From a virus: a stretch of 64,000 nt of DNA. Made by a program: the position numbers and the translations under genes. Below the pieces are notes generated by a model. It did no database searches. It had not been told where the DNA came from and saw only the letters and a list, made by a program, of their open reading frames with translations. The stretch's first letter is position 1, and every line of letters starts with the position of its first letter. The stretch spans positions 24,618 through 88,617 of the IMG/VR virus record IMGVR_UViG_3300035157_001159; one strand, 5' to 3'. Shown here piece by piece: positions 1 through 64,000 of this stretch.

Positions 1-1
1 T

Positions 2-1174
2 AAGAAGTATGGAACCACCTTCTATTCATTCTCATTAGCTGATGGTCCTGGTGATGCTTATCAGAATACTATGTTCATTAATTCTGGTACTTATGTTGAA
101 GTAATGAATTGTATGGGGATACATCATAATAAGAATGAGGGTGGTTTTGGTGATGATGATATCTTTGAGTATGGTTATTTTTGTGGTGTAATGGGTGAAG
201 AGAGACAATATGCTCCTTATTGTGCTGTACATAATGGATATGTTAATATGGATGATTATCTAGAAACATCCAATCAAATTAGCTATGGATCTTTTTATCG
301 ATTCTGTAAGCCAACTAATTCAAATGACGCTGCATTAAAAATACATTGGTATAAAGGAAACAATGCCCAAGATCCTAATTTTTCTATATTGTCTTTTGTA
401 CAAACAGTTAATACAGAAGCTATTACTTGGTTTACTTTTAGTATTCCAAAAGGACCTCAATTTATGAATCCAAATCCTGGAATTGATTATGATGAACTCT
501 ATAATGGATCAATTACTCGATTTGGTCATGATAGAGAAACTAATTATTATTCAAGTGAAGTTAAGAATGGATGGGATGATTCTGTTTTTGTTACTGCTAC
601 TCGTATCCCAGGATGGACAGCTGATTCAAAAAGTACAGTAAGTGATCCTCCTACACTATACACAAAATGTAGAGACGCAATGTGGGGTTATTTAAGAACT
701 TATAGAGGACTTACTAATAGTGGTTGGACTAGTGCTGGTGGTAAGGCAGAAGTAGTATCTCGTTGGCAACCTTCTATAGCAACTTATAAAAGAGGTAATG
801 ATTATGATTGGAATAGTCATGGTACATTTTATTATAGGAATTCTGATATTGATAAGATTAGTAGTGCTACGTCTTCCGCAAACCAAACAACTGGTGTTTC
901 TGCCACCTCAGATTATTATAGACCAGTAAAAGGTATTCCTCTTCAGTCAAATCTTGTTCCTTGTCCATATTATCTACCAGATGATTTTGTATTAATTCAT
1001 ATAGGTGCTTCACCAGGAGATACTGAATATAGGCAGGGTGATACTATAACAGTTATATCTGGTGTTGAAGTTTACCAAATAATATATGCTTGTTATAATC
1101 AAGCTGAGTATGATTATGATGAAGCTGCTTCAAATTTAGTTAATGGTGTTCTTCTCTGTGCGAGGATTACTTAA
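2..1174 (+). CDS. Large virion structural protein, 3' portion (5' end outside window)
   Basis: The frame is open from base 2, so this is the C-terminal part (at least 390 residues) of a longer protein. It is rich in Tyr, Asn, Gly and Asp and has no membrane segment. It ends in a motif (YGVLLCARIT-like, here NGVLLCARIT) that I associate with conserved cyanophage structural proteins, though I cannot name a T4 counterpart. The next gene starts on the last base of its stop codon, and fibre-like genes follow, so a tail or baseplate-associated virion role is inferred. Function beyond that is unknown. Confidence 0.75.
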   Translation, partial: KKYGTTFYSFSLADGPGDAYQNTMFINSGTYVEVMNCMGIHHNKNEGGFGDDDIFEYGYFCGVMGEERQYAPYCAVHNGYVNMDDYLETSNQISYGSFYRFCKPTNSNDAALKIHWYKGNNAQDPNFSILSFVQTVNTEAITWFTFSIPKGPQFMNPNPGIDYDELYNGSITRFGHDRETNYYSSEVKNGWDDSVFVTATRIPGWTADSKSTVSDPPTLYTKCRDAMWGYLRTYRGLTNSGWTSAGGKAEVVSRWQPSIATYKRGNDYDWNSHGTFYYRNSDIDKISSATSSANQTTGVSATSDYYRPVKGIPLQSNLVPCPYYLPDDFVLIHIGASPGDTEYRQGDTITVISGVEVYQIIYACYNQAEYDYDEAASNLVNGVLLCARIT

Positions 1175-1485
1175 TGACTGCTCATGATTTAACTAATTCT
1201 ATGTCATCTGGTGCTGCTTTATATGGCAATTTTCGAGATACTAATAATAGAAATATTAATGTTTCTAGAGAAGGTGGTGGTGTTAATATTGCGTATGAAG
1301 AGATGAGTCCTATAGATGAGGACAATGTTAGGACTAATTTTAGTTCTATTGTTAGGAGGATAAGTCCTACAGCTGTCCTTGAGGCATTTACTATGAATAA
1401 GTTATCAAGTTCTATTCGTGGATGGATAACTGGTCGAAGACCTGCTACGGGGCAACAATATCCTAGAGGATATTACAATAAATAA
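1174..1485 (+). CDS. Small conserved phage protein, likely virion-associated
   Basis: A 103-residue protein whose ATG overlaps the TAA of the preceding structural gene (TAATG), so the two are probably translationally coupled. It has no Cys, no membrane segment and an Arg/Gly/Tyr-rich C terminus (GRRPATGQQYPRGYYNK). I do not recognise the family. Position between structural genes suggests a virion or assembly role, which is inference only. Confidence 0.7.
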   Translation: MTAHDLTNSMSSGAALYGNFRDTNNRNINVSREGGGVNIAYEEMSPIDEDNVRTNFSSIVRRISPTAVLEAFTMNKLSSSIRGWITGRRPATGQQYPRGYYNK

Positions 1486-1507
1486 CATCTGGAGGATGAT
1501 GTAAAGT

Positions 1508-2002
1508 ATGGCCATACAATTTCCACAAGGTCCTGTTATTGGACAGGTTCATAATGAATCTGGTAAGAGTTGGGTTTTTGATGGGTTTACTTGGGTTGTT
1601 CAATTACAACTTCCTATTGGTTCGGCAACTACTCTTGGTGCTTTCAGAGTAGGAAGTGGTTTAGGGGTTGATCCTCAGACTGGAATTTTAACTGTTACTG
1701 ATGCTCCAGCACTTGCTGGAATATCTACTAGTGGATCTACTGCTTTTAATGATTTAACTGTTACTAATTTAAATGTAACTGGTACTCGTTTTGGTGAACT
1801 TGCTGGTGGAGAAAGCACAGTTGGGAGTAGTGGATTTTTATATAATGTAATATCATTTCCAAGAACAATTAGTGTTACTGAACATACATCAGTCACTCCA
1901 AATATGCTTGATGATATAGCATATGTTAAACATGAGGAAGTGTTAATTAATGAAGATGTAGATTTAACTATATCTGATGGAGACTTTATAATATTTCATT
2001 GA
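1508..2002 (+). CDS. Tail-fibre-like structural protein
   Basis: A 164-residue protein with a good Shine-Dalgarno (TGGAGGA) 10-15 bases before the ATG. The N-terminal part (about residues 1-35, PQGPVIGQVHNESGKSWVFDG) resembles the short domain that cyanophage fibres use before their repeats, including a Trp-rich FDGFTWVVQ patch. The middle has V-T-N-L-N-V-T-G type beta repeats found in trimeric fibres. It is probably a small fibre or fibre-attachment protein; the exact role is unknown. Confidence 0.65.
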   Translation: MAIQFPQGPVIGQVHNESGKSWVFDGFTWVVQLQLPIGSATTLGAFRVGSGLGVDPQTGILTVTDAPALAGISTSGSTAFNDLTVTNLNVTGTRFGELAGGESTVGSSGFLYNVISFPRTISVTEHTSVTPNMLDDIAYVKHEEVLINEDVDLTISDGDFIIFH

Positions 2003-2013
2003 TCTATGATCAG

Positions 2014-2021
2014 TATAAATA
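2014..2021 (+). promoter_or_regulatory. T4-type late promoter (TATAAATA)
   Basis: The exact octamer TATAAATA ends 22 nt before the ATG at 2044. This matches the T4 late -10-like element recognised by gp55, and the spacing recurs before many structural genes in this window. Confidence 0.75.
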
Positions 2022-2043
2022 CAATTAACATTGGTAATAAGTA

Positions 2044-3579
2044 ATGTCTAGGCTTAGAGCAGATAAATTTGTTAATAAGGCCGCTGCTGGTGCACCAGAA
2101 TTAACTTATGGAGCAAACATACCAGTTAGTGGTACTCTTACTGGTGATGGGGGAGTTAATATAAGTGGAGTTTGTACTGCTGGTAAATTTGTAGGAGATG
2201 GATCGGGACTATCAGGTGTTACCGCATCTGGTACAGGTATTGTTTGTTTAGAGGATGAATCTCTAGTTGGTACAGCAGGTACTTTTAATTTTGGAACAAA
2301 TATTTCAGTAAGTCCAGTTTCTGCTGGTGTTGCAACAATAACTTCAGTTAATACAGATACAAATACTACTTATGGTATGCTACCTGTATTGGATGGTAGT
2401 AATGTTAAATTAAGATTAGCTGGATCAGATGGATCTGAAGATGATACTCTATTAACAGCAGGTACAGGTATTTCTTTTGCTGGACTTACTGCTAATGGAT
2501 TCACAATAGAAAGTTCAATAGTTGGTTTATCAAATGTTGTAGAAGATACTACTCCTCAACTTGGTGGTAATTTAGATCTTAATAGTAAAATTATTGAAGG
2601 TACGGGTACTATTAATATTACGGGTGGTGTATCAGCGACTATATTTACTGGTGCTTTTAATGGTGCTGCTAATGGATTAAGTGGTACTCCAGATATTGCT
2701 GTAAGAAATATTGTTGCTGCTGCTGCGACCTTCACTGGTGACGTAAGCATTGGTGGAACTCTAACTTATGAAGACGTAACTAATGTTGACGTATTGGGTA
2801 TATCCACATTTGCTAATGATGTTTATTTTGAATCAAATTACAGTGGCCTTGATGCTGATGCCATGTATTGGGATACGAGTAATGGAGCACTTCAGTTCCA
2901 AGACTCTGTTAAGATATACATGGGTCCAACTTCCACATCAGTTGCTTCGACTCAACCAGGTCCTGGTGCTGGATTAGAAATAGAAGGAAATTCTAGTTAT
3001 GGACTTATAAAAGGAACAAATAATATATTAATTAGAGCTGCTCAGTATGGTGGTAATGGTGAAGTTGAAATTCAAGGTGCTACTAGTAACAAGGGTATAA
3101 AAGTTACAGGTGGTGCTGGAGTACAGATATACTATAATGATAATGAAAAAATAGTTACTACTAACACAGGAGCGATAGTTACTGGAGTATTAACTGCTAC
3201 TACATTTAGTGGTCCTGTTGTTACTGATGATTTAACTATAGGTTCAACGGTTGGAATCGCAACCTCAGGTGGAGTGTTTACAGCAGTTCCTGGAGCACCT
3301 GAAGATTTAAATATTTTCCCTGTTGCTACTGAAGATTATAAGTCTATTGAGTATACGGTTCATTTCACTAATGGAAATAATATACAAGCACAGAAGATCC
3401 TAGTGATGCAGAATGGATCATCCGCATATTATACTGAGTATGCGATTATGTCTAATCCAAATAAGATAGCATCTCTTGGAGCAATAGTTAGTGGTGGTAA
3501 CTGTAAATTACAAGCAACACCTGAATCTGGTATAAGTGGTGTAACCACCTTTAGATTAGTTAGACAAACTATACTATAG
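2044..3579 (+). CDS. Tail fibre-like protein with beta-repeat shaft
   Basis: A 511-residue protein that follows a late promoter. The N terminus (RLRADKFVNKAAAGAPELTYGA) is typical of cyanophage fibre proteins. The shaft is built of short beta repeats (SGTLTGDGG, AGKFVGDGSGLSGVTASGTG, GVLTATTFSGPVVTDDLTIG) that alternate Gly, Ser, Thr and Val, as in trimeric fibres. The C-terminal ~95 residues (from about 415) lose the repeats and may form a compact distal domain with alternating aromatic and basic residues. Receptor or host-surface contact is inferred. Confidence 0.7.
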   Translation: MSRLRADKFVNKAAAGAPELTYGANIPVSGTLTGDGGVNISGVCTAGKFVGDGSGLSGVTASGTGIVCLEDESLVGTAGTFNFGTNISVSPVSAGVATITSVNTDTNTTYGMLPVLDGSNVKLRLAGSDGSEDDTLLTAGTGISFAGLTANGFTIESSIVGLSNVVEDTTPQLGGNLDLNSKIIEGTGTINITGGVSATIFTGAFNGAANGLSGTPDIAVRNIVAAAATFTGDVSIGGTLTYEDVTNVDVLGISTFANDVYFESNYSGLDADAMYWDTSNGALQFQDSVKIYMGPTSTSVASTQPGPGAGLEIEGNSSYGLIKGTNNILIRAAQYGGNGEVEIQGATSNKGIKVTGGAGVQIYYNDNEKIVTTNTGAIVTGVLTATTFSGPVVTDDLTIGSTVGIATSGGVFTAVPGAPEDLNIFPVATEDYKSIEYTVHFTNGNNIQAQKILVMQNGSSAYYTEYAIMSNPNKIASLGAIVSGGNCKLQATPESGISGVTTFRLVRQTIL

Positions 3580-3587
3580 TGTGAAAC

Positions 3588-6032
3588 ATGGTAGGTATTG
3601 GAACGACAACAATAACTCCTAAATTTCAGGAGTGGTTAAAAACACAACCTAAAGAACCTGTAGGTGATGTAAAAAAGAAATATGTTGTTACTTGTAATGA
3701 ACCAAAAGATTGGACAAGTATACATCAAGTATTACTTAAGGATGGTACTTTAGAAGACAATATCCCAAACCAATCTGTACAATGTTCTGATGTTAAGCAA
3801 CATAGTTCCACTAGAGGAACTTATATATTAAATGAAACTGAGGTTGCTGATTTACGTAAGCATCCAAAAGTAAAGGATGTTAATATTGACACTGCTTCTT
3901 ATCCTGGTACTTATATGCCAGATCCAGCAGCGATTTCAGATGCTGTAGTACAAACTTCAAGATACGCAAATACTGTTAAAAATTATAGGGGTGATCCTGC
4001 CACCTTCCTTCCTGCTAGTCCAGGAGCATCAGAGAAAGATCGTACTAGTTATCAATTGATGAGGTGTCAGCAGAAGAGTAATCCTTGGGGAAACAATGTT
4101 AACCAAGTATTAGATGATAAACCTGCTCTTTATGGATCTGGTAAGGATGTTGATGTTATAGTTGCTGATCAGGCTGCTTGGTTAGGTCATATAGAATTTC
4201 AAAATAATTTAGGAGGACCAACTCTTTATGAGGGTGGAAATACTTTAACAAGGAAAAATATATCTACTACTTCAGGATCATGTGATGTATTAGATCTTGT
4301 ATTGGATGCTCCATATTATATTGATCCTGATTATTTTAATGCTAATCCTGCAGGAAGATTAACTACTCGTTGGGATGGTACAACTGTTCCTCTTGAGTCT
4401 GTTGCTTTAGGATGGTGGACTGATGGTTCTAAGAGATCGGCAATATTTGCTAATATAGGAACTGTTGATCTTGCTAGTAGTGGATATACTAGAGATAGAT
4501 GTAATGGTAGTAATGTTACGATGCCAACTCATGGTAGTAATGATTATCATGGAACACCATGTGCTTCTTTAGCTTACGGTAGAAATTATGGTTGGGCATT
4601 CAATGCTAACAAATGGTATATTAATGCTTATGGTACATATTCAACAGGAGTAGAAAAATATTTTGACATTGCAAAAATATTCCATCAGAATAAACCAATT
4701 AATAATACTTATGGTACAAGGGATGCTACAATAAGTAGTAATAGTTTTGGATATAGAAAGGATCTTCCAAACCAAGCATATCATTTTTACCGTAAAGGAC
4801 TTTCTGGACTACTAACTCAAAGTTATTCTATAGATGTAACTGCTGCTGGATCTGGTGCTTATACACTTTCGGGAACTGATAAGGCTGGAAATGTTAGTGG
4901 TAATAATCCAACAATTACATGTAACGCAGGAGATACTCTTAACTTTGTTGTTGATGCTACAGGACATCCATTTTGGATAAAGACTACTGCTGGAACAGGA
5001 ACAGGAAATCAAGCAACTGGTGTTACTAATGGTGGTACAGTATCAGGAACAGTTACTTGGACACCAAGTGCTGCTGGAACATATTATTATCAGTGTGAAT
5101 ATCATGGTGGTATGGTTGGGCAGATTGATGTTGGTAATTCACAGGCTGCTGGTACTCAATATACTGCATTGAGTCAAGTACCTTTTATGGATAATTTTTG
5201 GCAGGGTGCTATAAGATTTGAGTATGTTGGAAATAGTTTGGTTACTGCTGGTGATGAAATGATTGCTGCTGGTGTTATTTTTGTTTGTTCTTCGGGTAAT
5301 ACAAATCAGAAATTGGTTAAGGCAGATCACCCAGATTATAATAATTATTGGTCAACTGCTGGTGACGGTTCTTATGCCAATTCTCAGACATTTGCTTGGG
5401 GTTTTCAAACATATAATAGTATTAATAGACAGGGATTTCCTGGAATGATAGGTAAGACAAGCGAAAATGTATATAGAACTATACCTGTTGGTGCTATGGA
5501 TACTGATTTAGAATCAACTTCAGGGACTGGGCAAGAGAGAAAAATTGTTTATAGTAATATGGGAAACTTAGTTCCATTTTATGCTCCTGCTTATGATGTT
5601 CTTTCTGGATGTGATAGTAATACTAACACAAGATATAATAGATATGATGCGTATTATACTATAAATGGTAATCAGTCTGTTGAATCTGAGGATTGTAGAT
5701 TTGGTGGTACTAGTGCTGCTTGTCCTATAGCATGTGGATTGATTGCTACTAAACTTCAATATAATAGGGAATGGTCTGTTGAGGATGTTTTAGATTGGGT
5801 TACTAATCAGGTTGGCACTTTGGATGCTGCTGATTTTTTTACTGGAACAGAATCTCAAACCTTTAATGATTCAGAATGGACTGATCAGAATAATACTCAA
5901 GGTGGAGAACCTATTATAATCTGGGATGCTGCTACAGGAAATGAGACAGAATCTGGTGATGAGAAAATACAATTAAGATTTAGGAATGCTGGTGGTATCC
6001 AAATAAGTGGAGTCAACTTTATAAATACCTAA
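3588..6032 (+). CDS. Subtilisin-like (S8) peptidase with inserted plastocyanin-like domain
   Basis: An 814-residue protein. The subtilase triad can be placed at D194 (VIVADQAAWLGHIEF), H321 (HGTPCASLAYG) and S709 (GGTSAACPIACG), matching the family's DTG, HGT and GTSxAxP motifs in order. Between H321 and S709, residues about 412-515 form a cupredoxin-like domain with H460 (GHPFW) and the C503-x2-H506-x2-M509 set (QCEYHGGM), i.e. all four type-1 copper ligands. There is no signal peptide, and the gene lies in the fibre block, so a virion-borne protease or self-processing structural protein is likely. The first Asp motif is unusual (ADQ for DTG), so activity is not assured. Copper binding is inferred from the ligands. 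Confidence 0.8.
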   Translation: MVGIGTTTITPKFQEWLKTQPKEPVGDVKKKYVVTCNEPKDWTSIHQVLLKDGTLEDNIPNQSVQCSDVKQHSSTRGTYILNETEVADLRKHPKVKDVNIDTASYPGTYMPDPAAISDAVVQTSRYANTVKNYRGDPATFLPASPGASEKDRTSYQLMRCQQKSNPWGNNVNQVLDDKPALYGSGKDVDVIVADQAAWLGHIEFQNNLGGPTLYEGGNTLTRKNISTTSGSCDVLDLVLDAPYYIDPDYFNANPAGRLTTRWDGTTVPLESVALGWWTDGSKRSAIFANIGTVDLASSGYTRDRCNGSNVTMPTHGSNDYHGTPCASLAYGRNYGWAFNANKWYINAYGTYSTGVEKYFDIAKIFHQNKPINNTYGTRDATISSNSFGYRKDLPNQAYHFYRKGLSGLLTQSYSIDVTAAGSGAYTLSGTDKAGNVSGNNPTITCNAGDTLNFVVDATGHPFWIKTTAGTGTGNQATGVTNGGTVSGTVTWTPSAAGTYYYQCEYHGGMVGQIDVGNSQAAGTQYTALSQVPFMDNFWQGAIRFEYVGNSLVTAGDEMIAAGVIFVCSSGNTNQKLVKADHPDYNNYWSTAGDGSYANSQTFAWGFQTYNSINRQGFPGMIGKTSENVYRTIPVGAMDTDLESTSGTGQERKIVYSNMGNLVPFYAPAYDVLSGCDSNTNTRYNRYDAYYTINGNQSVESEDCRFGGTSAACPIACGLIATKLQYNREWSVEDVLDWVTNQVGTLDAADFFTGTESQTFNDSEWTDQNNTQGGEPIIIWDAATGNETESGDEKIQLRFRNAGGIQISGVNFINT
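6020..6027 (+). promoter_or_regulatory. T4-type late promoter (TATAAATA)
   Basis: TATAAATA lies inside the last codons of the subtilase gene, 16 nt before the ATG at 6044. It has the same sequence and polarity as the other late-promoter candidates. Confidence 0.65.
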
Positions 6033-6043
6033 AAAACTTAACT

Positions 6044-6553
6044 ATGGCACAAAAAGGTTTTGGTGTAAAGGAGTTAAATATAGCAGCGGCTGCTTCTGGT
6101 AATCCTGCCATAGAAGCTGTTACTGATGAGTTAGATTTAAAAGCTGCTAAGATTGGTATAAGCACCGATATTCAAGTTGGTAGAAATGTAAATGCTGTTG
6201 GTATATTAACTGCCTCTTCTGTCAATGATGATGCAGGTAATGTTAGACAGATAGTTAGTAATTCTAAGTCATCTACCTATCAGATAGTAAAGGGTGATGT
6301 TGGTGAATTAATTAATACTACTGCTGGTGTTACGATTCCAGCAAACCTTACTCCAGCATTTACTGCTGGAGATGCGATTACAATTTATAATAATAGTGCT
6401 AGTGATATTACAATAACTCAAGGTTCATCAGTTACAATGTATCAAGCAGGTACTTCAAATACTGGTAACAGGGTTCTGGCACAGAGAGGAGTTGCTACTG
6501 TATTATGTGTAGGAACTAATACGTTTACAATTATTGGCGGTGGTCTGAGTTAG
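6044..6553 (+). CDS. Small fibre-like structural protein
   Basis: A 169-residue protein beginning MAQKGFGVKELNIAAAASGNP, followed by DLKAAKIGISTDIQVGRNVNAVGILTAS-type beta repeats seen in cyanophage fibres. The C-terminal ~100 residues are a Thr/Ile/Val-rich all-beta domain ending IIGGG. A late promoter sits just upstream. It is probably a virion accessory or fibre protein; no enzymatic motif is seen. Confidence 0.6.
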   Translation: MAQKGFGVKELNIAAAASGNPAIEAVTDELDLKAAKIGISTDIQVGRNVNAVGILTASSVNDDAGNVRQIVSNSKSSTYQIVKGDVGELINTTAGVTIPANLTPAFTAGDAITIYNNSASDITITQGSSVTMYQAGTSNTGNRVLAQRGVATVLCVGTNTFTIIGGGLS

Positions 6554-6564
6554 GGGGATTTAAA

Positions 6565-9525
6565 ATGCCCATACAACAGGCACTACTTCACGAACCACCA
6601 GCAGCAACAACTGTTGTTGGACAGCAAGAATATACATCACCAGGATCCTATAGTTGGACTTGTCCATCTGAGGTGAATGAAGTTCATGTTGTATGTATAG
6701 GTGGTGGCGGTGGTGGTCAAACACAAGACTTCGCAGCAGGTGGAGGTGGTGGACTTGGATGGAAAAATAATATTCCAGTAAATCCAGGTCAAGTTTATTC
6801 TGTTGTAGTTGGTAATGGAGGAACTCAAAATACTTCTGGTGGAACTGATGGTGGAGATTCATATTTTATAAACCCAACTACTGTTAAAGGTGGTGGTGGA
6901 AAAGGTAATAATCAAGGTGGTGGAGATTTTGTTGGTGATGGTGGTGGTACTGGTGGTGATCATCAAGTATATGGTGGAGGCGGTGGAGCTGGTGGATATT
7001 CTGGAAATGGTAATTCACAATCTGGTGGTGCTGGTGGATATGGTTCTGCTAATGGTTTAACTGGTGGTGGTGCTGGTGGTGGGGGAGTAGGAATATATGG
7101 TGAAGGTACTAGTGGTTCTAATTCTCCAGTTAATAACACCAGTGGTCAATCCATGCCTGGTGGTGGTGGAGGATCGGGTGGAAATAGTGGTACAAGTGGA
7201 ACTGTACCAAGTTTTAGTGGTGGATATTATGGTCTAGTTGCTGGTGGTCCTGGTGGTAATTATGGTGGAGGTGCTGGTGGAGGTTCTGGTTCCCAATACG
7301 GTACAATTCTTGCTGGTAATGGTGGACAAGGTGCTGTAAGAATTATATGGGGTGTTGTTAATGGTGTCAGTAGAGCATTTCCAAATACATTAACTTCTAA
7401 TCAAAACTCTTCATCAACCTATGCTCTTAATGCCCCTAATAATGTAGATGAGGGTAGTAGTTTTACAACAAATGTCACTACTGGAAATGTTTCTGATGGA
7501 ACAACTTTATATTGGAGATTGACTGGTATAGATTCTTCTGATTTAACTTCTGGATCTTTAACTGGTTCAGGAACTGTTTCATCTGGTGGATTTAGTTTTT
7601 CTCATACTGTTGCTGCTGATATTTCAACTGAAGGTGAAGAAGTTATTTACATTGCATTATATACTGATGCTGGATATACTACATTAGTGGCAGCAGCAAA
7701 CGTAGTTATAAATGATACTTCATTTGATCCTGTTGGTGAATCAATATACACTGAAGAAGGATCCTATAGTTGGGTTTGTCCTGCGAATGTGACAAGTGTA
7801 TCTGTTGTTTGTGTTGGTTCTGGTTCTACTTCAGTTACAAGTAATAATGGTAATGAGGGATGTTCTGGTGGTGGACTTGGATATATTAATAATTATTCTG
7901 TAACACCAGGACAAACTTATGCTGTTCAAGTAGGAGGACCAAATGGACAAAATAATGCTCCTTGGGTAAGTGGAACAGGAAGTACATATTATGAAGGTCC
8001 AGCTGATTCATTCTTTGTCAATAGAACTACTGTAAAAGGTGGTGGTGGTTGGACTAATTCAAATGGTTATGGTGGGTTTAGTGTTAATCGTGGAGATTTT
8101 GTTGGTGATGGTGGTGGTAATGGTGGCGGTGGTGGTAGTAGATATGGTGGTAGTCAATACGCTTCTGGAGATGGTGGAGGCGGTGGAGCTGGTGGATATT
8201 CTGGAGACGGTGGATCTGGTGGAAGAGCAGGATGGTCATATTATCAATATGCTGGACTAGCAGGATCACCTGGTACTGGTGGTGCTGGTGGTGGCGGTGG
8301 CGGTGGCGGTAGTGCTGGAGGTGGTGCTCCTGGTGGTGGTGTAGGAATATATGGTGAAGGTGGAAATGGTGAAGGTGGAGTAAGATATGGTGGTGGACCT
8401 GGTGGATATGGTCCTGGTAAAGGAGGTGGTGGATCAAAAGATCCTTATGGTGATGGTGGACATGGAAGTAGTATAGGTGGTCAAGCAATACAAAATGGTG
8501 GTGATATTTTTAGTTATCCTGGTGATTCTCAACGAAGAGTAGCTGGTAATTATGGTGCTGGTGGAACACCGTGGACAATTTCTGCTAAAGGTGCTGTAAG
8601 AATTATGTGGGGAAGTGGAAGATCATTCCCAAATAATGCTCTTGCTGAAGCTACTAATAGGGCTGAGACTCAAGTTACTGGTGGACAACAATTTACTACA
8701 GCAGGAACATTTACTTGGACATGTCCTGTAGGTGTAACTTCTATATCTGCAGTTGCTATTGGTGGTGGTGGCGGTGGTCAATCATCAGGTAATTATCAGG
8801 GACAACCTGGATATGATGGACAAGGTGGAGGTGGTGGTGCTTTGGTATATAGAAATTATATTCCAGTAGTAGCAGGACAGGATTATAAAGTTGTTGTTGG
8901 TGCTGGAGGTGCTGCTGCTCAAGGTGTTGGTAATTTAAATGCTGGACAGACTGAAGCTCAGAGAGGTGGTGATACTACTTTTGGTATAGATGGTGTAAAT
9001 ATTTTACTTCATGCTGAAGGTGGAGCTGGTGGAGTTAAAAGAACAAATCTTAGTTTAAGGATGGGTGGAAGACCAATGACTGGAATTGGTTATAGTGGTG
9101 GTGATGGTGGTCAAGCAACTGGATGTTCTGCTGGTGGAGGTGCTGGTGGATATAGTGGTGAAGGTGGTGAAGGTGGATATGCAAATACTGCTGGAACTAA
9201 TGGTGCTGGTGGTGGAGCTGGTGGTGGCGGTGCAAGTTATTATGGAGGTAGTGGTGGCGGTGGAGGTACTGGTTTAAACGGTGAAGGTACTAGTGGTGCT
9301 GCTGGATCAGGTATAAATGGTGGTGGCGGTGGATCAGGTGGTAATACTGGTTCTAATGGTCAAACCTATGGTGGTAATAATGGTGCTGGCGGTGCTGGTG
9401 CATCTCCTGGTGGAGGAGGTGGTGGTGGATATTCCAATCCAGGTGGTTCAAATGGTGCTGGTGCTGTAGGTGGATTAAGAATTATCTGGGGATCTGGTCG
9501 AACATTCCCATCAAACGCAACTTAA
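6565..9525 (+). CDS. Giant glycine-rich adhesin-like tail protein, three modules
   Basis: A 986-residue protein made of three glycine-rich modules. Each starts with YTSxGxYSWxCP, continues VxxVVCIGGGGG and DSYFINxTTVKGGGG, then GDGGG, GGGAGGYSGNG and GGVGIYGEGTSG, and ends GAVRIIWGxGRxFPN. Modules span about residues 20-270, 393-695 and 707-985. Between the first two, residues about 275-390 form a non-glycine domain (NVDEGSSFTTNVTT...GEEVIYIALY) that resembles Calx-beta/Ig-like folds. Poly-Gly loop arrays recall T-even adhesin gp38 and the Pfam Gly_rich_2 type. Role in host-surface recognition is inferred. The next gene has a strong AAGGAGAGA Shine-Dalgarno. Confidence 0.75.
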   Translation: MPIQQALLHEPPAATTVVGQQEYTSPGSYSWTCPSEVNEVHVVCIGGGGGGQTQDFAAGGGGGLGWKNNIPVNPGQVYSVVVGNGGTQNTSGGTDGGDSYFINPTTVKGGGGKGNNQGGGDFVGDGGGTGGDHQVYGGGGGAGGYSGNGNSQSGGAGGYGSANGLTGGGAGGGGVGIYGEGTSGSNSPVNNTSGQSMPGGGGGSGGNSGTSGTVPSFSGGYYGLVAGGPGGNYGGGAGGGSGSQYGTILAGNGGQGAVRIIWGVVNGVSRAFPNTLTSNQNSSSTYALNAPNNVDEGSSFTTNVTTGNVSDGTTLYWRLTGIDSSDLTSGSLTGSGTVSSGGFSFSHTVAADISTEGEEVIYIALYTDAGYTTLVAAANVVINDTSFDPVGESIYTEEGSYSWVCPANVTSVSVVCVGSGSTSVTSNNGNEGCSGGGLGYINNYSVTPGQTYAVQVGGPNGQNNAPWVSGTGSTYYEGPADSFFVNRTTVKGGGGWTNSNGYGGFSVNRGDFVGDGGGNGGGGGSRYGGSQYASGDGGGGGAGGYSGDGGSGGRAGWSYYQYAGLAGSPGTGGAGGGGGGGGSAGGGAPGGGVGIYGEGGNGEGGVRYGGGPGGYGPGKGGGGSKDPYGDGGHGSSIGGQAIQNGGDIFSYPGDSQRRVAGNYGAGGTPWTISAKGAVRIMWGSGRSFPNNALAEATNRAETQVTGGQQFTTAGTFTWTCPVGVTSISAVAIGGGGGGQSSGNYQGQPGYDGQGGGGGALVYRNYIPVVAGQDYKVVVGAGGAAAQGVGNLNAGQTEAQRGGDTTFGIDGVNILLHAEGGAGGVKRTNLSLRMGGRPMTGIGYSGGDGGQATGCSAGGGAGGYSGEGGEGGYANTAGTNGAGGGAGGGGASYYGGSGGGGGTGLNGEGTSGAAGSGINGGGGGSGGNTGSNGQTYGGNNGAGGAGASPGGGGGGGYSNPGGSNGAGAVGGLRIIWGSGRTFPSNAT

Positions 9526-9537
9526 GGAGAGAGAGAT

Positions 9538-12500
9538 ATGTCAATACAACAAATGTTAATTAGTGGTGATACTGGAACATCAGCTGAAAGTTATTGGACG
9601 AATACTATTACAAATGGTACGTCTTCAGATGTGACTGTTTATGGACATGCTTTTGATAGTGAAGGTAATTTTTATGTTTGTGGTAGATCTGTTATTAGTG
9701 GTGGCATGACTGATGGATTCATTTATAAACTTGATAAGAATGGAACATTAATGAAATCAGTACATCTAGATGACCCTAATAAAGGTATTACATTTAGTGC
9801 TATAGCTATTGATTCTTCCAATGATGTTTATGTCTATGCTGGATATGGAACAATTGCTAAGTATAATTCAGATTTAGATTTACAATATTATAAAAAGAAT
9901 AACTGGGGCAATGGATATCAATTCGATGAGGGTGATTCCATTTCTAATGGTAATTGTATGACCCTTAGTGGTACTACATTAACAGTTGCTGGTAGACAAC
10001 AGGGAGGAACTCTTGGTCTCTATGCTACCTTTGAAACTAGTACAGGAATAATTCAGACCAAGTATTACGCCTATCTCAATTCAGGTACTGTTAATTATCA
10101 AGGTGGTGGAATAGCTAATGGTCAGATATATCTTTGTGGTTATGATATAAATCCATCTTACACAAATGGCAATGCTTATTGGATAGTGTCTATTAATGGT
10201 GTATCAAATACTTATAGATTTTATCAGAGTGGTACTAGTGGTGCTGCTAGATGTATAGTTAGAGATTCTGGTGGTAGTTATTATATTGGTGGTAATATGG
10301 GTGGTTATCCTATGATCACCAAAGTGGTAAGTTATAATGAAACCAATACAAATCAAGGTACTGCATGGTGGAGAAGAGGTAATAATCCTGGTCCTGCTTA
10401 TACTGATCTTGCACTTGATTCTGAAGGTAATGTTTATGGTGTTACTCAAACTTATAATGGTGCTAGTGGATGGTTGATTAAGATAGATCCTAATGGAAAT
10501 GTTATATGGTCACGACAATTTAATAATGGTGATAATATTAATAAAATAACTATTGATTCTGATGATAATATATGGTTGACTATTAATAGAAATCAGAGTA
10601 ATAATCCTGGTGTTTCTATTATCGCTAGATTAACATCTGATGGGCATGGTGCTGGATATTGTAATTATAGTATAGGATCTTATGCTCACAGTTCTTTTTC
10701 ATATCAACTTCAAGATTTTGGAAATATTCAATATAACTGGTGGAATAACACACAAAATGGTGCTTCTATCTGGGGTGGATTAGTAAGTAGTGATCCTAGT
10801 AAGACTGCTTCAACGATTACTCCTTCTTCTAATGAATGTGAAATAGTAGATGTTGTTGGTCAAGCAACTTTTATAGAAACAGGAACACATAATTGGATCT
10901 GTCCTCCTGGTGTCTATCAAGTTTCTGCTGTTTGTGTTGGTGGTGGAGGTGCTGGTAATGGTGATAATCAATCTGGATCAGGTGGTGCTGCTGGTGGTGG
11001 AGGTCTTGGATGGAAAAATAATATTCCAGTAATACCTGGACAATCTTATACATTAGAAGTCGGTAGTGCTGCTACTGGTGGATCAGGTAATGATGGTGGA
11101 GATTCATATTTTATAAATGCGACTACTGTACAAGGTCGTGGTGGACAAGGATCAACAAATACTAATGGTCAACCTGGTGGAGGATATGTAGGAGATGGTG
11201 GTGGATATGGTGGAGCTGGTGGAGCTGGTGGTTCAACATATGAAGGTGGTGGCGGTGGAGCTGGTGGATACACAGGTAATGGTGGAAATGGTGGATTTGG
11301 AAATGGATCGACACATCCTGGTAGTACTTCTCTGTCTGATAGACAAGGTCAAGATGGATCTGGTGGCGGTGGCGGTGGAGGAGGATATGGTGGTGGATAT
11401 ACTGGAGGTGGTGTAGGAATTTTAGGTACTGGAGCTTCTGGTTTAGGTGGTGCATATTCTCCACCATCAGGTGTTCCATTTGGAAGTGGAACTGCTGGAT
11501 CTGGTGGATCTGGAACTTCATATGGTGGTGGTGGATCTGGTGCTGGTGCTCAAGGTGGTAGTGGTGCTGTAAGAATTGTGTGGGGTAGGGGTAGATCTTA
11601 TCCAAATACTAATACTGGTAATGTAAATGACAGAGTAGGGCAACAAGATTATACATCAGCAGGAACATATAGTTGGACTTGTCCTGTTGGTGTACATCAT
11701 GTTTCAGTAGTTGCTGTTGGTGCTGGTGGAGCAAGTTCTGGATATAATGCTTTCTCTGGATCTTATGAAGAAGGAAATGGTGGAGGTGGTGGAGGTCTTG
11801 GATATAATAATTATATTTCTGTAACAGAAGGACAATCTTATAGTGTTGTTGTTGGTGCTGCTGGACAAGTACAAACTTTACCTTCAAGTGCTGGTGGAAG
11901 TAAAACTAATTCTTCTGGTGATTCATATTTTATAAACACATCTACCGTTAAAGGTGGTGCTGGAGAAAATGCTCTACCTGGTTCTAATGGTAATGGTAAT
12001 GGTGGAAATTTTGTAGGAGACGGTGGTGGTTCTGGTGGTGCTGGTGGATCTGGAGATGCTACTTATGGTCCTGGTGGAGGTGGCGGTGCTGCTGGATATA
12101 CTGGTAATGGTGGATCTGGTGGTGGTGGATCAACGACCAGTAATGCTGTTGGTGGATCTGGTGGTGGTGCTGGTGGTGGAGCTCATGGATATATTAATTC
12201 AACTAATTTTACAAATGCTGCTGGAGGAGGTGGTGTAGGTCTTGAAGCAAAAGGAAGTAATGGTGCTGGTGGATCAATTGATAATGGTGCTTTGCAACAG
12301 GAATGGACATCGTCAGGAACATATAGTTGGACTTGTCCTGATGGTATAACATCTGTTTGTGCGGTGTGTGTTGGTGCTGGTGGTGATGGTGGAGGTAATA
12401 AACATGGAGATGGTGGAGGTGGATTGGGATGGAAGAATGATATACCAGTGACACCAGGTCAATCTTATACTGTAGTTGTTGGTAATAAAAATTCAGGTGG

Positions 12501-14067
12501 TGGAGATTCATATTTTATAAACTCAAGCACTGTAAAAGGCGGTGGCGGTGGTACTGGTAGTGCTAGTGCTGGTGGTTCTGCAGGAACTGGTGGAACTTTT
12601 GTAGGAGACGGTGGTGGTAATGGTGGTAATGGTGGATCACAGAATCAAAGTACTGGTGGATCTGGTGGTGGCGGTGGAGCTGGTGGATACTCAGGCAATG
12701 GTGGAAATGGTGGAACGGGAACAAGTTTTGGAGCAAGTTTTGGTAATCAAGGTAATGGTGGTGCTGGTGGTGGAGGTGCTGGTGCTTCTTGGGAAGGTGG
12801 TGCTGGTGGTGGTGTAGGACTACAAGGCGAAGGTACTGATGGTGCTGGTGCTGGTACATATGATGGACAAGGTTCTCAATCTTATGGACATTGTGGAAAG
12901 GGTGGATCTGGTGGTGCTCCACAAACTTTTGCAGCATTCCCTGGTTTAGGACCTGGTTCTGGTGGCGGTGGTGGTAATGGTATTGCTGGATCTAATGGGG
13001 CAGTAAGACTTATATGGGGAACTGGAAGAGCATTTCCAGCAACAAACACAACAGATCAATTTGAGACAGCTACTATAGGACATGGTGGTGGTGGATCTGG
13101 TGGTGCTTCATTTGGTACTGGTGTTGGAATATCTAGTATTATGGGAGGAGGTCTTCATGGTGGTGGATCTGGTGGTGCTAGTAATCAAACTGTTAATGGA
13201 GGAGTATCTGATGGAGTATCTGGATCTGATGGTGGTGTAAGAATTATATGGGGATATAATAGATCATATCCACAGAATAATACTGGTACTGGTGAAAATG
13301 GTCAACCAGAAACTGGTTCTGCTGAATGGACAACACAAGGAACACATAGTTGGACTTGTCCTGATAATGTAACATCAGTATGTGCTGTTTGTATTGGTGG
13401 CGGTGGAAGCGGATCTGTTCATGAAAATTCTACCTCTGGTGGTGGAGGAGGTGGAGGTGGTCTTGGATATAAAAATCATATTTCTGTAACACCAGGACAA
13501 TCTTATACTGTTGTAGTTGGTGGAGATTCATATTTCATAGACGCAACTACTGTTAAGGGTGAGCGTGGATTAAATGCTGATCAAGCAGGAAGTGCATTTA
13601 CAGGTGGAACTGGTGGTGGATATGTAGGAGACGGTGGTGGTAACGGTGGTACTGGTGGAAACAGTGACGGAACAGATGGTGGCGGTGGCGGTGGAGCTGG
13701 TGGATATTCTGGTAATGGTGGTAATGGTGCTGCTGGATATGTTCAAGGAGCAAATTCTGGATTTGATGGACAAGGTGGAGGAGGTGGTGGAGGATCAAAT
13801 GGATATGATGGAGGAACTCCTCATGGTGGAGGAGAAGGTGGTGGAACTGGTATTCTAGGTCAGGGTAATAATGGGACTGGTGGAGTAAATTATGGAACTA
13901 ATTTTGGTAATGGTACTGCAGGATCTGGTGGTTCAGGTAAATCATATGGCGGTGGAGGACGTGGTGCTGCTACTGGTTCTGGTCCAAGTAGTGGTGGAAC
14001 TGGTGCTGTAAGAATTATATGGGGACCAGGAAGATCATTCCCAAGTAATAACGCTGGAGATATATAA
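9538..14067 (+). CDS. Giant beta-propeller plus glycine-rich adhesin-like tail protein
   Basis: A 1509-residue protein. Residues about 20-410 carry repeated propeller-type blades (DSEGNFYVCG, DSSNDVYVYAG, DSEGNVYGVTQ, KIDPNGNVIWSRQF, DSDDNIWLT), similar to SBBP/NHL repeats. After residue ~435 come glycine-rich modules of the type in the preceding gene, starting near nt 10865, 11640, 12300 and 13320. The module at 11640 lacks its usual GAVRIIWG cap. An isolated tail with GGVRIIWG lies at about 13060-13290, just after the third module. The overall fold suggests a long host-recognition protein with a rigid propeller base and a Gly-loop tip. Confidence 0.75.
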   Translation: MSIQQMLISGDTGTSAESYWTNTITNGTSSDVTVYGHAFDSEGNFYVCGRSVISGGMTDGFIYKLDKNGTLMKSVHLDDPNKGITFSAIAIDSSNDVYVYAGYGTIAKYNSDLDLQYYKKNNWGNGYQFDEGDSISNGNCMTLSGTTLTVAGRQQGGTLGLYATFETSTGIIQTKYYAYLNSGTVNYQGGGIANGQIYLCGYDINPSYTNGNAYWIVSINGVSNTYRFYQSGTSGAARCIVRDSGGSYYIGGNMGGYPMITKVVSYNETNTNQGTAWWRRGNNPGPAYTDLALDSEGNVYGVTQTYNGASGWLIKIDPNGNVIWSRQFNNGDNINKITIDSDDNIWLTINRNQSNNPGVSIIARLTSDGHGAGYCNYSIGSYAHSSFSYQLQDFGNIQYNWWNNTQNGASIWGGLVSSDPSKTASTITPSSNECEIVDVVGQATFIETGTHNWICPPGVYQVSAVCVGGGGAGNGDNQSGSGGAAGGGGLGWKNNIPVIPGQSYTLEVGSAATGGSGNDGGDSYFINATTVQGRGGQGSTNTNGQPGGGYVGDGGGYGGAGGAGGSTYEGGGGGAGGYTGNGGNGGFGNGSTHPGSTSLSDRQGQDGSGGGGGGGGYGGGYTGGGVGILGTGASGLGGAYSPPSGVPFGSGTAGSGGSGTSYGGGGSGAGAQGGSGAVRIVWGRGRSYPNTNTGNVNDRVGQQDYTSAGTYSWTCPVGVHHVSVVAVGAGGASSGYNAFSGSYEEGNGGGGGGLGYNNYISVTEGQSYSVVVGAAGQVQTLPSSAGGSKTNSSGDSYFINTSTVKGGAGENALPGSNGNGNGGNFVGDGGGSGGAGGSGDATYGPGGGGGAAGYTGNGGSGGGGSTTSNAVGGSGGGAGGGAHGYINSTNFTNAAGGGGVGLEAKGSNGAGGSIDNGALQQEWTSSGTYSWTCPDGITSVCAVCVGAGGDGGGNKHGDGGGGLGWKNDIPVTPGQSYTVVVGNKNSGGGDSYFINSSTVKGGGGGTGSASAGGSAGTGGTFVGDGGGNGGNGGSQNQSTGGSGGGGGAGGYSGNGGNGGTGTSFGASFGNQGNGGAGGGGAGASWEGGAGGGVGLQGEGTDGAGAGTYDGQGSQSYGHCGKGGSGGAPQTFAAFPGLGPGSGGGGGNGIAGSNGAVRLIWGTGRAFPATNTTDQFETATIGHGGGGSGGASFGTGVGISSIMGGGLHGGGSGGASNQTVNGGVSDGVSGSDGGVRIIWGYNRSYPQNNTGTGENGQPETGSAEWTTQGTHSWTCPDNVTSVCAVCIGGGGSGSVHENSTSGGGGGGGGLGYKNHISVTPGQSYTVVVGGDSYFIDATTVKGERGLNADQAGSAFTGGTGGGYVGDGGGNGGTGGNSDGTDGGGGGGAGGYSGNGGNGAAGYVQGANSGFDGQGGGGGGGSNGYDGGTPHGGGEGGGTGILGQGNNGTGGVNYGTNFGNGTAGSGGSGKSYGGGGRGAATGSGPSSGGTGAVRIIWGPGRSFPSNNAGDI

Positions 14068-14070
14068 AAC

Positions 14071-15582
14071 ATGGCAATACAACAAGCATTTATGGTACTC
14101 GGAGTAGTACCACCTGGATACGAAACATATACTAATGTAGGATCATATTCTTTTATTGTTCCTCCTGGATTTACTGAGGTTTCTATAGTCTCAGTTGGTG
14201 GAGGTGCTGGTGGTGGAGGTGGATATGGATCTGCTGGTGGTGGATTAGTTTGGTCTGATAATGTTTCTGTAACTCCTGGTGAGGTTTTAGATATAAATGT
14301 TGGTGCTGGTGGAACAGGATATAGTCCAAGCATTAGTGGTACTCCTAATCAAGGACAAACAAGTTATGTTAAGAGACGAAGTAATGGTGAATACCTTGTA
14401 AAATCTTATGGCGGTGGTTCAATAAGCCAAAGTAGTTTAGGTGGAGGTGGAGAATTTTTCTCTGGTAATGGAAGAGTTTTAGATGGTGGTGATGGTGAAT
14501 ATACTCTACCTGGAGAACCTACAGTTCCTCCACAACACAATTCAACAGGAGCAGCATTTAAATCTGCAACTTGGGCTGGTTCATCTACTCCTTCTGGTAG
14601 AGGTGGTGGTGGAACTGCATTAATATCAGGAACAACTGGTAATGATGGTGGATTTTATACTGGCAATACTGGTGCGGCTGGTGGTAGATATGGTGGAGGT
14701 GGTGCTGAAGGACCTGCAGGTGTTGGTAATTTTGGTGGTACTGGTGGAGATGGTGGAGTTAGTATTGCTTGGGGTGCTCCATATTTAATAGGAGATGGTT
14801 TTCCTAGAATAGATGGTAACTATAGTACTTACTTTAGGGGTAATCAATATGATGATTATTTTGATTACACTCCAGGAACTTCTGGTGTTTTTCAACTTGG
14901 ATCAGGAAACTTTACTATAGAATTTTGGCACAGGACTGGTGTTGTTGATCCAAATGGTAATACGTCAGGTAGTAATACTGGTAGGCAAAGATCATTTGCT
15001 GTTTTCATTGAAGGTTATAAAGCAAGTCCTTTAATTTCTCAAACGTGGGCAATTCAAGCAAACAGTCTTGGTCAGAAGATGGTATGGATTGAGGGTGGTA
15101 ATCTTGCATTTGAAACTACTACAGATACTATGACTAATGCTGCTTTGAATCAAACTGTTAAATGGAGACACTATGCTTTCGTTAGGAATGGTAATAACTT
15201 AGATTTTTATCTTGATGGTGTGAAAGATACTAGTATCAATAGTGGTAATGGTTATACTACATCATTGAACGATACTCAAACTGATGCTATAAGGATTGGA
15301 AATTGGACTGCTAATACAGATTATAATATTCATGGATGGATGTCTAATGTTCGAGTAACAAAAGGTGTTGCTGTTTATACTTCAAACTTTGATGTTTGGG
15401 ATAATTGGAATAACCCTAATCAAGTTGCTTTGTTACCACCTTTAACTGAGATAACTGGAACATCATTACTTGATTTTAATAGTACATCTCTTAACACTGC
15501 CTACTGGGGTCCTGGTAACTCAACAGGTACAGTGTCGCAAAATGGAGGACCTACCTCTTCAACTAATAGCCCTTATAGTTAA
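14071..15582 (+). CDS. Glycine-rich plus LamG/lectin-like tail protein
   Basis: A 503-residue protein. Residues about 10-245 are one diverged glycine-rich module (YTNVGSYSFIVPPGFTEV...GGVSIAWG) that lacks the usual WTCP Cys. Residues about 260-455 match a laminin-G/concanavalin-like sandwich (GNFTIEFWHRTG, WRHYAFVRNGNNLDFYLDG, RIGNWTANTDYNIHGWMSNV, VTKGVAVYTSNF). Such domains usually bind carbohydrate. It follows the two larger Gly-rich genes with almost no gap, so the three probably act in the same host-binding structure. Confidence 0.75.
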   Translation: MAIQQAFMVLGVVPPGYETYTNVGSYSFIVPPGFTEVSIVSVGGGAGGGGGYGSAGGGLVWSDNVSVTPGEVLDINVGAGGTGYSPSISGTPNQGQTSYVKRRSNGEYLVKSYGGGSISQSSLGGGGEFFSGNGRVLDGGDGEYTLPGEPTVPPQHNSTGAAFKSATWAGSSTPSGRGGGGTALISGTTGNDGGFYTGNTGAAGGRYGGGGAEGPAGVGNFGGTGGDGGVSIAWGAPYLIGDGFPRIDGNYSTYFRGNQYDDYFDYTPGTSGVFQLGSGNFTIEFWHRTGVVDPNGNTSGSNTGRQRSFAVFIEGYKASPLISQTWAIQANSLGQKMVWIEGGNLAFETTTDTMTNAALNQTVKWRHYAFVRNGNNLDFYLDGVKDTSINSGNGYTTSLNDTQTDAIRIGNWTANTDYNIHGWMSNVRVTKGVAVYTSNFDVWDNWNNPNQVALLPPLTEITGTSLLDFNSTSLNTAYWGPGNSTGTVSQNGGPTSSTNSPYS

Positions 15583-15585
15583 TGT

Positions 15586-15593
15586 GATAAATA
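15586..15593 (+). promoter_or_regulatory. T4-type late promoter (GATAAATA)
   Basis: GATAAATA ends 19 nt before the ATG at 15613 and sits in the short gap after the LamG protein. Sequence and spacing match the other late elements. Confidence 0.65.
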
Positions 15594-15612
15594 AGTAAAA
15601 ATAGTCATATAG

Positions 15613-16338
15613 ATGGCAAGAAACAGAGAATTTTCTCAACTTGGATCCTTTGTAGTTGTTGATGACAACAACGGTAATATTGCTATTACCAGTACATCAA
15701 CACCTTACGTTGGTATTGGGACCACAAATCCGATTCATAAACTTGACGTAGCTGGAATTGCTACATTCAGAGAAGATGTTTATATTGGTGGTGGATTAAC
15801 TGTTGCCCAAAATATTGATTTTCTTGGTGGTCTTTTTCAGAATGGTGTCCAATTTAATCCTAGTGCTGGAGTTGGTATTGGATCAACAACAGTTAATCCA
15901 AATTCAGGTATAATCAATCCAAGAATTGGTGTAGGATTTACTGATTTAAGTTTTGTTGGTGAAGGTCTTAGTGTTACTGGATATGGTAGTACCATTGTTA
16001 TTGATTTTACAGACCTTGTTTCTAAATCAGAAGCTACAGTACCAGGTCTTACACTTATAAACACTAGTACTAATTTAAGTGCTAATGTAAGTTATTCTGC
16101 TGATACAACAGCAGCAGTTTTTACAGCAACTCTTCCTGCAAATAAGCAGGCTGGCGATTTTGTTGAACTCCATGATACCGAATCTAATTGGGACATAAAT
16201 AATCTTATGGTTGCAACTCAAAATAATGAGCAGTTTAAAAATTATGAAGGCGTGATTGATTCTCCTTTAGCATGTGATGTCGCTGGTGCTGCTGTAAAAT
16301 TAGTTTGGACTAATACTTACTGGAGGGTATTTGCATGA
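15613..16338 (+). CDS. Fibre-like structural protein with GIGTTxP repeat motif
   Basis: A 241-residue protein with N-terminal RNREFSQLGSFVVVDDNNG and then VGIGTTNPIHKLDVAG, a short motif found in many trimeric phage fibres and repeated five times in the 57.3-kb gene. Residues about 135-241 are a beta-rich domain with LPANKQAGDFVELHD and a C-terminal VKLVWTNTYWRVFA strand, which looks like a distal fold. Its last bases overlap the next start (GCATGACA), suggesting coupling. Confidence 0.65.
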   Translation: MARNREFSQLGSFVVVDDNNGNIAITSTSTPYVGIGTTNPIHKLDVAGIATFREDVYIGGGLTVAQNIDFLGGLFQNGVQFNPSAGVGIGSTTVNPNSGIINPRIGVGFTDLSFVGEGLSVTGYGSTIVIDFTDLVSKSEATVPGLTLINTSTNLSANVSYSADTTAAVFTATLPANKQAGDFVELHDTESNWDINNLMVATQNNEQFKNYEGVIDSPLACDVAGAAVKLVWTNTYWRVFA

Positions 16339-16706
16339 CAATGTTTTTAAGTGAGAGTATAGACTCTTCCAATGGTGGAGGAGGTCTTTTAATATCACAA
16401 CAAAATAGTTTTTATGTTCATGCTCTGAGAAGAGATGCTGATGGTATGTTGCAATATACCAAAGTTAAGAGTACTGAAGCTGGAGTACAGGATTTTCATC
16501 GTTTAGATGGAACTGCTTACCCAGATTTTTTAGATGGTGGTGATTATGTTGAAGAAACCACTGAGGTAAAGACACATTTAAATCACCCACAAGATAAATA
16601 CCAACAGTTCCGATTTGATTTTAGACGCACGTCTTATTACATCGATAGTGATGGATATTTAGTAGCAAAATTTGGTGATTATGATTATTCTGTAGGACCA
16701 AAATAG
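16335..16706 (+). CDS. Conserved phage protein of unknown function in the fibre block
   Basis: A 123-residue protein that overlaps the end of the preceding fibre gene by 4 bases. It is acidic and aromatic, with no Cys and no membrane segment; the C-terminal half (QQFRFDFRRTSYYIDSDGY) looks like a short beta domain. I do not recognise the family. Its tight coupling to a fibre gene suggests it is a virion component or fibre assembly factor, but this is only context. Confidence 0.6.
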   Translation: MTMFLSESIDSSNGGGGLLISQQNSFYVHALRRDADGMLQYTKVKSTEAGVQDFHRLDGTAYPDFLDGGDYVEETTEVKTHLNHPQDKYQQFRFDFRRTSYYIDSDGYLVAKFGDYDYSVGPK

Positions 16707-16720
16707 GAGTTTAACAAACA

Positions 16721-19700
16721 ATGGCTGAATTTAGACTTGGGAGGCTAAAATTTTCTTGGAAAGGCAACTGGGCTACCAGTACTGCTTATGTAATTGATGA
16801 TATAGTAAAGTTTGGTGCGAATACATATGTTTGTACTCAGAACCATACTTCCACAAATAGCGAGAATCTTTTTTATAATGATGATTCTGCTAAATGGTCC
16901 TTACATACGGAGAGTATAGCAAGTAAAGGTGAATGGGTATCTGGTGCTTATTATAAGATTAATGATATTATTAAGTATGGTAATAGTCAATATAGAGTAA
17001 AGGTAGGTTTCTCTACAACCACACTTGATACTACTAATACAACTCAATTAGAAGAATATATTTCATCATTTAATTATGAAGATAGTTGGGATTCGGCAAC
17101 AGCATATCAAGTTGGTGACGTTGTAGCATACGGTGGTTATACTTATGTTGCTACTAGTGATCATACAAACAAACCACCAGCTTATAATCTAGCTAATGAT
17201 TGGGACATTCTAACAACAGGATTTAATGTTGTAGGTACTTGGGATACTGGTACTGATTACACTCAAGGTAATGTTGTAATCTATGGTGGATTTACATACG
17301 TTGCGATTTCAACTAGTACTAACGTTGCTCCAAGTTCTAGCACTGCTAAGTGGAGCTTAGTATCTAAAGGTTTTGAGTGGAAAGGTAACTGGGATGCTAA
17401 CACTACCTATCTACCAGGTGAAGTTGTCAAACGATTAAGTAATAGTTATGTTGGTATTGTTACTACTAACGTTAACTTAAATCAAGACCCTTCAACTGAT
17501 GGTCCAGGTAATTACTGGAACGTTTTGATTGAAGGTGCTGACACCAATGTGATGACAACATCTGGTGACTTGGTTTACTATACTACTGGTGCTACTAGAC
17601 TACCAACTGGAACAGATGGTAAAGTATTAACAGTAAACAGTAGTGGATTACCTAATTGGGAAACCAGTAATGTTACACATCCAGTTTATTATGTAACTGA
17701 GGAAGGATCTGATAGTAATGATGGTTCAAATATTAGTAGATCATTTGCTAGTCTTAAACATGCTTGTGGTATTGCTACTGGACCAGCAACAATCTATGTA
17801 AAGGCTGGTACATATGAAGAGTCATTACCTATTGTAGTTCCAACTGAAGTATCAATTGTTGGTGATAACCTAAGAACATCTAGAATTAAACCTCAAGCTG
17901 GTGATGCACATTATCAAGTAGTTACTTTAGCAAGTGTACCACAACCAACATTTACAATAACTAATGCTAACTATAATACTGCTAATGGTAATTTATTATT
18001 AACTATAGGTACTCATACACTTAATGTAAATGATAAAGTTAAACTTGCTGAAGAGTCGATAGTATTCAGTTGTAATTTCAATGGTGCTACTGGTTCTGCT
18101 GCTCAGAAAGCATATCCAAGAGCAACTGGAGCAAATACTCCTAGTGGTGCTGACTATGCTTATGATAAAGCTCTTACTGTTATAGCAGTAACATCTAACA
18201 CTATTACTATAAACGTTAATAAGGAACCTGGTCAAGCAATTAGTATTAGTAATACTCACCAATTTGTTTCTGCTACTGGTAGTGGTCTCAGTAAGGCAGC
18301 ACCTTATATTTCTTATGGTACTACCATTTCTAATGGTGCTGGAACAAAGACTGCTAGTATTTTAGAAGCAAGTTATGATGAGAAGACTGTTCATATAAGA
18401 CCAATGACTGGTGGATTATGGACAACATCAGATACATGGGAGAACCTTGGTAATGATATTGCTATAACAAATGTAGAACAGAGATCAAATGCTGAATCTG
18501 TAATGTTCTTCATGAGTGACAAAACTATGTTGAAAGACCTTTTAATGGAAGGTATGACTGGTTTTGTTAAAGCAGGACAGGTACTACAAAATACAGCTCA
18601 AATCGCAGATACTATTGTAACTGGTACTGGATTCTTCCCTGATTTGGTTGGAACTACTGTAACTGGTACTGGTGTTGCTGAAGGAACTAAAGTTATTAAC
18701 TTTATTAGTGCTACACAATTAGAAGTTGATAAGAATCAAACAGTTTCTTCTACAACATTAACATTCACTGCATCTCCAGAAGACCTTAATAACGCAACTA
18801 TTAAAGGTGTCTTTGTTCAGATGAACCCTGAGACTCCGATTACTAAATCTCCATATATCTCTAACTGTTCTTGTCAATCAGTTGGTGGTGTTGGAGCAAT
18901 TGTAGATGGTAATGTTCATAGACAATTTGCTGATGATGGTAATACTCCATCTAACAAATCAATTGTTATGGACTCCTTCACACAGATACATGATGATGGT
19001 GTAGGATTCTGGATTACTAATAACGCTGCTGCTGAATTAGTTTCATCATTCACTTATTATTGTCACGTTTCTTATTGTGCTACTCGTGGTGGTAGGATAA
19101 GATCTCTTGCTGGAAACAGTTCTTGGGGTAACTATGCGATTGTAAGTTCTGGATTTAACCAACAAGAGAAGCATAGAGCAGGTCAAATTGAAGGACTGAT
19201 GTTAGAGTTTGAAAAAGACTCTAAAGTAATAGGTGGTGATGGTTCTGCTGTGAATGATTTCCAAGTTGGTGAAAGAATTAGAGGTAATACTTCAGAGTCA
19301 ATAGGATATATTAACTCTATTCAGGGTGGTGATAAAACTCTTATTTACTATTCTTTGATTACTGCTGGACCTGCTGGTGTTGGTACTGGATTTGTTCAGA
19401 ATGAAACTATAACAGGTTTGACAAATGGTACAACTGCTACTCTACATCCAACTGGTTCAACTGCTAACAGAGGTCAATCAGGATTTACGATTGTTGCTTC
19501 TGGATTAAGTACTTCACCAACTCTTACTGCTAATGGTAGTATAGAATTTGTTACTGGATCTGGTAACGGTGGATTTAATAATTCTACAATTACTGGTGCT
19601 GATCCGTTTACATTTGTGATTGATGGTGTAAGTCAGACTGGTGCTGATGGACGTGGTTCATTAACTGTTGATAGAGCACAGTGGTCAACATCTGGTGCTG

Positions 19701-20698
19701 CTCATACTGGAGGAACTAAAGCTTTAGTTCATTATCCAGTTGGATCTGGGCAAGCTACATTCTTGACTCCTGCTGCTTCTGGTGATACTACTATTAACGT
19801 TAATACAATTTCTGGATTTAACCCTGGAGAGTATGTATTGAGTCCATCGAAAGAGTTGATGAAGATTGTAAGTCTCAACTCAGCAACTCAGATGACTGTA
19901 ACAAGAGCACAAGATGGTGCTGCTGCTGCTTCAGCATATAATATTGGAGAACAATTAGTTTCTATTGGTGCTACTAGTTTGTTGACTAATAGTGTTGAGC
20001 TTTGGAAGGATTGTACTTCTACTGATACTGATATCAGAGTTGTAACTCCTACTCCATTCACTAAGAATGATTTCTATAAGATTGATAATGAGTTTGTTAA
20101 AGTAGTTGGACTATCAACAGATGCTACTGGTATTACTGTGTTAACTCTTGTTGAAGAGAAAGCTGCTAAATGTTTTGATGAACAGAACATTAAGATTCGT
20201 TATCTCTATAGTCAAGCAAGACTAACAGGACATGACTTCTTACAAGTCGGTACAGGTGGAACAGTTACAACTAACTGGCCTGATGTACCTACGGTAGACC
20301 CAATTCAGTCACAAGAAATTACTGAAGGGTTCCCTGGACGTGTATTCTATGTTTCAACTGACCAAGATGGTAACTTCCGTGTTGGTAAGTACTTCCGTGT
20401 TAACCAGGCAACTGGTTCCGCAACATTGAATGCTAGTGCGTTCGATCTATCTGGTCTAACTTCACTACAATTGGGTTCAATTGGTGCTCAGTTAGGTGCT
20501 CAAATTAATGAGTTCTCAACTGATGGCACAATGTCACAGAACAGTCCTAATAAGTGTCCTACACAATCAGCAGTTAGAACTTATGTTGGTATACAGACTG
20601 TTGGTACATTACAGGACGCAGTAAGTCGTGCTGATGCTGGAATCAAAACATCATTTGAATCCGTTAGTGCACCTGCTTTCTTTACTGCAACTAGTTAA
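16721..20698 (+). CDS. Large structural protein: five CBM5/12-like repeats plus pectate-lyase-like beta-helix
   Basis: A 1325-residue protein. Residues about 8-265 hold five W-x(n)-Y-x2-GD-x-V-x4-Y repeats (FSWKGNWATSTAYVIDDIV, GEWVSGAYYKINDIIKYG, DSWDSATAYQVGDVVAYGG, GTWDTGTDYTQGNVVIYGG, GNWDANTTYLPGEVVK), typical of the CBM5/12 carbohydrate-binding fold. From residue ~325, YYVTEEGSDSNDG...IYVKAGTYEESLPIVVP is the start of a DUF1565/pectate-lyase-like right-handed helix. A KAYPRATG domain (about 410-525) is inserted in it and also occurs in the 60.7-kb gene. The C terminus (STDQDGNFRVGKYFRVNQATG) matches the end of the 57.3-kb protein. It is probably a tail or baseplate protein that touches surface polysaccharide. 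Confidence 0.75.
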   Translation: MAEFRLGRLKFSWKGNWATSTAYVIDDIVKFGANTYVCTQNHTSTNSENLFYNDDSAKWSLHTESIASKGEWVSGAYYKINDIIKYGNSQYRVKVGFSTTTLDTTNTTQLEEYISSFNYEDSWDSATAYQVGDVVAYGGYTYVATSDHTNKPPAYNLANDWDILTTGFNVVGTWDTGTDYTQGNVVIYGGFTYVAISTSTNVAPSSSTAKWSLVSKGFEWKGNWDANTTYLPGEVVKRLSNSYVGIVTTNVNLNQDPSTDGPGNYWNVLIEGADTNVMTTSGDLVYYTTGATRLPTGTDGKVLTVNSSGLPNWETSNVTHPVYYVTEEGSDSNDGSNISRSFASLKHACGIATGPATIYVKAGTYEESLPIVVPTEVSIVGDNLRTSRIKPQAGDAHYQVVTLASVPQPTFTITNANYNTANGNLLLTIGTHTLNVNDKVKLAEESIVFSCNFNGATGSAAQKAYPRATGANTPSGADYAYDKALTVIAVTSNTITINVNKEPGQAISISNTHQFVSATGSGLSKAAPYISYGTTISNGAGTKTASILEASYDEKTVHIRPMTGGLWTTSDTWENLGNDIAITNVEQRSNAESVMFFMSDKTMLKDLLMEGMTGFVKAGQVLQNTAQIADTIVTGTGFFPDLVGTTVTGTGVAEGTKVINFISATQLEVDKNQTVSSTTLTFTASPEDLNNATIKGVFVQMNPETPITKSPYISNCSCQSVGGVGAIVDGNVHRQFADDGNTPSNKSIVMDSFTQIHDDGVGFWITNNAAAELVSSFTYYCHVSYCATRGGRIRSLAGNSSWGNYAIVSSGFNQQEKHRAGQIEGLMLEFEKDSKVIGGDGSAVNDFQVGERIRGNTSESIGYINSIQGGDKTLIYYSLITAGPAGVGTGFVQNETITGLTNGTTATLHPTGSTANRGQSGFTIVASGLSTSPTLTANGSIEFVTGSGNGGFNNSTITGADPFTFVIDGVSQTGADGRGSLTVDRAQWSTSGAAHTGGTKALVHYPVGSGQATFLTPAASGDTTINVNTISGFNPGEYVLSPSKELMKIVSLNSATQMTVTRAQDGAAAASAYNIGEQLVSIGATSLLTNSVELWKDCTSTDTDIRVVTPTPFTKNDFYKIDNEFVKVVGLSTDATGITVLTLVEEKAAKCFDEQNIKIRYLYSQARLTGHDFLQVGTGGTVTTNWPDVPTVDPIQSQEITEGFPGRVFYVSTDQDGNFRVGKYFRVNQATGSATLNASAFDLSGLTSLQLGSIGAQLGAQINEFSTDGTMSQNSPNKCPTQSAVRTYVGIQTVGTLQDAVSRADAGIKTSFESVSAPAFFTATS

Positions 20699-20710
20699 TG
20701 ATAACTTCTT

Positions 20711-20718
20711 TATAAATA
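20711..20718 (+). promoter_or_regulatory. T4-type late promoter (TATAAATA)
   Basis: TATAAATA ends 24 nt before the ATG at 20743, in the only gap between the large beta-helix gene and the next small genes. Confidence 0.75.
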
Positions 20719-20742
20719 CAAGAAAAGGAACATCTTTTAAAA

Positions 20743-21063
20743 ATGGCATCTGGAATTTTGGGGCAAGCTGCTCCTTCTGCTAGTACTAATACTTCTGTTT
20801 ACACAGTTCCTGCGTCAACTCTTTCTGTTGTTAATATAAACGTTCTTAATCGTTCAACATCTAATCCTGTTGATGTAAGAATTGCTCTAGCGACAGGTAA
20901 TACTCCAGCAAACTCGGAGTATATTGAGTATGATGTTACGGTTCCTGCGAAAGGAGTTGTTGAAAGAACAGGTATAGCATTAAATGCTGGTAAGATAGTT
21001 GTAGTATATTGCTCAACTGGCGACACTAGTGTCAGTGTTTATGGTTTAGAACAAGCTGCTTAG
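20743..21063 (+). CDS. Small beta-sandwich virion protein (fibre N-domain family)
   Basis: A 106-residue protein: MASGILGQAAPSASTNTSVYTVPAST...NSEYIEYDVTVPAKGVVERTGIALNAGK. The same domain occurs twice at the start of the 31.4-kb protein (REYIEYNITIKPGQTYTRTDLKLQEGQ) and, more diverged, at the start of the 60.7-kb protein. Here it stands alone. It is probably a virion attachment or decoration domain. It follows a late promoter and precedes the Cys-rich genes. Confidence 0.65.
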   Translation: MASGILGQAAPSASTNTSVYTVPASTLSVVNINVLNRSTSNPVDVRIALATGNTPANSEYIEYDVTVPAKGVVERTGIALNAGKIVVVYCSTGDTSVSVYGLEQAA

Positions 21064-21072
21064 AGGAATAAC

Positions 21073-21363
21073 ATGGGTAGATACATTGGTTTAATTATCA
21101 ATAAAGGAAAGGGTGGAGGAGGACTAGGTCCTACTGAACCTTTTACTAGATCATCAGGTATTACTACAGATAGTAATAATAATGTTACTGCTGTAACCTT
21201 AGGTGATGTAGCTTATTCTGATATAAAGTATGATGCTAATGCGTCTACGGTTGGTTTAATCACTGGATTCACTGAAAATATTGGAGGTGTATCCAAAAAG
21301 TGGAGGCTTACATATGAAGCTGGCACTAATTTGGTAACTGTTGTTGAGGAGGATCCAAACTAA
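21073..21363 (+). CDS. Small phage protein of unknown function
   Basis: A 96-residue protein with an AGAGGAA Shine-Dalgarno. It has a Lys/Gly-rich N terminus (INKGKGGGGLGPTEPFTRSSG) and a beta-rich remainder. Its stop overlaps the next ATG (TAATG), tying it to the Cys-rich protein that follows. I do not recognise the family; a structural role is inferred from position. Confidence 0.6.
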   Translation: MGRYIGLIINKGKGGGGLGPTEPFTRSSGITTDSNNNVTAVTLGDVAYSDIKYDANASTVGLITGFTENIGGVSKKWRLTYEAGTNLVTVVEEDPN

Positions 21364-22466
21364 TGGCAATTGATGTTTTAACCTATAATGCTTTACAAGA
21401 AGTAAATCAAGAACTTAGAAAAGAACTTGCTGATCTAACCCAACAAGTCACCGATGCTGGTGGCGGTGGTGGCGGTGGTGCTGGTGTACCACTTCAAACA
21501 CAGTGTGATGTAGTAAGAAAGGTTGCTGAAGCAGGATACATGCTTAACGCCAACCAGTGGTGCTTGATACCTACTACTATGGGTGCATGTCCATTATGTC
21601 CTGATGGTGGTACAGCATTTACTAATGGATTTGCTGTTTGTGATACTACAGGATATTATCGTTGTGGTGCTAGCTGTACTTGGACTGTTCCATCTGGTGT
21701 GACTTGTGCTCGTTTCCAAATCTGGGGTGCTGGTGGAGGTAGTAATGAGTCTAGGTGTTGTGGATTCGCCCCTTCAGGATCTTCAGGTGCTTATGCTTCT
21801 GTTATTATTCCAGTTTCTGCTGGTAGTCAATATACATTATGTGCTGGTTGTGCTTATTGTTGCTATGCTTATGGGGATGGATATAACCAAGCAAGAGGGG
21901 ATACATCTTATGTTCAGGGAACTAACTTAAATAACTTCTGTGCTCTAGGTGGTTGGTCTGGATGTATGTTTAAAGAGATTGAGGATAGAGCAGATCAGTA
22001 TGGAGTTAAGATAGGACAGTTCTGTTATTGTAGATATCTTGGTGGATGTATTTGTAGAAGTGGTGCTTGGGTATGTGCTGAGTATGAAACACAAGGACAA
22101 GGATATCCAGAAGGACATTGCTCAGGAGCTCATCCAGCTTGGGTTTCTCGTTGTGTATGTTTCTATGGAACTTCTACTGGTGGTAGTGGTGTATATGGAC
22201 ACAGAGGAATGTGGTCATATATAAGTGTTGATAATTACATGCCAGCGTTGGGATGGATTTCTACAATGTATGGTTATCCACAATACTGCTGTGGTAGAGG
22301 TGGATGTTGGGTATGTAATAACTGTGGTGGATTCTGCCAGAGTGCTTGGCAAACTGGTGTTAGACCGATGCCTGGTGCTGGTGGGTGGATGACATCTTCC
22401 TGTGGTGGTAACTGTACTTGTGGTGACGCAGGTAGAATGGGCATGGTTTGTGTTTGTTATAATTAA
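21363..22466 (+). CDS. Cysteine-rich glycine-rich virion protein (copy 1)
   Basis: A 367-residue protein with 35 cysteines (about 9.5%). Residues about 1-35 form a short coiled-coil-like helix (LQEVNQELRKELADLTQQV), followed by a Gly7 linker. The body is related to the glycine-rich modules nearby (CTWTVPSGVTCARFQIWGAGGG, AYASVIIPVSAGSQYTLCAGC) but with CC, CxC and CxxC pairs in most loops (RCCG, CAYCCY, QFCYCRY, CICRSG, RCVCFY, YCCGRGGCWVCNNC, CGGNCTCG). The cysteines may form disulphides or bind metal; which is unknown. Its paralogue is at 23227, two genes downstream. Confidence 0.75.
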   Translation: MAIDVLTYNALQEVNQELRKELADLTQQVTDAGGGGGGGAGVPLQTQCDVVRKVAEAGYMLNANQWCLIPTTMGACPLCPDGGTAFTNGFAVCDTTGYYRCGASCTWTVPSGVTCARFQIWGAGGGSNESRCCGFAPSGSSGAYASVIIPVSAGSQYTLCAGCAYCCYAYGDGYNQARGDTSYVQGTNLNNFCALGGWSGCMFKEIEDRADQYGVKIGQFCYCRYLGGCICRSGAWVCAEYETQGQGYPEGHCSGAHPAWVSRCVCFYGTSTGGSGVYGHRGMWSYISVDNYMPALGWISTMYGYPQYCCGRGGCWVCNNCGGFCQSAWQTGVRPMPGAGGWMTSSCGGNCTCGDAGRMGMVCVCYN

Positions 22467-22477
22467 TTTGTACACCT

Positions 22478-22485
22478 TATAAATA
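22478..22485 (+). promoter_or_regulatory. T4-type late promoter (TATAAATA)
   Basis: TATAAATA ends 21 nt before the ATG at 22507. The surrounding TATAAATAAGTAAAA is almost the same as the element before 15613 (GATAAATAAGTAAAA), so these two late promoters share extended sequence. Confidence 0.75.
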
Positions 22486-22506
22486 AGTAAAAGTAGACTG
22501 ATAGCA

Positions 22507-23220
22507 ATGGCAAAAATTACACAATCATTTACTTACGCTCTGCCAGAGGAAAATTATGTCGCTGGTATTTCGACTACTAAGACTGGAACCTATACTTACA
22601 TAGGACCAGATGAGTTTGATGTGGAGATAGATGGTGAAGGTTATATCATTAATTTTGATTTGTTGGAGTATCCTGATCCCGAAAGAAGGAAAACTATCAA
22701 GGCTACTGAAGCTTCTCAGTTACCTATAGCATATCTTGCTAGACATCATTATGATGAAGAAGGTTTTGTTTGGACAGAAAATTATGTTCAAGAAACTATG
22801 GATAATGGTGATATATACAATAGGTTGGATAATCCAGACTTAGAAGATGTATATATGACCCCAAGATGGGATGAATCACAAGGTAAGTGGATTGTAGAAC
22901 AGATATTGAAAGAACAACGTAATAATGCACAGGCAGAGGCGAAGAGAAGAAAGTCTTATGTAGAGACTTATTATTCACAATATGATTTTGGAACCGATGT
23001 TAATGCTAAGATAGATGCTTATCTTGTAGGAATTACATCCTTTATAGCTGCTAATCCACCATATAAGACTTGGAAGTATACTACTCAACCAACTCCTCCA
23101 GATATTCCAAAGATAGATGCTGATATTATGAAGGCATTCAGTGGATTACCATTACCACATAGTTATGCTTTAGGTGGTGGACCTGTTTTGACATTTCCTG
23201 GCGAAACTGCGGAGGGTTAA
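22507..23220 (+). CDS. Phage protein of unknown function between the Cys-rich twins
   Basis: A 237-residue protein with no Cys, in contrast to both neighbours. The N-terminal half is beta-rich and acidic (FDVEIDGEGYIINFDLLEYPDPERR). Residues about 135-185 form a likely alpha-helical hairpin (EQILKEQRNNAQAEAKRRKSY and following). The C terminus is Pro/Gly-rich (SGLPLPHSYALGGGP). It has its own late promoter and lies between two paralogous Cys-rich genes, so it may be a partner, chaperone or linker for them; this is inference. Confidence 0.65.
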   Translation: MAKITQSFTYALPEENYVAGISTTKTGTYTYIGPDEFDVEIDGEGYIINFDLLEYPDPERRKTIKATEASQLPIAYLARHHYDEEGFVWTENYVQETMDNGDIYNRLDNPDLEDVYMTPRWDESQGKWIVEQILKEQRNNAQAEAKRRKSYVETYYSQYDFGTDVNAKIDAYLVGITSFIAANPPYKTWKYTTQPTPPDIPKIDADIMKAFSGLPLPHSYALGGGPVLTFPGETAEG

Positions 23221-23226
23221 TTACAC

Positions 23227-24363
23227 ATGGATGTATTAGTTTATAGTGCTCTTAATGAGCAGTCATCTCTTAAGAAGCAGATTGCTGCCAAGCAAAAAGA
23301 ATTATTTGATTTGAAGGCAGATGCTGGTGGTGGTGGTGCTGGTACTTATGAAGAAGCACCTGTTGAAGCATGGACTGCTGCTTGTAAGTGGTTATGTATG
23401 GATGGTTCTGGATGTAACTTAGAACGTTATCTGAACTGTTGCCCAGCTGATACCACCAAGTGGACTTGTATCTATGAAGGTGCAGATTGGACTGGTAATA
23501 CGAAGGTTTGTAACACTACTGAGAGTGGTAATTGTGGTAAAAACTGTACTTGGGTTGTTCCTTCTGGTGTAACTAGAGCTAGATTTCAATTGTGGGGTTC
23601 TGGTGGTGGAGCAAACCATGCATCTAGATGTTGTGGATGGACACACTTTGGATCTACTGGTGCTTATCTTTCAGTTATTATTCCAGTAACTGCTGGACAT
23701 TCTTATACAGTTTGTGCTGGTTGTGCTTATTGTTGTTGGGGTGGTTCTCAATCTGGTTCTAATAGAATACCAGGATGTCCAACATATGTTACTGGATGTG
23801 GATTATGTTATGTTTGTGCTCAAGGTGGTGATGGATCACAGGGTGAGTATTGGGGAACTAGATTAGGTGGAGAGAATCCTTGCTATCAACCATGTCATAA
23901 TGGTAGTTACAGAGAAGTTCGTGTTTGTCAGTATGGTGCATCAATATGTAAAAATAGTGGTGGATATAGTGGAAACTTCCCTGCAATGGCTGGTTCAATC
24001 TATGCTGGTACGTTAAATATAGATCCAGCAGCAGCAGATTTGGATGGATCGGGTACTCCTACACACACAAAACTAACTCCAGAGAACTTAATTTATGGTA
24101 TCCGTGGAATATGGGGTGGTTGGTGTCACCATACAAATAATTATGGTTGTAACTGCCATGCTCCAATATATGGATTTGAGAATACTTCACAATGTGTACA
24201 GGGATGGTCATCAAACTCATGTTGTGGTGGTGGATGGAGATATACTAGTGGATATCTACAAGTTCCTGGTGCTGGTGGATGGACTTCAAGTTCTTCTAGT
24301 GGTTGTCAGAACCATTGTGGAGACATGGGTAGATTTGGAATGGTTTGTATTCAGTGGAAGTAA
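23227..24363 (+). CDS. Cysteine-rich glycine-rich virion protein (copy 2)
   Basis: A 378-residue paralogue of the protein at 21363, with 32 cysteines. It has the same plan: N-terminal helix (LNEQSSLKKQIAAKQKELFDL), Gly linker, CTWVVPSGVTRARFQLWGSGGG, SRCCGW, AYLSVIIPVTAGHSYTVCAGCAYCC and a C-terminal PGAGGW...CGDMGRFGMVC. Many Cys positions align with copy 1, while others differ, so the twins have diverged in their Cys pattern. It is the last gene before a strong terminator that closes the late structural block. Confidence 0.75.
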   Translation: MDVLVYSALNEQSSLKKQIAAKQKELFDLKADAGGGGAGTYEEAPVEAWTAACKWLCMDGSGCNLERYLNCCPADTTKWTCIYEGADWTGNTKVCNTTESGNCGKNCTWVVPSGVTRARFQLWGSGGGANHASRCCGWTHFGSTGAYLSVIIPVTAGHSYTVCAGCAYCCWGGSQSGSNRIPGCPTYVTGCGLCYVCAQGGDGSQGEYWGTRLGGENPCYQPCHNGSYREVRVCQYGASICKNSGGYSGNFPAMAGSIYAGTLNIDPAAADLDGSGTPTHTKLTPENLIYGIRGIWGGWCHHTNNYGCNCHAPIYGFENTSQCVQGWSSNSCCGGGWRYTSGYLQVPGAGGWTSSSSSGCQNHCGDMGRFGMVCIQWK

Positions 24364-24385
24364 ACCAAAATCAACTTTTAATTTC

Positions 24386-24421
24386 AAAAATGGCGGAAAA
24401 AAAACTCCGCCATTTTTTTTG
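24386..24421 (+). terminator. Rho-independent terminator after the first structural block
   Basis: A perfect stem AATGGCGGA / TCCGCCATT with an 8-nt A-rich loop is followed by a run of eight T. It is 25 nt after the stop of the second Cys-rich gene and just upstream of a promoter, separating late fibre genes from the sugar operon. Confidence 0.85.
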
Positions 24422-24435
24422 TCTGTAGGGTCGAT
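24422..24435 (+). repeat. 14-nt element TCTGTAGGGTCGAT, copy 1
   Basis: This 14-mer occurs again, identically, at 35728-35741. In both places it directly follows a terminator hairpin, is followed by a small GTAA/TTAC dyad (here about 24440-24452), and precedes a TTGACT promoter. It may be a binding site for a phage or host regulator; no protein can be assigned. Confidence 0.7.
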
Positions 24436-24471
24436 AGGTAGTAATATCATTACATAACATTCTTTTCTTTG

Positions 24472-24500
24472 TTGACTATATATTAAAACAATGCTACAAT
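24472..24500 (+). promoter_or_regulatory. Sigma70-type promoter for the sugar operon
   Basis: TTGACT (24472-24477) and TACAAT (24495-24500) are separated by exactly 17 bp. The start codon of the first sugar gene is 25 nt downstream of the -10. This looks like an early/host-polymerase promoter, in contrast to the late elements of the structural block. Confidence 0.8.
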
Positions 24501-24524
24501 ATTAAACATTGAGGTTTGAGTTGA

Positions 24525-25793
24525 ATGAAAAAAGCTTTCTTTATTAATGGTGGTAGTGGACGTGTACTTTGTTCCATGCCAGCATTAGAAAAATACGCTG
24601 AGAAAGATGACGATTTTATAATCGTTGCTGAATCTTGGGGTGAACTATACTTTTTAAATGAGAAATTAAGAGATAAGGTATATCAAATGGTTCATAAAGG
24701 ACTATTTGAAACTATGTTGACTGATCGAAAGATAATATCACCAGAACCATATAGAGTTAATCAATACTTTAATCAAAAATGTAATCTCATTCAAGCATTT
24801 GATATTGAAATCAATGATCTTGATGATGTTAGAGATCCTGGTCCTATTAACCTATCTCTTAGTAAAGAAGAGCAGATAACTGGACATAATGTAGTAGCAG
24901 AAGTTAAGCAAACTTTAGGTAAAGATAAAACAGTAGTTTTTCAACCATTTGGTCAGGGAAGTAAGAAGGAAGGAAACTTCATTTTTGATCCTACTGGCAG
25001 AAGTTTTGAAGTTTCAAATGTTATTCAAGTAATAGAAGAGTTAAGAAAAAATTATTCTGTTATTTTAATGACTGAGATAGAAATTCCAGGATGGGAAGGA
25101 CTTGGTGTTGCTTGTCCTACTGGAATGGATCTTAATAAATGGGCAGGAGTAATTAATGCTGCTGATTATTTTGTAGGTTGTGATAGTGTGGGACAACATT
25201 TTGCTCATGCTATGGGTAAACCTGCTACTGTTGTGGTAGGGTCAACTTATCCTGAAAACATTTCATATCCAGAAAGTAAGAAATTTACTATTATTGATAA
25301 TGCTGAAGGGAAGAGAAGATATAGTCCTATAAGATTGACATATGATTTATTTACTGAAAGGAATAATGAAGCTTTAATGTGTTTTGATAGTAGTGTTGTT
25401 AAAAAGATTGCAAAATCAATCAAAGATAAGATAGGTGTAAGCACTACAAATAATAAAACAATGGGACTAACTTCTCCCCCAAGAAATACTTTAAATCAAA
25501 GTAAAGCATATGCTACACCTAAACCAGGAGCAGGAGGAGGATTTAAATCTAATATTAAAGAACTTAAACCTAGTACTAAAGAACCAGTAAAATTTAAATC
25601 AAAATCAAAATTAACATCATCTAAGACAGAAGTATTAGAACCTTCTAAAACTACTCCTTTAGCAATGAAACCGTTATCTTCTGGTAGTAGTAAGGGTGTT
25701 AAATATAATGGCTTCCAACAACCATTAAAGCCATCTTCAAAGAAGAAACCAATTGATCAATTGTTGGAACTTGAAGTTAATTCTAAATCGTAG
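24525..25793 (+). CDS. GT9 heptosyltransferase-like glycosyltransferase with basic tail
   Basis: A 422-residue protein, first in the operon. The Rossmann-like N terminus (AFFINGGSGRVLCSMPALEKYA) and a C-terminal nucleotide-binding half with GCDSVGQHFAHAMGKPATVVVGSTYPE (D220, H225) match the DSGxxHLAAALGxP signature of ADP-heptose:LPS heptosyltransferases (GT9). The VVFQPFGQGSKKEG strand fits the family's second domain start. Residues about 313-422 form a low-complexity Lys/Ser/Pro tail (KFKSKSKLTSSKTE) not usual in GT9. With HldE- and HldD-like genes nearby, ADP-heptose as donor is a reasonable inference. Confidence 0.75.
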   Translation: MKKAFFINGGSGRVLCSMPALEKYAEKDDDFIIVAESWGELYFLNEKLRDKVYQMVHKGLFETMLTDRKIISPEPYRVNQYFNQKCNLIQAFDIEINDLDDVRDPGPINLSLSKEEQITGHNVVAEVKQTLGKDKTVVFQPFGQGSKKEGNFIFDPTGRSFEVSNVIQVIEELRKNYSVILMTEIEIPGWEGLGVACPTGMDLNKWAGVINAADYFVGCDSVGQHFAHAMGKPATVVVGSTYPENISYPESKKFTIIDNAEGKRRYSPIRLTYDLFTERNNEALMCFDSSVVKKIAKSIKDKIGVSTTNNKTMGLTSPPRNTLNQSKAYATPKPGAGGGFKSNIKELKPSTKEPVKFKSKSKLTSSKTEVLEPSKTTPLAMKPLSSGSSKGVKYNGFQQPLKPSSKKKPIDQLLELEVNSKS

Positions 25794-25799
25794 GGTATT

Positions 25800-27617
25800 A
25801 TGAGTATTATTCTTGGATGTTCTCGTGGTCATAATTCTAGTACCACATTGATGGTTGATGGTGAGATTGTATTTTATCTAGAAGAAGAACGTTTATCTAG
25901 ATTTAAAAGAGATGGAACACCATTATTGGGTTTATTAAAAGCCTTTGAATATGTAGATCATATAGATCATTTAGTCGTAACTCATACACATAGGCATGGT
26001 CCTAAGTGTGATTGGACTGGTGAGGATTTATATCAGGGTTGGATAAGGAAGCTTACAAAGCAGACTAAGATGGATGCTGGACCTAGAATTACTTTTATTG
26101 ATACGATACATCATGAGGTTCATGCTAGTTGTGCTTTTTTAAACTCTGGATTTAAATCTGCTGCTTGTTTAAGTGTTGATGGTGCAGGAAGTTTCTTGGG
26201 ATGTGAGTTGACTGATGATACTATCTTTGAATTTGAAACTATTTTTAAAGCAGCGTATGATCCTCATTTAAAATTTGATGTTGTTTATAAGCATCTTGGT
26301 ACTTCTGATGCTATTGGTGTTAAGAATGTTGGTGAAAATAAGGAATTATTCATTACAGAATATCCAGGTCTTACAAAAGCATATGAAGCGATAACTGAAT
26401 ATTGTGGATTTGATGCTATTGATGCTGGAAAAACTATGGGTCTATCTCCATATGGAAAGGAGAATCCTGATCTTCCAGAATTGTTTAGAGATGGTTGGGT
26501 CAATAGAGAATTTTTTGTTCCAAATTATCCCAATAATTCTCATATTAATATTCAAAGATATCCTATCTTAAGTAAGGATGCTGAAGATATTATTGCATTA
26601 CATGAAAAAGATAAAACAAAACCACCAGTAAAAAGAGAAAAATATGGATTGAGTTCACCATATACTAATGATAAGACTTCTAGATTTTTTAGAGGTGGGT
26701 GTAAGGAATATACACAAGTACAAAAAGATTTAGCATATAAGATTCAGAAAGAAACTGAAAATGCTATGATAAAGTTAATTCAAAAGGCTCATGATTTAAC
26801 TGGTGAAAAGAATATAGTTATTTCTGGTGGTTATGGATTGAATTGTGTATCTAATTATCAGTATTTAAAACATTTTCCAGATTTAAATATCTATGTTGAA
26901 CCAATATCACATGATGGTGGAACTTCTATAGGTGCTGTTAGAAAAGTTTGGGCACAAGAAGAAAAAATAACTAGTCCACCACCAAGAGTAACTTCAATTT
27001 ATTATGGTCCACAATATGATCCAGATACTTATTTGGATGAATATGATCACTTGGATGTTGTTGATACTTCTTATGATGATGTTGCTAAACTAATTCGTGA
27101 TGGTAGCATTGTTACAATCTTCCAAGGAAGGTCTGAAGGTGGACCTAGAGCACTTGGTAATAGATCTATTTTATTTGATCCTACTATTAAGAATGGTAAG
27201 GATCTTGTTAATGAGGTAAAACATAGAGAGTTCTTTAGACCTTTTGCTTGTTCTATTAAGAAGGAAAAAGTTAATGAATGGTTTGATCTTCAGGGTAGAG
27301 AAGATTCACCTCATATGATGTATGCTGTTGAATGTTTACCTGGTGTTCAAGAAAAGATTCCATCAGTCATTCATGTTGATGGTACATGTAGGATTCAAAC
27401 TCTCACTAAAGATGAGAACAAACATTATTACAATCTTATAGATTCTTTTGAAAAGTTAAGTGGTGTTCCAATACTTTTTAATACTTCTTTTAATCTTGGT
27501 GGAGAACCATTAGTAGAAACAATTCATGATGCTATTAATACTTTATATAAGAGTAAGATTGAATATATGTATCTTCCTGAGATACAAAAGTTAGTAAAGA
27601 TTCCTAATGCAGAATGA
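25800..27617 (+). CDS. O-carbamoyltransferase (NodU/CmcH/TobZ family)
   Basis: A 605-residue, full-length member of the family. The N-terminal Kae1-like domain starts ILGCSRGHNSSTTLMVDGEI with EEERLSRFKRDG, and has the metal-ligand set HHEVHAS (H104, H105, H108) and D127 in LSVDGAGS. DAGKTMGLSPYGK and VISGGYGLNCVSN follow. The C-terminal domain shows GRSEGGPRALGNRSIL (about 443-458), REFFRPFACSI and PILFNTSFNLGGEPLV. The family moves carbamoyl from carbamoyl phosphate via carbamoyl-AMP to a hydroxyl on sugars or antibiotics. Here it probably decorates a surface sugar. The next gene overlaps its 3' end by 11 bases. Confidence 0.9.
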   Translation: MSIILGCSRGHNSSTTLMVDGEIVFYLEEERLSRFKRDGTPLLGLLKAFEYVDHIDHLVVTHTHRHGPKCDWTGEDLYQGWIRKLTKQTKMDAGPRITFIDTIHHEVHASCAFLNSGFKSAACLSVDGAGSFLGCELTDDTIFEFETIFKAAYDPHLKFDVVYKHLGTSDAIGVKNVGENKELFITEYPGLTKAYEAITEYCGFDAIDAGKTMGLSPYGKENPDLPELFRDGWVNREFFVPNYPNNSHINIQRYPILSKDAEDIIALHEKDKTKPPVKREKYGLSSPYTNDKTSRFFRGGCKEYTQVQKDLAYKIQKETENAMIKLIQKAHDLTGEKNIVISGGYGLNCVSNYQYLKHFPDLNIYVEPISHDGGTSIGAVRKVWAQEEKITSPPPRVTSIYYGPQYDPDTYLDEYDHLDVVDTSYDDVAKLIRDGSIVTIFQGRSEGGPRALGNRSILFDPTIKNGKDLVNEVKHREFFRPFACSIKKEKVNEWFDLQGREDSPHMMYAVECLPGVQEKIPSVIHVDGTCRIQTLTKDENKHYYNLIDSFEKLSGVPILFNTSFNLGGEPLVETIHDAINTLYKSKIEYMYLPEIQKLVKIPNAE

Positions 27618-28023
27618 TATTGTTTGGTGTAATGGCACATTCGATATTCTTCATCCAGGACACCTAGAATTATTCAAGGTTGCTAGATCTTTAGGAGACA
27701 AAGTAATAGTTGCTACAGATACAGATGAAAAGATTCGTGCTGACAAAGGAGAGCATCGCCCTATAAATGATCTTCATTATAGGGTTGCTATGCTTGAGGC
27801 AATCAAGTATATTGATGTTGTTCACACATTTGGTAGTAGGAAAGAATTAGAAGATTTAATTGAACTATATCAACCCGATATATTATTACTTGGTGATGAT
27901 TGGAGGGATGGTGATGTAGTTGGTTGGGAAAATGCTGGTGAGGTAAGACATCTTCCTAGAGTTGGTGGATATGCCAGCAGTAATGTCATCAAAAAGATTA
28001 ATGAAAGTATTGTTACTGGGTGA
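27607..28023 (+). CDS. HldE-type (RfaE2) sugar-phosphate nucleotidyltransferase
   Basis: A 138-residue cytidylyltransferase-fold enzyme. NGTFDILHPGHLELF carries the HxGH motif (H16-P-G-H19). IVATDTDEKIRADKG, RPINDLHYRVAMLEAI and the C-terminal VGGYASSNVIKKI (in place of the YSTSxII motif) match the C-terminal domain of HldE and stand-alone RfaE2. Expected reaction: heptose-1-phosphate plus ATP to ADP-heptose. In E. coli this domain is fused to the kinase; here the two are separate genes in reverse domain order, overlapping by 23 bases. Glycerol-3-phosphate cytidylyltransferase is the main alternative but is less likely beside the kinase. Confidence 0.85.
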   Translation: MQNDIVWCNGTFDILHPGHLELFKVARSLGDKVIVATDTDEKIRADKGEHRPINDLHYRVAMLEAIKYIDVVHTFGSRKELEDLIELYQPDILLLGDDWRDGDVVGWENAGEVRHLPRVGGYASSNVIKKINESIVTG

Positions 28024-28744
28024 TAGTTGTGAGGATGAGTATATCTATGGTAGATGTACTAGGTTAAGTCCAGAAGCTCCTGTACCTGTCTTAGACTATG
28101 CTAAGATACAAACTAAACCTGGTATGGCAGCTAATGTATGCTTAAATCTTCAGTCATTTAATATGGAGATTACATTCTTAACTAATCCTGAGAAGATTGT
28201 AAAGACTAGATTTATTGATGAGAAATCAAATCAACATATTCTTAGAGTTGATAATGAAGAGAGAGTAAAACCTTTATTAGTTCCTGTAGCAACAAATAGT
28301 TTTGATGCTATTGTGATATCAGATTATAATAAAGGGTATCTATCTACAGAAAAGATATTTGAGATTGTGGAGAGTGCATCTTGTCCCGTGTTTATTGATA
28401 GTAAGAAGTCTATACTTCCTAACAAACCCAATTGCTTTATTAAGATAAATGATGTAGAATATGAGAAATTAGATGACTATAAGATAGACAATCTAATAGT
28501 AACAAAGGGATCTCAAGGATGTATTTACAATAATACATTATATCCAGCAGAGAAAGTCAATGTTTATGATGTTGTCGGTGCTGGAGATACTTTTCTTGCT
28601 GGTTTAGTATATGGTTATCTAACATATAATGATATAGAACAGGCATTAATGTTAGGTAATAGAGCAGCAGCAGTTGCTGTTCAGCAATTAGGAACTTACG
28701 TTTTACAACAGGAGGACATTCATGAGATACTGTATAGATATTGA
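28001..28744 (+). CDS. HldE-type (RfaE1) heptose-phosphate kinase, PfkB family
   Basis: A 247-residue protein if the ATG giving MKVLLLGDS is used; this start fits the family, where the first strand begins VLVVGD. The LLGDSCEDEYIYGRCTRLSPEAPVPVL stretch is characteristic of the HldE kinase domain, followed by PGMAANVCLNLQSF. VVGAGDTFLAGLVYG holds the PfkB anion-hole/catalytic Asp (GAGD). It is shorter than the ~310-residue HldE kinase domain; the lid and dimer region are reduced. Role: phosphorylation of heptose-7-phosphate at C1. It overlaps the nucleotidyltransferase gene by 23 bases and the HAD gene by 23 bases. Confidence 0.85.
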   Translation: MKVLLLGDSCEDEYIYGRCTRLSPEAPVPVLDYAKIQTKPGMAANVCLNLQSFNMEITFLTNPEKIVKTRFIDEKSNQHILRVDNEERVKPLLVPVATNSFDAIVISDYNKGYLSTEKIFEIVESASCPVFIDSKKSILPNKPNCFIKINDVEYEKLDDYKIDNLIVTKGSQGCIYNNTLYPAEKVNVYDVVGAGDTFLAGLVYGYLTYNDIEQALMLGNRAAAVAVQQLGTYVLQQEDIHEILYRY

Positions 28745-29069
28745 TGGTACTATTTGTACACCAACTGTTGGTAGGGATTACCATAAAGCAGAACCGTGGA
28801 AAGATAGAATCGAGGTACTAAATAAACTTTACGATGAAGGTCATTATATAATTTACTTTACTGCTAGAGCGATGGGTAGGTTCTCGGAAGAACCACACTC
28901 TATTGCTTCTGTAAAAGCAGAAGGAGTTTTATTTGATCTTACAAGAGATCAATTAGATGAGTGGGGAGTTAAATATCACGAATTAATTATGGGTAAACCA
29001 CATGCTGATTACTTTATAGATGATAAAGGATGGCAATGTGATTCATTCTTTGAGAGTCATGGAGTATAA
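28722..29069 (+). CDS. HAD-family phosphatase of surface-sugar type
   Basis: A 115-residue HAD core protein. The nucleophile motif DIDGTIC (D6, D8), the second motif TAR in IIYFTARAMG and the acidic motif DYFIDDKGW are all present, with KPHADYF before it. There is no cap domain. The type (YHKAEPWKDRIEVLNKLYDEGH, QLDEWGVKYHELIMGKP) is common in capsule and LPS gene clusters. In this operon it could take the place of GmhB, removing the C7 phosphate between the kinase and nucleotidyltransferase steps; that assignment is inference. Confidence 0.8.
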   Translation: MRYCIDIDGTICTPTVGRDYHKAEPWKDRIEVLNKLYDEGHYIIYFTARAMGRFSEEPHSIASVKAEGVLFDLTRDQLDEWGVKYHELIMGKPHADYFIDDKGWQCDSFFESHGV

Positions 29070-29680
29070 TGCCTGATTATTTTTATAAAGATATTAATAA
29101 TATATCTGTACCAGAGTTTCATACAACTTGGTTTAATAATATTCCAAAATTGATTGGAGATGATATATTAGAACGTGTTGAGGAGTATGTTAGTAGAAAA
29201 GATTTAGAACAGGCTGCTACAGTTGGTGGTGAAGGTAGTGATATTAGACGTTCAGAAATATGTTGGTTAGTAGATACGGATTATAGAGATTTAATTACTC
29301 CAGTTTATGATGAGATTTCAAGAATTGTTAGAGATGTTAATGATGATCTTTGGGGATATAATATTCGTGGATGGGAAGGACTTCAATACAGTAAATATGA
29401 TTCAGAATATAAAGGACATTATGATTGGCATATGGATATTTCTCCTAGACAATTAGAAGGATTGCAGAGAAAGGTTTCATTTTCAATAGGTCTTTCTAAA
29501 GATTATTATGAGGGTGGTGAATTTGAATTTATGATAAGTAGAGACACTCAACATAGTTTTAAACTTAGTAGGGGAGATATGTTAGTTTTTCCTTCTTTTT
29601 TACTACATAGAGTAACACCAGTTACTAGTGGTATTAGAAATGCATTAGTTGGTTGGGGATTAGGTACTAATTTTGTATGA
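29069..29680 (+). CDS. 2OG-Fe(II) oxygenase, prolyl-hydroxylase type
   Basis: A 203-residue protein. The iron ligands are H and D in GHYDWHMDI (HxD) and the distal H in FPSFLLHRVTPVTSG, with R in GIRNALVGW to bind 2-oxoglutarate. The spacing fits PKHD-type/P4H-like enzymes. The substrate is unknown; its place in a sugar operon suggests hydroxylation of a sugar or lipid, although this family often acts on proteins. It starts directly at the stop of the HAD gene (TAATG). Confidence 0.85.
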   Translation: MPDYFYKDINNISVPEFHTTWFNNIPKLIGDDILERVEEYVSRKDLEQAATVGGEGSDIRRSEICWLVDTDYRDLITPVYDEISRIVRDVNDDLWGYNIRGWEGLQYSKYDSEYKGHYDWHMDISPRQLEGLQRKVSFSIGLSKDYYEGGEFEFMISRDTQHSFKLSRGDMLVFPSFLLHRVTPVTSGIRNALVGWGLGTNFV

Positions 29681-30033
29681 ATGATGAAGATATAAAATTT
29701 GTTCCCAAGGGTTGGGGTTATGAGAAGTGGATATGTAATACTTCTGAATATTGTGGCAAGCTTTTATTCTTTGCCAAAGGTATGAGATGTTCTTGGCATT
29801 ATCATTTATTAAAAGATGAAACCTTTTACCTACAGTCAGGTAAGATACATCTCTTCTATGGTTTTGATAATGACATTTCATTATCTGATAGTATAGTTTT
29901 AGAACCAGGTGATAAATTTCATATTGAAAGGAAGATGAGACATCAGATGGTTGCTCTTGAAGACTCTGAATTATTTGAGTTTTCTACACAACATTTTGAT
30001 TTGGATTCACATAGAGTCTTCAGGGGAGATTGA
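29677..30033 (+). CDS. Cupin protein, sugar-isomerase/epimerase-like
   Basis: A 118-residue single-domain cupin. CSWHYHLLKDETFYLQSG contains the cupin-1 metal set H-x-H-x(n)-E, and LEPGDKFHIERKMRHQMVAL gives the cupin-2 H. KGWGYEKWICN...YCGKLLFFAKG resembles D-lyxose isomerase and mannose-6-phosphate isomerase type II proteins. It overlaps the preceding stop (ATGA) and the following start, so it is part of the operon. An isomerase or epimerase step on the sugar is inferred. Confidence 0.75.
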   Translation: MNDEDIKFVPKGWGYEKWICNTSEYCGKLLFFAKGMRCSWHYHLLKDETFYLQSGKIHLFYGFDNDISLSDSIVLEPGDKFHIERKMRHQMVALEDSELFEFSTQHFDLDSHRVFRGD

Positions 30034-30593
30034 TGTTAGATACTTTAACACATAAATGTTATTCATTAATAGATCCTCCAAATATAGAAGAGATATTAAT
30101 GAGTATAGAAAATTCAGAATTAACTGAAGATCAGGAATTTGAATGGACTGATTATTGTTCTGTTAAAACTGAGAGATTGGACTTAATGGATACATTCTTT
30201 CCGTTATTTGGACCTTCATTGGAGATATTTTTTAGTGAATTGGAATTGGATATGAGTAATCTCCGTGTGTATTGTCCTGAAATTTGGAGGAATACTTATA
30301 GTAGAAATTATTTTCAAGAGATTCATGATCATATTCCTTCACATTTATCTGGAGTTCTTTTTTTAACTGATGAACAAGAAGGTGATGGTAGATTTTTCTT
30401 TTATAATGAAGGTTGTACAGAAGTTTCTAGGGAATGGAGAGAGATTGGTTTTGGTTGGGATAGAAAATTTATAAAAGCTGAAAGAGGTAAACTTTTATTA
30501 TTTCCATCGTATATGCTACATGGAGTAGCGGCTCATAAATCAGATAATATTAGAAAGACTGTAGCATTTAATCTAGTATTCAAAACAGATTAA
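30033..30593 (+). CDS. 2OG-Fe(II) oxygenase-like protein
   Basis: A 186-residue protein when started at the ATG that overlaps the cupin stop (TGATG). IHDHIPSHLSGVLFL gives the HxD-like pair region, GRFFFYNEG the strand after it, and ERGKLLLFPSYMLHGVAAH plus NIRKTVAFNLVF the distal His and the 2OG-binding Arg. The HxD Asp is less clear than in its neighbours (HDH), so activity is less certain. Its 3' end overlaps the 3' end of the opposing hldD-like gene by 14 bases. Confidence 0.75.
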   Translation: MLDTLTHKCYSLIDPPNIEEILMSIENSELTEDQEFEWTDYCSVKTERLDLMDTFFPLFGPSLEIFFSELELDMSNLRVYCPEIWRNTYSRNYFQEIHDHIPSHLSGVLFLTDEQEGDGRFFFYNEGCTEVSREWREIGFGWDRKFIKAERGKLLLFPSYMLHGVAAHKSDNIRKTVAFNLVFKTD

Positions 30594-31398
30594 GATACTG
30601 TGCTATGTTTATAAATTGATAGTCCCATACCTTCTCTGCTATAGTTAGGTATTGATACTTTCCTTTTAGGTGTTCTGGGAATGGAATGTATTCTATTTCT
30701 CCATTATATTTTAATGCTATAAGTTCACCAACAGTTTTGAAACTAACTGGACTACTGGTTCCAAGATCATAGATACCAGATGGTTTATCATTATTAAGAA
30801 CGACTTCTACTATATCTCCAACCCAGATAAAATCTCTTAGGTACTTACCTGATCCTTCAAACAGTTTTAGTTTACCAGTATCTTTTATTTGTTGTGTGAA
30901 TTTATGAACAGGACTTGCTTGATCTCCTTTTTTATCTTCTCCTTCTCCATACACATTAAAGTATCTGAAACTCTGGATAGATGAGAATTTATCTAAGTTG
31001 TCTTGTATGTAATAATCAATCTGTAACTTAGTAATTGCGTAGTAATTTAATGGAGATATTTTATTAGGAGTAGTTGCGAATAAACTCTTTCTAGTATTAC
31101 CATATACTGATGCTGATGAGGCAAACTTAACGTCTATTTGATGCTCTATTGCCCTCTCAAACAGTTCTATAGTGAACCAAACGTTCATCCTATGGAGTTT
31201 ATCTATATCTCTTTCTGTCGTGTCTGAGATCGCTCCTTGGTGTAGTATAAGGGATACTTTATCCCAGTCCTTAAAGTATGCTATCCAATCCCAACAATCA
31301 TGTTCATCAACTGTAACGATTTCTTCATCAGAATGTTCTATCAGATACTTAAGAAAGTTCTGACCAATGAAACCTTTTGAACCTGTTAATATAATCAT
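30580..31398 (-). CDS. hldD: HldD-like ADP-glyceromanno-heptose 6-epimerase (SDR)
   Basis: A 272-residue extended SDR. Its NAD(P) motif is TGSKGFIGQNF (TGxxGFIG). LILHQGAISDTTERD, FASSASVYG, YYAITK (YxxxK catalytic pair), FRYFNVYGEGE, LFEGSGKYLRDFIWVGDI, GIYDLGTSSPVSF and IEYIPFPEHLKGKYQ follow E. coli HldD very closely in order and wording. It is about 38 residues shorter than HldD, mainly near the N-terminal third. It converts D-glycero to L-glycero ADP-heptose. It is encoded opposite to the kinase and nucleotidyltransferase genes. Confidence 0.9.
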   Translation of the reverse strand: MIILTGSKGFIGQNFLKYLIEHSDEEIVTVDEHDCWDWIAYFKDWDKVSLILHQGAISDTTERDIDKLHRMNVWFTIELFERAIEHQIDVKFASSASVYGNTRKSLFATTPNKISPLNYYAITKLQIDYYIQDNLDKFSSIQSFRYFNVYGEGEDKKGDQASPVHKFTQQIKDTGKLKLFEGSGKYLRDFIWVGDIVEVVLNNDKPSGIYDLGTSSPVSFKTVGELIALKYNGEIEYIPFPEHLKGKYQYLTIAEKVWDYQFINIAQYLNLF

Positions 31399-31399
31399 A

Positions 31400-31407
31400 G
31401 ATAAATA
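31400..31407 (+). promoter_or_regulatory. T4-type late promoter (GATAAATA)
   Basis: GATAAATA ends 22 nt before the ATG at 31430. It lies just outside the divergent hldD start, so late transcription resumes here. Confidence 0.65.
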
Positions 31408-31429
31408 CTTAAAATTATTGTGTGTTTAA

Positions 31430-32887
31430 ATGGCCTTTGGACTCTTAGGTACTATTATACCACCAACTAAACAAAATACTACTTGGTACACTGGAACTGC
31501 TGATAAATTGACAGTTGGTAAGATATCTGTAACCAGTAAAAATCCTGATAAAGCATTGATTCGTCTTGGATATTTAGATGGTGGTGAGATAAGATACTTT
31601 GAGTATAATAAACTTATTAGGTATCAAGAAACTTATGAAACTCAGGACATACATTTGGGTTCTGGTCAAAGTCTAGTAGTAAGATCTGATAGAACTAATA
31701 TTAATTTTTTATATTATGGGCAAACAGTTAGTGATTATTTAAATCCAATAAAGTCTGGTGTTTTAAATAATATAATTTCAACTAACACAACACCAAAAAC
31801 TATATTCGTTGCTCCTTCTGGGTCTAGAGTGAGTGCTACACTTTCAATGTGTAATTTAGGTTCTGATATTAGTAGAGTTAAGATTGGTATATCTGATGGT
31901 GATCTAGGTTCTTTTGATAGTAGAGAATATATTGAATATAATATAACAATTAAACCAGGACAGACTTATACAAGAACAGATCTTAAATTACAAGAAGGAC
32001 AAACTTTAGTAGGATCATCTGATGATGGATCTAATATAAGTTTTCTCTGTCATGGTAGATTATATTATGCCATAACTGGATTGCCAGATAGTGATGATCT
32101 AATCGTTTTAGGTAATGCTAGAATTAGTGGCAATGTTGGTATTGGTATAACAGCTTCTGAGAATACAAAGTTTCATGTTGATGGAAGTAGTATACTGACT
32201 GGTGATGTTAATATTACTGGTGGTAATTTAGATGTTGCTAAGTCACTAACTGTAAAGGGTGATGATACAAATCTAAATTCTAATAAGGTTAGGATTAAGG
32301 ATTCTAATATAGAACTAGGATATGTTCTTCCTGGTGCTTTTACTGGTGATATAGTAGCTGGCACTAATGTAATCACAAATGTTGGTGATACTTCTGGTAT
32401 TGCCATAGGAATGATTATAACAATACCTAATCCAAATCAAGTTACTATTCCTGCTGATACTAAAGTTACAAATGTTTCTGGTACAACTGTTGAAGTTGAT
32501 AATAATTTCCAAGGAACTGGAAGTGATTCAGTAACTTTTGATACTGCTGGTGCTAGTAATCAAACAGCAAATGATGGTGGAATTACACTTAAGGCTGGTT
32601 CTGATATTGATAAGACTATAAAATGGCAGATAGATAATTCACAATTTAATTTTAGTGAAGGTATAAACATTCCTGCAGGTAAACAGTATACTCTTGATAA
32701 TGTGGCTGTGTTAACTCATGATCAGGTATTAGGGATGGGTATTACTATGCATTATCCAACAACATATAATCCTACTAATATCAGTACCGAACATTTACCA
32801 ACACAAAAGAGTACTGATGATTTAATACATGCTAGACAAAGAGACGTTAGCTTATCAGCATTTTTTGCTGCTGGTATAGATTTTTAA
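31430..32887 (+). CDS. Fibre-like structural protein with duplicated N-domain
   Basis: A 485-residue protein. Residues 1-105 and about 110-225 are two copies of the beta domain seen alone at 20743 (IRYFEYNKLIRYQETYETQDIHLGSGQ and REYIEYNITIKPGQTYTRTDLKLQEGQ). A shaft follows with VGIGITASENTKFHVDGS, GDVNITGGNLDVAKSLTVKGD and similar beta repeats. The C-terminal part (STEHLPTQKSTDDLIHARQRDVSLSAFF) is helical. It is a likely tail-fibre or neck-fibre component, expressed late. Confidence 0.7.
   Translation: MAFGLLGTIIPPTKQNTTWYTGTADKLTVGKISVTSKNPDKALIRLGYLDGGEIRYFEYNKLIRYQETYETQDIHLGSGQSLVVRSDRTNINFLYYGQTVSDYLNPIKSGVLNNIISTNTTPKTIFVAPSGSRVSATLSMCNLGSDISRVKIGISDGDLGSFDSREYIEYNITIKPGQTYTRTDLKLQEGQTLVGSSDDGSNISFLCHGRLYYAITGLPDSDDLIVLGNARISGNVGIGITASENTKFHVDGSSILTGDVNITGGNLDVAKSLTVKGDDTNLNSNKVRIKDSNIELGYVLPGAFTGDIVAGTNVITNVGDTSGIAIGMIITIPNPNQVTIPADTKVTNVSGTTVEVDNNFQGTGSDSVTFDTAGASNQTANDGGITLKAGSDIDKTIKWQIDNSQFNFSEGINIPAGKQYTLDNVAVLTHDQVLGMGITMHYPTTYNPTNISTEHLPTQKSTDDLIHARQRDVSLSAFFAAGIDF
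31454..31462 (-). promoter_or_regulatory. Possible extended -10 promoter for hldD
   Basis: On the minus strand the sequence reads TGGTATAAT (TGn plus a perfect TATAAT), ending 55 nt before the hldD ATG. No good -35 is present and no late element points toward hldD. It lies inside the first codons of the opposite gene. Confidence 0.35.
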
Positions 32888-32901
32888 GTTATAATTGCTA
32901 C

Positions 32902-32908
32902 CTAAATA
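32902..32908 (+). promoter_or_regulatory. T4-type late promoter (CTAAATA)
   Basis: CTAAATA ends 21 nt before the glutaredoxin ATG at 32930. It is the CTAAATA variant also seen at the gp54/gp4 and gp48 starts. Confidence 0.6.
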
Positions 32909-32929
32909 ATTTTTTAAAAACTATAAGAA

Positions 32930-33178
32930 ATGAATTTTACGATTTATTCTAAGAGTGGTTGTCCATACTGTGAAAAAGTAAAACAAGTAATGTCGTTGAC
33001 AAAACTAAGTCATGTGGTGTATAATTTAGAGGATGATTTTACACGAGAGGATTTTTATGCTGAGTTCGGTCAGGGATCAACCTTTCCACAGGTAGTTTGT
33101 GATGACACGGGACAAAGACATAAAATCGGAGGATGTACTGAAACAGTTCAATTTCTTAAGGAAAAGAAAATCGTCTAA
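32930..33178 (+). CDS. nrdC: Glutaredoxin
   Basis: An 82-residue dithiol glutaredoxin. The active site C11-P-Y-C14 is in SKSGCPYCEKVKQV, the TxP cis-Pro region is in STFPQVVCDD, and the GG pair follows in KIGGCTETVQFLKE. The family reduces disulphides with glutathione and in T4-like phages serves ribonucleotide reductase. The length is normal. The symbol nrdC is used by analogy to T4. Confidence 0.88.
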   Translation: MNFTIYSKSGCPYCEKVKQVMSLTKLSHVVYNLEDDFTREDFYAEFGQGSTFPQVVCDDTGQRHKIGGCTETVQFLKEKKIV

Positions 33179-33184
33179 GGTAAG

Positions 33185-33192
33185 TATAAATA
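33185..33192 (+). promoter_or_regulatory. TATAAATA late-promoter-like octamer
   Basis: TATAAATA occurs just after the glutaredoxin stop. It is 104 nt from the next start codon (33297), much farther than the usual 16-26 nt, so it either makes a longer leader or is fortuitous. Confidence 0.45.
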
Positions 33193-33296
33193 AACCAGAT
33201 TATGATATTAATCGTGGGTTTGAATTCATCTTAACAGGAGGTAAACAGAAAACCAAACCATTACATATTACCACACTCAAAATAGGAGGACGAGAC

Positions 33297-33521
33297 ATGT
33301 TAGCAATAAGTTTAGTATTTGGATCTTTTCTAACGGTATTGTTTCTCATAGTGGGAGCCATTGGTGGTTGGGTTGCTAGAGAATATATGATGAACTATCA
33401 GGAGGTTCCTAGAATACATCCTGAGATGTTTGATGGTAATGGAAACCTAGTTCCAGATGAAATTGTAGCATTCAGATTTGAAAATTATGACAACGACCAA
33501 GAAGAAGACAACGACGACTAG
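33297..33521 (+). CDS. Small single-pass membrane protein conserved in cyanophages
   Basis: A 74-residue protein started at the ATG after a perfect TAGGAGGA Shine-Dalgarno. Residues 1-27 form a hydrophobic membrane segment (AISLVFGSFLTVLFLIVGAIGG) followed by WVAREYMMNYQEVPRIHPEMFDGNGNLVPDEIVAFRFEN, a stretch I have seen conserved in marine T4-like phages. The tail is strongly acidic (NDQEEDNDD). Function is unknown. Its 3' end overlaps the next gene by 35 bases in another frame. Confidence 0.75.
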   Translation: MLAISLVFGSFLTVLFLIVGAIGGWVAREYMMNYQEVPRIHPEMFDGNGNLVPDEIVAFRFENYDNDQEEDNDD

Positions 33522-34101
33522 AAAGAAGTCAACAACAGCAACTAAGAAACCAGCAACACCACAAAAGGTTCCTGATTTACCAGTAAATCCTTTTGTATTT
33601 GAGGTTTTAAATGCTGCTTCTAAGATGAGAAGTAAAGCATTAAAAGTAGAAGTTCTTCAAAAATATTCTCATCCATCATTAAAAGCAGTTTTTATATGGA
33701 ACTTTGATGAGTCTGTTATTTCTCTCTTACCTGAAGGTGAGGTTCCTTATGCCAATAATTTAGAAGATGAAACAGCTACAGGAACTCTATCTGAAAAGAT
33801 TGAGGATGCTGTTAGTAAGATGGGTGAATTGAGAACTACCTCTTTAGGGTCTCAGGATCAAGGTAAGGCAAGTATTAGAAAAGAATTTCAGAAGTTTTAT
33901 AACTTTATAAAGGGTGGTAATGATGGATTAAGTGGTATTCGTAGAGAGACCATGTTTATTAATATTCTTACTGGATTACACCCATTGGAAGCAGAGATTT
34001 TAATTTTGATAAAAGATAAAAAATTGACTGATAAGTACAAGATTACAAAGGAAATAGTTTCAGAAGCATATCCAGATATTACTTGGGGTGGTAGATCATG
34101 A
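33487..34101 (+). CDS. Conserved T4-like phage protein of unknown function
   Basis: A 204-residue protein if the ATG is used (an upstream TTG adds three residues). The first ~20 residues are nearly all Thr and Lys (TTTKKKTTTTRKK), then comes a compact domain with NPFVFEVLNAASKMRSKALKV, FIWNFDESVISLLPEGEVPY and FINILTGLHPLEAEILILIKDK. It is a conserved marine T4-like phage protein whose job I cannot name. The start lies inside the acidic tail of the preceding gene; the next gene overlaps by 4 bases. Confidence 0.7.
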   Translation: MTTTKKKTTTTRKKSTTATKKPATPQKVPDLPVNPFVFEVLNAASKMRSKALKVEVLQKYSHPSLKAVFIWNFDESVISLLPEGEVPYANNLEDETATGTLSEKIEDAVSKMGELRTTSLGSQDQGKASIRKEFQKFYNFIKGGNDGLSGIRRETMFINILTGLHPLEAEILILIKDKKLTDKYKITKEIVSEAYPDITWGGRS

Positions 34102-34481
34102 CAAAACAAGTGGGTGAAGCACAAGCACCAACAAAAGAAGATAAGAAATTGGATCCTAAACCAGAACCTAAGTTTGATCCTTGGTCTAAAGAAGAAAGAG
34201 AATCTTCCAAACAAAAATATTGTTGTGAGATTTTAGTTTCTAATGGTAGTTTAGAAGATGTTAGCATCACTCAAGCACCTAACGATGCTCTTATAGTAAC
34301 ATATACAATTAATCAAAAGACTCATTTGGATTTGACAAGAGGAGCAAGGACAAAAGTTTTTGATATGTATTGGGATAAGTTTAAGAGTGGGTTGAAGAAG
34401 ATAGATTATGGTAATGGTACTATAAGTCCTAAGTTGTGGGGATATCAGTCTACACCTGCTAGAAAGAAAAAAAGAAAGTAA
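34098..34481 (+). CDS. Small phage protein of unknown function
   Basis: A 127-residue protein coupled to the preceding gene (ATGA overlap). The first ~45 residues are charged and Pro/Lys-rich. The rest (CCEILVSNGSLEDVSITQAPNDALIVTYTINQKT) is a small alpha/beta domain ending in a basic tail (RKKKRK). I do not recognise the family. The basic tail could contact nucleic acid; no further evidence. Confidence 0.6.
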   Translation: MTKQVGEAQAPTKEDKKLDPKPEPKFDPWSKEERESSKQKYCCEILVSNGSLEDVSITQAPNDALIVTYTINQKTHLDLTRGARTKVFDMYWDKFKSGLKKIDYGNGTISPKLWGYQSTPARKKKRK

Positions 34482-34483
34482 TT

Positions 34484-35074
34484 ATGCATTCATTTGATTT
34501 ATTCCCAACTAAGTTGTGGATGGATAAGTTAGATATTGATGAGACAATCATTTTAGACAAATTGACAAAGTGGATTGATAATGGAGGAGCAGTTCTTCAT
34601 GATAATAGATCAATGAGTGCTAAAGGTGATGGTTTTAATTGTGATGAATTATCTGAAGCAATAAAGGAGAACATACCTAGACCTGAAGGGATGGATGTGC
34701 CTGAAACTTATATACATTATTGGGCTAATTTTAATCCACCAGGTGCTTTTAATCATAGGCATCATCATACTGATACTGTTATACTTTTATCGGGTGTATA
34801 TTATCTTAAGGTTCCACCAAATTCTGGACGTATTACATTCTTTGATCCTAGAGGACTTACAATAAATTCAATGGGAGATTCTAGATTCTATAAATTTGAA
34901 CCAGAAGTTTCTATAGATCCACAACCAGGCATGATAGTTTACTTTCCTTCATGGTTAGAGCATGAGGTTGAAACTAATCAAGGTGAAAGTGAAAGAATTT
35001 CAATAGCATTTAATATTGTTAGTAAGTATGAATTGGATAGATATAAGGCAATGGAAGATAGTTTAACGACATGA
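34484..35074 (+). CDS. 2OG-Fe(II) oxygenase, TIGR02466-like (copy A)
   Basis: A 196-residue protein. HYWANFNPPGAFNHRHHHTD holds the HxD ligand pair (HTD), then LLSGVYYLKVPPNSGRITFFDPR, and FPSWLEHEVETN plus ERISIAFN give the distal His and the 2OG-binding Arg. The family is common in marine T4-like phages; the substrate is unknown. It overlaps the next gene, a paralogue, by 4 bases. Confidence 0.85.
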   Translation: MHSFDLFPTKLWMDKLDIDETIILDKLTKWIDNGGAVLHDNRSMSAKGDGFNCDELSEAIKENIPRPEGMDVPETYIHYWANFNPPGAFNHRHHHTDTVILLSGVYYLKVPPNSGRITFFDPRGLTINSMGDSRFYKFEPEVSIDPQPGMIVYFPSWLEHEVETNQGESERISIAFNIVSKYELDRYKAMEDSLTT

Positions 35075-35670
35075 CTTGTTTTGAATTGTTTCCAACTAAA
35101 ATATGGGTGGAAGAATTAGACCTTGATACTTCAGTAATATTGGATAAGATTATTGATAATGGACAGCAAAGAAAAGATTTGGTTGGTATTGATGGTTTAT
35201 GTCAAGCATTAAAGGATAAAATATCTAAATGTGAAGATTTAGAATTGCCTGAGATGTATCTTCATTATTGGGTTAATTATAATAAACCAGGTGATTATAA
35301 TTATAGGCATCATCATACTGATAATGCTGTATTTCTTTCTGGTGTTTATTATCTTAAGGTTCCTGAAGATTCTGGTCGTATTATATTTTATGATCCTAGA
35401 GTACGTTCATTGGGTGCGATGTCGGATAATAAGTATTATGTGTATGAACCAGAAGTTAGTGTACAAGCACAGGCAGGTACGGTAGTTTATTTTCCTTCAT
35501 GGTTGGAACATGGGGTTGAGACTAATGAAAGTAATGAGGATAGGGTATCTATAGCGTTTAATCTTATTAATAAGGATGAGTTAGATAGGTATAAAGATAT
35601 GGAGAACTTTTGTTATAAGAATGCGATTGCTACTAGACCTGATGGTAGAGTGGAATATTTTGCCACCTGA
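35071..35670 (+). CDS. 2OG-Fe(II) oxygenase, TIGR02466-like (copy B)
   Basis: A 199-residue paralogue of the preceding gene with the same layout: HYWVNYNKPGDYNYRHHHTD, FLSGVYYLKVPEDSGRIIFYDPR, YFPSWLEHGVETN and RVSIAFN. It has a short extra C terminus (YKNAIATRPDGRVEYFAT). The pair clearly arose by tandem duplication. It is the last gene before a terminator/promoter cassette. Confidence 0.85.
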   Translation: MTCFELFPTKIWVEELDLDTSVILDKIIDNGQQRKDLVGIDGLCQALKDKISKCEDLELPEMYLHYWVNYNKPGDYNYRHHHTDNAVFLSGVYYLKVPEDSGRIIFYDPRVRSLGAMSDNKYYVYEPEVSVQAQAGTVVYFPSWLEHGVETNESNEDRVSIAFNLINKDELDRYKDMENFCYKNAIATRPDGRVEYFAT

Positions 35671-35694
35671 CCAAAATCGAACTTTTTTTCCCAT

Positions 35695-35725
35695 ATATCC
35701 CGATAAAAAATCGGGGTATTTTTTT
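35695..35725 (+). terminator. Rho-independent terminator
   Basis: A 10-bp stem centred on CCCGAT / ATCGGG with a 5-nt A loop and flanking A/T pairs is followed by seven T. It is 25 nt after the copy-B oxygenase stop and is the first part of the second intergenic cassette. Confidence 0.8.
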
Positions 35726-35727
35726 GC

Positions 35728-35741
35728 TCTGTAGGGTCGAT
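35728..35741 (+). repeat. 14-nt element TCTGTAGGGTCGAT, copy 2
   Basis: Identical to 24422-24435. It is followed immediately by the dyad ATGTAA-caaaa-TTACAT (about 35740-35756) and then by the TTGACT promoter at 35763. The same order of parts is present at 24.4 kb. Confidence 0.7.
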
Positions 35742-35762
35742 GTAACAAAATTACATATTAAT

Positions 35763-35791
35763 TTGACTAAATAGTTGAAATGTGTTAGTAT
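35763..35791 (+). promoter_or_regulatory. Sigma70-type promoter for the small-ORF block
   Basis: TTGACT (35763-35768) and TAGTAT (35786-35791) are 17 bp apart. A late-promoter-like CTAAATAG (35767-35774) overlaps the -35 and spacer, so the site could be used both early and late. The leader that follows is about 60 nt long before the first small ORF. Confidence 0.7.
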
Positions 35792-35819
35792 TAACACAAC
35801 GTTCATCTCCCGTATAGGA

Positions 35820-35847
35820 GACGCAAGTAAGCCGACTCGGAACGGAT
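35820..35847 (+). repeat. Leader motif copy 1 (GACGCAA..AAGCCGACT..GGAACGGAT)
   Basis: A 28-nt stretch ahead of the 57-residue ORF that recurs, with small changes, at 36014-36041 ahead of the DUF4278 gene. Just upstream, TCTCC-cgtata-GGAGA can form a small hairpin. It probably sets translation or RNA stability; function is unknown. Confidence 0.6.
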
Positions 35848-35857
35848 CGTTCATCTC

Positions 35858-36031
35858 ATGAACATTTTATTCGCTGCTGTTACATCAACCGCATTTACAG
35901 GTCTTTTGACTTGTGAACAAGCGAATGGTATTATCGAAAAGATAAAACCATCTTTTAGCCATAGATCTGAGATTGTGCAAATGATCAAGGATTCTAGTGA
36001 AGAATGTGATTGGGACGCAAAAGCCGACTAA
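35858..36031 (+). CDS. Small secreted/membrane-type peptide of cyanophages
   Basis: A 57-residue ORF: MNILFAAVTSTAFTGLLTCE... ending SSEECDWDAKAD. The first ~18 residues are hydrophobic and look like a signal sequence. The rest is soluble with two Cys. It is the first ORF after the early promoter. I have no function for it. The second leader motif overlaps its last codons. Confidence 0.6.
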   Translation: MNILFAAVTSTAFTGLLTCEQANGIIEKIKPSFSHRSEIVQMIKDSSEECDWDAKAD

Positions 36032-36041
36032 AGGAACGGAT
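36014..36041 (+). repeat. Leader motif copy 2
   Basis: It repeats 35820-35847 (GACGCAA, AAGCCGACT, GGAACGGAT in the same order, 2-nt indel in the middle). It overlaps the end of the 57-residue ORF and precedes the DUF4278 start by 31 nt. Confidence 0.6.
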
Positions 36042-36071
36042 TAAAAACCCTACTACTTTGGAGTAAAGCCA

Positions 36072-36212
36072 ATGGCAAAAGTCACTTACCGTGGAAATTC
36101 TTACGATACCGAAGAGTATCGTGAAATGCTCATAGCAGAGCATAACAAGAACAGAAACTACGATTTAATGTATCGTGGTCTTAAAGTTTCTAAGAAACTT
36201 CATGCTGTTTAG
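36072..36212 (+). CDS. DUF4278-like small protein (cyanobacterial family)
   Basis: A 46-residue protein: MAKVTYRGNSYDTEEYREM...LMYRGLKVSKKLHAV. The TYRGxSYD and YRG motifs match DUF4278, a family of tiny proteins widespread in cyanobacteria and their phages. The Shine-Dalgarno TTGGAG is 9 nt upstream. A strong terminator follows. Function is unknown, but the family points to a cyanobacterial host. Confidence 0.75.
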   Translation: MAKVTYRGNSYDTEEYREMLIAEHNKNRNYDLMYRGLKVSKKLHAV

Positions 36213-36235
36213 TTCCACAGAACAAAAAGAAAGAG

Positions 36236-36261
36236 GAAGGGGTTGAACCCCTTCTTTTTTT
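36236..36261 (+). terminator. Rho-independent terminator
   Basis: GAAGGGG-ttgaa-CCCCTTC followed by seven T: a 7-bp perfect stem with a 5-nt loop, 23 nt after the DUF4278 stop. It ends the short transcript that carries the two leader motifs. The next promoter's -35 lies in its loop and right arm. Confidence 0.85.
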
Positions 36262-36271
36262 ATGTTATAAT
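36243..36271 (+). promoter_or_regulatory. Sigma70-type promoter overlapping the terminator
   Basis: TTGAAC (36243-36248) and TATAAT (36266-36271), 17 bp apart. The -35 is inside the terminator loop and right arm. It would drive the 53-residue ORF, thyX and the following block. The perfect -10 supports it; the -35 is average. Confidence 0.65.
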
Positions 36272-36291
36272 ATATTCAAATTAATTTAATT

Positions 36292-36453
36292 ATGGCAAGT
36301 AGAGGAAAACGATTAATTAAGTTGTTGGAGGGATTAGTTGCTCAGGAACATCTTTATACAGATGAAGAATTGAAGTCTATGAAAAGTCAAATAAGGGTAC
36401 TTAAAGAAGAACTTGCTATTATTGACAATAAGTTATCAAAGGGATTTAAATGA
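36292..36453 (+). CDS. Small basic coiled-coil protein
   Basis: A 53-residue ORF: MASRGKRLIKLLEGLVAQEHLY..., then a charged amphipathic helix (DEELKSMKSQIRVLKEELA) likely to form a coiled coil. It ends in KGFK. The thyX start overlaps its stop (ATGA). It looks like a small protein conserved in marine T4-like phages; function unknown. Confidence 0.65.
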   Translation: MASRGKRLIKLLEGLVAQEHLYTDEELKSMKSQIRVLKEELAIIDNKLSKGFK

Positions 36454-37085
36454 ACGTTAAATTTGTAAGTATCACTCCCGATGCTGAGAAGATGATGGCG
36501 TATATCGCTAGGGTATCAAATCCATCAAATCAGCAAAATGAGAATTATTCGGGGTTATTAAAGTATTGTATTAAACATAACCATTGGAGTGTATTTGAAC
36601 AATCCTCAATGACTTTGGAGATCGAGACGACGAGGGGACTAGCGGCCCAAATTTTAAGACATAGGAGTTTCACATTTCAGGAGTTTTCTCAGAGATATGC
36701 TGATACAAAACTCTTAGATACTCAAATACCTGTACCAGATCTTCGTAGTCAGGACTTAAAGAATCGTCAGAATAGTAATGATGATATTCCACAGGAGAAA
36801 AAAGAGGAGTATCAGGCACTAATTGCAAGACACTTTGAGGATTCAATGAATCTTTATAATGCTCTGTTAGAAAACGGAGTCGCAAAGGAATGTGCTAGAT
36901 TTGTGCTTCCACTTGCCACTCCAACCCGTCTGTATATGACTGGTTCGTGCCGTTCTTGGATTCACTACATTAATTTGAGATCTGCACACGGTACACAGAA
37001 AGAGCATATGGATGTTGTGGAGAAGGCAAGATCCATATTTGTAGAACAATTTCCTTCCGTTTCCGAAGCACTTGAGTGGGTTTAA
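36450..37085 (+). CDS. thyX: Flavin-dependent thymidylate synthase
   Basis: A 211-residue ThyX. The signature RHRSFTFQEFSQRY (RHRx7S) is intact, with SVFEQSSMTLEIETTRG before it and GSCRSWIHYINLRSAHGTQKEH after it, giving the dUMP- and FAD-binding residues. It makes dTMP from dUMP with FAD, NADPH and methylene-THF. It is coupled to the small ORF before it and feeds phage DNA synthesis. Length is normal for the family. Confidence 0.93.
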   Translation: MNVKFVSITPDAEKMMAYIARVSNPSNQQNENYSGLLKYCIKHNHWSVFEQSSMTLEIETTRGLAAQILRHRSFTFQEFSQRYADTKLLDTQIPVPDLRSQDLKNRQNSNDDIPQEKKEEYQALIARHFEDSMNLYNALLENGVAKECARFVLPLATPTRLYMTGSCRSWIHYINLRSAHGTQKEHMDVVEKARSIFVEQFPSVSEALEWV

Positions 37086-37087
37086 TT

Positions 37088-37456
37088 ATGGCAATTAATG
37101 ATGACATCAAAATCACTATCAACCTCAATGAGTTGGTAGAAGTAAGAGCAAAACTCTTGACTCAGTATGAAGATTACGCAAATGCGGTAGCAACTGGTGA
37201 GTATCTTGATGAAAATGATATAGATAGAATAGCAGTTAAATTAAGAGATACACTTACTTGGGATTCACTCTGGTTCATGGTAGATGGTGCTATCTTAGAT
37301 TATATGGGATTAAAAGATCCGAATAAAGCTCACTATGGTGAAACTGCTGGTGATGAACCTGCTAAAACGTATGAGAAGAATAGACAACAATTTAAGATGG
37401 TTAAATTGGAATCACCCTCATGGACAATTGAAGTACCTGTGAGGAAGAATAAATGA
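37088..37456 (+). CDS. Phage protein of unknown function downstream of thyX
   Basis: A 122-residue protein started at ATGGCAATT just after the thyX stop. It is acidic and mostly helical (LNELVEVRAKLLTQYEDYANAV) with DLDENDIDRIA-type turns. Coupled to the next gene (ATGA overlap). I do not recognise the family. Confidence 0.65.
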   Translation: MAINDDIKITINLNELVEVRAKLLTQYEDYANAVATGEYLDENDIDRIAVKLRDTLTWDSLWFMVDGAILDYMGLKDPNKAHYGETAGDEPAKTYEKNRQQFKMVKLESPSWTIEVPVRKNK

Positions 37457-37644
37457 TTGCTAAGAAAAAACCAAATCTTGAATATATAAAGGACGTTCCT
37501 CAATGGGAAAAATTGTATCTCAAAGAAATGAGAGGTAGTTTATCTGAACAGCAGATAGAACTTCTTGAAGGGCGAGATATCAAAGCTCATGAAGGAATGA
37601 TCTACGGTCAAATGTATGGTGATTGGAAACGGAGGAGAGAGTAA
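37453..37644 (+). CDS. Small phage protein of unknown function
   Basis: A 63-residue basic helical protein (IAKKKPNLEYIKDVPQWEKL...GDWKRRRE). Its stop overlaps the next ATG (TAATG). It belongs to a run of short, tightly coupled early genes. No family recognised. Confidence 0.6.
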   Translation: MIAKKKPNLEYIKDVPQWEKLYLKEMRGSLSEQQIELLEGRDIKAHEGMIYGQMYGDWKRRRE

Positions 37645-38006
37645 TGCCTTTATATCCAGTAGTAAACAAAAAAACAGGTGAAGAAAAGGAACTTGTGATG
37701 AAAGTTGCTGAATATGAAAAATGGAGAGAAGAAAATCCTGATTGGGATCGGGATTGGGTGAAAGGAGTAGCTAGTACAAGAAACTTTGCTCGTAATCCTG
37801 AGGATTATAGTTCAGATGCTATCTGTGATGATTTCGCATATGATGATAAAAACGATAGTCTTTCATCTTCACGTTTCTTGACAAAAGATGGTCAAATACA
37901 TGGAAAAAGATTTACTCCACCACCACCTCCAAAATCAGGGGGTCATGATCCTTGGGTAAGACCAAATAGAACACCAACAAGACAACAAGGAGATTCAGTA
38001 AAGTAA
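37644..38006 (+). CDS. FmdB-like small phage protein (copy A)
   Basis: A 120-residue protein started at ATGCCTTTATATCC. The first ~45 residues (LYPVVNKKTGEEKELVMKVAEYEKWREENPDWDRDW) are shared with the next gene and resemble the N-terminal half of FmdB-like proteins of marine phages, but without zinc cysteines. The rest is charged and Pro-rich (TPPPPPKSGGHDPWV), probably disordered. Function unknown. Confidence 0.65.
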   Translation: MPLYPVVNKKTGEEKELVMKVAEYEKWREENPDWDRDWVKGVASTRNFARNPEDYSSDAICDDFAYDDKNDSLSSSRFLTKDGQIHGKRFTPPPPPKSGGHDPWVRPNRTPTRQQGDSVK

Positions 38007-38007
38007 C

Positions 38008-38262
38008 ATGGCAACGTATCCAGTAGTAAACAAAAAAACAGGCGAACAGAAACAAGTCGCAATGAGCATCCATGATTGGTCTAAGTGGTGTGAAGATAAT
38101 CCAGATTGGACTAGAGATTGGTCTGATCCATCAACATTGCCTGGTACTGGTGAAGTTGGTGAATGGAAGGATAAATTGAGAAAGAAAGCACCTGGTTGGA
38201 ATACTATTTTGAAGAGAGCACAAAACGCAGCTCCAAGAAATCCTACTATAAAGCAGGTTTAA
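38008..38262 (+). CDS. FmdB-like small phage protein (copy B)
   Basis: An 84-residue paralogue of the preceding protein: ATYPVVNKKTGEQKQVAMSIHDWSKWCEDNPDWTRDW. It keeps the C-terminal APGWNTILKRAQNAAPRNPTI, which matches the usual end of phage FmdB-like proteins, while copy A has replaced it. The DNA start (GTATCCAGTAGTAAAC) is nearly identical in the two genes. Tandem duplication is likely. Confidence 0.7.
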   Translation: MATYPVVNKKTGEQKQVAMSIHDWSKWCEDNPDWTRDWSDPSTLPGTGEVGEWKDKLRKKAPGWNTILKRAQNAAPRNPTIKQV

Positions 38263-38263
38263 T

Positions 38264-39016
38264 ATGCCCAGAAAAAAGAAGGTTGAACAACCTATCGGGG
38301 TTGGATTGACGACCAAACAAATAAAAAGAAAGAAACCAATTAATACTGATTATCTTGTTGATATTAATCCATTAACAGATAATCAGCAAAGATTGTTTGA
38401 TTCTTATAAAGAGGGAAAGCATCTCATTGCTTATGGTATTGCTGGTACAGGTAAAACTTTTATTACCTTATATAATGCAATAAAAGATGTTCTTTCTACA
38501 GATACTCCATATGAGAGAATCTACTTGGTTCGTTCATTAGTATCTACTCGTGAAATTGGGTTTTTACCTGGTGATCATGAAGATAAAGCAGATATTTACC
38601 AGATTCCATATAAGAATATGGTGAAGTATATGTTCCAGATGCCTTCTGATGCTGACTTTGAGATGCTTTATGGTAACTTAAAGGCACAGGAAAGTATTAA
38701 GTTTTGGAGTACCTCGTTTATTCGTGGAACTACCTTAGATAATGCAATCGTGATTGTTGATGAGTTTCAAAACCTTAATTTCCACGAATTAGATTCTATC
38801 ATCACTCGTGTGGGTGAAAACTCAAAAATTATGTTCTGTGGTGATGCTAGTCAAACTGATTTGACTAAAACAAATGATCGTAATGGTATTGTGGACTTTA
38901 TGACTATCTTGCGTAAAATGCCTTCTTTTGATATAATAGAGTTTGGTGTTGAGGACATTGTTCGTTCTGGACTTGTCAAAGAATATATTATTGCCAAACT
39001 TGAGAACGGAATGTAA
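38264..39016 (+). CDS. phoH: PhoH family ATPase
   Basis: A 250-residue PhoH-like P-loop ATPase. PLTDNQQRLFDSYKEGKHL leads to the Walker A GIAGTGKTFI, then VRSLVSTREIGFLPGD (typical PhoH), Walker B IVIVDEFQNL and MFCGDASQTDL (motif III). PhoH is the most common cyanophage auxiliary gene; proposed roles include RNA processing and phosphate stress. It starts 1 nt after the FmdB-like gene and is coupled to the exonuclease gene (TAATG). Confidence 0.93.
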   Translation: MPRKKKVEQPIGVGLTTKQIKRKKPINTDYLVDINPLTDNQQRLFDSYKEGKHLIAYGIAGTGKTFITLYNAIKDVLSTDTPYERIYLVRSLVSTREIGFLPGDHEDKADIYQIPYKNMVKYMFQMPSDADFEMLYGNLKAQESIKFWSTSFIRGTTLDNAIVIVDEFQNLNFHELDSIITRVGENSKIMFCGDASQTDLTKTNDRNGIVDFMTILRKMPSFDIIEFGVEDIVRSGLVKEYIIAKLENGM

Positions 39017-39696
39017 TGTTTAATCATGTTGATTTAGATCTCCAACCTCTTGAAAGAGAGCATATTGATGGAGTTCGTTATTATAAGATTCCTGATGAGG
39101 ATGAACTCGTCAAAATGGTTTCTATTACCTCAGTAACTAGTCATTTTAATAAAGAGATTTTTGTTAAGTGGAGAAAGAGAGTTGGTAATGAAGAAGCAGA
39201 TAAGATCACGAAAGCAGCAACAGGTCGTGGAACCGACATGCATACGCTTACAGAGCATTATCTAAAGAATGAAGATTTGCCTGAAGTGCGTCCCATTTCA
39301 GACTTTTTATTTAAGATTGCCAAGGGTAAATTAAATAAAATAGATAATATATACGCTCTGGAAGGACCGCTATATAGTAAAGAATTAGGTATTGCTGGAA
39401 CTGTTGATTGTATTGCTGAATATGATGGCGAGTTAGCGATAATAGATTTTAAAACATCAAAAAAACCTAAACCACGGGATTGGATAGAACACTATTTTGT
39501 TCAGTGTATGGCATACGGATGTATGTTGTATGAGATGAAAGGAATATCGATTAAAAAACTGGTAATTATTATGGCCTGCGAAAATGGCGAGTGTGTAATT
39601 TATGAAGAACGAGACAAAGCGAAGTACATTAAACTTCTCGGAGAATACATTAACAAATTTGTTAAAGATAAACTGGAACTCTATGGAACCAAATAA
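39016..39696 (+). CDS. PD-(D/E)xK exonuclease, MGME1/RecB-like
   Basis: A 226-residue nuclease. IAGTVDCIAEYDGELAIIDFKTSKK shows the D-x(n)-DxK core with the E/G before it, followed by the helix HYFVQCMAYGCMLYE with the conserved Gln-Tyr pattern of RecB-like nucleases. GRGTDMHTLTEHYL at about residue 70 matches the GTxxHxxxE motif of MGME1. It probably degrades single-stranded or host DNA during replication. The gp33 gene overlaps its end by 14 bases. Confidence 0.85.
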   Translation: MFNHVDLDLQPLEREHIDGVRYYKIPDEDELVKMVSITSVTSHFNKEIFVKWRKRVGNEEADKITKAATGRGTDMHTLTEHYLKNEDLPEVRPISDFLFKIAKGKLNKIDNIYALEGPLYSKELGIAGTVDCIAEYDGELAIIDFKTSKKPKPRDWIEHYFVQCMAYGCMLYEMKGISIKKLVIIMACENGECVIYEERDKAKYIKLLGEYINKFVKDKLELYGTK

Positions 39697-39943
39697 AGAA
39701 TTAGAAAAGGCGATAGAGAGCAAGTTTCTCACTCCTCAAAAGTTTGCTATGGAAATCGAAAAGATTGTAGCAGAAGAACAATTTAATTACATTGATGCTA
39801 TATGTTATTATTGCGAATCTAATAATATCGAGGTAGAATCTGTATCTAAACTTATTTCAAAACCTTTAAAAGAAAGATTAAAATGGGATGCTACTCGTCT
39901 TAATTTTATGAAAGCAACTTCTAAAGCTAAATTACCCATATAA
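39683..39943 (+). CDS. 33: Late-promoter transcription co-activator gp33
   Basis: An 86-residue protein started at the ATG inside the end of the exonuclease gene. FAMEIEKIVAEEQFNYIDAICYYCESNNIEVESVSKLI aligns with T4 gp33 (IEKMVEEFGMSYLEATTAFLEENSIPETQFAKFI), then LKERLKWDATRLNF. T4 gp33 bridges RNA polymerase beta-flap and the sliding clamp to activate late transcription with gp55. The C-terminal clamp-binding motif of T4 (DFLL) is not obvious here; it ends SKAKLPI. Confidence 0.8.
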   Translation: MEPNKELEKAIESKFLTPQKFAMEIEKIVAEEQFNYIDAICYYCESNNIEVESVSKLISKPLKERLKWDATRLNFMKATSKAKLPI

Positions 39944-40566
39944 TGTCAATACAAACTGCTTTTCCTACTCCAGTTTATTTACAAAAAGCTTCTGATGATC
40001 AGTTTGAAACAATTCAAAAAGAGCTTTGGGATACTTATAATTCATTAGATTTTTATCACAATGAAATTGATAATGATCATGATTTAAGTCTAGGTAAAGA
40101 TGGATCTTTATTTAATGAGAATGTTTTAGAAAGATTTAATTGTACTAATTTTTTAAATTTTATTCACGACAATTTAATGCAGTTTATGAACGAACTGGGT
40201 TATAATGGTAACAGGGAGTATTATGTACTACATTCGTGGTTTACTAGAACTCTTAAAGGACAACATGCTCCTTTACATGATCATGGCAGCATTGATATTT
40301 CTGGAGTTTATTACCTACAAACTAATAAAAAAGATGGTGATTTGATATTTTATAGTCCTAATAGGAGCTTAGTTTCTAGTTTTTTATATTCTATTATGGA
40401 TGGGACACAAGGATTGTCACCAGAAGAAGGATTACTTGCTTTTTGGCCAGGATTGTTGTATCATACTACTGAAACAAATATGACTGATAGTGAGCGTATT
40501 AGTGTAAGTTTCAATATTCAAATAACTAGAGACGGATTTACTTTAAAAAATGCCAACACAGATTGA
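39943..40566 (+). CDS. 2OG-Fe(II) oxygenase-like protein (third type)
   Basis: A 207-residue protein. HSWFTRTLKGQHAPLHDHGSIDISGVYYLQTNKKDGDLIFYSP supplies the first metal region (HDH rather than clear HxD), and FWPGLLYHTTETN with ERISVSFN the distal His and 2OG Arg. It is related to, but distinct from, the tandem pair at 34.5 kb. Coupled to gp33 (TAATG). It precedes the nitrilase triplet. Confidence 0.75.
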   Translation: MSIQTAFPTPVYLQKASDDQFETIQKELWDTYNSLDFYHNEIDNDHDLSLGKDGSLFNENVLERFNCTNFLNFIHDNLMQFMNELGYNGNREYYVLHSWFTRTLKGQHAPLHDHGSIDISGVYYLQTNKKDGDLIFYSPNRSLVSSFLYSIMDGTQGLSPEEGLLAFWPGLLYHTTETNMTDSERISVSFNIQITRDGFTLKNANTD

Positions 40567-40747
40567 TTTATTACATCACCGACTACAGGCAATTTTGCGT
40601 GATTATAATATGCCTGATCTTGAGTATATTGGAGAACGAAAGAGTTGGAAAAGTGGTGAAATGGTACATTGGTATCGTATAGGAAAAGCAGAAGTTCCTA
40701 TTGATGCTATAACTGAATTTGATACGGAGGAAAACGATGAAGACTAG
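40550..40747 (+). CDS. Small conserved phage protein
   Basis: A 65-residue acidic protein (PTQIDLLHHRLQAILRDYNMPDLEYIGERKSWK) that overlaps the oxygenase gene by 17 bases and the first nitrilase by 11. It carries the Shine-Dalgarno CGGAGG of the nitrilase in its last codons. Family not recognised. Confidence 0.6.
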   Translation: MPTQIDLLHHRLQAILRDYNMPDLEYIGERKSWKSGEMVHWYRIGKAEVPIDAITEFDTEENDED

Positions 40748-41654
40748 AATAGCAGGTGCTCAAATCCCAGTGGGTAGTGATATTGAAATTAATAAAAAGG
40801 AGATATTTAAAGCACTTGATTGGGCAAAGGAGAATAAGGTAGATCACATATTAACTCCAGAAGGATCATTGTCTGGATATTGTACTGATTGGAAGCAGAA
40901 ACTACCTCAATTATTTGAGTCTTTACGTGAAGTTGAAGAACATCAAAGGAAATGTGGAGTAGGTTTACATTTAGGAACTAATTTTCAAGAAAGGGAAGGT
41001 AGAGGTGATATTTTTAAGAATCAAATTAGACATTATAACCATAAAGGACATTTTCAAGGTGCTACAAATAAAACTTTTGTTTTAGGTGATGAAGGTGTTT
41101 TGGGAAGAGACAATGATGAGGAACCTATGGTTTCTTTTCCAATATATCATAACTCTACAAATTTAGTTTTATCTGGTGGAAATCCAACTCCTGACGCATT
41201 TGCCGTTGGTTTAATATGTAATGATATGTGGGGTGCTAATGATTTAGATGAAAGAGCTCTTGTACTTCAAATTTCTGGTGATCATCCTGAGATACAGTTA
41301 ATTATGCATTCTACTAATGGTAGAAAATTTGAGGATCATGACTTTAGATGGGATATTTTTAATAATTGGCATAATAGTGTTTTAAGATTAACATCTATGT
41401 TTGTATATCCTATTCTTACAGTTGATTCTTGTACTCCTTGGGATTGGGATGGTAGTGAGGATACTATTGAGAAATATAGAACTTCTAGTCAAAGTGGTGT
41501 TGTTGATTTTACTGGTTGGTTAACTGACGTTCCTAACAGAGGTCGTCAATATTTCTACCATGATTTGGATATATCATCAATATATGCTAGTAGAATGGAT
41601 AAATTCTTTAAAGACAACGACATAGAACCTTTTCATTATGACTTCGACAATTAG
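40737..41654 (+). CDS. Nitrilase-superfamily (C-N hydrolase) protein, copy 1
   Basis: A 305-residue protein started at the ATG 6 nt after CGGAGG. All three catalytic residues of the superfamily are present: E42 (LTPEGSLSGY), K112 (NKTFV) and C161 (VGLICNDMWG). IRIAGAQIPVG is the usual first strand (here TRIAGAQIPVG). The family hydrolyses nitriles, amides or N-carbamoyl groups; the true substrate cannot be read from sequence. The C-terminal half (TVDSCTPWDWDGSEDT, SSQSGVVDFTGW, GRQYFYHD) is shared by the three copies and looks like the substrate and oligomer side. Overlaps copy 2 by 17 bases. Confidence 0.85.
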   Translation: MKTRIAGAQIPVGSDIEINKKEIFKALDWAKENKVDHILTPEGSLSGYCTDWKQKLPQLFESLREVEEHQRKCGVGLHLGTNFQEREGRGDIFKNQIRHYNHKGHFQGATNKTFVLGDEGVLGRDNDEEPMVSFPIYHNSTNLVLSGGNPTPDAFAVGLICNDMWGANDLDERALVLQISGDHPEIQLIMHSTNGRKFEDHDFRWDIFNNWHNSVLRLTSMFVYPILTVDSCTPWDWDGSEDTIEKYRTSSQSGVVDFTGWLTDVPNRGRQYFYHDLDISSIYASRMDKFFKDNDIEPFHYDFDN

Positions 41655-42516
41655 AATAGCAGGTGCTCAAATTCCAGTAGGATCGAATATTGAGGTCAAT
41701 AAAAAAGAGATATTTAAAGCACTTGATTGGGCAAAGGAGAATAAGGTAGATCACCTATTAACTCCAGAAGGAGCTCTTTCTGGATATCATACTGGTTGGA
41801 AAAATAATTTTACTGTATTATCCAATGCTTTATCTGAGATAGAGAGTTATCAAAAAAAATCTGGAGTATTTCTTCATCTTGGTACATATTTTAAAGAGCG
41901 TGAAGTGGGTGGTGATATTTTTAGAAATCAGATAAGACATTATCATACTACTGGAGGATCATTAATTACAAATAAAACTTATGTTACTAAACCTGATGAA
42001 GGTGTTATTGGTAGAGATGAGGATGATAGTATACGTGGTATACCTTTATCAGATAATTCAAATTTCTTTGCGGTTGGCATGATATGTAATGACATGTATC
42101 AAAAAAGCACAACTGATTTATCATCAATAATACATGAATTGAGAGGAAAAGATCAGGACGGTTTGAGGTTAATTCTACATGCCACTAATGCTAGAAAGTT
42201 TGCTGAAAATGATTTTAGATGTGAATCATTTTTTAATTGGCATAATAGTCTATTATGGATGTCTAGCATATATTCTAAAATTCCTATTCTTACAGTTGAT
42301 TCTTGTACTGCTTGGGATTGGGATGGCAGTGAGGATACTGTTGATAAATATAAAACTTCCAGTCAGAGTGGAGTAGTTGATTACTTAGGATGGAAAACCA
42401 ATGTACCAAGAACAGGACGTCAATATTTTTATCATGATATTGACATTTCTGAATTACCAGTACATAAGGTGTTAAAATACTGTGAAGAAAACAATTTACC
42501 ATATTGGGACTATTGA
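41638..42516 (+). CDS. Nitrilase-superfamily (C-N hydrolase) protein, copy 2
   Basis: A 292-residue paralogue. The triad is kept: E44 (LTPEGALSGY), K in NKTYV and C in VGMICNDMYQ. The end TVDSCTAWDWDGSEDT, SSQSGVVDYLGWKT, TGRQYFYHD matches copy 1. A 48-nt stretch is identical to copy 1 (40800-40847 and 41707-41754), so duplication or gene conversion is recent. The segment after the Cys differs among copies, possibly changing specificity. Confidence 0.85.
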   Translation: MTSTIRIAGAQIPVGSNIEVNKKEIFKALDWAKENKVDHLLTPEGALSGYHTGWKNNFTVLSNALSEIESYQKKSGVFLHLGTYFKEREVGGDIFRNQIRHYHTTGGSLITNKTYVTKPDEGVIGRDEDDSIRGIPLSDNSNFFAVGMICNDMYQKSTTDLSSIIHELRGKDQDGLRLILHATNARKFAENDFRCESFFNWHNSLLWMSSIYSKIPILTVDSCTAWDWDGSEDTVDKYKTSSQSGVVDYLGWKTNVPRTGRQYFYHDIDISELPVHKVLKYCEENNLPYWDY

Positions 42517-42519
42517 ATT

Positions 42520-43506
42520 ATGACCAAAGACACAATTAGATTAGCAGGTGCTCAAATTCCAGTAGGCACAAATATACAATCTAATAAAAAGGAAATACTA
42601 AAAGCACTTGATTGGGCAAAGGAAAATAAAGTTGATTTCCTTTCAACACCTGAAGGATCTTTATCTGGGTATGCTAATGATTGGGTAAGTAATCTTGATG
42701 AATTAAAGGATGCTGAAAAAGAGGTTAAAGATCATCAAAGAAAATGTGGTGTAAATCTCTTTATGGGAACTTGTTTTAGAGAAGAGGAACCTGCAGGATT
42801 ACTTAATCGAAATATGATTAGATTCTACAATAGATGGGATAATGAAAATAATCCTGATAATCTTCCACTAATGATATTGAAGACTTATTGTATTCCTCAT
42901 GATAATTGTATACGTAGGAATGCAGATCAAGGAATACAAAGTTTCTTTATTCCTAGTGGTAAAGATTTTACAGATGGGATGCCACTTAAATGTGCTGGTA
43001 TGATCTGTAATGATATGTGGGGTGCTATAGAAGAGGTTGGAACCCCTCTTAATGAATTATTAATTAATGAAGATTTGGATTTGATATTTCATTGTACAAA
43101 TGGTATAAAATTTAGTCCATCTGATAAACGACAGGAATCCTTTGATGCTTATCATAATGGTTTTTTAAGAATGACTGCTTTAAAAACTTTAGCTACAATT
43201 GTTACAGTTGATTCTTGTACTACATGGTGGTGGGATGGTAATGAGGAAGATGTTGATTATTGTATAACTTCTAGTGAAAGTGGAGTTCTTGATTTTACTG
43301 GTTGGAAAACTAATGTACCAAGAACAGGACGTCAATATTTTTATCATGATTATGAGTATCAAATTAGAGGTAGGGAAAGATTTGATATCTATGATAGAGA
43401 ATTGCGAAATGATCCAGCGTATGGTTCTAAATTATGGGGTAAATTTAATCCCGAATCTAATCATTCCTTCCCATATTCTACTGATGCTTTTTATAATAGG
43501 TTATGA
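42520..43506 (+). CDS. Nitrilase-superfamily (C-N hydrolase) protein, copy 3
   Basis: A 328-residue paralogue, the longest and most diverged. The triad is kept: E45 (STPEGSLSGY), K in LKTYC and C in AGMICNDMWG. It shares TVDSCTTWWWDGNEED, SSESGVLDFTGWKT and TGRQYFYHDYEY with the others and adds about 35 residues at the C terminus. It starts 3 nt after the copy-2 stop and overlaps gp59 by 4 bases, so all three are in the replication operon. Confidence 0.85.
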   Translation: MTKDTIRLAGAQIPVGTNIQSNKKEILKALDWAKENKVDFLSTPEGSLSGYANDWVSNLDELKDAEKEVKDHQRKCGVNLFMGTCFREEEPAGLLNRNMIRFYNRWDNENNPDNLPLMILKTYCIPHDNCIRRNADQGIQSFFIPSGKDFTDGMPLKCAGMICNDMWGAIEEVGTPLNELLINEDLDLIFHCTNGIKFSPSDKRQESFDAYHNGFLRMTALKTLATIVTVDSCTTWWWDGNEEDVDYCITSSESGVLDFTGWKTNVPRTGRQYFYHDYEYQIRGRERFDIYDRELRNDPAYGSKLWGKFNPESNHSFPYSTDAFYNRL

Positions 43507-44099
43507 AAGTGACACCGTTTGAGACTTATCGCACATACTTATCAATGAAAAGTCATTTTACTAACCCAAAATATGACTTTATTAAGTACGGTGGCAAATC
43601 TCGTGCTACAATAACATCATTCAATAAGAGGAAAGATAAGTATTGGTTTGAGAAGACTTCTAGGAAGTATTCAGATCAAGAAGTAATAGATTTTCTTTTA
43701 TCAAATTTCGTAAACGCTACTAACCCACAAAACTTATGGATTGGAGAAATTATCAATTCTGGAGAAAGAACATACGCAGAATGGAAAATGAGGCAACAGA
43801 GTTTGACGTATATGTTCAAGGAACAATCAGAGAACTTACTTTCAGACAACGACTTAGAGAAAGTATTCAGTTGCTCGAAGGGACATCCACTAGTACTAAA
43901 AAAGTATCTGGGTGGAGAGATTTCGTTAGAGACACTTTCTATTCTGGAAAGAATTTTCTCTTTCCAGAAAAATTTTGATAAGAAATTAACTGATCCTGTA
44001 TGGGAAACCGTAAGTATGAAATTGAAAAAGTATTTACCTTTCCTAAATATTAATGTGTTCCAATTCAAAAAAATCTTAAGGGGAATTGTAAATGAGTGA
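43503..44099 (+). CDS. 59: gp59 helicase loader
   Basis: A 198-residue protein. YLSMKSHFTNPKYDFIKYGG, FNKRKDKYWFEKTSRKYSDQE and NLWIGEI follow T4 gp59 (LYLMIKQHMNGKYDVIKY, KRRDKYFFQKLSEKY, DAWIGDI). T4 gp59 loads the gp41 helicase on forked DNA and interacts with gp32. The C-terminal half is less alike but similar in length to T4 (217 residues). The DUF1825 gene overlaps by 8 bases. Confidence 0.9.
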   Translation: MKVTPFETYRTYLSMKSHFTNPKYDFIKYGGKSRATITSFNKRKDKYWFEKTSRKYSDQEVIDFLLSNFVNATNPQNLWIGEIINSGERTYAEWKMRQQSLTYMFKEQSENLLSDNDLEKVFSCSKGHPLVLKKYLGGEISLETLSILERIFSFQKNFDKKLTDPVWETVSMKLKKYLPFLNINVFQFKKILRGIVNE

Positions 44100-44424
44100 T
44101 TTTTTTAAATCTAACATTGTACGAGAAGAACTTGAGGATATTAACAGATTACAAGCTGTTATATATGAAGATTCGCAGAACTATGTTTCATTGAATCGTG
44201 ATGAGAAAGTGGAACACATTGAGAATCTAACTGAATTGTTAGAGAAGCAGAGGGTTATGTATACAAGGTTATCCTTGTCTCAAGATCCTCAAGCTATGAA
44301 AATGAAATCTGATTTGGAACAATCAGTTACCTTATTGGGATTCCCAAAAGGTACTGACATATCCGTATTATTCAGTGGTATGACACAAACAATCGAATCT
44401 CTTAAAGAGAGAATTGACGATTGA
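44092..44424 (+). CDS. DUF1825 family protein (cyanobacterial)
   Basis: A 110-residue helical protein: FFKSNIVREELEDINRLQAVIYEDSQNY...ITELLEKQRVMYTRLSLSQDPQA (from LTELLEKQ) with ...FPKGTDISVLFSGMTQTIESLKERI at the end. It matches the DUF1825 plan (FFDSxIVxEE, EQMExLxxxYRxFxxRxxLSxDxxA) found in nearly all cyanobacteria and in cyanophages. Function is unknown. It was probably taken from a cyanobacterial host; it sits in the position between gp59 and gp32. Confidence 0.85.
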   Translation: MSDFFKSNIVREELEDINRLQAVIYEDSQNYVSLNRDEKVEHIENLTELLEKQRVMYTRLSLSQDPQAMKMKSDLEQSVTLLGFPKGTDISVLFSGMTQTIESLKERIDD

Positions 44425-44442
44425 TCAAATCTTTGTTATAAT
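44414..44442 (+). promoter_or_regulatory. Sigma70-type promoter for gp32
   Basis: TTGACG (44414-44419) and a perfect TATAAT (44437-44442), 17 bp apart, 44 nt before the gp32 ATG. The -35 lies in the last codons of the DUF1825 gene. This gives gp32 its own strong promoter in addition to read-through. Confidence 0.85.
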
Positions 44443-44448
44443 AAAATC

Positions 44449-44486
44449 AAATCCAATTAAATCCAAATTAATCCGAGGAAATCCAA
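44449..44486 (+). promoter_or_regulatory. Phased 10-nt repeats in the gp32 leader (candidate autogenous operator)
   Basis: AATCC occurs at 44450, 44460, 44470 and 44480, exactly every 10 nt; three copies are the full AAATCCAA. The last one abuts the ATG, and the Shine-Dalgarno GAGG lies between the third and fourth. The tract is A-rich with only three G (in GAGG and one more) and cannot fold well. T4 gp32 shuts off its own translation by cooperative binding to an unstructured leader, so this is a likely operator here. Confidence 0.6.
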
Positions 44487-45380
44487 ATGTCTTTTGCATC
44501 TTTAAAGAAGCAATCCAAACTGGGCTCTCTTACCGCTAAACTGGTAAAAGAAGTCGAAAAGATGAGTAACACTGGCGGTCAAGGTGATGATCGTCTATGG
44601 AAATTAGAAGTAGACAAAGGCGGTAACGGTTATGCTGTTATTCGTTTTCTACCTGCACCAGATGGTGAAGATCTACCATTTGTAAAACTATACTCCCATG
44701 CCTTCCAAGGTCCTGGTGGTTGGTACATTGAAAACTCCCTTACTACTTTGGGGCAAAAAGATCCAGTATCTGAGTACAACTCACAACTCTGGAACAATGG
44801 AACAGACGCAGGTAAAGATACTGCTCGTAAGCAGAAGCGTAAGCTAACTTACATCAGCAATATCTACGTTGTAAAAGATCCAGCAAATCCTGAAAACGAA
44901 GGTAAGACATTCTTATACAAGTATGGTAAGAAGATCTTTGATAAACTAACTGCAGCAATGCAGCCTGAGTTTGAGGATGAGGAAGCAATCGATCCATTCG
45001 ATTTCTGGCAAGGTGCTAACTTCAAGTTGAAGGCAAAGAACGTTGCTGGTTATCGTAACTACGACTCTTCTGAGTTCGCTGCCACTAGTGCTTTACTAGA
45101 TGATGACGATGCGATGGAAGCAGTCTGGAAGAAGGAGCATTCCTTAGCAGAATTGGTTGCTGCCGATCAGTTCAAGTCATACGATGAACTCAAGACTCGT
45201 CTTGGTTATGTTCTTGGTAATAAGCAAGTTCGTAACGATGCTGAAACTGTAGAGCAAGAAGTTGAAGATGTGAGAGCATCTGCTCCTGTTGCTGAGACAG
45301 TAGAATCTGTATCTAAAGCATCTGCTTCAGATGATGACGATGACGCATTATCATACTTTGCTAAATTAGCGGAAAGTTAA
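44487..45380 (+). CDS. 32: gp32 single-stranded DNA-binding protein
   Basis: A 297-residue gp32. The basic N terminus FASLKKQSKLGSLTAKL (LAST-like, for cooperativity), the core IRFLPAPDGEDLPFVKLYSHAFQG, KRKLTYISNIYVVKDPANPENEGK, LYKYGKKIFDKL and FDFWQGANFKLKAKNVAGYRNYDSSEF are typical. The C terminus ends in the acidic SDDDDDALSYFAKLAES, the partner-binding tail. T4's zinc ligands (three Cys and a His) are missing: no Cys at all is present. It has its own promoter, a repeat-bearing leader and a strong terminator downstream. Confidence 0.93.
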   Translation: MSFASLKKQSKLGSLTAKLVKEVEKMSNTGGQGDDRLWKLEVDKGGNGYAVIRFLPAPDGEDLPFVKLYSHAFQGPGGWYIENSLTTLGQKDPVSEYNSQLWNNGTDAGKDTARKQKRKLTYISNIYVVKDPANPENEGKTFLYKYGKKIFDKLTAAMQPEFEDEEAIDPFDFWQGANFKLKAKNVAGYRNYDSSEFAATSALLDDDDAMEAVWKKEHSLAELVAADQFKSYDELKTRLGYVLGNKQVRNDAETVEQEVEDVRASAPVAETVESVSKASASDDDDDALSYFAKLAES

Positions 45381-45505
45381 TGAAAATCAAGCCTCTTAAA
45401 CATTGTCGATTATCCCAGATGAAGTTCTTCTACTGGGATCCGAAAGATGATCCAAGAGAGCCTGAATACTGGGAAGACTCACCTTCGGGTGGGTCTTTTT
45501 TATGA
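45380..45505 (+). CDS. Small ORF coupled to gp32
   Basis: A 41-codon ORF whose ATG overlaps the gp32 TAA (TAATG): MKIKPLKHCRLSQMKFFYWD..., ending SPSGGSFL. Its last 9 codons are the terminator hairpin and U-run themselves. The sequence (KFFYWDPKDDPREPEYWED) looks protein-like. Without homologues to compare, it may be real or just leader to the terminator. Confidence 0.45.
   Translation: MKIKPLKHCRLSQMKFFYWDPKDDPREPEYWEDSPSGGSFL
45476..45502 (+). terminator. UUCG-tetraloop terminator after gp32
   Basis: GACTCACC-TTCG-GGTGGGTC, an 8-bp stem with one G-T pair and the extra-stable CUUCGG tetraloop, then six T. It lies within the small ORF after gp32 and closes the early/replication transcript. 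Confidence 0.9.
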
Positions 45506-45610
45506 TAAGACGAATAAATTTTTTAAAGGATCATCTCCCAATTTATCCTTCAAGGTGTTAACTAGTTTTTCGTATTTCTTTGGAATTATTAACATTTTAG
45601 TCTTTTTCAT
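45500..45610 (-). CDS. Possible 36-residue ORF on minus strand
   Basis: On the minus strand from 45610: MKKTKMLIIPKKYEKLVNTL..., ending NLFVLS. Composition is protein-like (Lys-rich amphipathic helix), but there is no good Shine-Dalgarno. It could be the last gene of the minus-strand late block, though a candidate terminator lies before it. Very tentative. Confidence 0.3.
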   Translation of the reverse strand: MKKTKMLIIPKKYEKLVNTLKDKLGDDPLKNLFVLS

Positions 45611-45660
45611 GACAGAAAACTTTAATTAAGATTATTTATTGACCAGTTTTTTCATTTTAA

Positions 45661-45701
45661 AAAACCTATATTGAAAGCAATATGAGTTGAATATAGGTTT
45701 T
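45661..45701. terminator. Bidirectional hairpin between gp32 and gp53
   Basis: AAAACCTATATT / AATATAGGTTTT form a perfect 12-bp stem with a 17-nt loop, flanked by T-runs to the right and A-runs to the left, between convergent genes. It probably ends minus-strand transcription from gp53 and backs up the UUCG terminator. The 45506-45748 interval has nothing else clear apart from the small minus ORF. Confidence 0.6.
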
Positions 45702-45748
45702 GTAGGTTTTTTGTAGATTTTGTGTTCTTTTGAACACATTACTTAATA

Positions 45749-46477
45749 TTAATTAACTAAAGTAGTATTTTCTGTTGTAATTAAATTTTTGCTAATATAT
45801 TGAGAATTTCTATCATAGAACATAATTCTTCTAAATTCCTCTACGAATTGTTGTAGATATACTGGTTTTAGTACATTAATTTGTCGTTTCTCTTCATTTA
45901 AACGATCTTCATATTCATAATTACTAATTCCAACAGCGATTGTATTTAATAAATCGGATGCTGATCCACCTAGAGTATTTTGTGATAATGGTAGAGATCC
46001 ACTCTCTCTTATTGCTTTCCATTGAGTACCTACAGGAAATTGACTTCCTGGACCATTTATTTTAAAAGTCTCATCCACAGTTAATCCTGCTGGTAGGATT
46101 AGTCTATTCCATTGATCTCTTACTTCTACTGTTTCATAATGGTGTAAAGCATTTAATTCTTCACCATATTTTTCTGAAGCATATTCATATAGAAAATGAT
46201 TGGATAGTGGCCATTGATCTCTTATATTTGTTATTCCAGCAGATAAAATAACAACATAATCTAATTCTGAATTATTATATAATTCTTTTGCCACAGTATC
46301 TGGTCTTTCACCTTCATAAATTTGATACTTATTATATAAGGATACATTGTCAGATATTGAATTAAGTATTTTAATTCTTCTGAATATATTCTTAGCAATA
46401 ACATATTCTTGTGAAGATCTCTTCTCAATTAATCTTGAAGATACTGCTACGTTTGGTAACTCTCTAAAATATCCCAT
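45749..46477 (-). CDS. 53: gp53 baseplate wedge protein
   Basis: A 242-residue protein. YNKYQIYEGERPDTVAKELYNNSELDYVVILSAGITNIRDQWPLS is the gp53/LysM-like core found in T4 gp53 (IKGSPRPEELANAIYGNPQLYWVLLMCNDNYDPYYGWITS, given here in part), and the C-terminal VEEFRRIMFYDRNSQYI matches the gp53 end. The wedge protein gp53 joins wedges into the hexagonal baseplate. Its start overlaps the gp48 stop. Confidence 0.85.
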   Translation of the reverse strand: MGYFRELPNVAVSSRLIEKRSSQEYVIAKNIFRRIKILNSISDNVSLYNKYQIYEGERPDTVAKELYNNSELDYVVILSAGITNIRDQWPLSNHFLYEYASEKYGEELNALHHYETVEVRDQWNRLILPAGLTVDETFKINGPGSQFPVGTQWKAIRESGSLPLSQNTLGGSASDLLNTIAVGISNYEYEDRLNEEKRQINVLKPVYLQQFVEEFRRIMFYDRNSQYISKNLITTENTTLVN

Positions 46478-47709
46478 TAGAATCCTACTCCTGGTCCTGC
46501 TGTGTCTGCTTCATAATCTTCTGCGTATATTGGATTGACTTCTTTGAATACCATTCTCATTTCAATATTTGTTGGTGTAGAATCTCCATAGGTAGAATAT
46601 GTACCTGCTCCAGTATAATTAACATTTAATTGTGTTAAAGCACATGGTTTAAATGAATTTAAGAATGGGTGATCCTTACCATTTTTAAGATAGCGTAATA
46701 GAAACAAATCAGGAGATGATAAAAATAATTTTGCTTGTCCACTTACTGTTGAATTTTGTACCTTTCTTCTTGCGGACATTGATTGTTTTAGTTTTCTAAT
46801 TATATCTCTTACAACACCAGCTTCTTTTGGATTTCTAGGTGAGAAAGTTACTGTAAATGGAAATGATCTTAGATTAACTCCTTTAAATAAAAGTTCTAAA
46901 TTTGAGTTTAGGATTTGTCCAGTACTTCTTGCTAATATTGAATCTGTGTCTAAATTTGAGTTAAAGGCATTTAATGCTTTACCTGTTATAGCTGCTTTTA
47001 CAGCATTTGAAACACCATCATCAAGATTGAGATCCATACCCATAGTCATGGCTCTCACAACTGCTTGAATTTTATTAAATGGTATATTAAGACCTCTATC
47101 TATAATACCTTTACCTAAAGCTAATCCTGCCATTTCAAAAATATTAATTGTTTCATCACCCCAACTTACAGAACTAGTGTCACTTATTTGTTGTGGTATT
47201 GGTAATTCTACAAAGTATTTTGTTACAAGATTATGTCCTCTTTTTTCAATTATTTCTGTTTTATCTTCATTTTGATATTCTACTTTAAGACCTTGTGCTA
47301 CGTCTCCTGTATCAGGTCTAAATTTTTGTTCAATTAACCATTTATTTCTAAACTCTGGATTACCCCACTGTTCTTGGGTTACTCCTGATGCTTTAGCCGC
47401 ATCCCAAAATTCTCCTTGTTGTTTTTTTGTATAACTTGTACTTGCAAGCAACGCATCCATGTTACCTGATATAGAAGCACCTAATCCATCTCCTTCACCA
47501 GGAACAACATATTCAATAGCTTTTATCATAAAACTATCTTCATATTCTCTTATATCTCTAGCAGAAGGATATATGAAGACATTACTTGTTTTTCTTTTTG
47601 GTGAAGATTTGAGATTTGTACCTTTTTCTGAGATTACAACGTCACTTACTCCGACAGGATTTCCATCCTTATCATACCTTACTTTTCTATTTTGGGAGAT
47701 AACTGACAT
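46477..47709 (-). CDS. 48: gp48 baseplate tail-tube cap protein
   Basis: A 410-residue protein. The C-terminal domain (SPDLFLLRYLKNGKDHPFLNSFKPCALTQLNVNYTGAG, STPTNIEMRMVFKEVNPIYAEDY; here shortened) has the tail-tube fold signature common to gp48 and gp54, and RSFPFTVTFSPRNPKEAGVVRDIIRKLK precedes it. T4 gp48 starts the tube on the baseplate hub. A minus-strand CTAAATAA lies 22 nt upstream of the ATG. Confidence 0.85.
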   Translation of the reverse strand: MSVISQNRKVRYDKDGNPVGVSDVVISEKGTNLKSSPKRKTSNVFIYPSARDIREYEDSFMIKAIEYVVPGEGDGLGASISGNMDALLASTSYTKKQQGEFWDAAKASGVTQEQWGNPEFRNKWLIEQKFRPDTGDVAQGLKVEYQNEDKTEIIEKRGHNLVTKYFVELPIPQQISDTSSVSWGDETINIFEMAGLALGKGIIDRGLNIPFNKIQAVVRAMTMGMDLNLDDGVSNAVKAAITGKALNAFNSNLDTDSILARSTGQILNSNLELLFKGVNLRSFPFTVTFSPRNPKEAGVVRDIIRKLKQSMSARRKVQNSTVSGQAKLFLSSPDLFLLRYLKNGKDHPFLNSFKPCALTQLNVNYTGAGTYSTYGDSTPTNIEMRMVFKEVNPIYAEDYEADTAGPGVGF

Positions 47710-47730
47710 TAATATCTATTACTTATTGAG

Positions 47731-48156
47731 TTATTTAGTAATGATCTTCTGATATGGTATTGTTCTTGCTGCTCTTAGCTCTATTGGTTTGATATTATAC
47801 AAACCACTCATAACTTCGTCCCATGTGTATGATTTAGTTTCACTCCAATGATAGTTTAATCCACGAAAACCCCAATCAAATACATCAAATACTGCTACTA
47901 ATGGGTGTTGATCATATTGAATGAGGGGTGTTTTTGCATAATATATGAATGTATAGTATTTTCCTGCTTGAACTCCCCTTGGATTTTCTGCTTCTAGAGC
48001 ATCTGTAACTTTAATCATAAGATCATCAGGATCTTCATTTCCAATCAAATCCTGTAAAACTGGTGCTAATCTAATTCCTTCTTTAGCGTCAATTTTTGCT
48101 TTTACTTCTTCATAAGAAGCACCACGGGTTCTTCTTTTAGCTCTTCTTCTTACCAT
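47731..48156 (-). CDS. Conserved phage protein of unknown function between gp4 and gp48
   Basis: A 141-residue protein. It starts with a basic tract (VRRRAKRRTRG), then has QDLIGNEDPDDLMIKVTDAL, and a C-terminal aromatic domain (YYTFIYYAKTPLIQYDQHPL, FDVFDWGFRGLNYHWSE). It overlaps the end of gp4 by 20 bases. It looks like a structural or assembly protein conserved in marine T4-like phages; no T4 counterpart comes to mind. Confidence 0.7.
   Translation of the reverse strand: MVRRRAKRRTRGASYEEVKAKIDAKEGIRLAPVLQDLIGNEDPDDLMIKVTDALEAENPRGVQAGKYYTFIYYAKTPLIQYDQHPLVAVFDVFDWGFRGLNYHWSETKSYTWDEVMSGLYNIKPIELRAARTIPYQKIITK
47732..47738 (-). promoter_or_regulatory. T4-type late promoter, minus strand (CTAAATA)
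   Basis: On the minus strand CTAAATAA lies 22 nt before the gp48 ATG. It is inside the last codons of the gene at 47731-48156. Confidence 0.6.
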
Positions 48157-48586
48157 AACTTATACCAAGTTCTTTCTCTGTGATGACTTTAAATTGCCAT
48201 TGTCTATCAGCACACCATTCTCTTGCCCTTTTCCATTTTGTTTGGTTTGTGGCATATGTATAACATTCACGTATATAACCAGGAGTTTGTCTTTTTGGTT
48301 TTTTGGGTGGATGGCATTGTTTTAATGGTTTAACTTCAACAAGATATTTTTGTATTGTTCCAGTCGATTCTCTTAATTTCATATAAAAATCTGGAAAGTA
48401 TCTTCGACGTTTTCCCTCAAATGTATAGGGAATAATAATTTCTTCACTGTTCCATTCTAATACATTTGCATTATTATCACAGTAAACCATGAATTTTCTT
48501 TCCCATAGTGATCGAAATATAATGTTAGTTGGATCACCTTTATACTTGTGAGGAAAAGTTGGACAATATTTTCCTTTATAAGCCAT
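48137..48586 (-). CDS. 4: gp4 head completion protein
   Basis: A 149-residue protein. FPHKYKGDPTNIIFRSLWERKFMVYCDNNANVLEWNSEE (opening of it) and RRRYFPDFYMK with YLVEVKPLKQ form the gp4 family pattern; it also resembles a PD-(D/E)xK nuclease fold (PDF...VEVKP, like TnsA). T4 gp4 (gp50/4) finishes heads before tail joining. Its promoter is probably the minus-strand CTAAATAG at 48611-48618, 24 nt upstream. Confidence 0.88.
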   Translation of the reverse strand: MAYKGKYCPTFPHKYKGDPTNIIFRSLWERKFMVYCDNNANVLEWNSEEIIIPYTFEGKRRRYFPDFYMKLRESTGTIQKYLVEVKPLKQCHPPKKPKRQTPGYIRECYTYATNQTKWKRAREWCADRQWQFKVITEKELGISYGKKKS

Positions 48587-48593
48587 CTAAATA
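48587..48593 (+). promoter_or_regulatory. T4-type late promoter for gp54 (CTAAATA)
   Basis: CTAAATAG starts right after the gp4 start codon (on the other strand) and ends 26 nt before the GTG of gp54. It pairs with a divergent copy at 48611-48618. Confidence 0.7.
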
Positions 48594-48610
48594 GAAATGA
48601 TATAGTAAGA

Positions 48611-48618
48611 CTATTTAG
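48611..48618 (-). promoter_or_regulatory. T4-type late promoter for gp4 (CTAAATAG), minus strand
   Basis: The plus sequence CTATTTAG reads CTAAATAG on the minus strand, 24 nt before the gp4 ATG. The two divergent promoters cross over each other within 32 bp. Confidence 0.7.
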
Positions 48619-48619
48619 A

Positions 48620-49495
48620 GTGCCAGCACCAATCCCAAAGAAAATATCTCAGATATTACCAAAGTTTCAGAATGTTGCCCAAACTTCTCATTACTTAGTT
48701 AAGTTTGGATTGCCTCCTCATTATAATGGGGATGGTTATTCTTTAGCAGATCATCTTAGACGTAAAGGATTAGATTTTAGATTTGCTGGTGAAGATATTG
48801 GATTGCTTTGTAGTTCTGCTTCTTTACCAGGTAGTGCTTTTGCTACTTCTGAGGTTGTGGGTAATTATCAAGGTGTTGTAGAAAGATTTGCTCATACTAG
48901 AAATTTTACTCAGATAGCTTTAGAATTTTATGTTGATAATTTATATAAGTCATTAAAGTTTTTAGAACATTGGATGGAATATATTTCTGGTGCTAATCCA
49001 TCTGATCCAAAACATCCAACATCTTATCATTTTAAGATGAGGTATCCAGAACTCTATAAATCAAATGAAACTAAAATAGTTAAATTTGAAAAGAATTATA
49101 GACAATTTTTAGAATATAAATTTATTGGTTTATTTCCACTATCATTAAATTCTACAAGAGTTTCTTATCAAAATTCTCAAGTTTTAAAGGCAACTTGTAC
49201 TTTTAGTTATGATCGTTATATTTGTGGAGAAGCCACTACTGCTGCTGAGTTTAGGGGTACGGATCTTAATAATAGTGGTAATAACATTTATAATAATCGA
49301 CCATATTCTTTACCTGCTGTTTTAGGAGCTCAATCTAGAGGAAATCCAATTACTATTTTAAATACTGCTGCTGGACTTCCACAAATTAATAAATCCCAAA
49401 ATCAAGTTTCTTCATTAAATACTGGATTTTCTGGTAGTATTGTAAATGCTAGACCAGATCAAGTTGTTGGATCACGTACTATACCTGTTACATAA
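48620..49495 (+). CDS. 54: gp54 baseplate tail-tube initiator
   Basis: A 292-residue protein if the GTG giving (M)PAPIPKKISQ is used. An ATG at 48548 in frame would overlap gp4 and lie upstream of the late promoter, so it is rejected. VKFGLPPHYNGDGYSLADHL, SSASLPGSAFATSEVVGNYQ, FYVDNLYKSLKFLEHWMEYI and YQNSQVLKATCTFSYDRYI match the gp54 family. T4 gp54 primes tail-tube growth on gp48. The Shine-Dalgarno before the GTG is weak (TTTAGAG). Confidence 0.85.
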   Translation: MPAPIPKKISQILPKFQNVAQTSHYLVKFGLPPHYNGDGYSLADHLRRKGLDFRFAGEDIGLLCSSASLPGSAFATSEVVGNYQGVVERFAHTRNFTQIALEFYVDNLYKSLKFLEHWMEYISGANPSDPKHPTSYHFKMRYPELYKSNETKIVKFEKNYRQFLEYKFIGLFPLSLNSTRVSYQNSQVLKATCTFSYDRYICGEATTAAEFRGTDLNNSGNNIYNNRPYSLPAVLGAQSRGNPITILNTAAGLPQINKSQNQVSSLNTGFSGSIVNARPDQVVGSRTIPVT

Positions 49496-49509
49496 CTTGA
49501 AAATAGTGC

Positions 49510-49517
49510 TATAAATA
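49510..49517 (+). promoter_or_regulatory. T4-type late promoter (TATAAATA)
   Basis: TATAAATA ends 22 nt before the gp26-like ATG at 49540. Confidence 0.75.
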
Positions 49518-49539
49518 AAATTACTGAATTGAGCATATT

Positions 49540-50256
49540 ATGCCTTTACCAAAGATTTCGACACCGACGTATGAGTTGGTAATACCTTCGTCAAAAAAGA
49601 AAGTTAAGTTTAGACCATTTTTAGTTAGAGAAGAAAAAATTCTTATTGTCGCAATGGAATCAAATGATCCAAAACAAATTGCGATTGCTGTTAAGGATGT
49701 TCTAAAATCATGTATTCTTAGTAGAGGTATTAAAGTTGAAAACTTGGCAACTTTTGATATTGAGTATTTGTTTTTAAATGTGAGAGGGAAATCTGTTGGT
49801 GAGGAGGTTGAAGTTACTATTACTTGTCCAGATGATAATGAAACTCAAGTTCCTTCAATTATTAATTTGGATGATATAAAAGTTCAGATTAGTGAAGATC
49901 ATAGTCCTGATATAAAATTGGATGATCAGTATACTTTAAGAATGAAGTATCCATCTATGGATGAGTTTATTAAAACTAATTTTCAGACAGGTGAAATAAG
50001 TGTTGATGATACTTTTCAGTTAATTGCTTCTTGTATAGAACAAGTTTATTCTGAAGAGGAATCTTGGGCAGGTACTGATTGTACAAAGAAAGAGTTATCT
50101 GAATTTATTGGATCTTTAAATACAAAACAGTTTAAAGATGTGGAGAACTTTTTTGAAACCATGCCTAAATTATCCCATACAGTAAAGGTAACTAATCCAA
50201 ATACAAAAGTTGAGAGTGAGATTGTGTTGGAGGGATTGCAAAGTTTTTTCGCATAA
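49540..50256 (+). CDS. 26: gp26-like baseplate hub protein
   Basis: A 238-residue protein. PTYELVIPSSKKKVKFRPFL followed by VREEKILIVAMESNDPKQI is the clear gp26 (T4 baseplate hub family) N terminus, with EYLFLNVRGKSVGEEVEVTITCP and YTLRMKYPSMDEF after it. Helps assemble the central hub. It is 30 residues longer than T4 gp26 (208). The next small gene begins 2 nt after its stop. Confidence 0.85.
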   Translation: MPLPKISTPTYELVIPSSKKKVKFRPFLVREEKILIVAMESNDPKQIAIAVKDVLKSCILSRGIKVENLATFDIEYLFLNVRGKSVGEEVEVTITCPDDNETQVPSIINLDDIKVQISEDHSPDIKLDDQYTLRMKYPSMDEFIKTNFQTGEISVDDTFQLIASCIEQVYSEEESWAGTDCTKKELSEFIGSLNTKQFKDVENFFETMPKLSHTVKVTNPNTKVESEIVLEGLQSFFA

Positions 50257-50258
50257 GT

Positions 50259-50438
50259 ATGGCTCATGAAGATCTTGAGTCATACTATAAGATTAATTTT
50301 GCTTTGATGCAACACCATAAATATAGCTTAACAGAGATAGAAAATATGATGCCGTGGGAAAGAGAAATCTATCTTGCTCTTCTCCAACAATATATTGAAG
50401 AAGAAAATCTAAAAGCACAGCAACAATCGAATGGCTGA
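50259..50438 (+). CDS. Small baseplate-hub/tape-measure-associated protein
   Basis: A 59-residue ORF: AHEDLESYYKINFALMQHHK, then YSLTEIENMMPWEREIYLALL and a charged helix. The position between gp26 and the tape-measure-like genes, and the YS-x2-E-x4-P-WERE-x-YL pattern, resemble the small chaperone (GpE/gpT-like) that many contractile-tail phages encode just before the tape measure. It overlaps the next gene by 8 bases. Assignment is inference. Confidence 0.65.
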   Translation: MAHEDLESYYKINFALMQHHKYSLTEIENMMPWEREIYLALLQQYIEEENLKAQQQSNG

Positions 50439-51891
50439 ACAACTAAAATCACCAATATCAGGAGGAATACGTGCAGTAAGAAATAAAGTTCCTGCTAGTA
50501 TGTTTGCTGCTCCTGTTGCAAAGCAACAAGCTGCTCAATCTCAGGATACTGTTACACCAGTTTTAGTACAAAATAATACTTTATTATTGGGTAATGTTGT
50601 TAGACAACTTAATGTTGTTACACAACAAATGCGTAATTTAAGAGAAGGTATAGATGTTGTAAGAAGCAATATGGAGCTTCAGCTTTCTTTAGATAGACAA
50701 AGAGAAGCAGCAGAAGCAAAAAGACAATTTGAGGCATCAGAAGAAAATTATAGATCAGAAGGTGAGAAGAGGATAGAGCAAAAAACTCAAGCAGCTTTAA
50801 TAACACCGTTTTCTAGAATAGCATCAAAAGCTCAACTTACTTTGGGTTCTTTGGGTAAATTTTTCACTACTTTATTTTTTGGGTGGTTGGCAAATAAAGG
50901 CATACAAGCTATGCAAGCTATGTCTGATGGTAATAGGAAAAAATTAAAACAAATTGGTTTAACTGTTGCTGGATCATTACTTACTATTGGTGCGTTATTC
51001 TTAACTAGTAAGTTTGGTATAGCTAGAATTGTTGGTACTTTAGGTAGAATACTTTTTACTACTAAGGGATTTGCTCTTGGTAAAGTATTCAGTGCACCTT
51101 TTATATGGTTTGGTAATATTTTTAGAGGTATTCTTGGATTCCTTGTTACAAAATTTCCTTGGGTTTTATTAGGTGCTTCACTTCCTCAAGCAGGTTGGAA
51201 TAATGATCAAGGTTATAATGAGGGTGGATTAGTAGAAGGAGGTTCTGATGAAAACGAAGGATCAAATAAGGTAAATGAATTATTAGAAAAATATCCAGAA
51301 TCTAGACTCGAAAATAATAATAATGTTGTTGGTATTACAACATCAAGTGAACTAAAATCTATTGAAAAGAAAGATGAAGAACAAGGGTGGTTTAAGAAAT
51401 TTATGAGCTTTGATTGGTTATTGGGTGCTGAAGTTCCTTTAGATGAAAATCGTCAACCAATAATACCAGAGGGTGGTAATGGTCAAGACTCTAATGTAAT
51501 TATAGATGGAAATGAAGAGAATGTAAATAAAGATATAATAGTTAACAGTGTAGAGGATTTTCGTGAGAAATATCCAAATTCTGTTCTTCCTGAAGGTTTT
51601 AGTACATCCCCTTGGGGATTTGGTATGAATAAAACAGGTTCATTTGATGCTTCTTCAATTGAACCAATTAAAAAAGATCAAAGTAATATAAGTGAAGTAA
51701 TAAGTAAAGAAGTTGAAACTGGTCCAACGATAATTCCTATTCCTATTAGTGGTAGTAGTAAAAATCCTCTTGATAATTCAGGAAAAGTTGGTGGAGCATC
51801 TGGAACTGTACCAACTATACCACCATTGAATGATAGTAATAATTATGTCTATACGGCATATAAAGAATTTAATATAAGTCCTGTTAGATAA
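50431..51891 (+). CDS. Tape-measure-like structural protein 1
   Basis: A 486-residue protein. Residues about 45-125 are a long charged helix (QLNVVTQQMRNLREGIDVV, REAAEAKRQFEASEENYRSE), probably coiled coil. Residues about 135-260 hold hydrophobic segments (GKFFTTLFFGWLANKG, TVAGSLLTIGALFLTSKFG, FRGILGFLVTKFPWVLLGASL) typical of tape measures. A GYNEGGLVEGGS turn and an acidic, low-complexity C-terminal third follow. It lies where T4 has gp29. It may share the tape-measure task with the next gene, with which it shares the GYNxGGLV motif. Confidence 0.7.
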   Translation: MAEQLKSPISGGIRAVRNKVPASMFAAPVAKQQAAQSQDTVTPVLVQNNTLLLGNVVRQLNVVTQQMRNLREGIDVVRSNMELQLSLDRQREAAEAKRQFEASEENYRSEGEKRIEQKTQAALITPFSRIASKAQLTLGSLGKFFTTLFFGWLANKGIQAMQAMSDGNRKKLKQIGLTVAGSLLTIGALFLTSKFGIARIVGTLGRILFTTKGFALGKVFSAPFIWFGNIFRGILGFLVTKFPWVLLGASLPQAGWNNDQGYNEGGLVEGGSDENEGSNKVNELLEKYPESRLENNNNVVGITTSSELKSIEKKDEEQGWFKKFMSFDWLLGAEVPLDENRQPIIPEGGNGQDSNVIIDGNEENVNKDIIVNSVEDFREKYPNSVLPEGFSTSPWGFGMNKTGSFDASSIEPIKKDQSNISEVISKEVETGPTIIPIPISGSSKNPLDNSGKVGGASGTVPTIPPLNDSNNYVYTAYKEFNISPVR

Positions 51892-51893
51892 TT

Positions 51894-53285
51894 ATGGCTG
51901 TTGCTCAAAGAAAACTTAGGAGGTCTTTACTAAATTCTTCTATTAATATTAGAAAAATTAGTGAAAGTATGTCTACCTTTGGCAAATCAATTGTCAAAAC
52001 AAGTAGAACTACCTCTGAAATTATTGATGTAACTCAGGATAGAGCTAAGTTTACAAATAGACTTATTAAAGATGATGATAGATATTTTAGAAGAAGAGTA
52101 GAGGCAAGAAGAAGGAGAAATAATGAAGATATTATAGAAGCTTCTACTATTACTGGAGTTGTTAAGCGTACTGGTAAAATACGTACTAGTAGTACTAAAG
52201 GATTTTTAGGTAGAATAATGGATTTCTTTGGTATTCTTTTTCTTGGTTGGGGTCTTAAATATCTACCATCGATTATAAAGGGTGCTAATGCTTTGATGAA
52301 AGGTATGGGTAAGTTAGTTTTAATTTTAAAAGATTATCTATCTGGAACTTATGATATACTTAGTGGATTTGGTGGAGCTTTAACATCTATTGGAAAGTCT
52401 GTATTAACTATGGACTTCAGTACTCTAGCTCAAGATTTGGGTGAGAATTTGGGTAAGGTTGTTGATGGTTTTGGTGATTTATATAATGCTATAGTGGAAT
52501 CTTTTCAGGCTGTAGCAAATCCTGTATGGTGGGGTCTTAATATAATTAAAAGGAGTTTTTGGCAGTTTGGTAGACCTGATCCTAATGAAATGGGTGATGA
52601 TTCCAATCCTGGTTATAATAAAGGTGGATTAGTTAAACATGATACACCTCCTGCTGTTAGAAATAAACCTAAATTATCTCCTATTAAACCATTAAAGTTT
52701 AATACTGGTGGATCGGTTAAGACTAAGGGAACTGTTGGATATGATACTGTTCCTGCTTGGTTAACATCTGGTGAATATGTTATAACACAATCTGTTGTTA
52801 ATGATTTGGGTACAGAATTTTTTGATGCGATAAATTCAATGACATACCATCCTTCAATTAAGGATATTGATGTTACTGAAGATCAAACTGATAAGTATAG
52901 GAAATTTCAGCAAAGAATGTCTAGAAAATGGGCATTTGAGTTTGATAGATTTGTTGATAGTGTTACGAACTTTATATCTAACATAGAGCAACCAACTTTT
53001 AATCCTGAGGATATAATTTCTAAGATCAATGCTGAATTGGATTCAAATTCTGAAGAACTTGAAAATATAGGACTCAAAATTAATAATATGATAAAGGTGA
53101 TTAATAAAGATATATCTAATATTCAATTTGAACCAGTTAGTAAAACCAAACAGATTTTTGTTCCTATATCAGATGGTCAAGATAGTCAACAAGCACTTCC
53201 AGATGTTACTGGACAATATATTGGTGATATTATAAGTAAAAATGTTAATATTATGAAAATACTTCAAGATTTAAAATACGCTTAA
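51894..53285 (+). CDS. Tape-measure-like structural protein 2
   Basis: A 463-residue protein starting 2 nt after the previous stop. Basic N terminus (AQRKLRRSLLNSS), hydrophobic segments (MDFFGILFLGWGLKYLPSII, GKLVLILKDYLSG) and GYNKGGLVKHD. KFNTGGSVKTKGTVGYDTVPA with WLTSGEYVITQSVVNDLG is the short domain found at the end of many tail tape-measure proteins (TDTVPAMLTPGEFV type). A helical tail follows. Together with protein 1 it probably fills the place of gp29. Confidence 0.72.
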   Translation: MAVAQRKLRRSLLNSSINIRKISESMSTFGKSIVKTSRTTSEIIDVTQDRAKFTNRLIKDDDRYFRRRVEARRRRNNEDIIEASTITGVVKRTGKIRTSSTKGFLGRIMDFFGILFLGWGLKYLPSIIKGANALMKGMGKLVLILKDYLSGTYDILSGFGGALTSIGKSVLTMDFSTLAQDLGENLGKVVDGFGDLYNAIVESFQAVANPVWWGLNIIKRSFWQFGRPDPNEMGDDSNPGYNKGGLVKHDTPPAVRNKPKLSPIKPLKFNTGGSVKTKGTVGYDTVPAWLTSGEYVITQSVVNDLGTEFFDAINSMTYHPSIKDIDVTEDQTDKYRKFQQRMSRKWAFEFDRFVDSVTNFISNIEQPTFNPEDIISKINAELDSNSEELENIGLKINNMIKVINKDISNIQFEPVSKTKQIFVPISDGQDSQQALPDVTGQYIGDIISKNVNIMKILQDLKYA

Positions 53286-53286
53286 A

Positions 53287-54636
53287 ATGGCAGCAAAAGA
53301 TCCCTCTATTTACGAATATATTATAATTGAGTCATCTGACGGTAAACGTAAAGTTAATATAGAACCTGCTGTTGTTGGATTTCAATACTATGAAGATATA
53401 TTTTCTCCAACAATTACAGCAAAGATGTTGATTGTCAATACAGGTCAGAGTATAAAAGATCCTGATGGTAATAAGTTACAATCGCTTTATAATGGTTTAC
53501 CTATAAGGGGTGGTGAAAGGGTTGTTATGAAAATTTCTGGTAATACTAAAGATAATCCAGGATTAGCTTTCTCTAAAGATGATCCTAATAAACATCTTTA
53601 TGTTTCTAGTGTTACTAGTGTAAGTAGAACATCTACACTTGAATCGTTTGTTTTAAATTTAGTATCAAGAGAAGCTATAACTAATGAAACTTCTAGGGTT
53701 GGTAAAAAATATAAAGCTGGAAAAATATCTGAAACTGTAACTTCGATAGTTAAAGAATTTCTTAAGACAGAAAAAGAGATGGATGTTGATGAGACTGAAA
53801 ATAAGTATGTTTTTATTGGTAATATGAGAAAACCATTTACATTATTGACTTGGTTGGCTTCTAAATCTGTTCCTGGTGGAAAGGAAACTAAAGAAGGTAG
53901 TGGTGGAACTGCTGGATATTGTTTTTATGAAACTATGAGTGGATTTAAGTATAAGTCTATTGATGGTTTAGTGACTCAAGAACCGTTTGATAAAGAGTAT
54001 CAATATACTGAAGTTGTTGATAGTAGTGCAATGGAAGATGATTATAAGATTATAAAATATAGAACTGATGAGAATCAAGATTTACTTGGAAAGTTAAAGA
54101 GAGGTGCTTATTGTAGTTATAGAATGTATTTTGACCCTCTTGAATTGAATTATAGAGATAAATTATTTGATCAATCTGATTATAGTGGTAAAGTAAAAAA
54201 TACTGGAGAACCAATAGTTTTACCTCCTGTAGCACAGGATGCTGATAAAACTTTAGGTGAAATTCCTAGTAGATTTATAACTGCTATTATAGATAGGGGA
54301 ACTTTTGATCCTGATCCTAAGACGACTGCAAAAGAATTAGCAGATAAAAAAGATCCAAATGCTTACCCTATGAAGGTTCAGGCACAATCTTTGATGAGAT
54401 ATAATACTATTATGACTCAGACAATATCAATGACAATACCTTCTAATACTAATTTAGAAGCTGGTAAGCTTATTAAATGTTCATTCCCTCTTCTTACTGT
54501 TTCTAAGGATAAATCTGATGATCCACAACAAAGTGGTCTATATATGATTAGAGGACTATGTCATTATTTTGATTCTGATGGATCATACACTTCTTTGGAG
54601 TTAATTAAGGATACTTTTGGAGAGCAAGAAAAATGA
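53287..54636 (+). CDS. 27: gp27-like baseplate hub protein
   Basis: A 449-residue protein. The N terminus DPSIYEYIIIESSDGKRKVN with FQYYEDIFSPTITAKMLIVN is the hub protein start, and SVTSVSRTSTLESFVLNLVSREAI (second part of the tandem domain), the QTISMTIPSNTNLEAGKLIKC strand and SGLYMIRGLCHYFDSDGSYTS follow the gp27/gpD plan. It forms the trimeric cup below the tail tube that holds gp5. It overlaps gp5 by 4 bases. Confidence 0.85.
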   Translation: MAAKDPSIYEYIIIESSDGKRKVNIEPAVVGFQYYEDIFSPTITAKMLIVNTGQSIKDPDGNKLQSLYNGLPIRGGERVVMKISGNTKDNPGLAFSKDDPNKHLYVSSVTSVSRTSTLESFVLNLVSREAITNETSRVGKKYKAGKISETVTSIVKEFLKTEKEMDVDETENKYVFIGNMRKPFTLLTWLASKSVPGGKETKEGSGGTAGYCFYETMSGFKYKSIDGLVTQEPFDKEYQYTEVVDSSAMEDDYKIIKYRTDENQDLLGKLKRGAYCSYRMYFDPLELNYRDKLFDQSDYSGKVKNTGEPIVLPPVAQDADKTLGEIPSRFITAIIDRGTFDPDPKTTAKELADKKDPNAYPMKVQAQSLMRYNTIMTQTISMTIPSNTNLEAGKLIKCSFPLLTVSKDKSDDPQQSGLYMIRGLCHYFDSDGSYTSLELIKDTFGEQEK

Positions 54637-56711
54637 TTGAAGAGTCATTAATAAAAAGTAATTTTTTAGGTAGAGATGGATTTATATGGTGGGTTGGGCA
54701 AATCGCACCAGAAGAAGCACAAGGTGCTCAGATAAATGGTGGTGGGTTAGGTAATAGATTTAAGGTTCGTATTCTTGGGTATCATCCTTATGATGAGGCA
54801 ACCTTAGAAAATGATGATCTTCCTTGGGCACAAGTTTTATTAAGTCCTACTGATGGATCTGGAAGAGCTAATAGAGCAACGAGTGTAAAATTATCACCTG
54901 GTGATAATGTTTTTGGATTCTTTTTGGATGGAGACGATGCTCAACAACCAGTTATAATGGGTGTGTTTGGTGGTACACTTACTTCAGAACCATATATAAC
55001 TGAAAAATTTGAAAATCCTTTTCAACCATTTAAAGGATATACTTCTAAAATAACAAATGATGGTGCTTACATTATAAACAGGGAATCTAATGAGGCGAAT
55101 ACTAAATCGCAAGTTTCCCCAAGACATGTTCCTACATCAATGTTATCCGCACTTGGTGAGGATGCTAGGACTGCTTATAATGCTATAGGATCTACTGTTG
55201 TTGCTGCTACTCCTTCACAATCTTCTGCAGTACAGAAAATTAGTGGAGAAGTTAATAATCTTGTTAGTAAAATTCAATCCATAACTGGTGGTCTTGGAGA
55301 TGCTGTTGGTGCTATATCTGGTAAAGTTTCTAAACTTATAGATGGTGTCACATCTAGTATTAAAGGTATATCTAAGGGATTGGTTAATAATATGACTAAT
55401 AATCTCTTTAGTAAGGGATTAGCACCAGTATTGAAAGGTGGATTGGGTATATTATATAAAACTGTTTTCGGTCAAGTTTTAGCTGCTACAGGTAAAACTT
55501 CTTTTGCGAAGAGAGCTGGTGCTGCAGCACAGGGAGCAATGATGCCAGCAATTAAAGCTATGCAAAATATATTACCTTGTATTACTTCTAAAATAATGGA
55601 TGGTCTTGGTGGAATAATTAAGCAATTGCTTCAAAGTGTAGCGGATAATGTATCTAATTTTGTTTCTTGTATTGCTGATCAATTTGTTGGTGGTTTATTT
55701 AATTCTATTGTAGGTGGAATTACTAATGCGATGAGTGGAGTTATGGGAGGAGTAGGTAAACTTCTTGGTTTTATGGGTGGATTTGATATAGGTGGTTTTC
55801 TTAGAGGTAAAGCAGAGGGATTGTTGGGATTAGTTGGTGCTTTAACTTGTGATACTTCAGAACCAACATTTAATAAGAAGACTGGAGAATGGACAATTGG
55901 TAAAGGTCCTAAAAATATAATTGGTGTTTCTGTTGATGCTATAGTAAAAGTTGCTAATGCTGCGGATAAACTTGTAGAAGATATTGTAGGTGGTATTCAG
56001 GGAATAAGTGTTGCTTCTGGATCTTTAGGAATGTTTGATTTCTTGAATCCAAGTGTAAGTAATCCTGGATTTAAGAGTGGACTTGGGGAATGTTATGCTG
56101 GTCCTCCATTAAATTGTGCTGGATTGAAGGTTAATATTTTTGGTGGTGGAGGTACACAAGCACTTGGTAAAGCAATTATGGGATCTATAGTTGGTGATAA
56201 TGCTGCTGCTGTTGGAAGTCTTATTGGAATTGATTTGGTTAGTGGTGGATCTGGATACACAACACCACCATATGTTGAGATAACTGATAATTGTAATAAA
56301 GGAGTTGGTGCTATAGCAAGAGCAGTTATAGATCAGGATGAAGATTCTCCTACTTATCAACAGGTAACAGACATTTATATTGTATCAGAAGGTGAAGGAT
56401 ACCCAATACCTGAGGATCAAGATCCTGTTGTAATAGATCATATTGTTATTGTTAATCCTGGACAAGATTATGATAGTGATGATACAATTACTGATGGTGA
56501 TAATGAATATACTATTCGTGTTGATGGTAGAGGACATATTGTAGATGTCTTTTCACCAGATAATTCATTATTAAATCAGAAAGAGATTGAGGAATTGCCA
56601 TCACTTACTATTAACACTAAAACTGGGTACGGTGCTGTATTAAAAGCTGCCTTGAAGGTTAAACCTACCTATCAAGGAGAAGTTAAGCAAGTTATCGACT
56701 GTGTGAGTTGA
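54633..56711 (+). CDS. 5: gp5-like baseplate hub/spike protein without a lysozyme domain
   Basis: A 692-residue protein. Residues about 12-115 are the gp5 OB-fold (FIWWVGQIAPEEAQG, NRFKVRILGYHPYDEATLEN, PWAQVLLSPTDGSG, KLSPGDNVFGFFLDGDDAQQPVIMG; given in parts). The T4 lysozyme domain should come next but no E-x8-D-x5-T site is seen. In its place (about 200-440) is a long Gly/Ala/Ile-rich amphipathic region (GGLGDAVGAISGKVSKLIDG). Residues about 530-650 have GSGYTTPPYVEIT and EGEGYPIPEDQDPVVI repeats. The beta-helix needle is absent and is encoded separately by the next gene. Confidence 0.82.
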   Translation: MIEESLIKSNFLGRDGFIWWVGQIAPEEAQGAQINGGGLGNRFKVRILGYHPYDEATLENDDLPWAQVLLSPTDGSGRANRATSVKLSPGDNVFGFFLDGDDAQQPVIMGVFGGTLTSEPYITEKFENPFQPFKGYTSKITNDGAYIINRESNEANTKSQVSPRHVPTSMLSALGEDARTAYNAIGSTVVAATPSQSSAVQKISGEVNNLVSKIQSITGGLGDAVGAISGKVSKLIDGVTSSIKGISKGLVNNMTNNLFSKGLAPVLKGGLGILYKTVFGQVLAATGKTSFAKRAGAAAQGAMMPAIKAMQNILPCITSKIMDGLGGIIKQLLQSVADNVSNFVSCIADQFVGGLFNSIVGGITNAMSGVMGGVGKLLGFMGGFDIGGFLRGKAEGLLGLVGALTCDTSEPTFNKKTGEWTIGKGPKNIIGVSVDAIVKVANAADKLVEDIVGGIQGISVASGSLGMFDFLNPSVSNPGFKSGLGECYAGPPLNCAGLKVNIFGGGGTQALGKAIMGSIVGDNAAAVGSLIGIDLVSGGSGYTTPPYVEITDNCNKGVGAIARAVIDQDEDSPTYQQVTDIYIVSEGEGYPIPEDQDPVVIDHIVIVNPGQDYDSDDTITDGDNEYTIRVDGRGHIVDVFSPDNSLLNQKEIEELPSLTINTKTGYGAVLKAALKVKPTYQGEVKQVIDCVS

Positions 56712-56718
56712 AATAAAT
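56711..56718 (+). promoter_or_regulatory. T4-type late promoter (AATAAATA)
   Basis: AATAAATA directly follows the gp5 stop and ends 21 nt before the ATG at 56740. Confidence 0.6.
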
Positions 56719-56739
56719 AAAAGGGTATAGTATTAGAAT

Positions 56740-57273
56740 ATGTCAGAAAGACCAACAAATTGGCAACAAAGACAATATCTTTCTTTTGGTCCACATTTTA
56801 GGATAGAATCTGCTAATCCTGAGATGGGAATCAATGGATCTATAGTTTATGATTTGTTTGCTCAAACTGCTAATGGTGATAAAAGCATTGTTGGCATGGC
56901 AAATGGTGGTCTTTATCACATTTATAATGATCAAGCAATTGAAATAGTTGGTGGACAAGAGGATGAATCTGGTGGAGTTAATATTAATATTATTGGTAAG
57001 AATGGTGATGTTTGGATTACAGCACAACAGAATGGTGAGGTGAAGATAAGAGGGAAGAAGATAGTAGTGGATGCTGATGAGGATATGGATCTAGTTGCAG
57101 GTAATAATGTAACTATTAAAGCTGGAAATAGAATATTACTTAAATCAAACGTAGCAGATTGTGATGCTTTAAGAGGTAATCTAGCACCTAGAGATGTTAC
57201 ATTTTTAGGTCAAGTATACGGAGGTAGTAAACTTGGTATCGATAAAATTCCATCTGGTGGGTTGATATCATGA
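56740..57273 (+). CDS. gp5 C-terminal-type beta-helix (spike needle) protein
   Basis: A 177-residue protein. After RQYLSFGPHFRIESANPEMGI, residues about 70-140 form a regular triple-strand helix pattern (INIIGKNGDVWITAQQNGE, VKIRGKKIVVDADEDMDLV, AGNNVTIKAGNRILLKS) as in the T4 gp5 C-terminal needle and VgrG tips. No PAAR metal site. In T4 this is part of gp5; here it is its own gene and could be the trimeric needle. It overlaps the next gene by 4 bases. Confidence 0.75.
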   Translation: MSERPTNWQQRQYLSFGPHFRIESANPEMGINGSIVYDLFAQTANGDKSIVGMANGGLYHIYNDQAIEIVGGQEDESGGVNINIIGKNGDVWITAQQNGEVKIRGKKIVVDADEDMDLVAGNNVTIKAGNRILLKSNVADCDALRGNLAPRDVTFLGQVYGGSKLGIDKIPSGGLIS

Positions 57274-60200
57274 CACAAGAGAAGGAAAGGTATCCTGGTA
57301 ATCCGTCGTATGAGGATAGTGCTACTACCAACGTTGTTGGTGATGGTGAAAACGGTGGTGTAGTAGAATTTAATGATGATGTATATGTTTATGGCACACT
57401 TTATGCTGATGTATTTGGTTCTGCTTTAAATGTTGATAGTTTAACAGAATTAGAAGTTGGAAAGTTAGTAGTTAATGATGATGCTATTTTCAATAGTGAT
57501 GTTTATATTGCTGGTGAATTAGATGTAGAATATTTAACAGTAAAACAAAGATTTAATGTTGGTGTTGGTGGTAGTGTACTTACTGCTATTTCATCAGCAA
57601 AGTATGAAGATGATGGTCAAATACCTGGCCGAGTAGGTATAGGAACTTCACAACCTGACGGTAGATTCCAAGTTAATGTTGGTGGAGAGGGTCTTGACCC
57701 AGAAATGCCAGTTGATCCCCTTTATTCTGCTTTTATTGTTACTGATAAGGGTGGTATTGGTATTGGGACAACGCAACCTGATGGTAAATTCCAGATTGGT
57801 GATGAATGTGTAACAGTTACTGAAGAGTGTAGAGTTGGTATAGGGACCAGTCTGCCTGATGGTAAAGTGCAGGTTGGTGTAAGAGAAAAATCATTTATTT
57901 TAGCACAAGATCCTAATACGGGAGTTACTTCAGTAGGTATTGGAACAACACAACCATACCAACATCTGCAGGTTGGTGAAAAAGATGATTCTTTTGTTGT
58001 AACTGAAACGGGTATTGTAGGAATTGGTAGTACAGATCCTGGTAATATACCTAATTATGATGCTTCTATTGATGGTCCGATAAAACTTGATGTAGAAGGA
58101 ACGGTCAAGATTGATAGGAATATAATTGACTCTGCTGATTCACCAGGTGTCAATGGATACTACATGAATCAGGATGTAAATGGTATTCGTTGGATACAAG
58201 CATCTCCTTTAAGTCTTGATGGTATGTATGCCCAAGATGAGGGTGTTTATCTACCTAATAATAGTGCTGCTCAGTTATTTACTGTTTGGAATTATAAACA
58301 AATTAACAGTCAAGGTACTGGTGTAGATAATCTAATTCCAATACCAAATCCAAATAATCCAACAATGATCTGTGATATACAGACACAGGATTTCTGGGGT
58401 CATAATGGAACTAACATCTATAGGATGACCAAGGTTGGTATTAATAATAATAATCCATACGCTGATTTAGATATAACTGGAGAAGTTCATGCTACTGGTA
58501 ATGTTGATTTTGATTCTCAGTTAAATGTTGATGGTGATACGTATTTAAATGCTAAACTAGATGTTGACGGTGCTACAACTTTAAATGCTACACTAGATGT
58601 AGATGGTAATACAACTTTAAATGCTGCATTAGATGTAGATGGTGGTACAACTTTAAATTCTACTTTAGATGTAGACGGTCTTACCACATTCAATGATGGT
58701 ACTGATGCCTCTAGTCCTACAAATGCTTCTGTTCAATTGGATGGTGGTTTAGGTGTTGTTAAAAAGGTACATATTGGTGGAAAGGTAACTGTTGATGATG
58801 CTACTCAATCAAATGACAAAGATACTGGATCTATAATTACTGAAGGTGGTGTTGGTATTGAAAAGAATTTAAATGTAGGTCAGAATACAAAACTTATTGG
58901 TACTTTAGAATTAGAAAGTTTCTTAATTGATAAAATTAATAAAACTGGATATGATTCTAGTAAAACTAAGAATGATTGGAGATTATCCGCATACGCAGAT
59001 GGTGTAAAATGGAGACCTTCTGGTGTAGAAACTAAGAATACTTTTTGGGTAACAAAGGATGGTGATGATACAAATACTGGATTGCTAGAAGGTGATGCTA
59101 TGGCAACTATAGGTGCTGCAGCTGCGGTAGCACAAGAGGGTGATACTATTAAAGTTCGTTCTGGTGTTTATACTGAAAATAATCCTATTGGATTGAGGGA
59201 TAATGTTACTGTAACTGGAGAAGATCTTAGATTAGTTAGTGTAATTCCTTCTAATACTAATAAAGATGTTTTTCATGTTAGACGTGGTTGTTTAATACAG
59301 AATCTAAGTTTTCATGGTTCAAATGGCGTACAGACAGAACATTCGACAAAGATGGGTGCGGTTGCTTTCCCACCAACTATAGCAGATATTAATAGTGGTG
59401 AATTTTTCCAAGCAGTGACTGGATATACTGTTGTTGGACCAGCAAATGAAGGATCAACGGGTAGATATAAGAGTCCTTATATCAGAAACTGTACTAATTT
59501 TATGACTAAGAGTATTGGAATGAAGATCAATGGTCATCATGTGAATGCTGCTTATACTGGAACTAATGATCTTGGACAAGATCTAAAGAGTATGGTTTGT
59601 GATTCATTTACACAATATAATGAGGCTGGTATTGGTGTTTCTATTTCTCATAATGGATATGCTCAGTTAGTTTCTATCTTCACTATTGGAAATAAGATTG
59701 CTATTGGTTGTACTTCTGGTGGACAATGTGACCTTACAAACTCTAACTCATCATTTGGTATTTTTGGATTAGTTGCTGATGGTGTTGGTGCTGTTGAATT
59801 TGATGGAACAACTGAGGAAGCTATTGGTGGAGAATCTGATAGTGTTAAATTATTGGAATGTAGAGATTTTAATAGTCCCAGAAGATATAGAACACCATTT
59901 GATGGTCAGGGAGCATATTTTCATTTAGATTTAAGTACATATCAAGATGTTTTACCTTCATATAGTGGAACTGTAACTAAACCATTAGAATTTATTAGGT
60001 CTGTTGAAGTAACAAATGGTGGTAATGCTGGTGAGTATAGTGCTTCTGCTCCACCAGTTGTTACTGCTACTTTACCTAGAGGTCCAGAAGCAATTTTTGC
60101 TGAGTTTTCTCCAAATATAACTGAAGATGGTAGAATTGAATCAATTGATGTAATTGCTAGTGGTAGAAATTTCTTACCAGTAAATAATGATGCTTCTACT

Positions 60201-60689
60201 AGAGATAATACTAAAGAACAAGAGTGTATAATTACTATATCTGGTGGTGGATCAGCAACTGCTGAAGCAAATATGGATCCTATATTATTTACTGTTGATG
60301 AAGCAACTGAAACTCCTACAGTATTACCAGATAGAGGAAAGACTACAATAACTTTTAATGAGTTTATTCCATATTCTGTAACTGCTGGTACTAAGGTAGA
60401 GTTAGTAAGGTTGAGTAGGATTATTACCAGTTCACATTCGTTTGAATACATAGGTGCTGGTACAGATATAAATACAGCTAACCCATTCCAGGCTGGAAAA
60501 CCAATACCAGAAAATGAAGTTGTTGCCATTAATGGCGGTCAAGTTCCTTTCACAAGTACGGATCAAAAAGGTAATTTTAGAATTGGTGACGGATTGACAA
60601 TTGATCAAACTACGTCTACAATACGAGGAAGGGATTTTAACAGAGCAATACAAGCACAATTAACACCACTGATATTAGCATTGAAATAA
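57270..60689 (+). CDS. Large fibre/baseplate protein: VGIGT repeats, LDVDG repeats, beta-helix
   Basis: A 1139-residue protein. Residues about 120-270 have five VGIGTTxPxxxxQV repeats (RVGIGTSQPDGRFQV, GIGIGTTQPDGKFQI, VGIGTSLPDGKVQV, VGIGTTQPYQHLQV, VGIGSTDPG). Residues about 418-477 have five 12-residue LDVDGxTTLNAx repeats. From ~590, FWVTKDGDDTNTG and IKVRSGVYTENNPIGLRDNVTVTGE begin a pectate-lyase-like helix. The end STDQKGNFRIGDGLTIDQTT matches the 16.7-kb protein. It is likely a tail fibre or a large baseplate structural protein. Confidence 0.75.
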   Translation: MTQEKERYPGNPSYEDSATTNVVGDGENGGVVEFNDDVYVYGTLYADVFGSALNVDSLTELEVGKLVVNDDAIFNSDVYIAGELDVEYLTVKQRFNVGVGGSVLTAISSAKYEDDGQIPGRVGIGTSQPDGRFQVNVGGEGLDPEMPVDPLYSAFIVTDKGGIGIGTTQPDGKFQIGDECVTVTEECRVGIGTSLPDGKVQVGVREKSFILAQDPNTGVTSVGIGTTQPYQHLQVGEKDDSFVVTETGIVGIGSTDPGNIPNYDASIDGPIKLDVEGTVKIDRNIIDSADSPGVNGYYMNQDVNGIRWIQASPLSLDGMYAQDEGVYLPNNSAAQLFTVWNYKQINSQGTGVDNLIPIPNPNNPTMICDIQTQDFWGHNGTNIYRMTKVGINNNNPYADLDITGEVHATGNVDFDSQLNVDGDTYLNAKLDVDGATTLNATLDVDGNTTLNAALDVDGGTTLNSTLDVDGLTTFNDGTDASSPTNASVQLDGGLGVVKKVHIGGKVTVDDATQSNDKDTGSIITEGGVGIEKNLNVGQNTKLIGTLELESFLIDKINKTGYDSSKTKNDWRLSAYADGVKWRPSGVETKNTFWVTKDGDDTNTGLLEGDAMATIGAAAAVAQEGDTIKVRSGVYTENNPIGLRDNVTVTGEDLRLVSVIPSNTNKDVFHVRRGCLIQNLSFHGSNGVQTEHSTKMGAVAFPPTIADINSGEFFQAVTGYTVVGPANEGSTGRYKSPYIRNCTNFMTKSIGMKINGHHVNAAYTGTNDLGQDLKSMVCDSFTQYNEAGIGVSISHNGYAQLVSIFTIGNKIAIGCTSGGQCDLTNSNSSFGIFGLVADGVGAVEFDGTTEEAIGGESDSVKLLECRDFNSPRRYRTPFDGQGAYFHLDLSTYQDVLPSYSGTVTKPLEFIRSVEVTNGGNAGEYSASAPPVVTATLPRGPEAIFAEFSPNITEDGRIESIDVIASGRNFLPVNNDASTRDNTKEQECIITISGGGSATAEANMDPILFTVDEATETPTVLPDRGKTTITFNEFIPYSVTAGTKVELVRLSRIITSSHSFEYIGAGTDINTANPFQAGKPIPENEVVAINGGQVPFTSTDQKGNFRIGDGLTIDQTTSTIRGRDFNRAIQAQLTPLILALK
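58521..58700 (+). repeat. Five 36-nt in-frame repeats (LDVDGxTTLNAx)
   Basis: Five tandem 36-nt units, each coding LxVDGxTxLNxx, with DNA varying mostly at third positions. They form a short shaft segment of the large fibre protein. Confidence 0.8.
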
Positions 60690-62339
60690 ATGGCAATAGC
60701 ACCCGTAAATAAGTTTATTAATATTGCTGTTCCTGTAGCACCAGGTACACAGAAGATATATGAAGTTCCTACAGGAACAACTTCACTATTACTTTACGCA
60801 CAGGTTGCTAATGTTGCTATAGGTCAGACATATCCAACAGTTGAATTTTTTCAGAGAAGAGAATCAAGAAGTACTGGTAATACTAGAGATATAAGGGTAT
60901 TAAAGGGAGCAGAAATACCACCAAATGATGGTGTAATATTAGTTGATGGTAGAATGGTGTTGGAGAAGACACCTTTGGTATTGGATAAAATTTATATTAG
61001 AGGAACTCAGCAGAATGTTGGTATAATAACAGGTGTAAACTATGATGAACCAACAGGTATTGCCACAGTTATGTGTGGAGGACTTCATAAGTTAAATGCA
61101 GGTGATCCAATAACTATGGGTGGAATTTATTTTACTTGTGGTAGTGCTTATACACCTGGTAATGCAACAACATATAATCCTACTACTGGTCTTTTGGTAT
61201 TAGATATTGGTACTCACTCTTTGACTGTTGGACAGAAAATTAAGATTAATAATGGAGCAATGAAGTTCACTTGTGGACAAGATGGTGGTGCTACTCAACA
61301 TGCTTATCCTCGTTCTTCAGACCCTGCTGGTAATGCTACTTCTTTAACTATTTCAGCAGTCACAGGAACTACTGTTACTGTACAGGTTATTAATAGTCCT
61401 CCTTCTACAAATACAACAGCTCATAGTTTTGTTGCTGATAGTGGAGTTGCTAATTCTGTTACTGATTTAGCATATAGTGGTATCACTACAAATATATTCC
61501 CTGATCCACAACAGTCTTATGTTGTTGATAGAATAGTTGATAACGTTGGAACATCGAGAACTTTTTCAACTTATCTTGGTAGTGCTAAAGGAAATGTTCA
61601 TAATTATGAACCTGCTGTTCATAAATTTGTTCGTGCTCAACCAGAAGCTCTTGAGGTTATTAGTAGTACTGGGCATAGTGGTGTAGATCAGTTTACTGCT
61701 GGATCAGGTACATCATACGATCCAAATACTGGTGTTCTTAGTGTTACAACTACAGGTACTAATAGTTTACAGAATGGTGATAGAGTTAAATTTGCTCTCA
61801 ATTCCTTTACTTTTGAGTGTGATAAGGATAGTAGAGCAACAGAACACCAATATCCAAGAGCAAGTGATCCTATTAATGGAAAGTGGTTAGAAGTTTCTAA
61901 TGTTAATTCATCAGCTAATAGTTTTGATGTACAGGTATTAAATTTTGTTCCCTCTACTAATACATCAAATCATTATTGGAAAGAATCTACTGCAAATGGC
62001 ATAACTAAACAAGGAACTATGTTTAATGTTTATGATGCTGAGTATGATCCTATTTTGGGTGAAGTTAAATTAACGATTGGTCCAAATAATCTTGCTAATA
62101 ATGACACTGTAATGCTTGTTGAAAATTCTTTAATATTTACTTGTACTATGGATAATCATGATAGTGAACATGCTTATCCTCGTGATACAGATCCTGCTGC
62201 AAATGCTGCTCTGGGATTAGCGGTTGCACAAGCAAATAGTTCAATACGAATTAATGTTGGAAGTTCTCTTTCTGGTGGGTTTGTTGCTCCATTGGAAATG
62301 GAATTGATAGCAAGTATTCTCGAAAATAGTAATGTATAA
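60690..62339 (+). CDS. Fibre-like protein with three HAYPR-type domains
   Basis: A 549-residue protein starting right after the preceding stop. Residues 1-105 are the beta N-domain ([41 protein letters not shown]). Then come three related domains (about 160-255, 335-440, 440-535): [91 protein letters not shown]. The same domain, once, is in the 16.7-kb protein. Probably carbohydrate- or partner-binding knobs; function unknown. Confidence 0.7.
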
Positions 62340-62341
62340 TT

Positions 62342-64000
62342 ATGCCAAGGTATCTTAGTGGTAGAGTAAGAAAGGATCCTCCTGAGAAGTTAGATCCAGA
62401 AAGGTATAAATTTTTAGGTCTTGAACAGGCAGAACCAACTTTAGGTGATCCTGGTACAAGTGATCCTGTTCCTTCTGGATCTCAGTATCAGTTAGTTGCT
62501 GTTCCTGGTAATCCTGGTAAAAGATATTGGGTTCCTGTTGGTGGTGGATTAATTCCAGGTGCTATTAGTGTATATGATGAAGGAACTATAGTAGGTAGTG
62601 CTAATAGTATTACACAACTTAATTTTGAAGGTGCTGCTGTTGAAGCCTTTGTAGATGTTCAAAATCCTTCAGGACATCCTGGTATTGCTGCTACTGTAAC
62701 TGTTATACCAACTACAATTGGTTCCGATCCACCTCCTGATCCAAGACATGGAGAGTTGTGGTGGGAGACTGATAGTGGTGATATGTTCATATATTTTATT
62801 GATGAAGATGGAACTGGTGTTTGGGTTACTGCTAACTCAGGTGGTGGTAATGTAAATCCAGGGCCTCCTGGTGCTCCTGGTCCTCAAGGTAATATAGGTC
62901 TTACTGGTCCTGATGGACCTCCTGGACCTTCTGGTCCTCCTGGTGCTCCATCAACTGTAGCAGGTCCTCCTGGTCCTCCAGGTGCTGGTGGTCCTCCAGG
63001 TGATGCTGGTCCTCCAGGAAATCCGTCTACTGTTGCTGGTCCTCCTGGTAATACTGGTCCTCCTGGACCTCCAGGTCCTGCGTCAAATGTAGCAGGTCCT
63101 CCTGGTCCTGAAGGTCCTCCTGGACCTGCTGGTCCTCCTGGTGCTGATTCTACTGTAGCAGGTCCTCCTGGACCTCCTGGTCCTGCTGGTGGTCCTCCTG
63201 GTCCTCCTGGACCTGGTGGTCCTCCTGGTAACGCTGGTCCTCCTGGTGCTCCAGCAACGACACCTGGACCTGCTGGTCCTCCAGGTCCTCCTGGAACAGA
63301 ACCTGGTCCTCCTGGACCTGCTGGTCCACCTGGAACTAATCCTGGACCTCCTGGTCCTGCTGGACCTCCTGGTCCTCCTGGACCGTCTCCTGCTGGTCCT
63401 CCTGGTCCTGCTGGACCTCCTGGTACACAACCTGGTCCTCCTGGTCCTGCTGGTCCTCCTGGACCGTCTCCTGCTGGTCCTCCAGGTTCTGCTGGTCCTC
63501 CTGGACCTCCTGGTCCCGCATCTCCTGGTCCTGCTGGTCCTCCTGGACCTGCTGGTCCTCCAGGTACTCAGTCTGGACCTGCTGGTCCTCCTGGTTCTTC
63601 TGGTCCTCCTGGTAACGCTGGTCCTCCTGGTTCTTCTGGTCCTCCTGGTGGCGGTGGTCCTTCTGGTCCTCCTGGTAGCGGTGGTCCTCCTGGTCCTCCT
63701 GGAACTACTCCTGGACCTCCTGGTCCTGGTGGTCCTCCTGGTCCTGCTGGTCCTCCTGGTGGATCTGGAGCTGCTAGTATTGGGGTAGCTATGAATGTAG
63801 TGACATCAAATACTGCTATTTCTTCACATAATAGTTGGACACAAATTATGCTTTGTCAGATTTCTAAATCTGCAGGCACTGATATTTTAGTTCGGGGACA
63901 TTTTAATTTCTTATATGGAATTCTAAATGATACTGATGAAGATGCTGGTATGAATGCTTATTTCAGAATTATGAGAAGAATAGGAACATCTGGTGGTTGG
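62342..64000 (+). CDS. Collagen-like tail fibre protein (3' end outside window)
   Basis: Open from ATG 62342 to the window end (553 codons), no stop. Residues 1-165 are a mixed N-domain ([40 protein letters not shown]). Residues about 174-475 are collagen-like Gly-X-Y repeats ([12 protein letters not shown]) with at least a dozen one-, two- or four-residue breaks such as STVA. After it a globular domain begins ([20 protein letters not shown]). Triple-helical trimers of this kind are known in phage fibres. Confidence 0.88.
62861..63772 (+). repeat. Collagen-like Gly-X-Y coding repeat array
   Basis: About 910 nt of degenerate 9-nt repeats (GGTCCTCCT / GGTCCTGCT / GGACCTCCT). Nearly all Pro codons are CCT and Gly codons GGT or GGA. 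The high identity makes it prone to slippage and recombination, and the region will be hard to assemble. Confidence 0.9.

Follow-up and report, generated by a model that had tools for sequence, protein, structure and literature searches.

A candidate two-box terminator module fused to sigma-70-type promoters at gene-block boundaries of a T4-like cyanophage

At two sites in the window, the 64,000-nucleotide stretch of viral DNA that was analysed, a left box, a terminator hairpin, an identical 14-mer (the right box), a GTAA/TTAC dyad and a sigma-70-type promoter follow one another in the same order, as the initial annotation had described (Table 1). The pair raises the question of whether the conserved boxes, which flank hairpins of different sequence, serve the terminator or the promoter. 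Little is understood of how T4-like cyanophages, viruses that abound in the ocean, control their transcription, and a recognisable boundary module would offer testable points for early/late insulation and aid operon prediction in metagenomic phage DNA. With moderate confidence, we propose that both sites are copies of one Kyanoviridae terminator module fused to sigma-70-type promoters, an arrangement that would insulate the adjoining blocks.

Anatomy and genomic setting of the two sites

A GC-containing hairpin followed by a T-tract, as in intrinsic (Rho-independent) terminators, is present at both sites, and each was picked up by a terminator scan. The site-1 hairpin folds with −16.7 kcal/mol (z −5.5 against shuffles), and that of site 2 with −12.6 kcal/mol (z −1.9), just moderately above shuffles. 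The promoters that follow are assigned to the sigma-70 class from consensus alone. The exact 14-mer occurs in two places only, as judged by searches of the 64 kb window and of the whole 88,617-b record, and counts allowing 3 mismatches gave no excess over control counts.

Table 1. Positions of features at the two sites (window numbering)
Feature	Position	Strand	Sequence or detail
Site 1, upstream gene (ORF)	23227-24363	+	stop codon TAA 24361-24363
Site 1, left box	24364-24379	+	ACCAAAATCAACTTTT; directly 3' of stop codon TAA
Site 1, predicted intrinsic terminator (hairpin + T-tract)	24386-24420	+	hairpin 24386-24417; terminator scan, fold, arm covariation
Site 1, right box (14-mer)	24422-24435	+	TCTGTAGGGTCGAT
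Site 1, dyad	24441-24453	+	GTAATATCATTAC; GTA-N7-TAC
Site 1, predicted sigma-70-type promoter	24472-24477 and 24495-24500	+	TTGACT, 17 nt, TACAAT; TG precedes −10
Site 2, left box	35670-35686	+	ACCAAAATCGAACTTTT; shares one base with stop codon TGA 35668-35670
Site 2, predicted intrinsic terminator (hairpin + T-tract)	35695-35726	+	hairpin 35695-35719; scan, fold
Site 2, right box (14-mer)	35728-35741	+	TCTGTAGGGTCGAT; identical to site 1
Site 2, dyad	35742-35754	+	GTAACAAAATTAC; 7-nt spacer versus 8 nt in NtcA-type box
Site 2, predicted sigma-70-type promoter	35763-35768 and 35786-35791	+	TTGACT, 17 nt, TAGTAT; layout also in related loci
Site 2, palindrome spanning −10	35781-35798	+	TGTGTTAGTATTAACACA
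Predicted glutamine riboswitch aptamer	35798-35848	+	RF01739; 35.3 bits, gathering score 35
57-aa ORF 3' of riboswitch	35858-36031	+	phrog_504, function unknown

The block that ends at site 1 contains T4-type late promoters (TATAAATA), located at 20711 and 22478; the first genes of the next block encode a heptosyltransferase-like protein and a carbamoyltransferase. Site 1 thereby parts late-promoter genes from a block with a sigma-70-type promoter, in agreement with the earlier idea that the phage has a control element where blocks meet. At site 2, a 2OG-Fe(II) oxygenase gene lies upstream, and the 57-aa ORF and then a ThyX-type thymidylate synthase lie downstream. The phage relatives matched are T4-like cyanophages (Kyanoviridae). 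Gene order around both sites resembles that of P-SSM2 (Salacisavirus), a phage of Prochlorococcus NATL1A, where the cassette is present at site 2, at 245026-245162, and the site-1 counterpart is a different terminator. In that counterpart (L149 10090-10290; 235115-235315) hairpin and promoter appear to overlap (CCCTTGACTTATTCGGTTGAGGGTTTTATAAT), with TTGACT-17-TATAAT inside the terminator. Pfam identified gp32 (44487-45380) and gp53 (45749-46477); the convergent junction between them (45380-45749) holds no boxed copy in this genome, and most relatives have one there.

The boxed terminator module in related cyanophages

In related loci the module runs from a left box at the stop codon through a hairpin with an A-rich loop, whose arms are variable but paired, to a T-tract and a right box with the core CTGTAGGGT. 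In an IMG/VR scan, at least 120 loci matched the 14-mer, many of them with stop codon, left box, hairpin, T-tract and 14-mer together; as in all the collection scans, contigs overlap, near-identical copies were removed just in part, and on short contigs the ends of genes were assigned mechanically. The initial annotation had named absence of the 14-mer from other terminator/promoter junctions of related phages as evidence against its proposal, and the 14-mer is present at many of them.

Two independent anchors, the left box alone and the T-tract with the right box, were chosen so that the counts avoid circularity. From the left box alone, the exact core CTGTAGGGT was recovered after hairpin and T-tract in 32 of 56 loci, where shuffles predict 0.1, so the shared arrangement exceeds chance; from the T-tract and right box, a left box with at most 4 mismatches was found in 50/92 loci (0.4 expected from shuffles). 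Other right-box sequences occupy 20 of the 56 left-box loci, and the right box is therefore not obligatory. In 85 of 100 related copies the left box opens within one base of the stop codon (−1 to +1 nt), and nine distinct upstream gene families are represented in this class. The distance from stop codon to stem is similar in other terminators of these genomes (median 23 nt), and spacing alone is therefore not special.

Within the module the hairpin and the boxes behave differently. Among 42 non-redundant copies the two hairpin arms take 33 and 32 distinct sequences, and a copy's own arms pair at a mean of −13.5 kcal/mol versus −7.1 kcal/mol when swapped, none of 1000 swaps being as good. The left box carries 1.6 bits per column, a figure partly biased since most copies were let in with at most 4 left-box mismatches, versus 0.85-0.87 in the stem columns. 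The 1.98 bits of the right box are circular, the copies having been chosen by that box, and the unbiased figures are those of the left-box-anchored scans. Cassettes that face gp53 were chosen by the right box only; in pairs of them with less than 40% of gp53 C-terminal residues in common, the left core is still 70-78% shared. No covariation between left and right box was detected in the 42 copies. An outer stem between the left box (ATCGAC) and the right box (GTCGAT) folds in both window sites, yet was rejected as a conserved helix (own pairs −5.17 versus swapped −5.46 kcal/mol, 921 of 1000 swaps as good). A bidirectional terminator, suggested by the convergence with gp53, is not claimed: many copies have no minus-strand T-run (e.g. 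L282), and site 2 folds only weakly on the minus strand.

The module is rare. In six genomes, boxed copies number one or two among 13-42 predicted terminators, and the consensus of the gp53-facing form is found in 62 of 50,697 phage records, at one place per record, all of them cyanophages. In cellular genomes totalling 257 Gb, the 17-mer of T-tract plus box, TTTTTTGTCTGTAGGGT, was counted 23 times, and about 30 are expected by chance (2 × 257e9 / 4^17). The restriction of matches to cyanophages and the chance-level count in cells indicate that the boxes are a phage feature. A host origin was rejected on the same 17-mer count, the sole cyanobacterial match (L458) lying outside such a cassette.

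Copies at the same site in different phages resemble each other more than the two sites of one genome do. Site-1 copies in four other records are 84-95% identical to that of the window, most site-2 copies in other records are 75-99% identical, and the two sites inside one genome are 70-79% identical. Two further contigs likewise hold a pair of copies, separated by 11.3 and 11.9 kb, and in AG-345-F15 the separation is 9.5 kb. Copies thus group by site and not by genome, having been inherited separately with the boxes kept independently; recent duplication or gene conversion was rejected on these identities, and the initial annotation was right that this is not a simple recent duplication.

Candidate functions of the boxes

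A regulator bound at the 14-mer had been suggested earlier; read as an operator, the 14-mer would let such a regulator, of phage or host, control the adjacent promoter, and at both window sites it does lie upstream of the −35 element. The distance to that element, however, is 36 nt at site 1, 21 nt at site 2 and 0 nt in L018 and L052, where the two abut. In related loci the right box may be followed by a sigma-70 promoter, by a late promoter (L101; likewise, after a variant box, L131 and L399), directly by a start codon (L085) or by a convergent gp53 gene; the commonest site of the module is the convergent junction facing gp53, often 3' of gp32, and many copies of the 14-mer at convergent junctions have no promoter at all. 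Some promoters of the same family lack the 14-mer. Because the spacing of the 14-mer to the −35 element varies and many copies are promoterless, we consider a promoter operator highly improbable; as judged by its predicted context, the 14-mer belongs to the stop signal and not to the promoter.

On our preferred reading, that of a terminator module joined to a promoter, RNA polymerase arriving from the upstream block would halt at the T-tract, and the promoter just 3' of the module would restart transcription for the next block, which would keep adjoining blocks insulated; the RNA restarted at site 2 would open with a glutamine riboswitch. We infer from these sequence elements that termination and initiation probably occur here in infected cells; the boxes most likely play an accessory part in termination or in forming the 3' end. 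The left box would give the RNA a fixed segment from stop codon to hairpin, where a termination, antitermination or RNA-processing factor might act, and the right box would be DNA just beyond the point of release, where it may serve as a pause or roadblock element. That the boxes are conserved in sequence while the hairpin between them varies freely suggests that a specific factor acts at chosen terminators. A tentative extension, to which we give a low but appreciable probability, is that one or two of the block-boundary terminators in every T4-like cyanophage carry a dedicated two-box signal recognised by a specific factor, of phage or host; if so, these terminators would be stop/go points under regulation, in contrast to the others predicted in the genome.

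The left box and hairpin could instead form the end of a small RNA derived from the 3'-UTR, whose conserved stretch pairs with target mRNAs. The anatomy, a conserved unpaired stretch and then a hairpin with a U-tail, fits such an RNA, as does the lack of covariation between the boxes; no Rfam small-RNA family, however, was found at gathering score, and the right box, beyond the terminator, would be left unexplained, so we regard a small RNA as distinctly unlikely.

The nearest known arrangement is the PeSL (promoter-early stem-loop) cassette of T4-type phages (Arbiol 2010, Comeau 2014, as cited in PMC4503421). As in PeSLs so described, a terminator hairpin and then a sigma-70-type promoter lie at block boundaries of a T4-like phage, at both window sites. 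By the same description the window module differs in that (i) sequence-conserved boxes flank its hairpin, (ii) boxed copies are few and not the many found in hyperplastic regions, and (iii) most relatives carry it without a promoter, at a convergent junction. The boxes and hairpin might nevertheless persist, as PeSLs would, as homology for module exchange, with transcription control secondary. The cassette follows many unrelated upstream gene families and precedes several downstream ones, genes have been gained and lost directly upstream of the left box (e.g. at the gp53 junction), and shuffling is reported for other T4-type phages in work cited in PMC4503421. The authors of PMC4503421, on the other hand, note a low PeSL density in S-PM2. 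We consider shuffling unlikely here, because the copies are few, descend by site with no recent exchange between sites, and include no hybrid junction among 182 cassettes.

A conserved terminator position 3' of gene 32 in T4-like phages has already been reported (Nolan 2006, PMC1524935), and many cyanophages carry the module 3' of gp32 or at the junction from gp32 to gp53; the two copies of this genome, in contrast, sit elsewhere, and the parts of that paper used here report the position of the terminator and not conserved flanking boxes. No such boxes turned up in the literature searched, where PeSL cassettes were covered through their citation in PMC4503421.

The dyad and the site-2 promoter

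GTA-N8-TAC is the NtcA consensus used for predicted cyanophage NtcA binding sites (Sullivan 2010, PMC3037559), and both window dyads depart from it with their N7 spacing. We collected 156 promoters with a CGTTCA leader, found independently of the terminator. Exactly 22 nt upstream of the −35 element, GTA-N8-TAC is present in 78 of the 105 promoters without GTAGGGT[C/T]GAT (47/60 without a recognised box and 31/45 with another box type; fewer than one expected anywhere) and in 0 of the 51 with it, 28 of which have GTA-N7-TAC and the remainder of which have decayed further. Relatives of the site-2 promoter thus resemble the predicted NtcA sites in having the consensus at a fixed distance from −35, whereas the window version, with its 7-nt spacer, looks decayed. 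For the site-2 dyad the best reading is an NtcA-type box that has decayed and that may ancestrally have bound NtcA. The site-1 dyad is also GTA-N7-TAC, but is part of a different promoter.

The site-2 promoter drives a predicted glutamine riboswitch leader, a feature that the initial annotation had overlooked. The RF01739 match covers the full model, starts about where the site-2 transcript should begin and barely exceeds the gathering score; it differs from the known riboswitch in this marginal score and in preceding a phage ORF of unknown function. In related loci the riboswitch core is present in 80 of 105 distinct leaders. Together, an NtcA-type box at a fixed distance and glutamine-riboswitch leaders suggest that a single family of phage promoters receives two inputs on nitrogen status.

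In the riboswitch-linked promoters the −10 element is nested in a perfect palindrome whose sequence differs between copies (TGTGTTA..TAACACA, GGTATGCTAACATACC, AGGTCTATAATAGACCT and others), and a stem of at least 5 pairs is found in 39 of 45 distinct −10 regions versus about 6 in shuffles. Palindromy without a fixed sequence suggests a structure rather than a single operator. A manA RNA (RF01745, 188.7 bits; L165 586-780) lies a few hundred bases 3' of a glutamine riboswitch in a related cyanophage contig.
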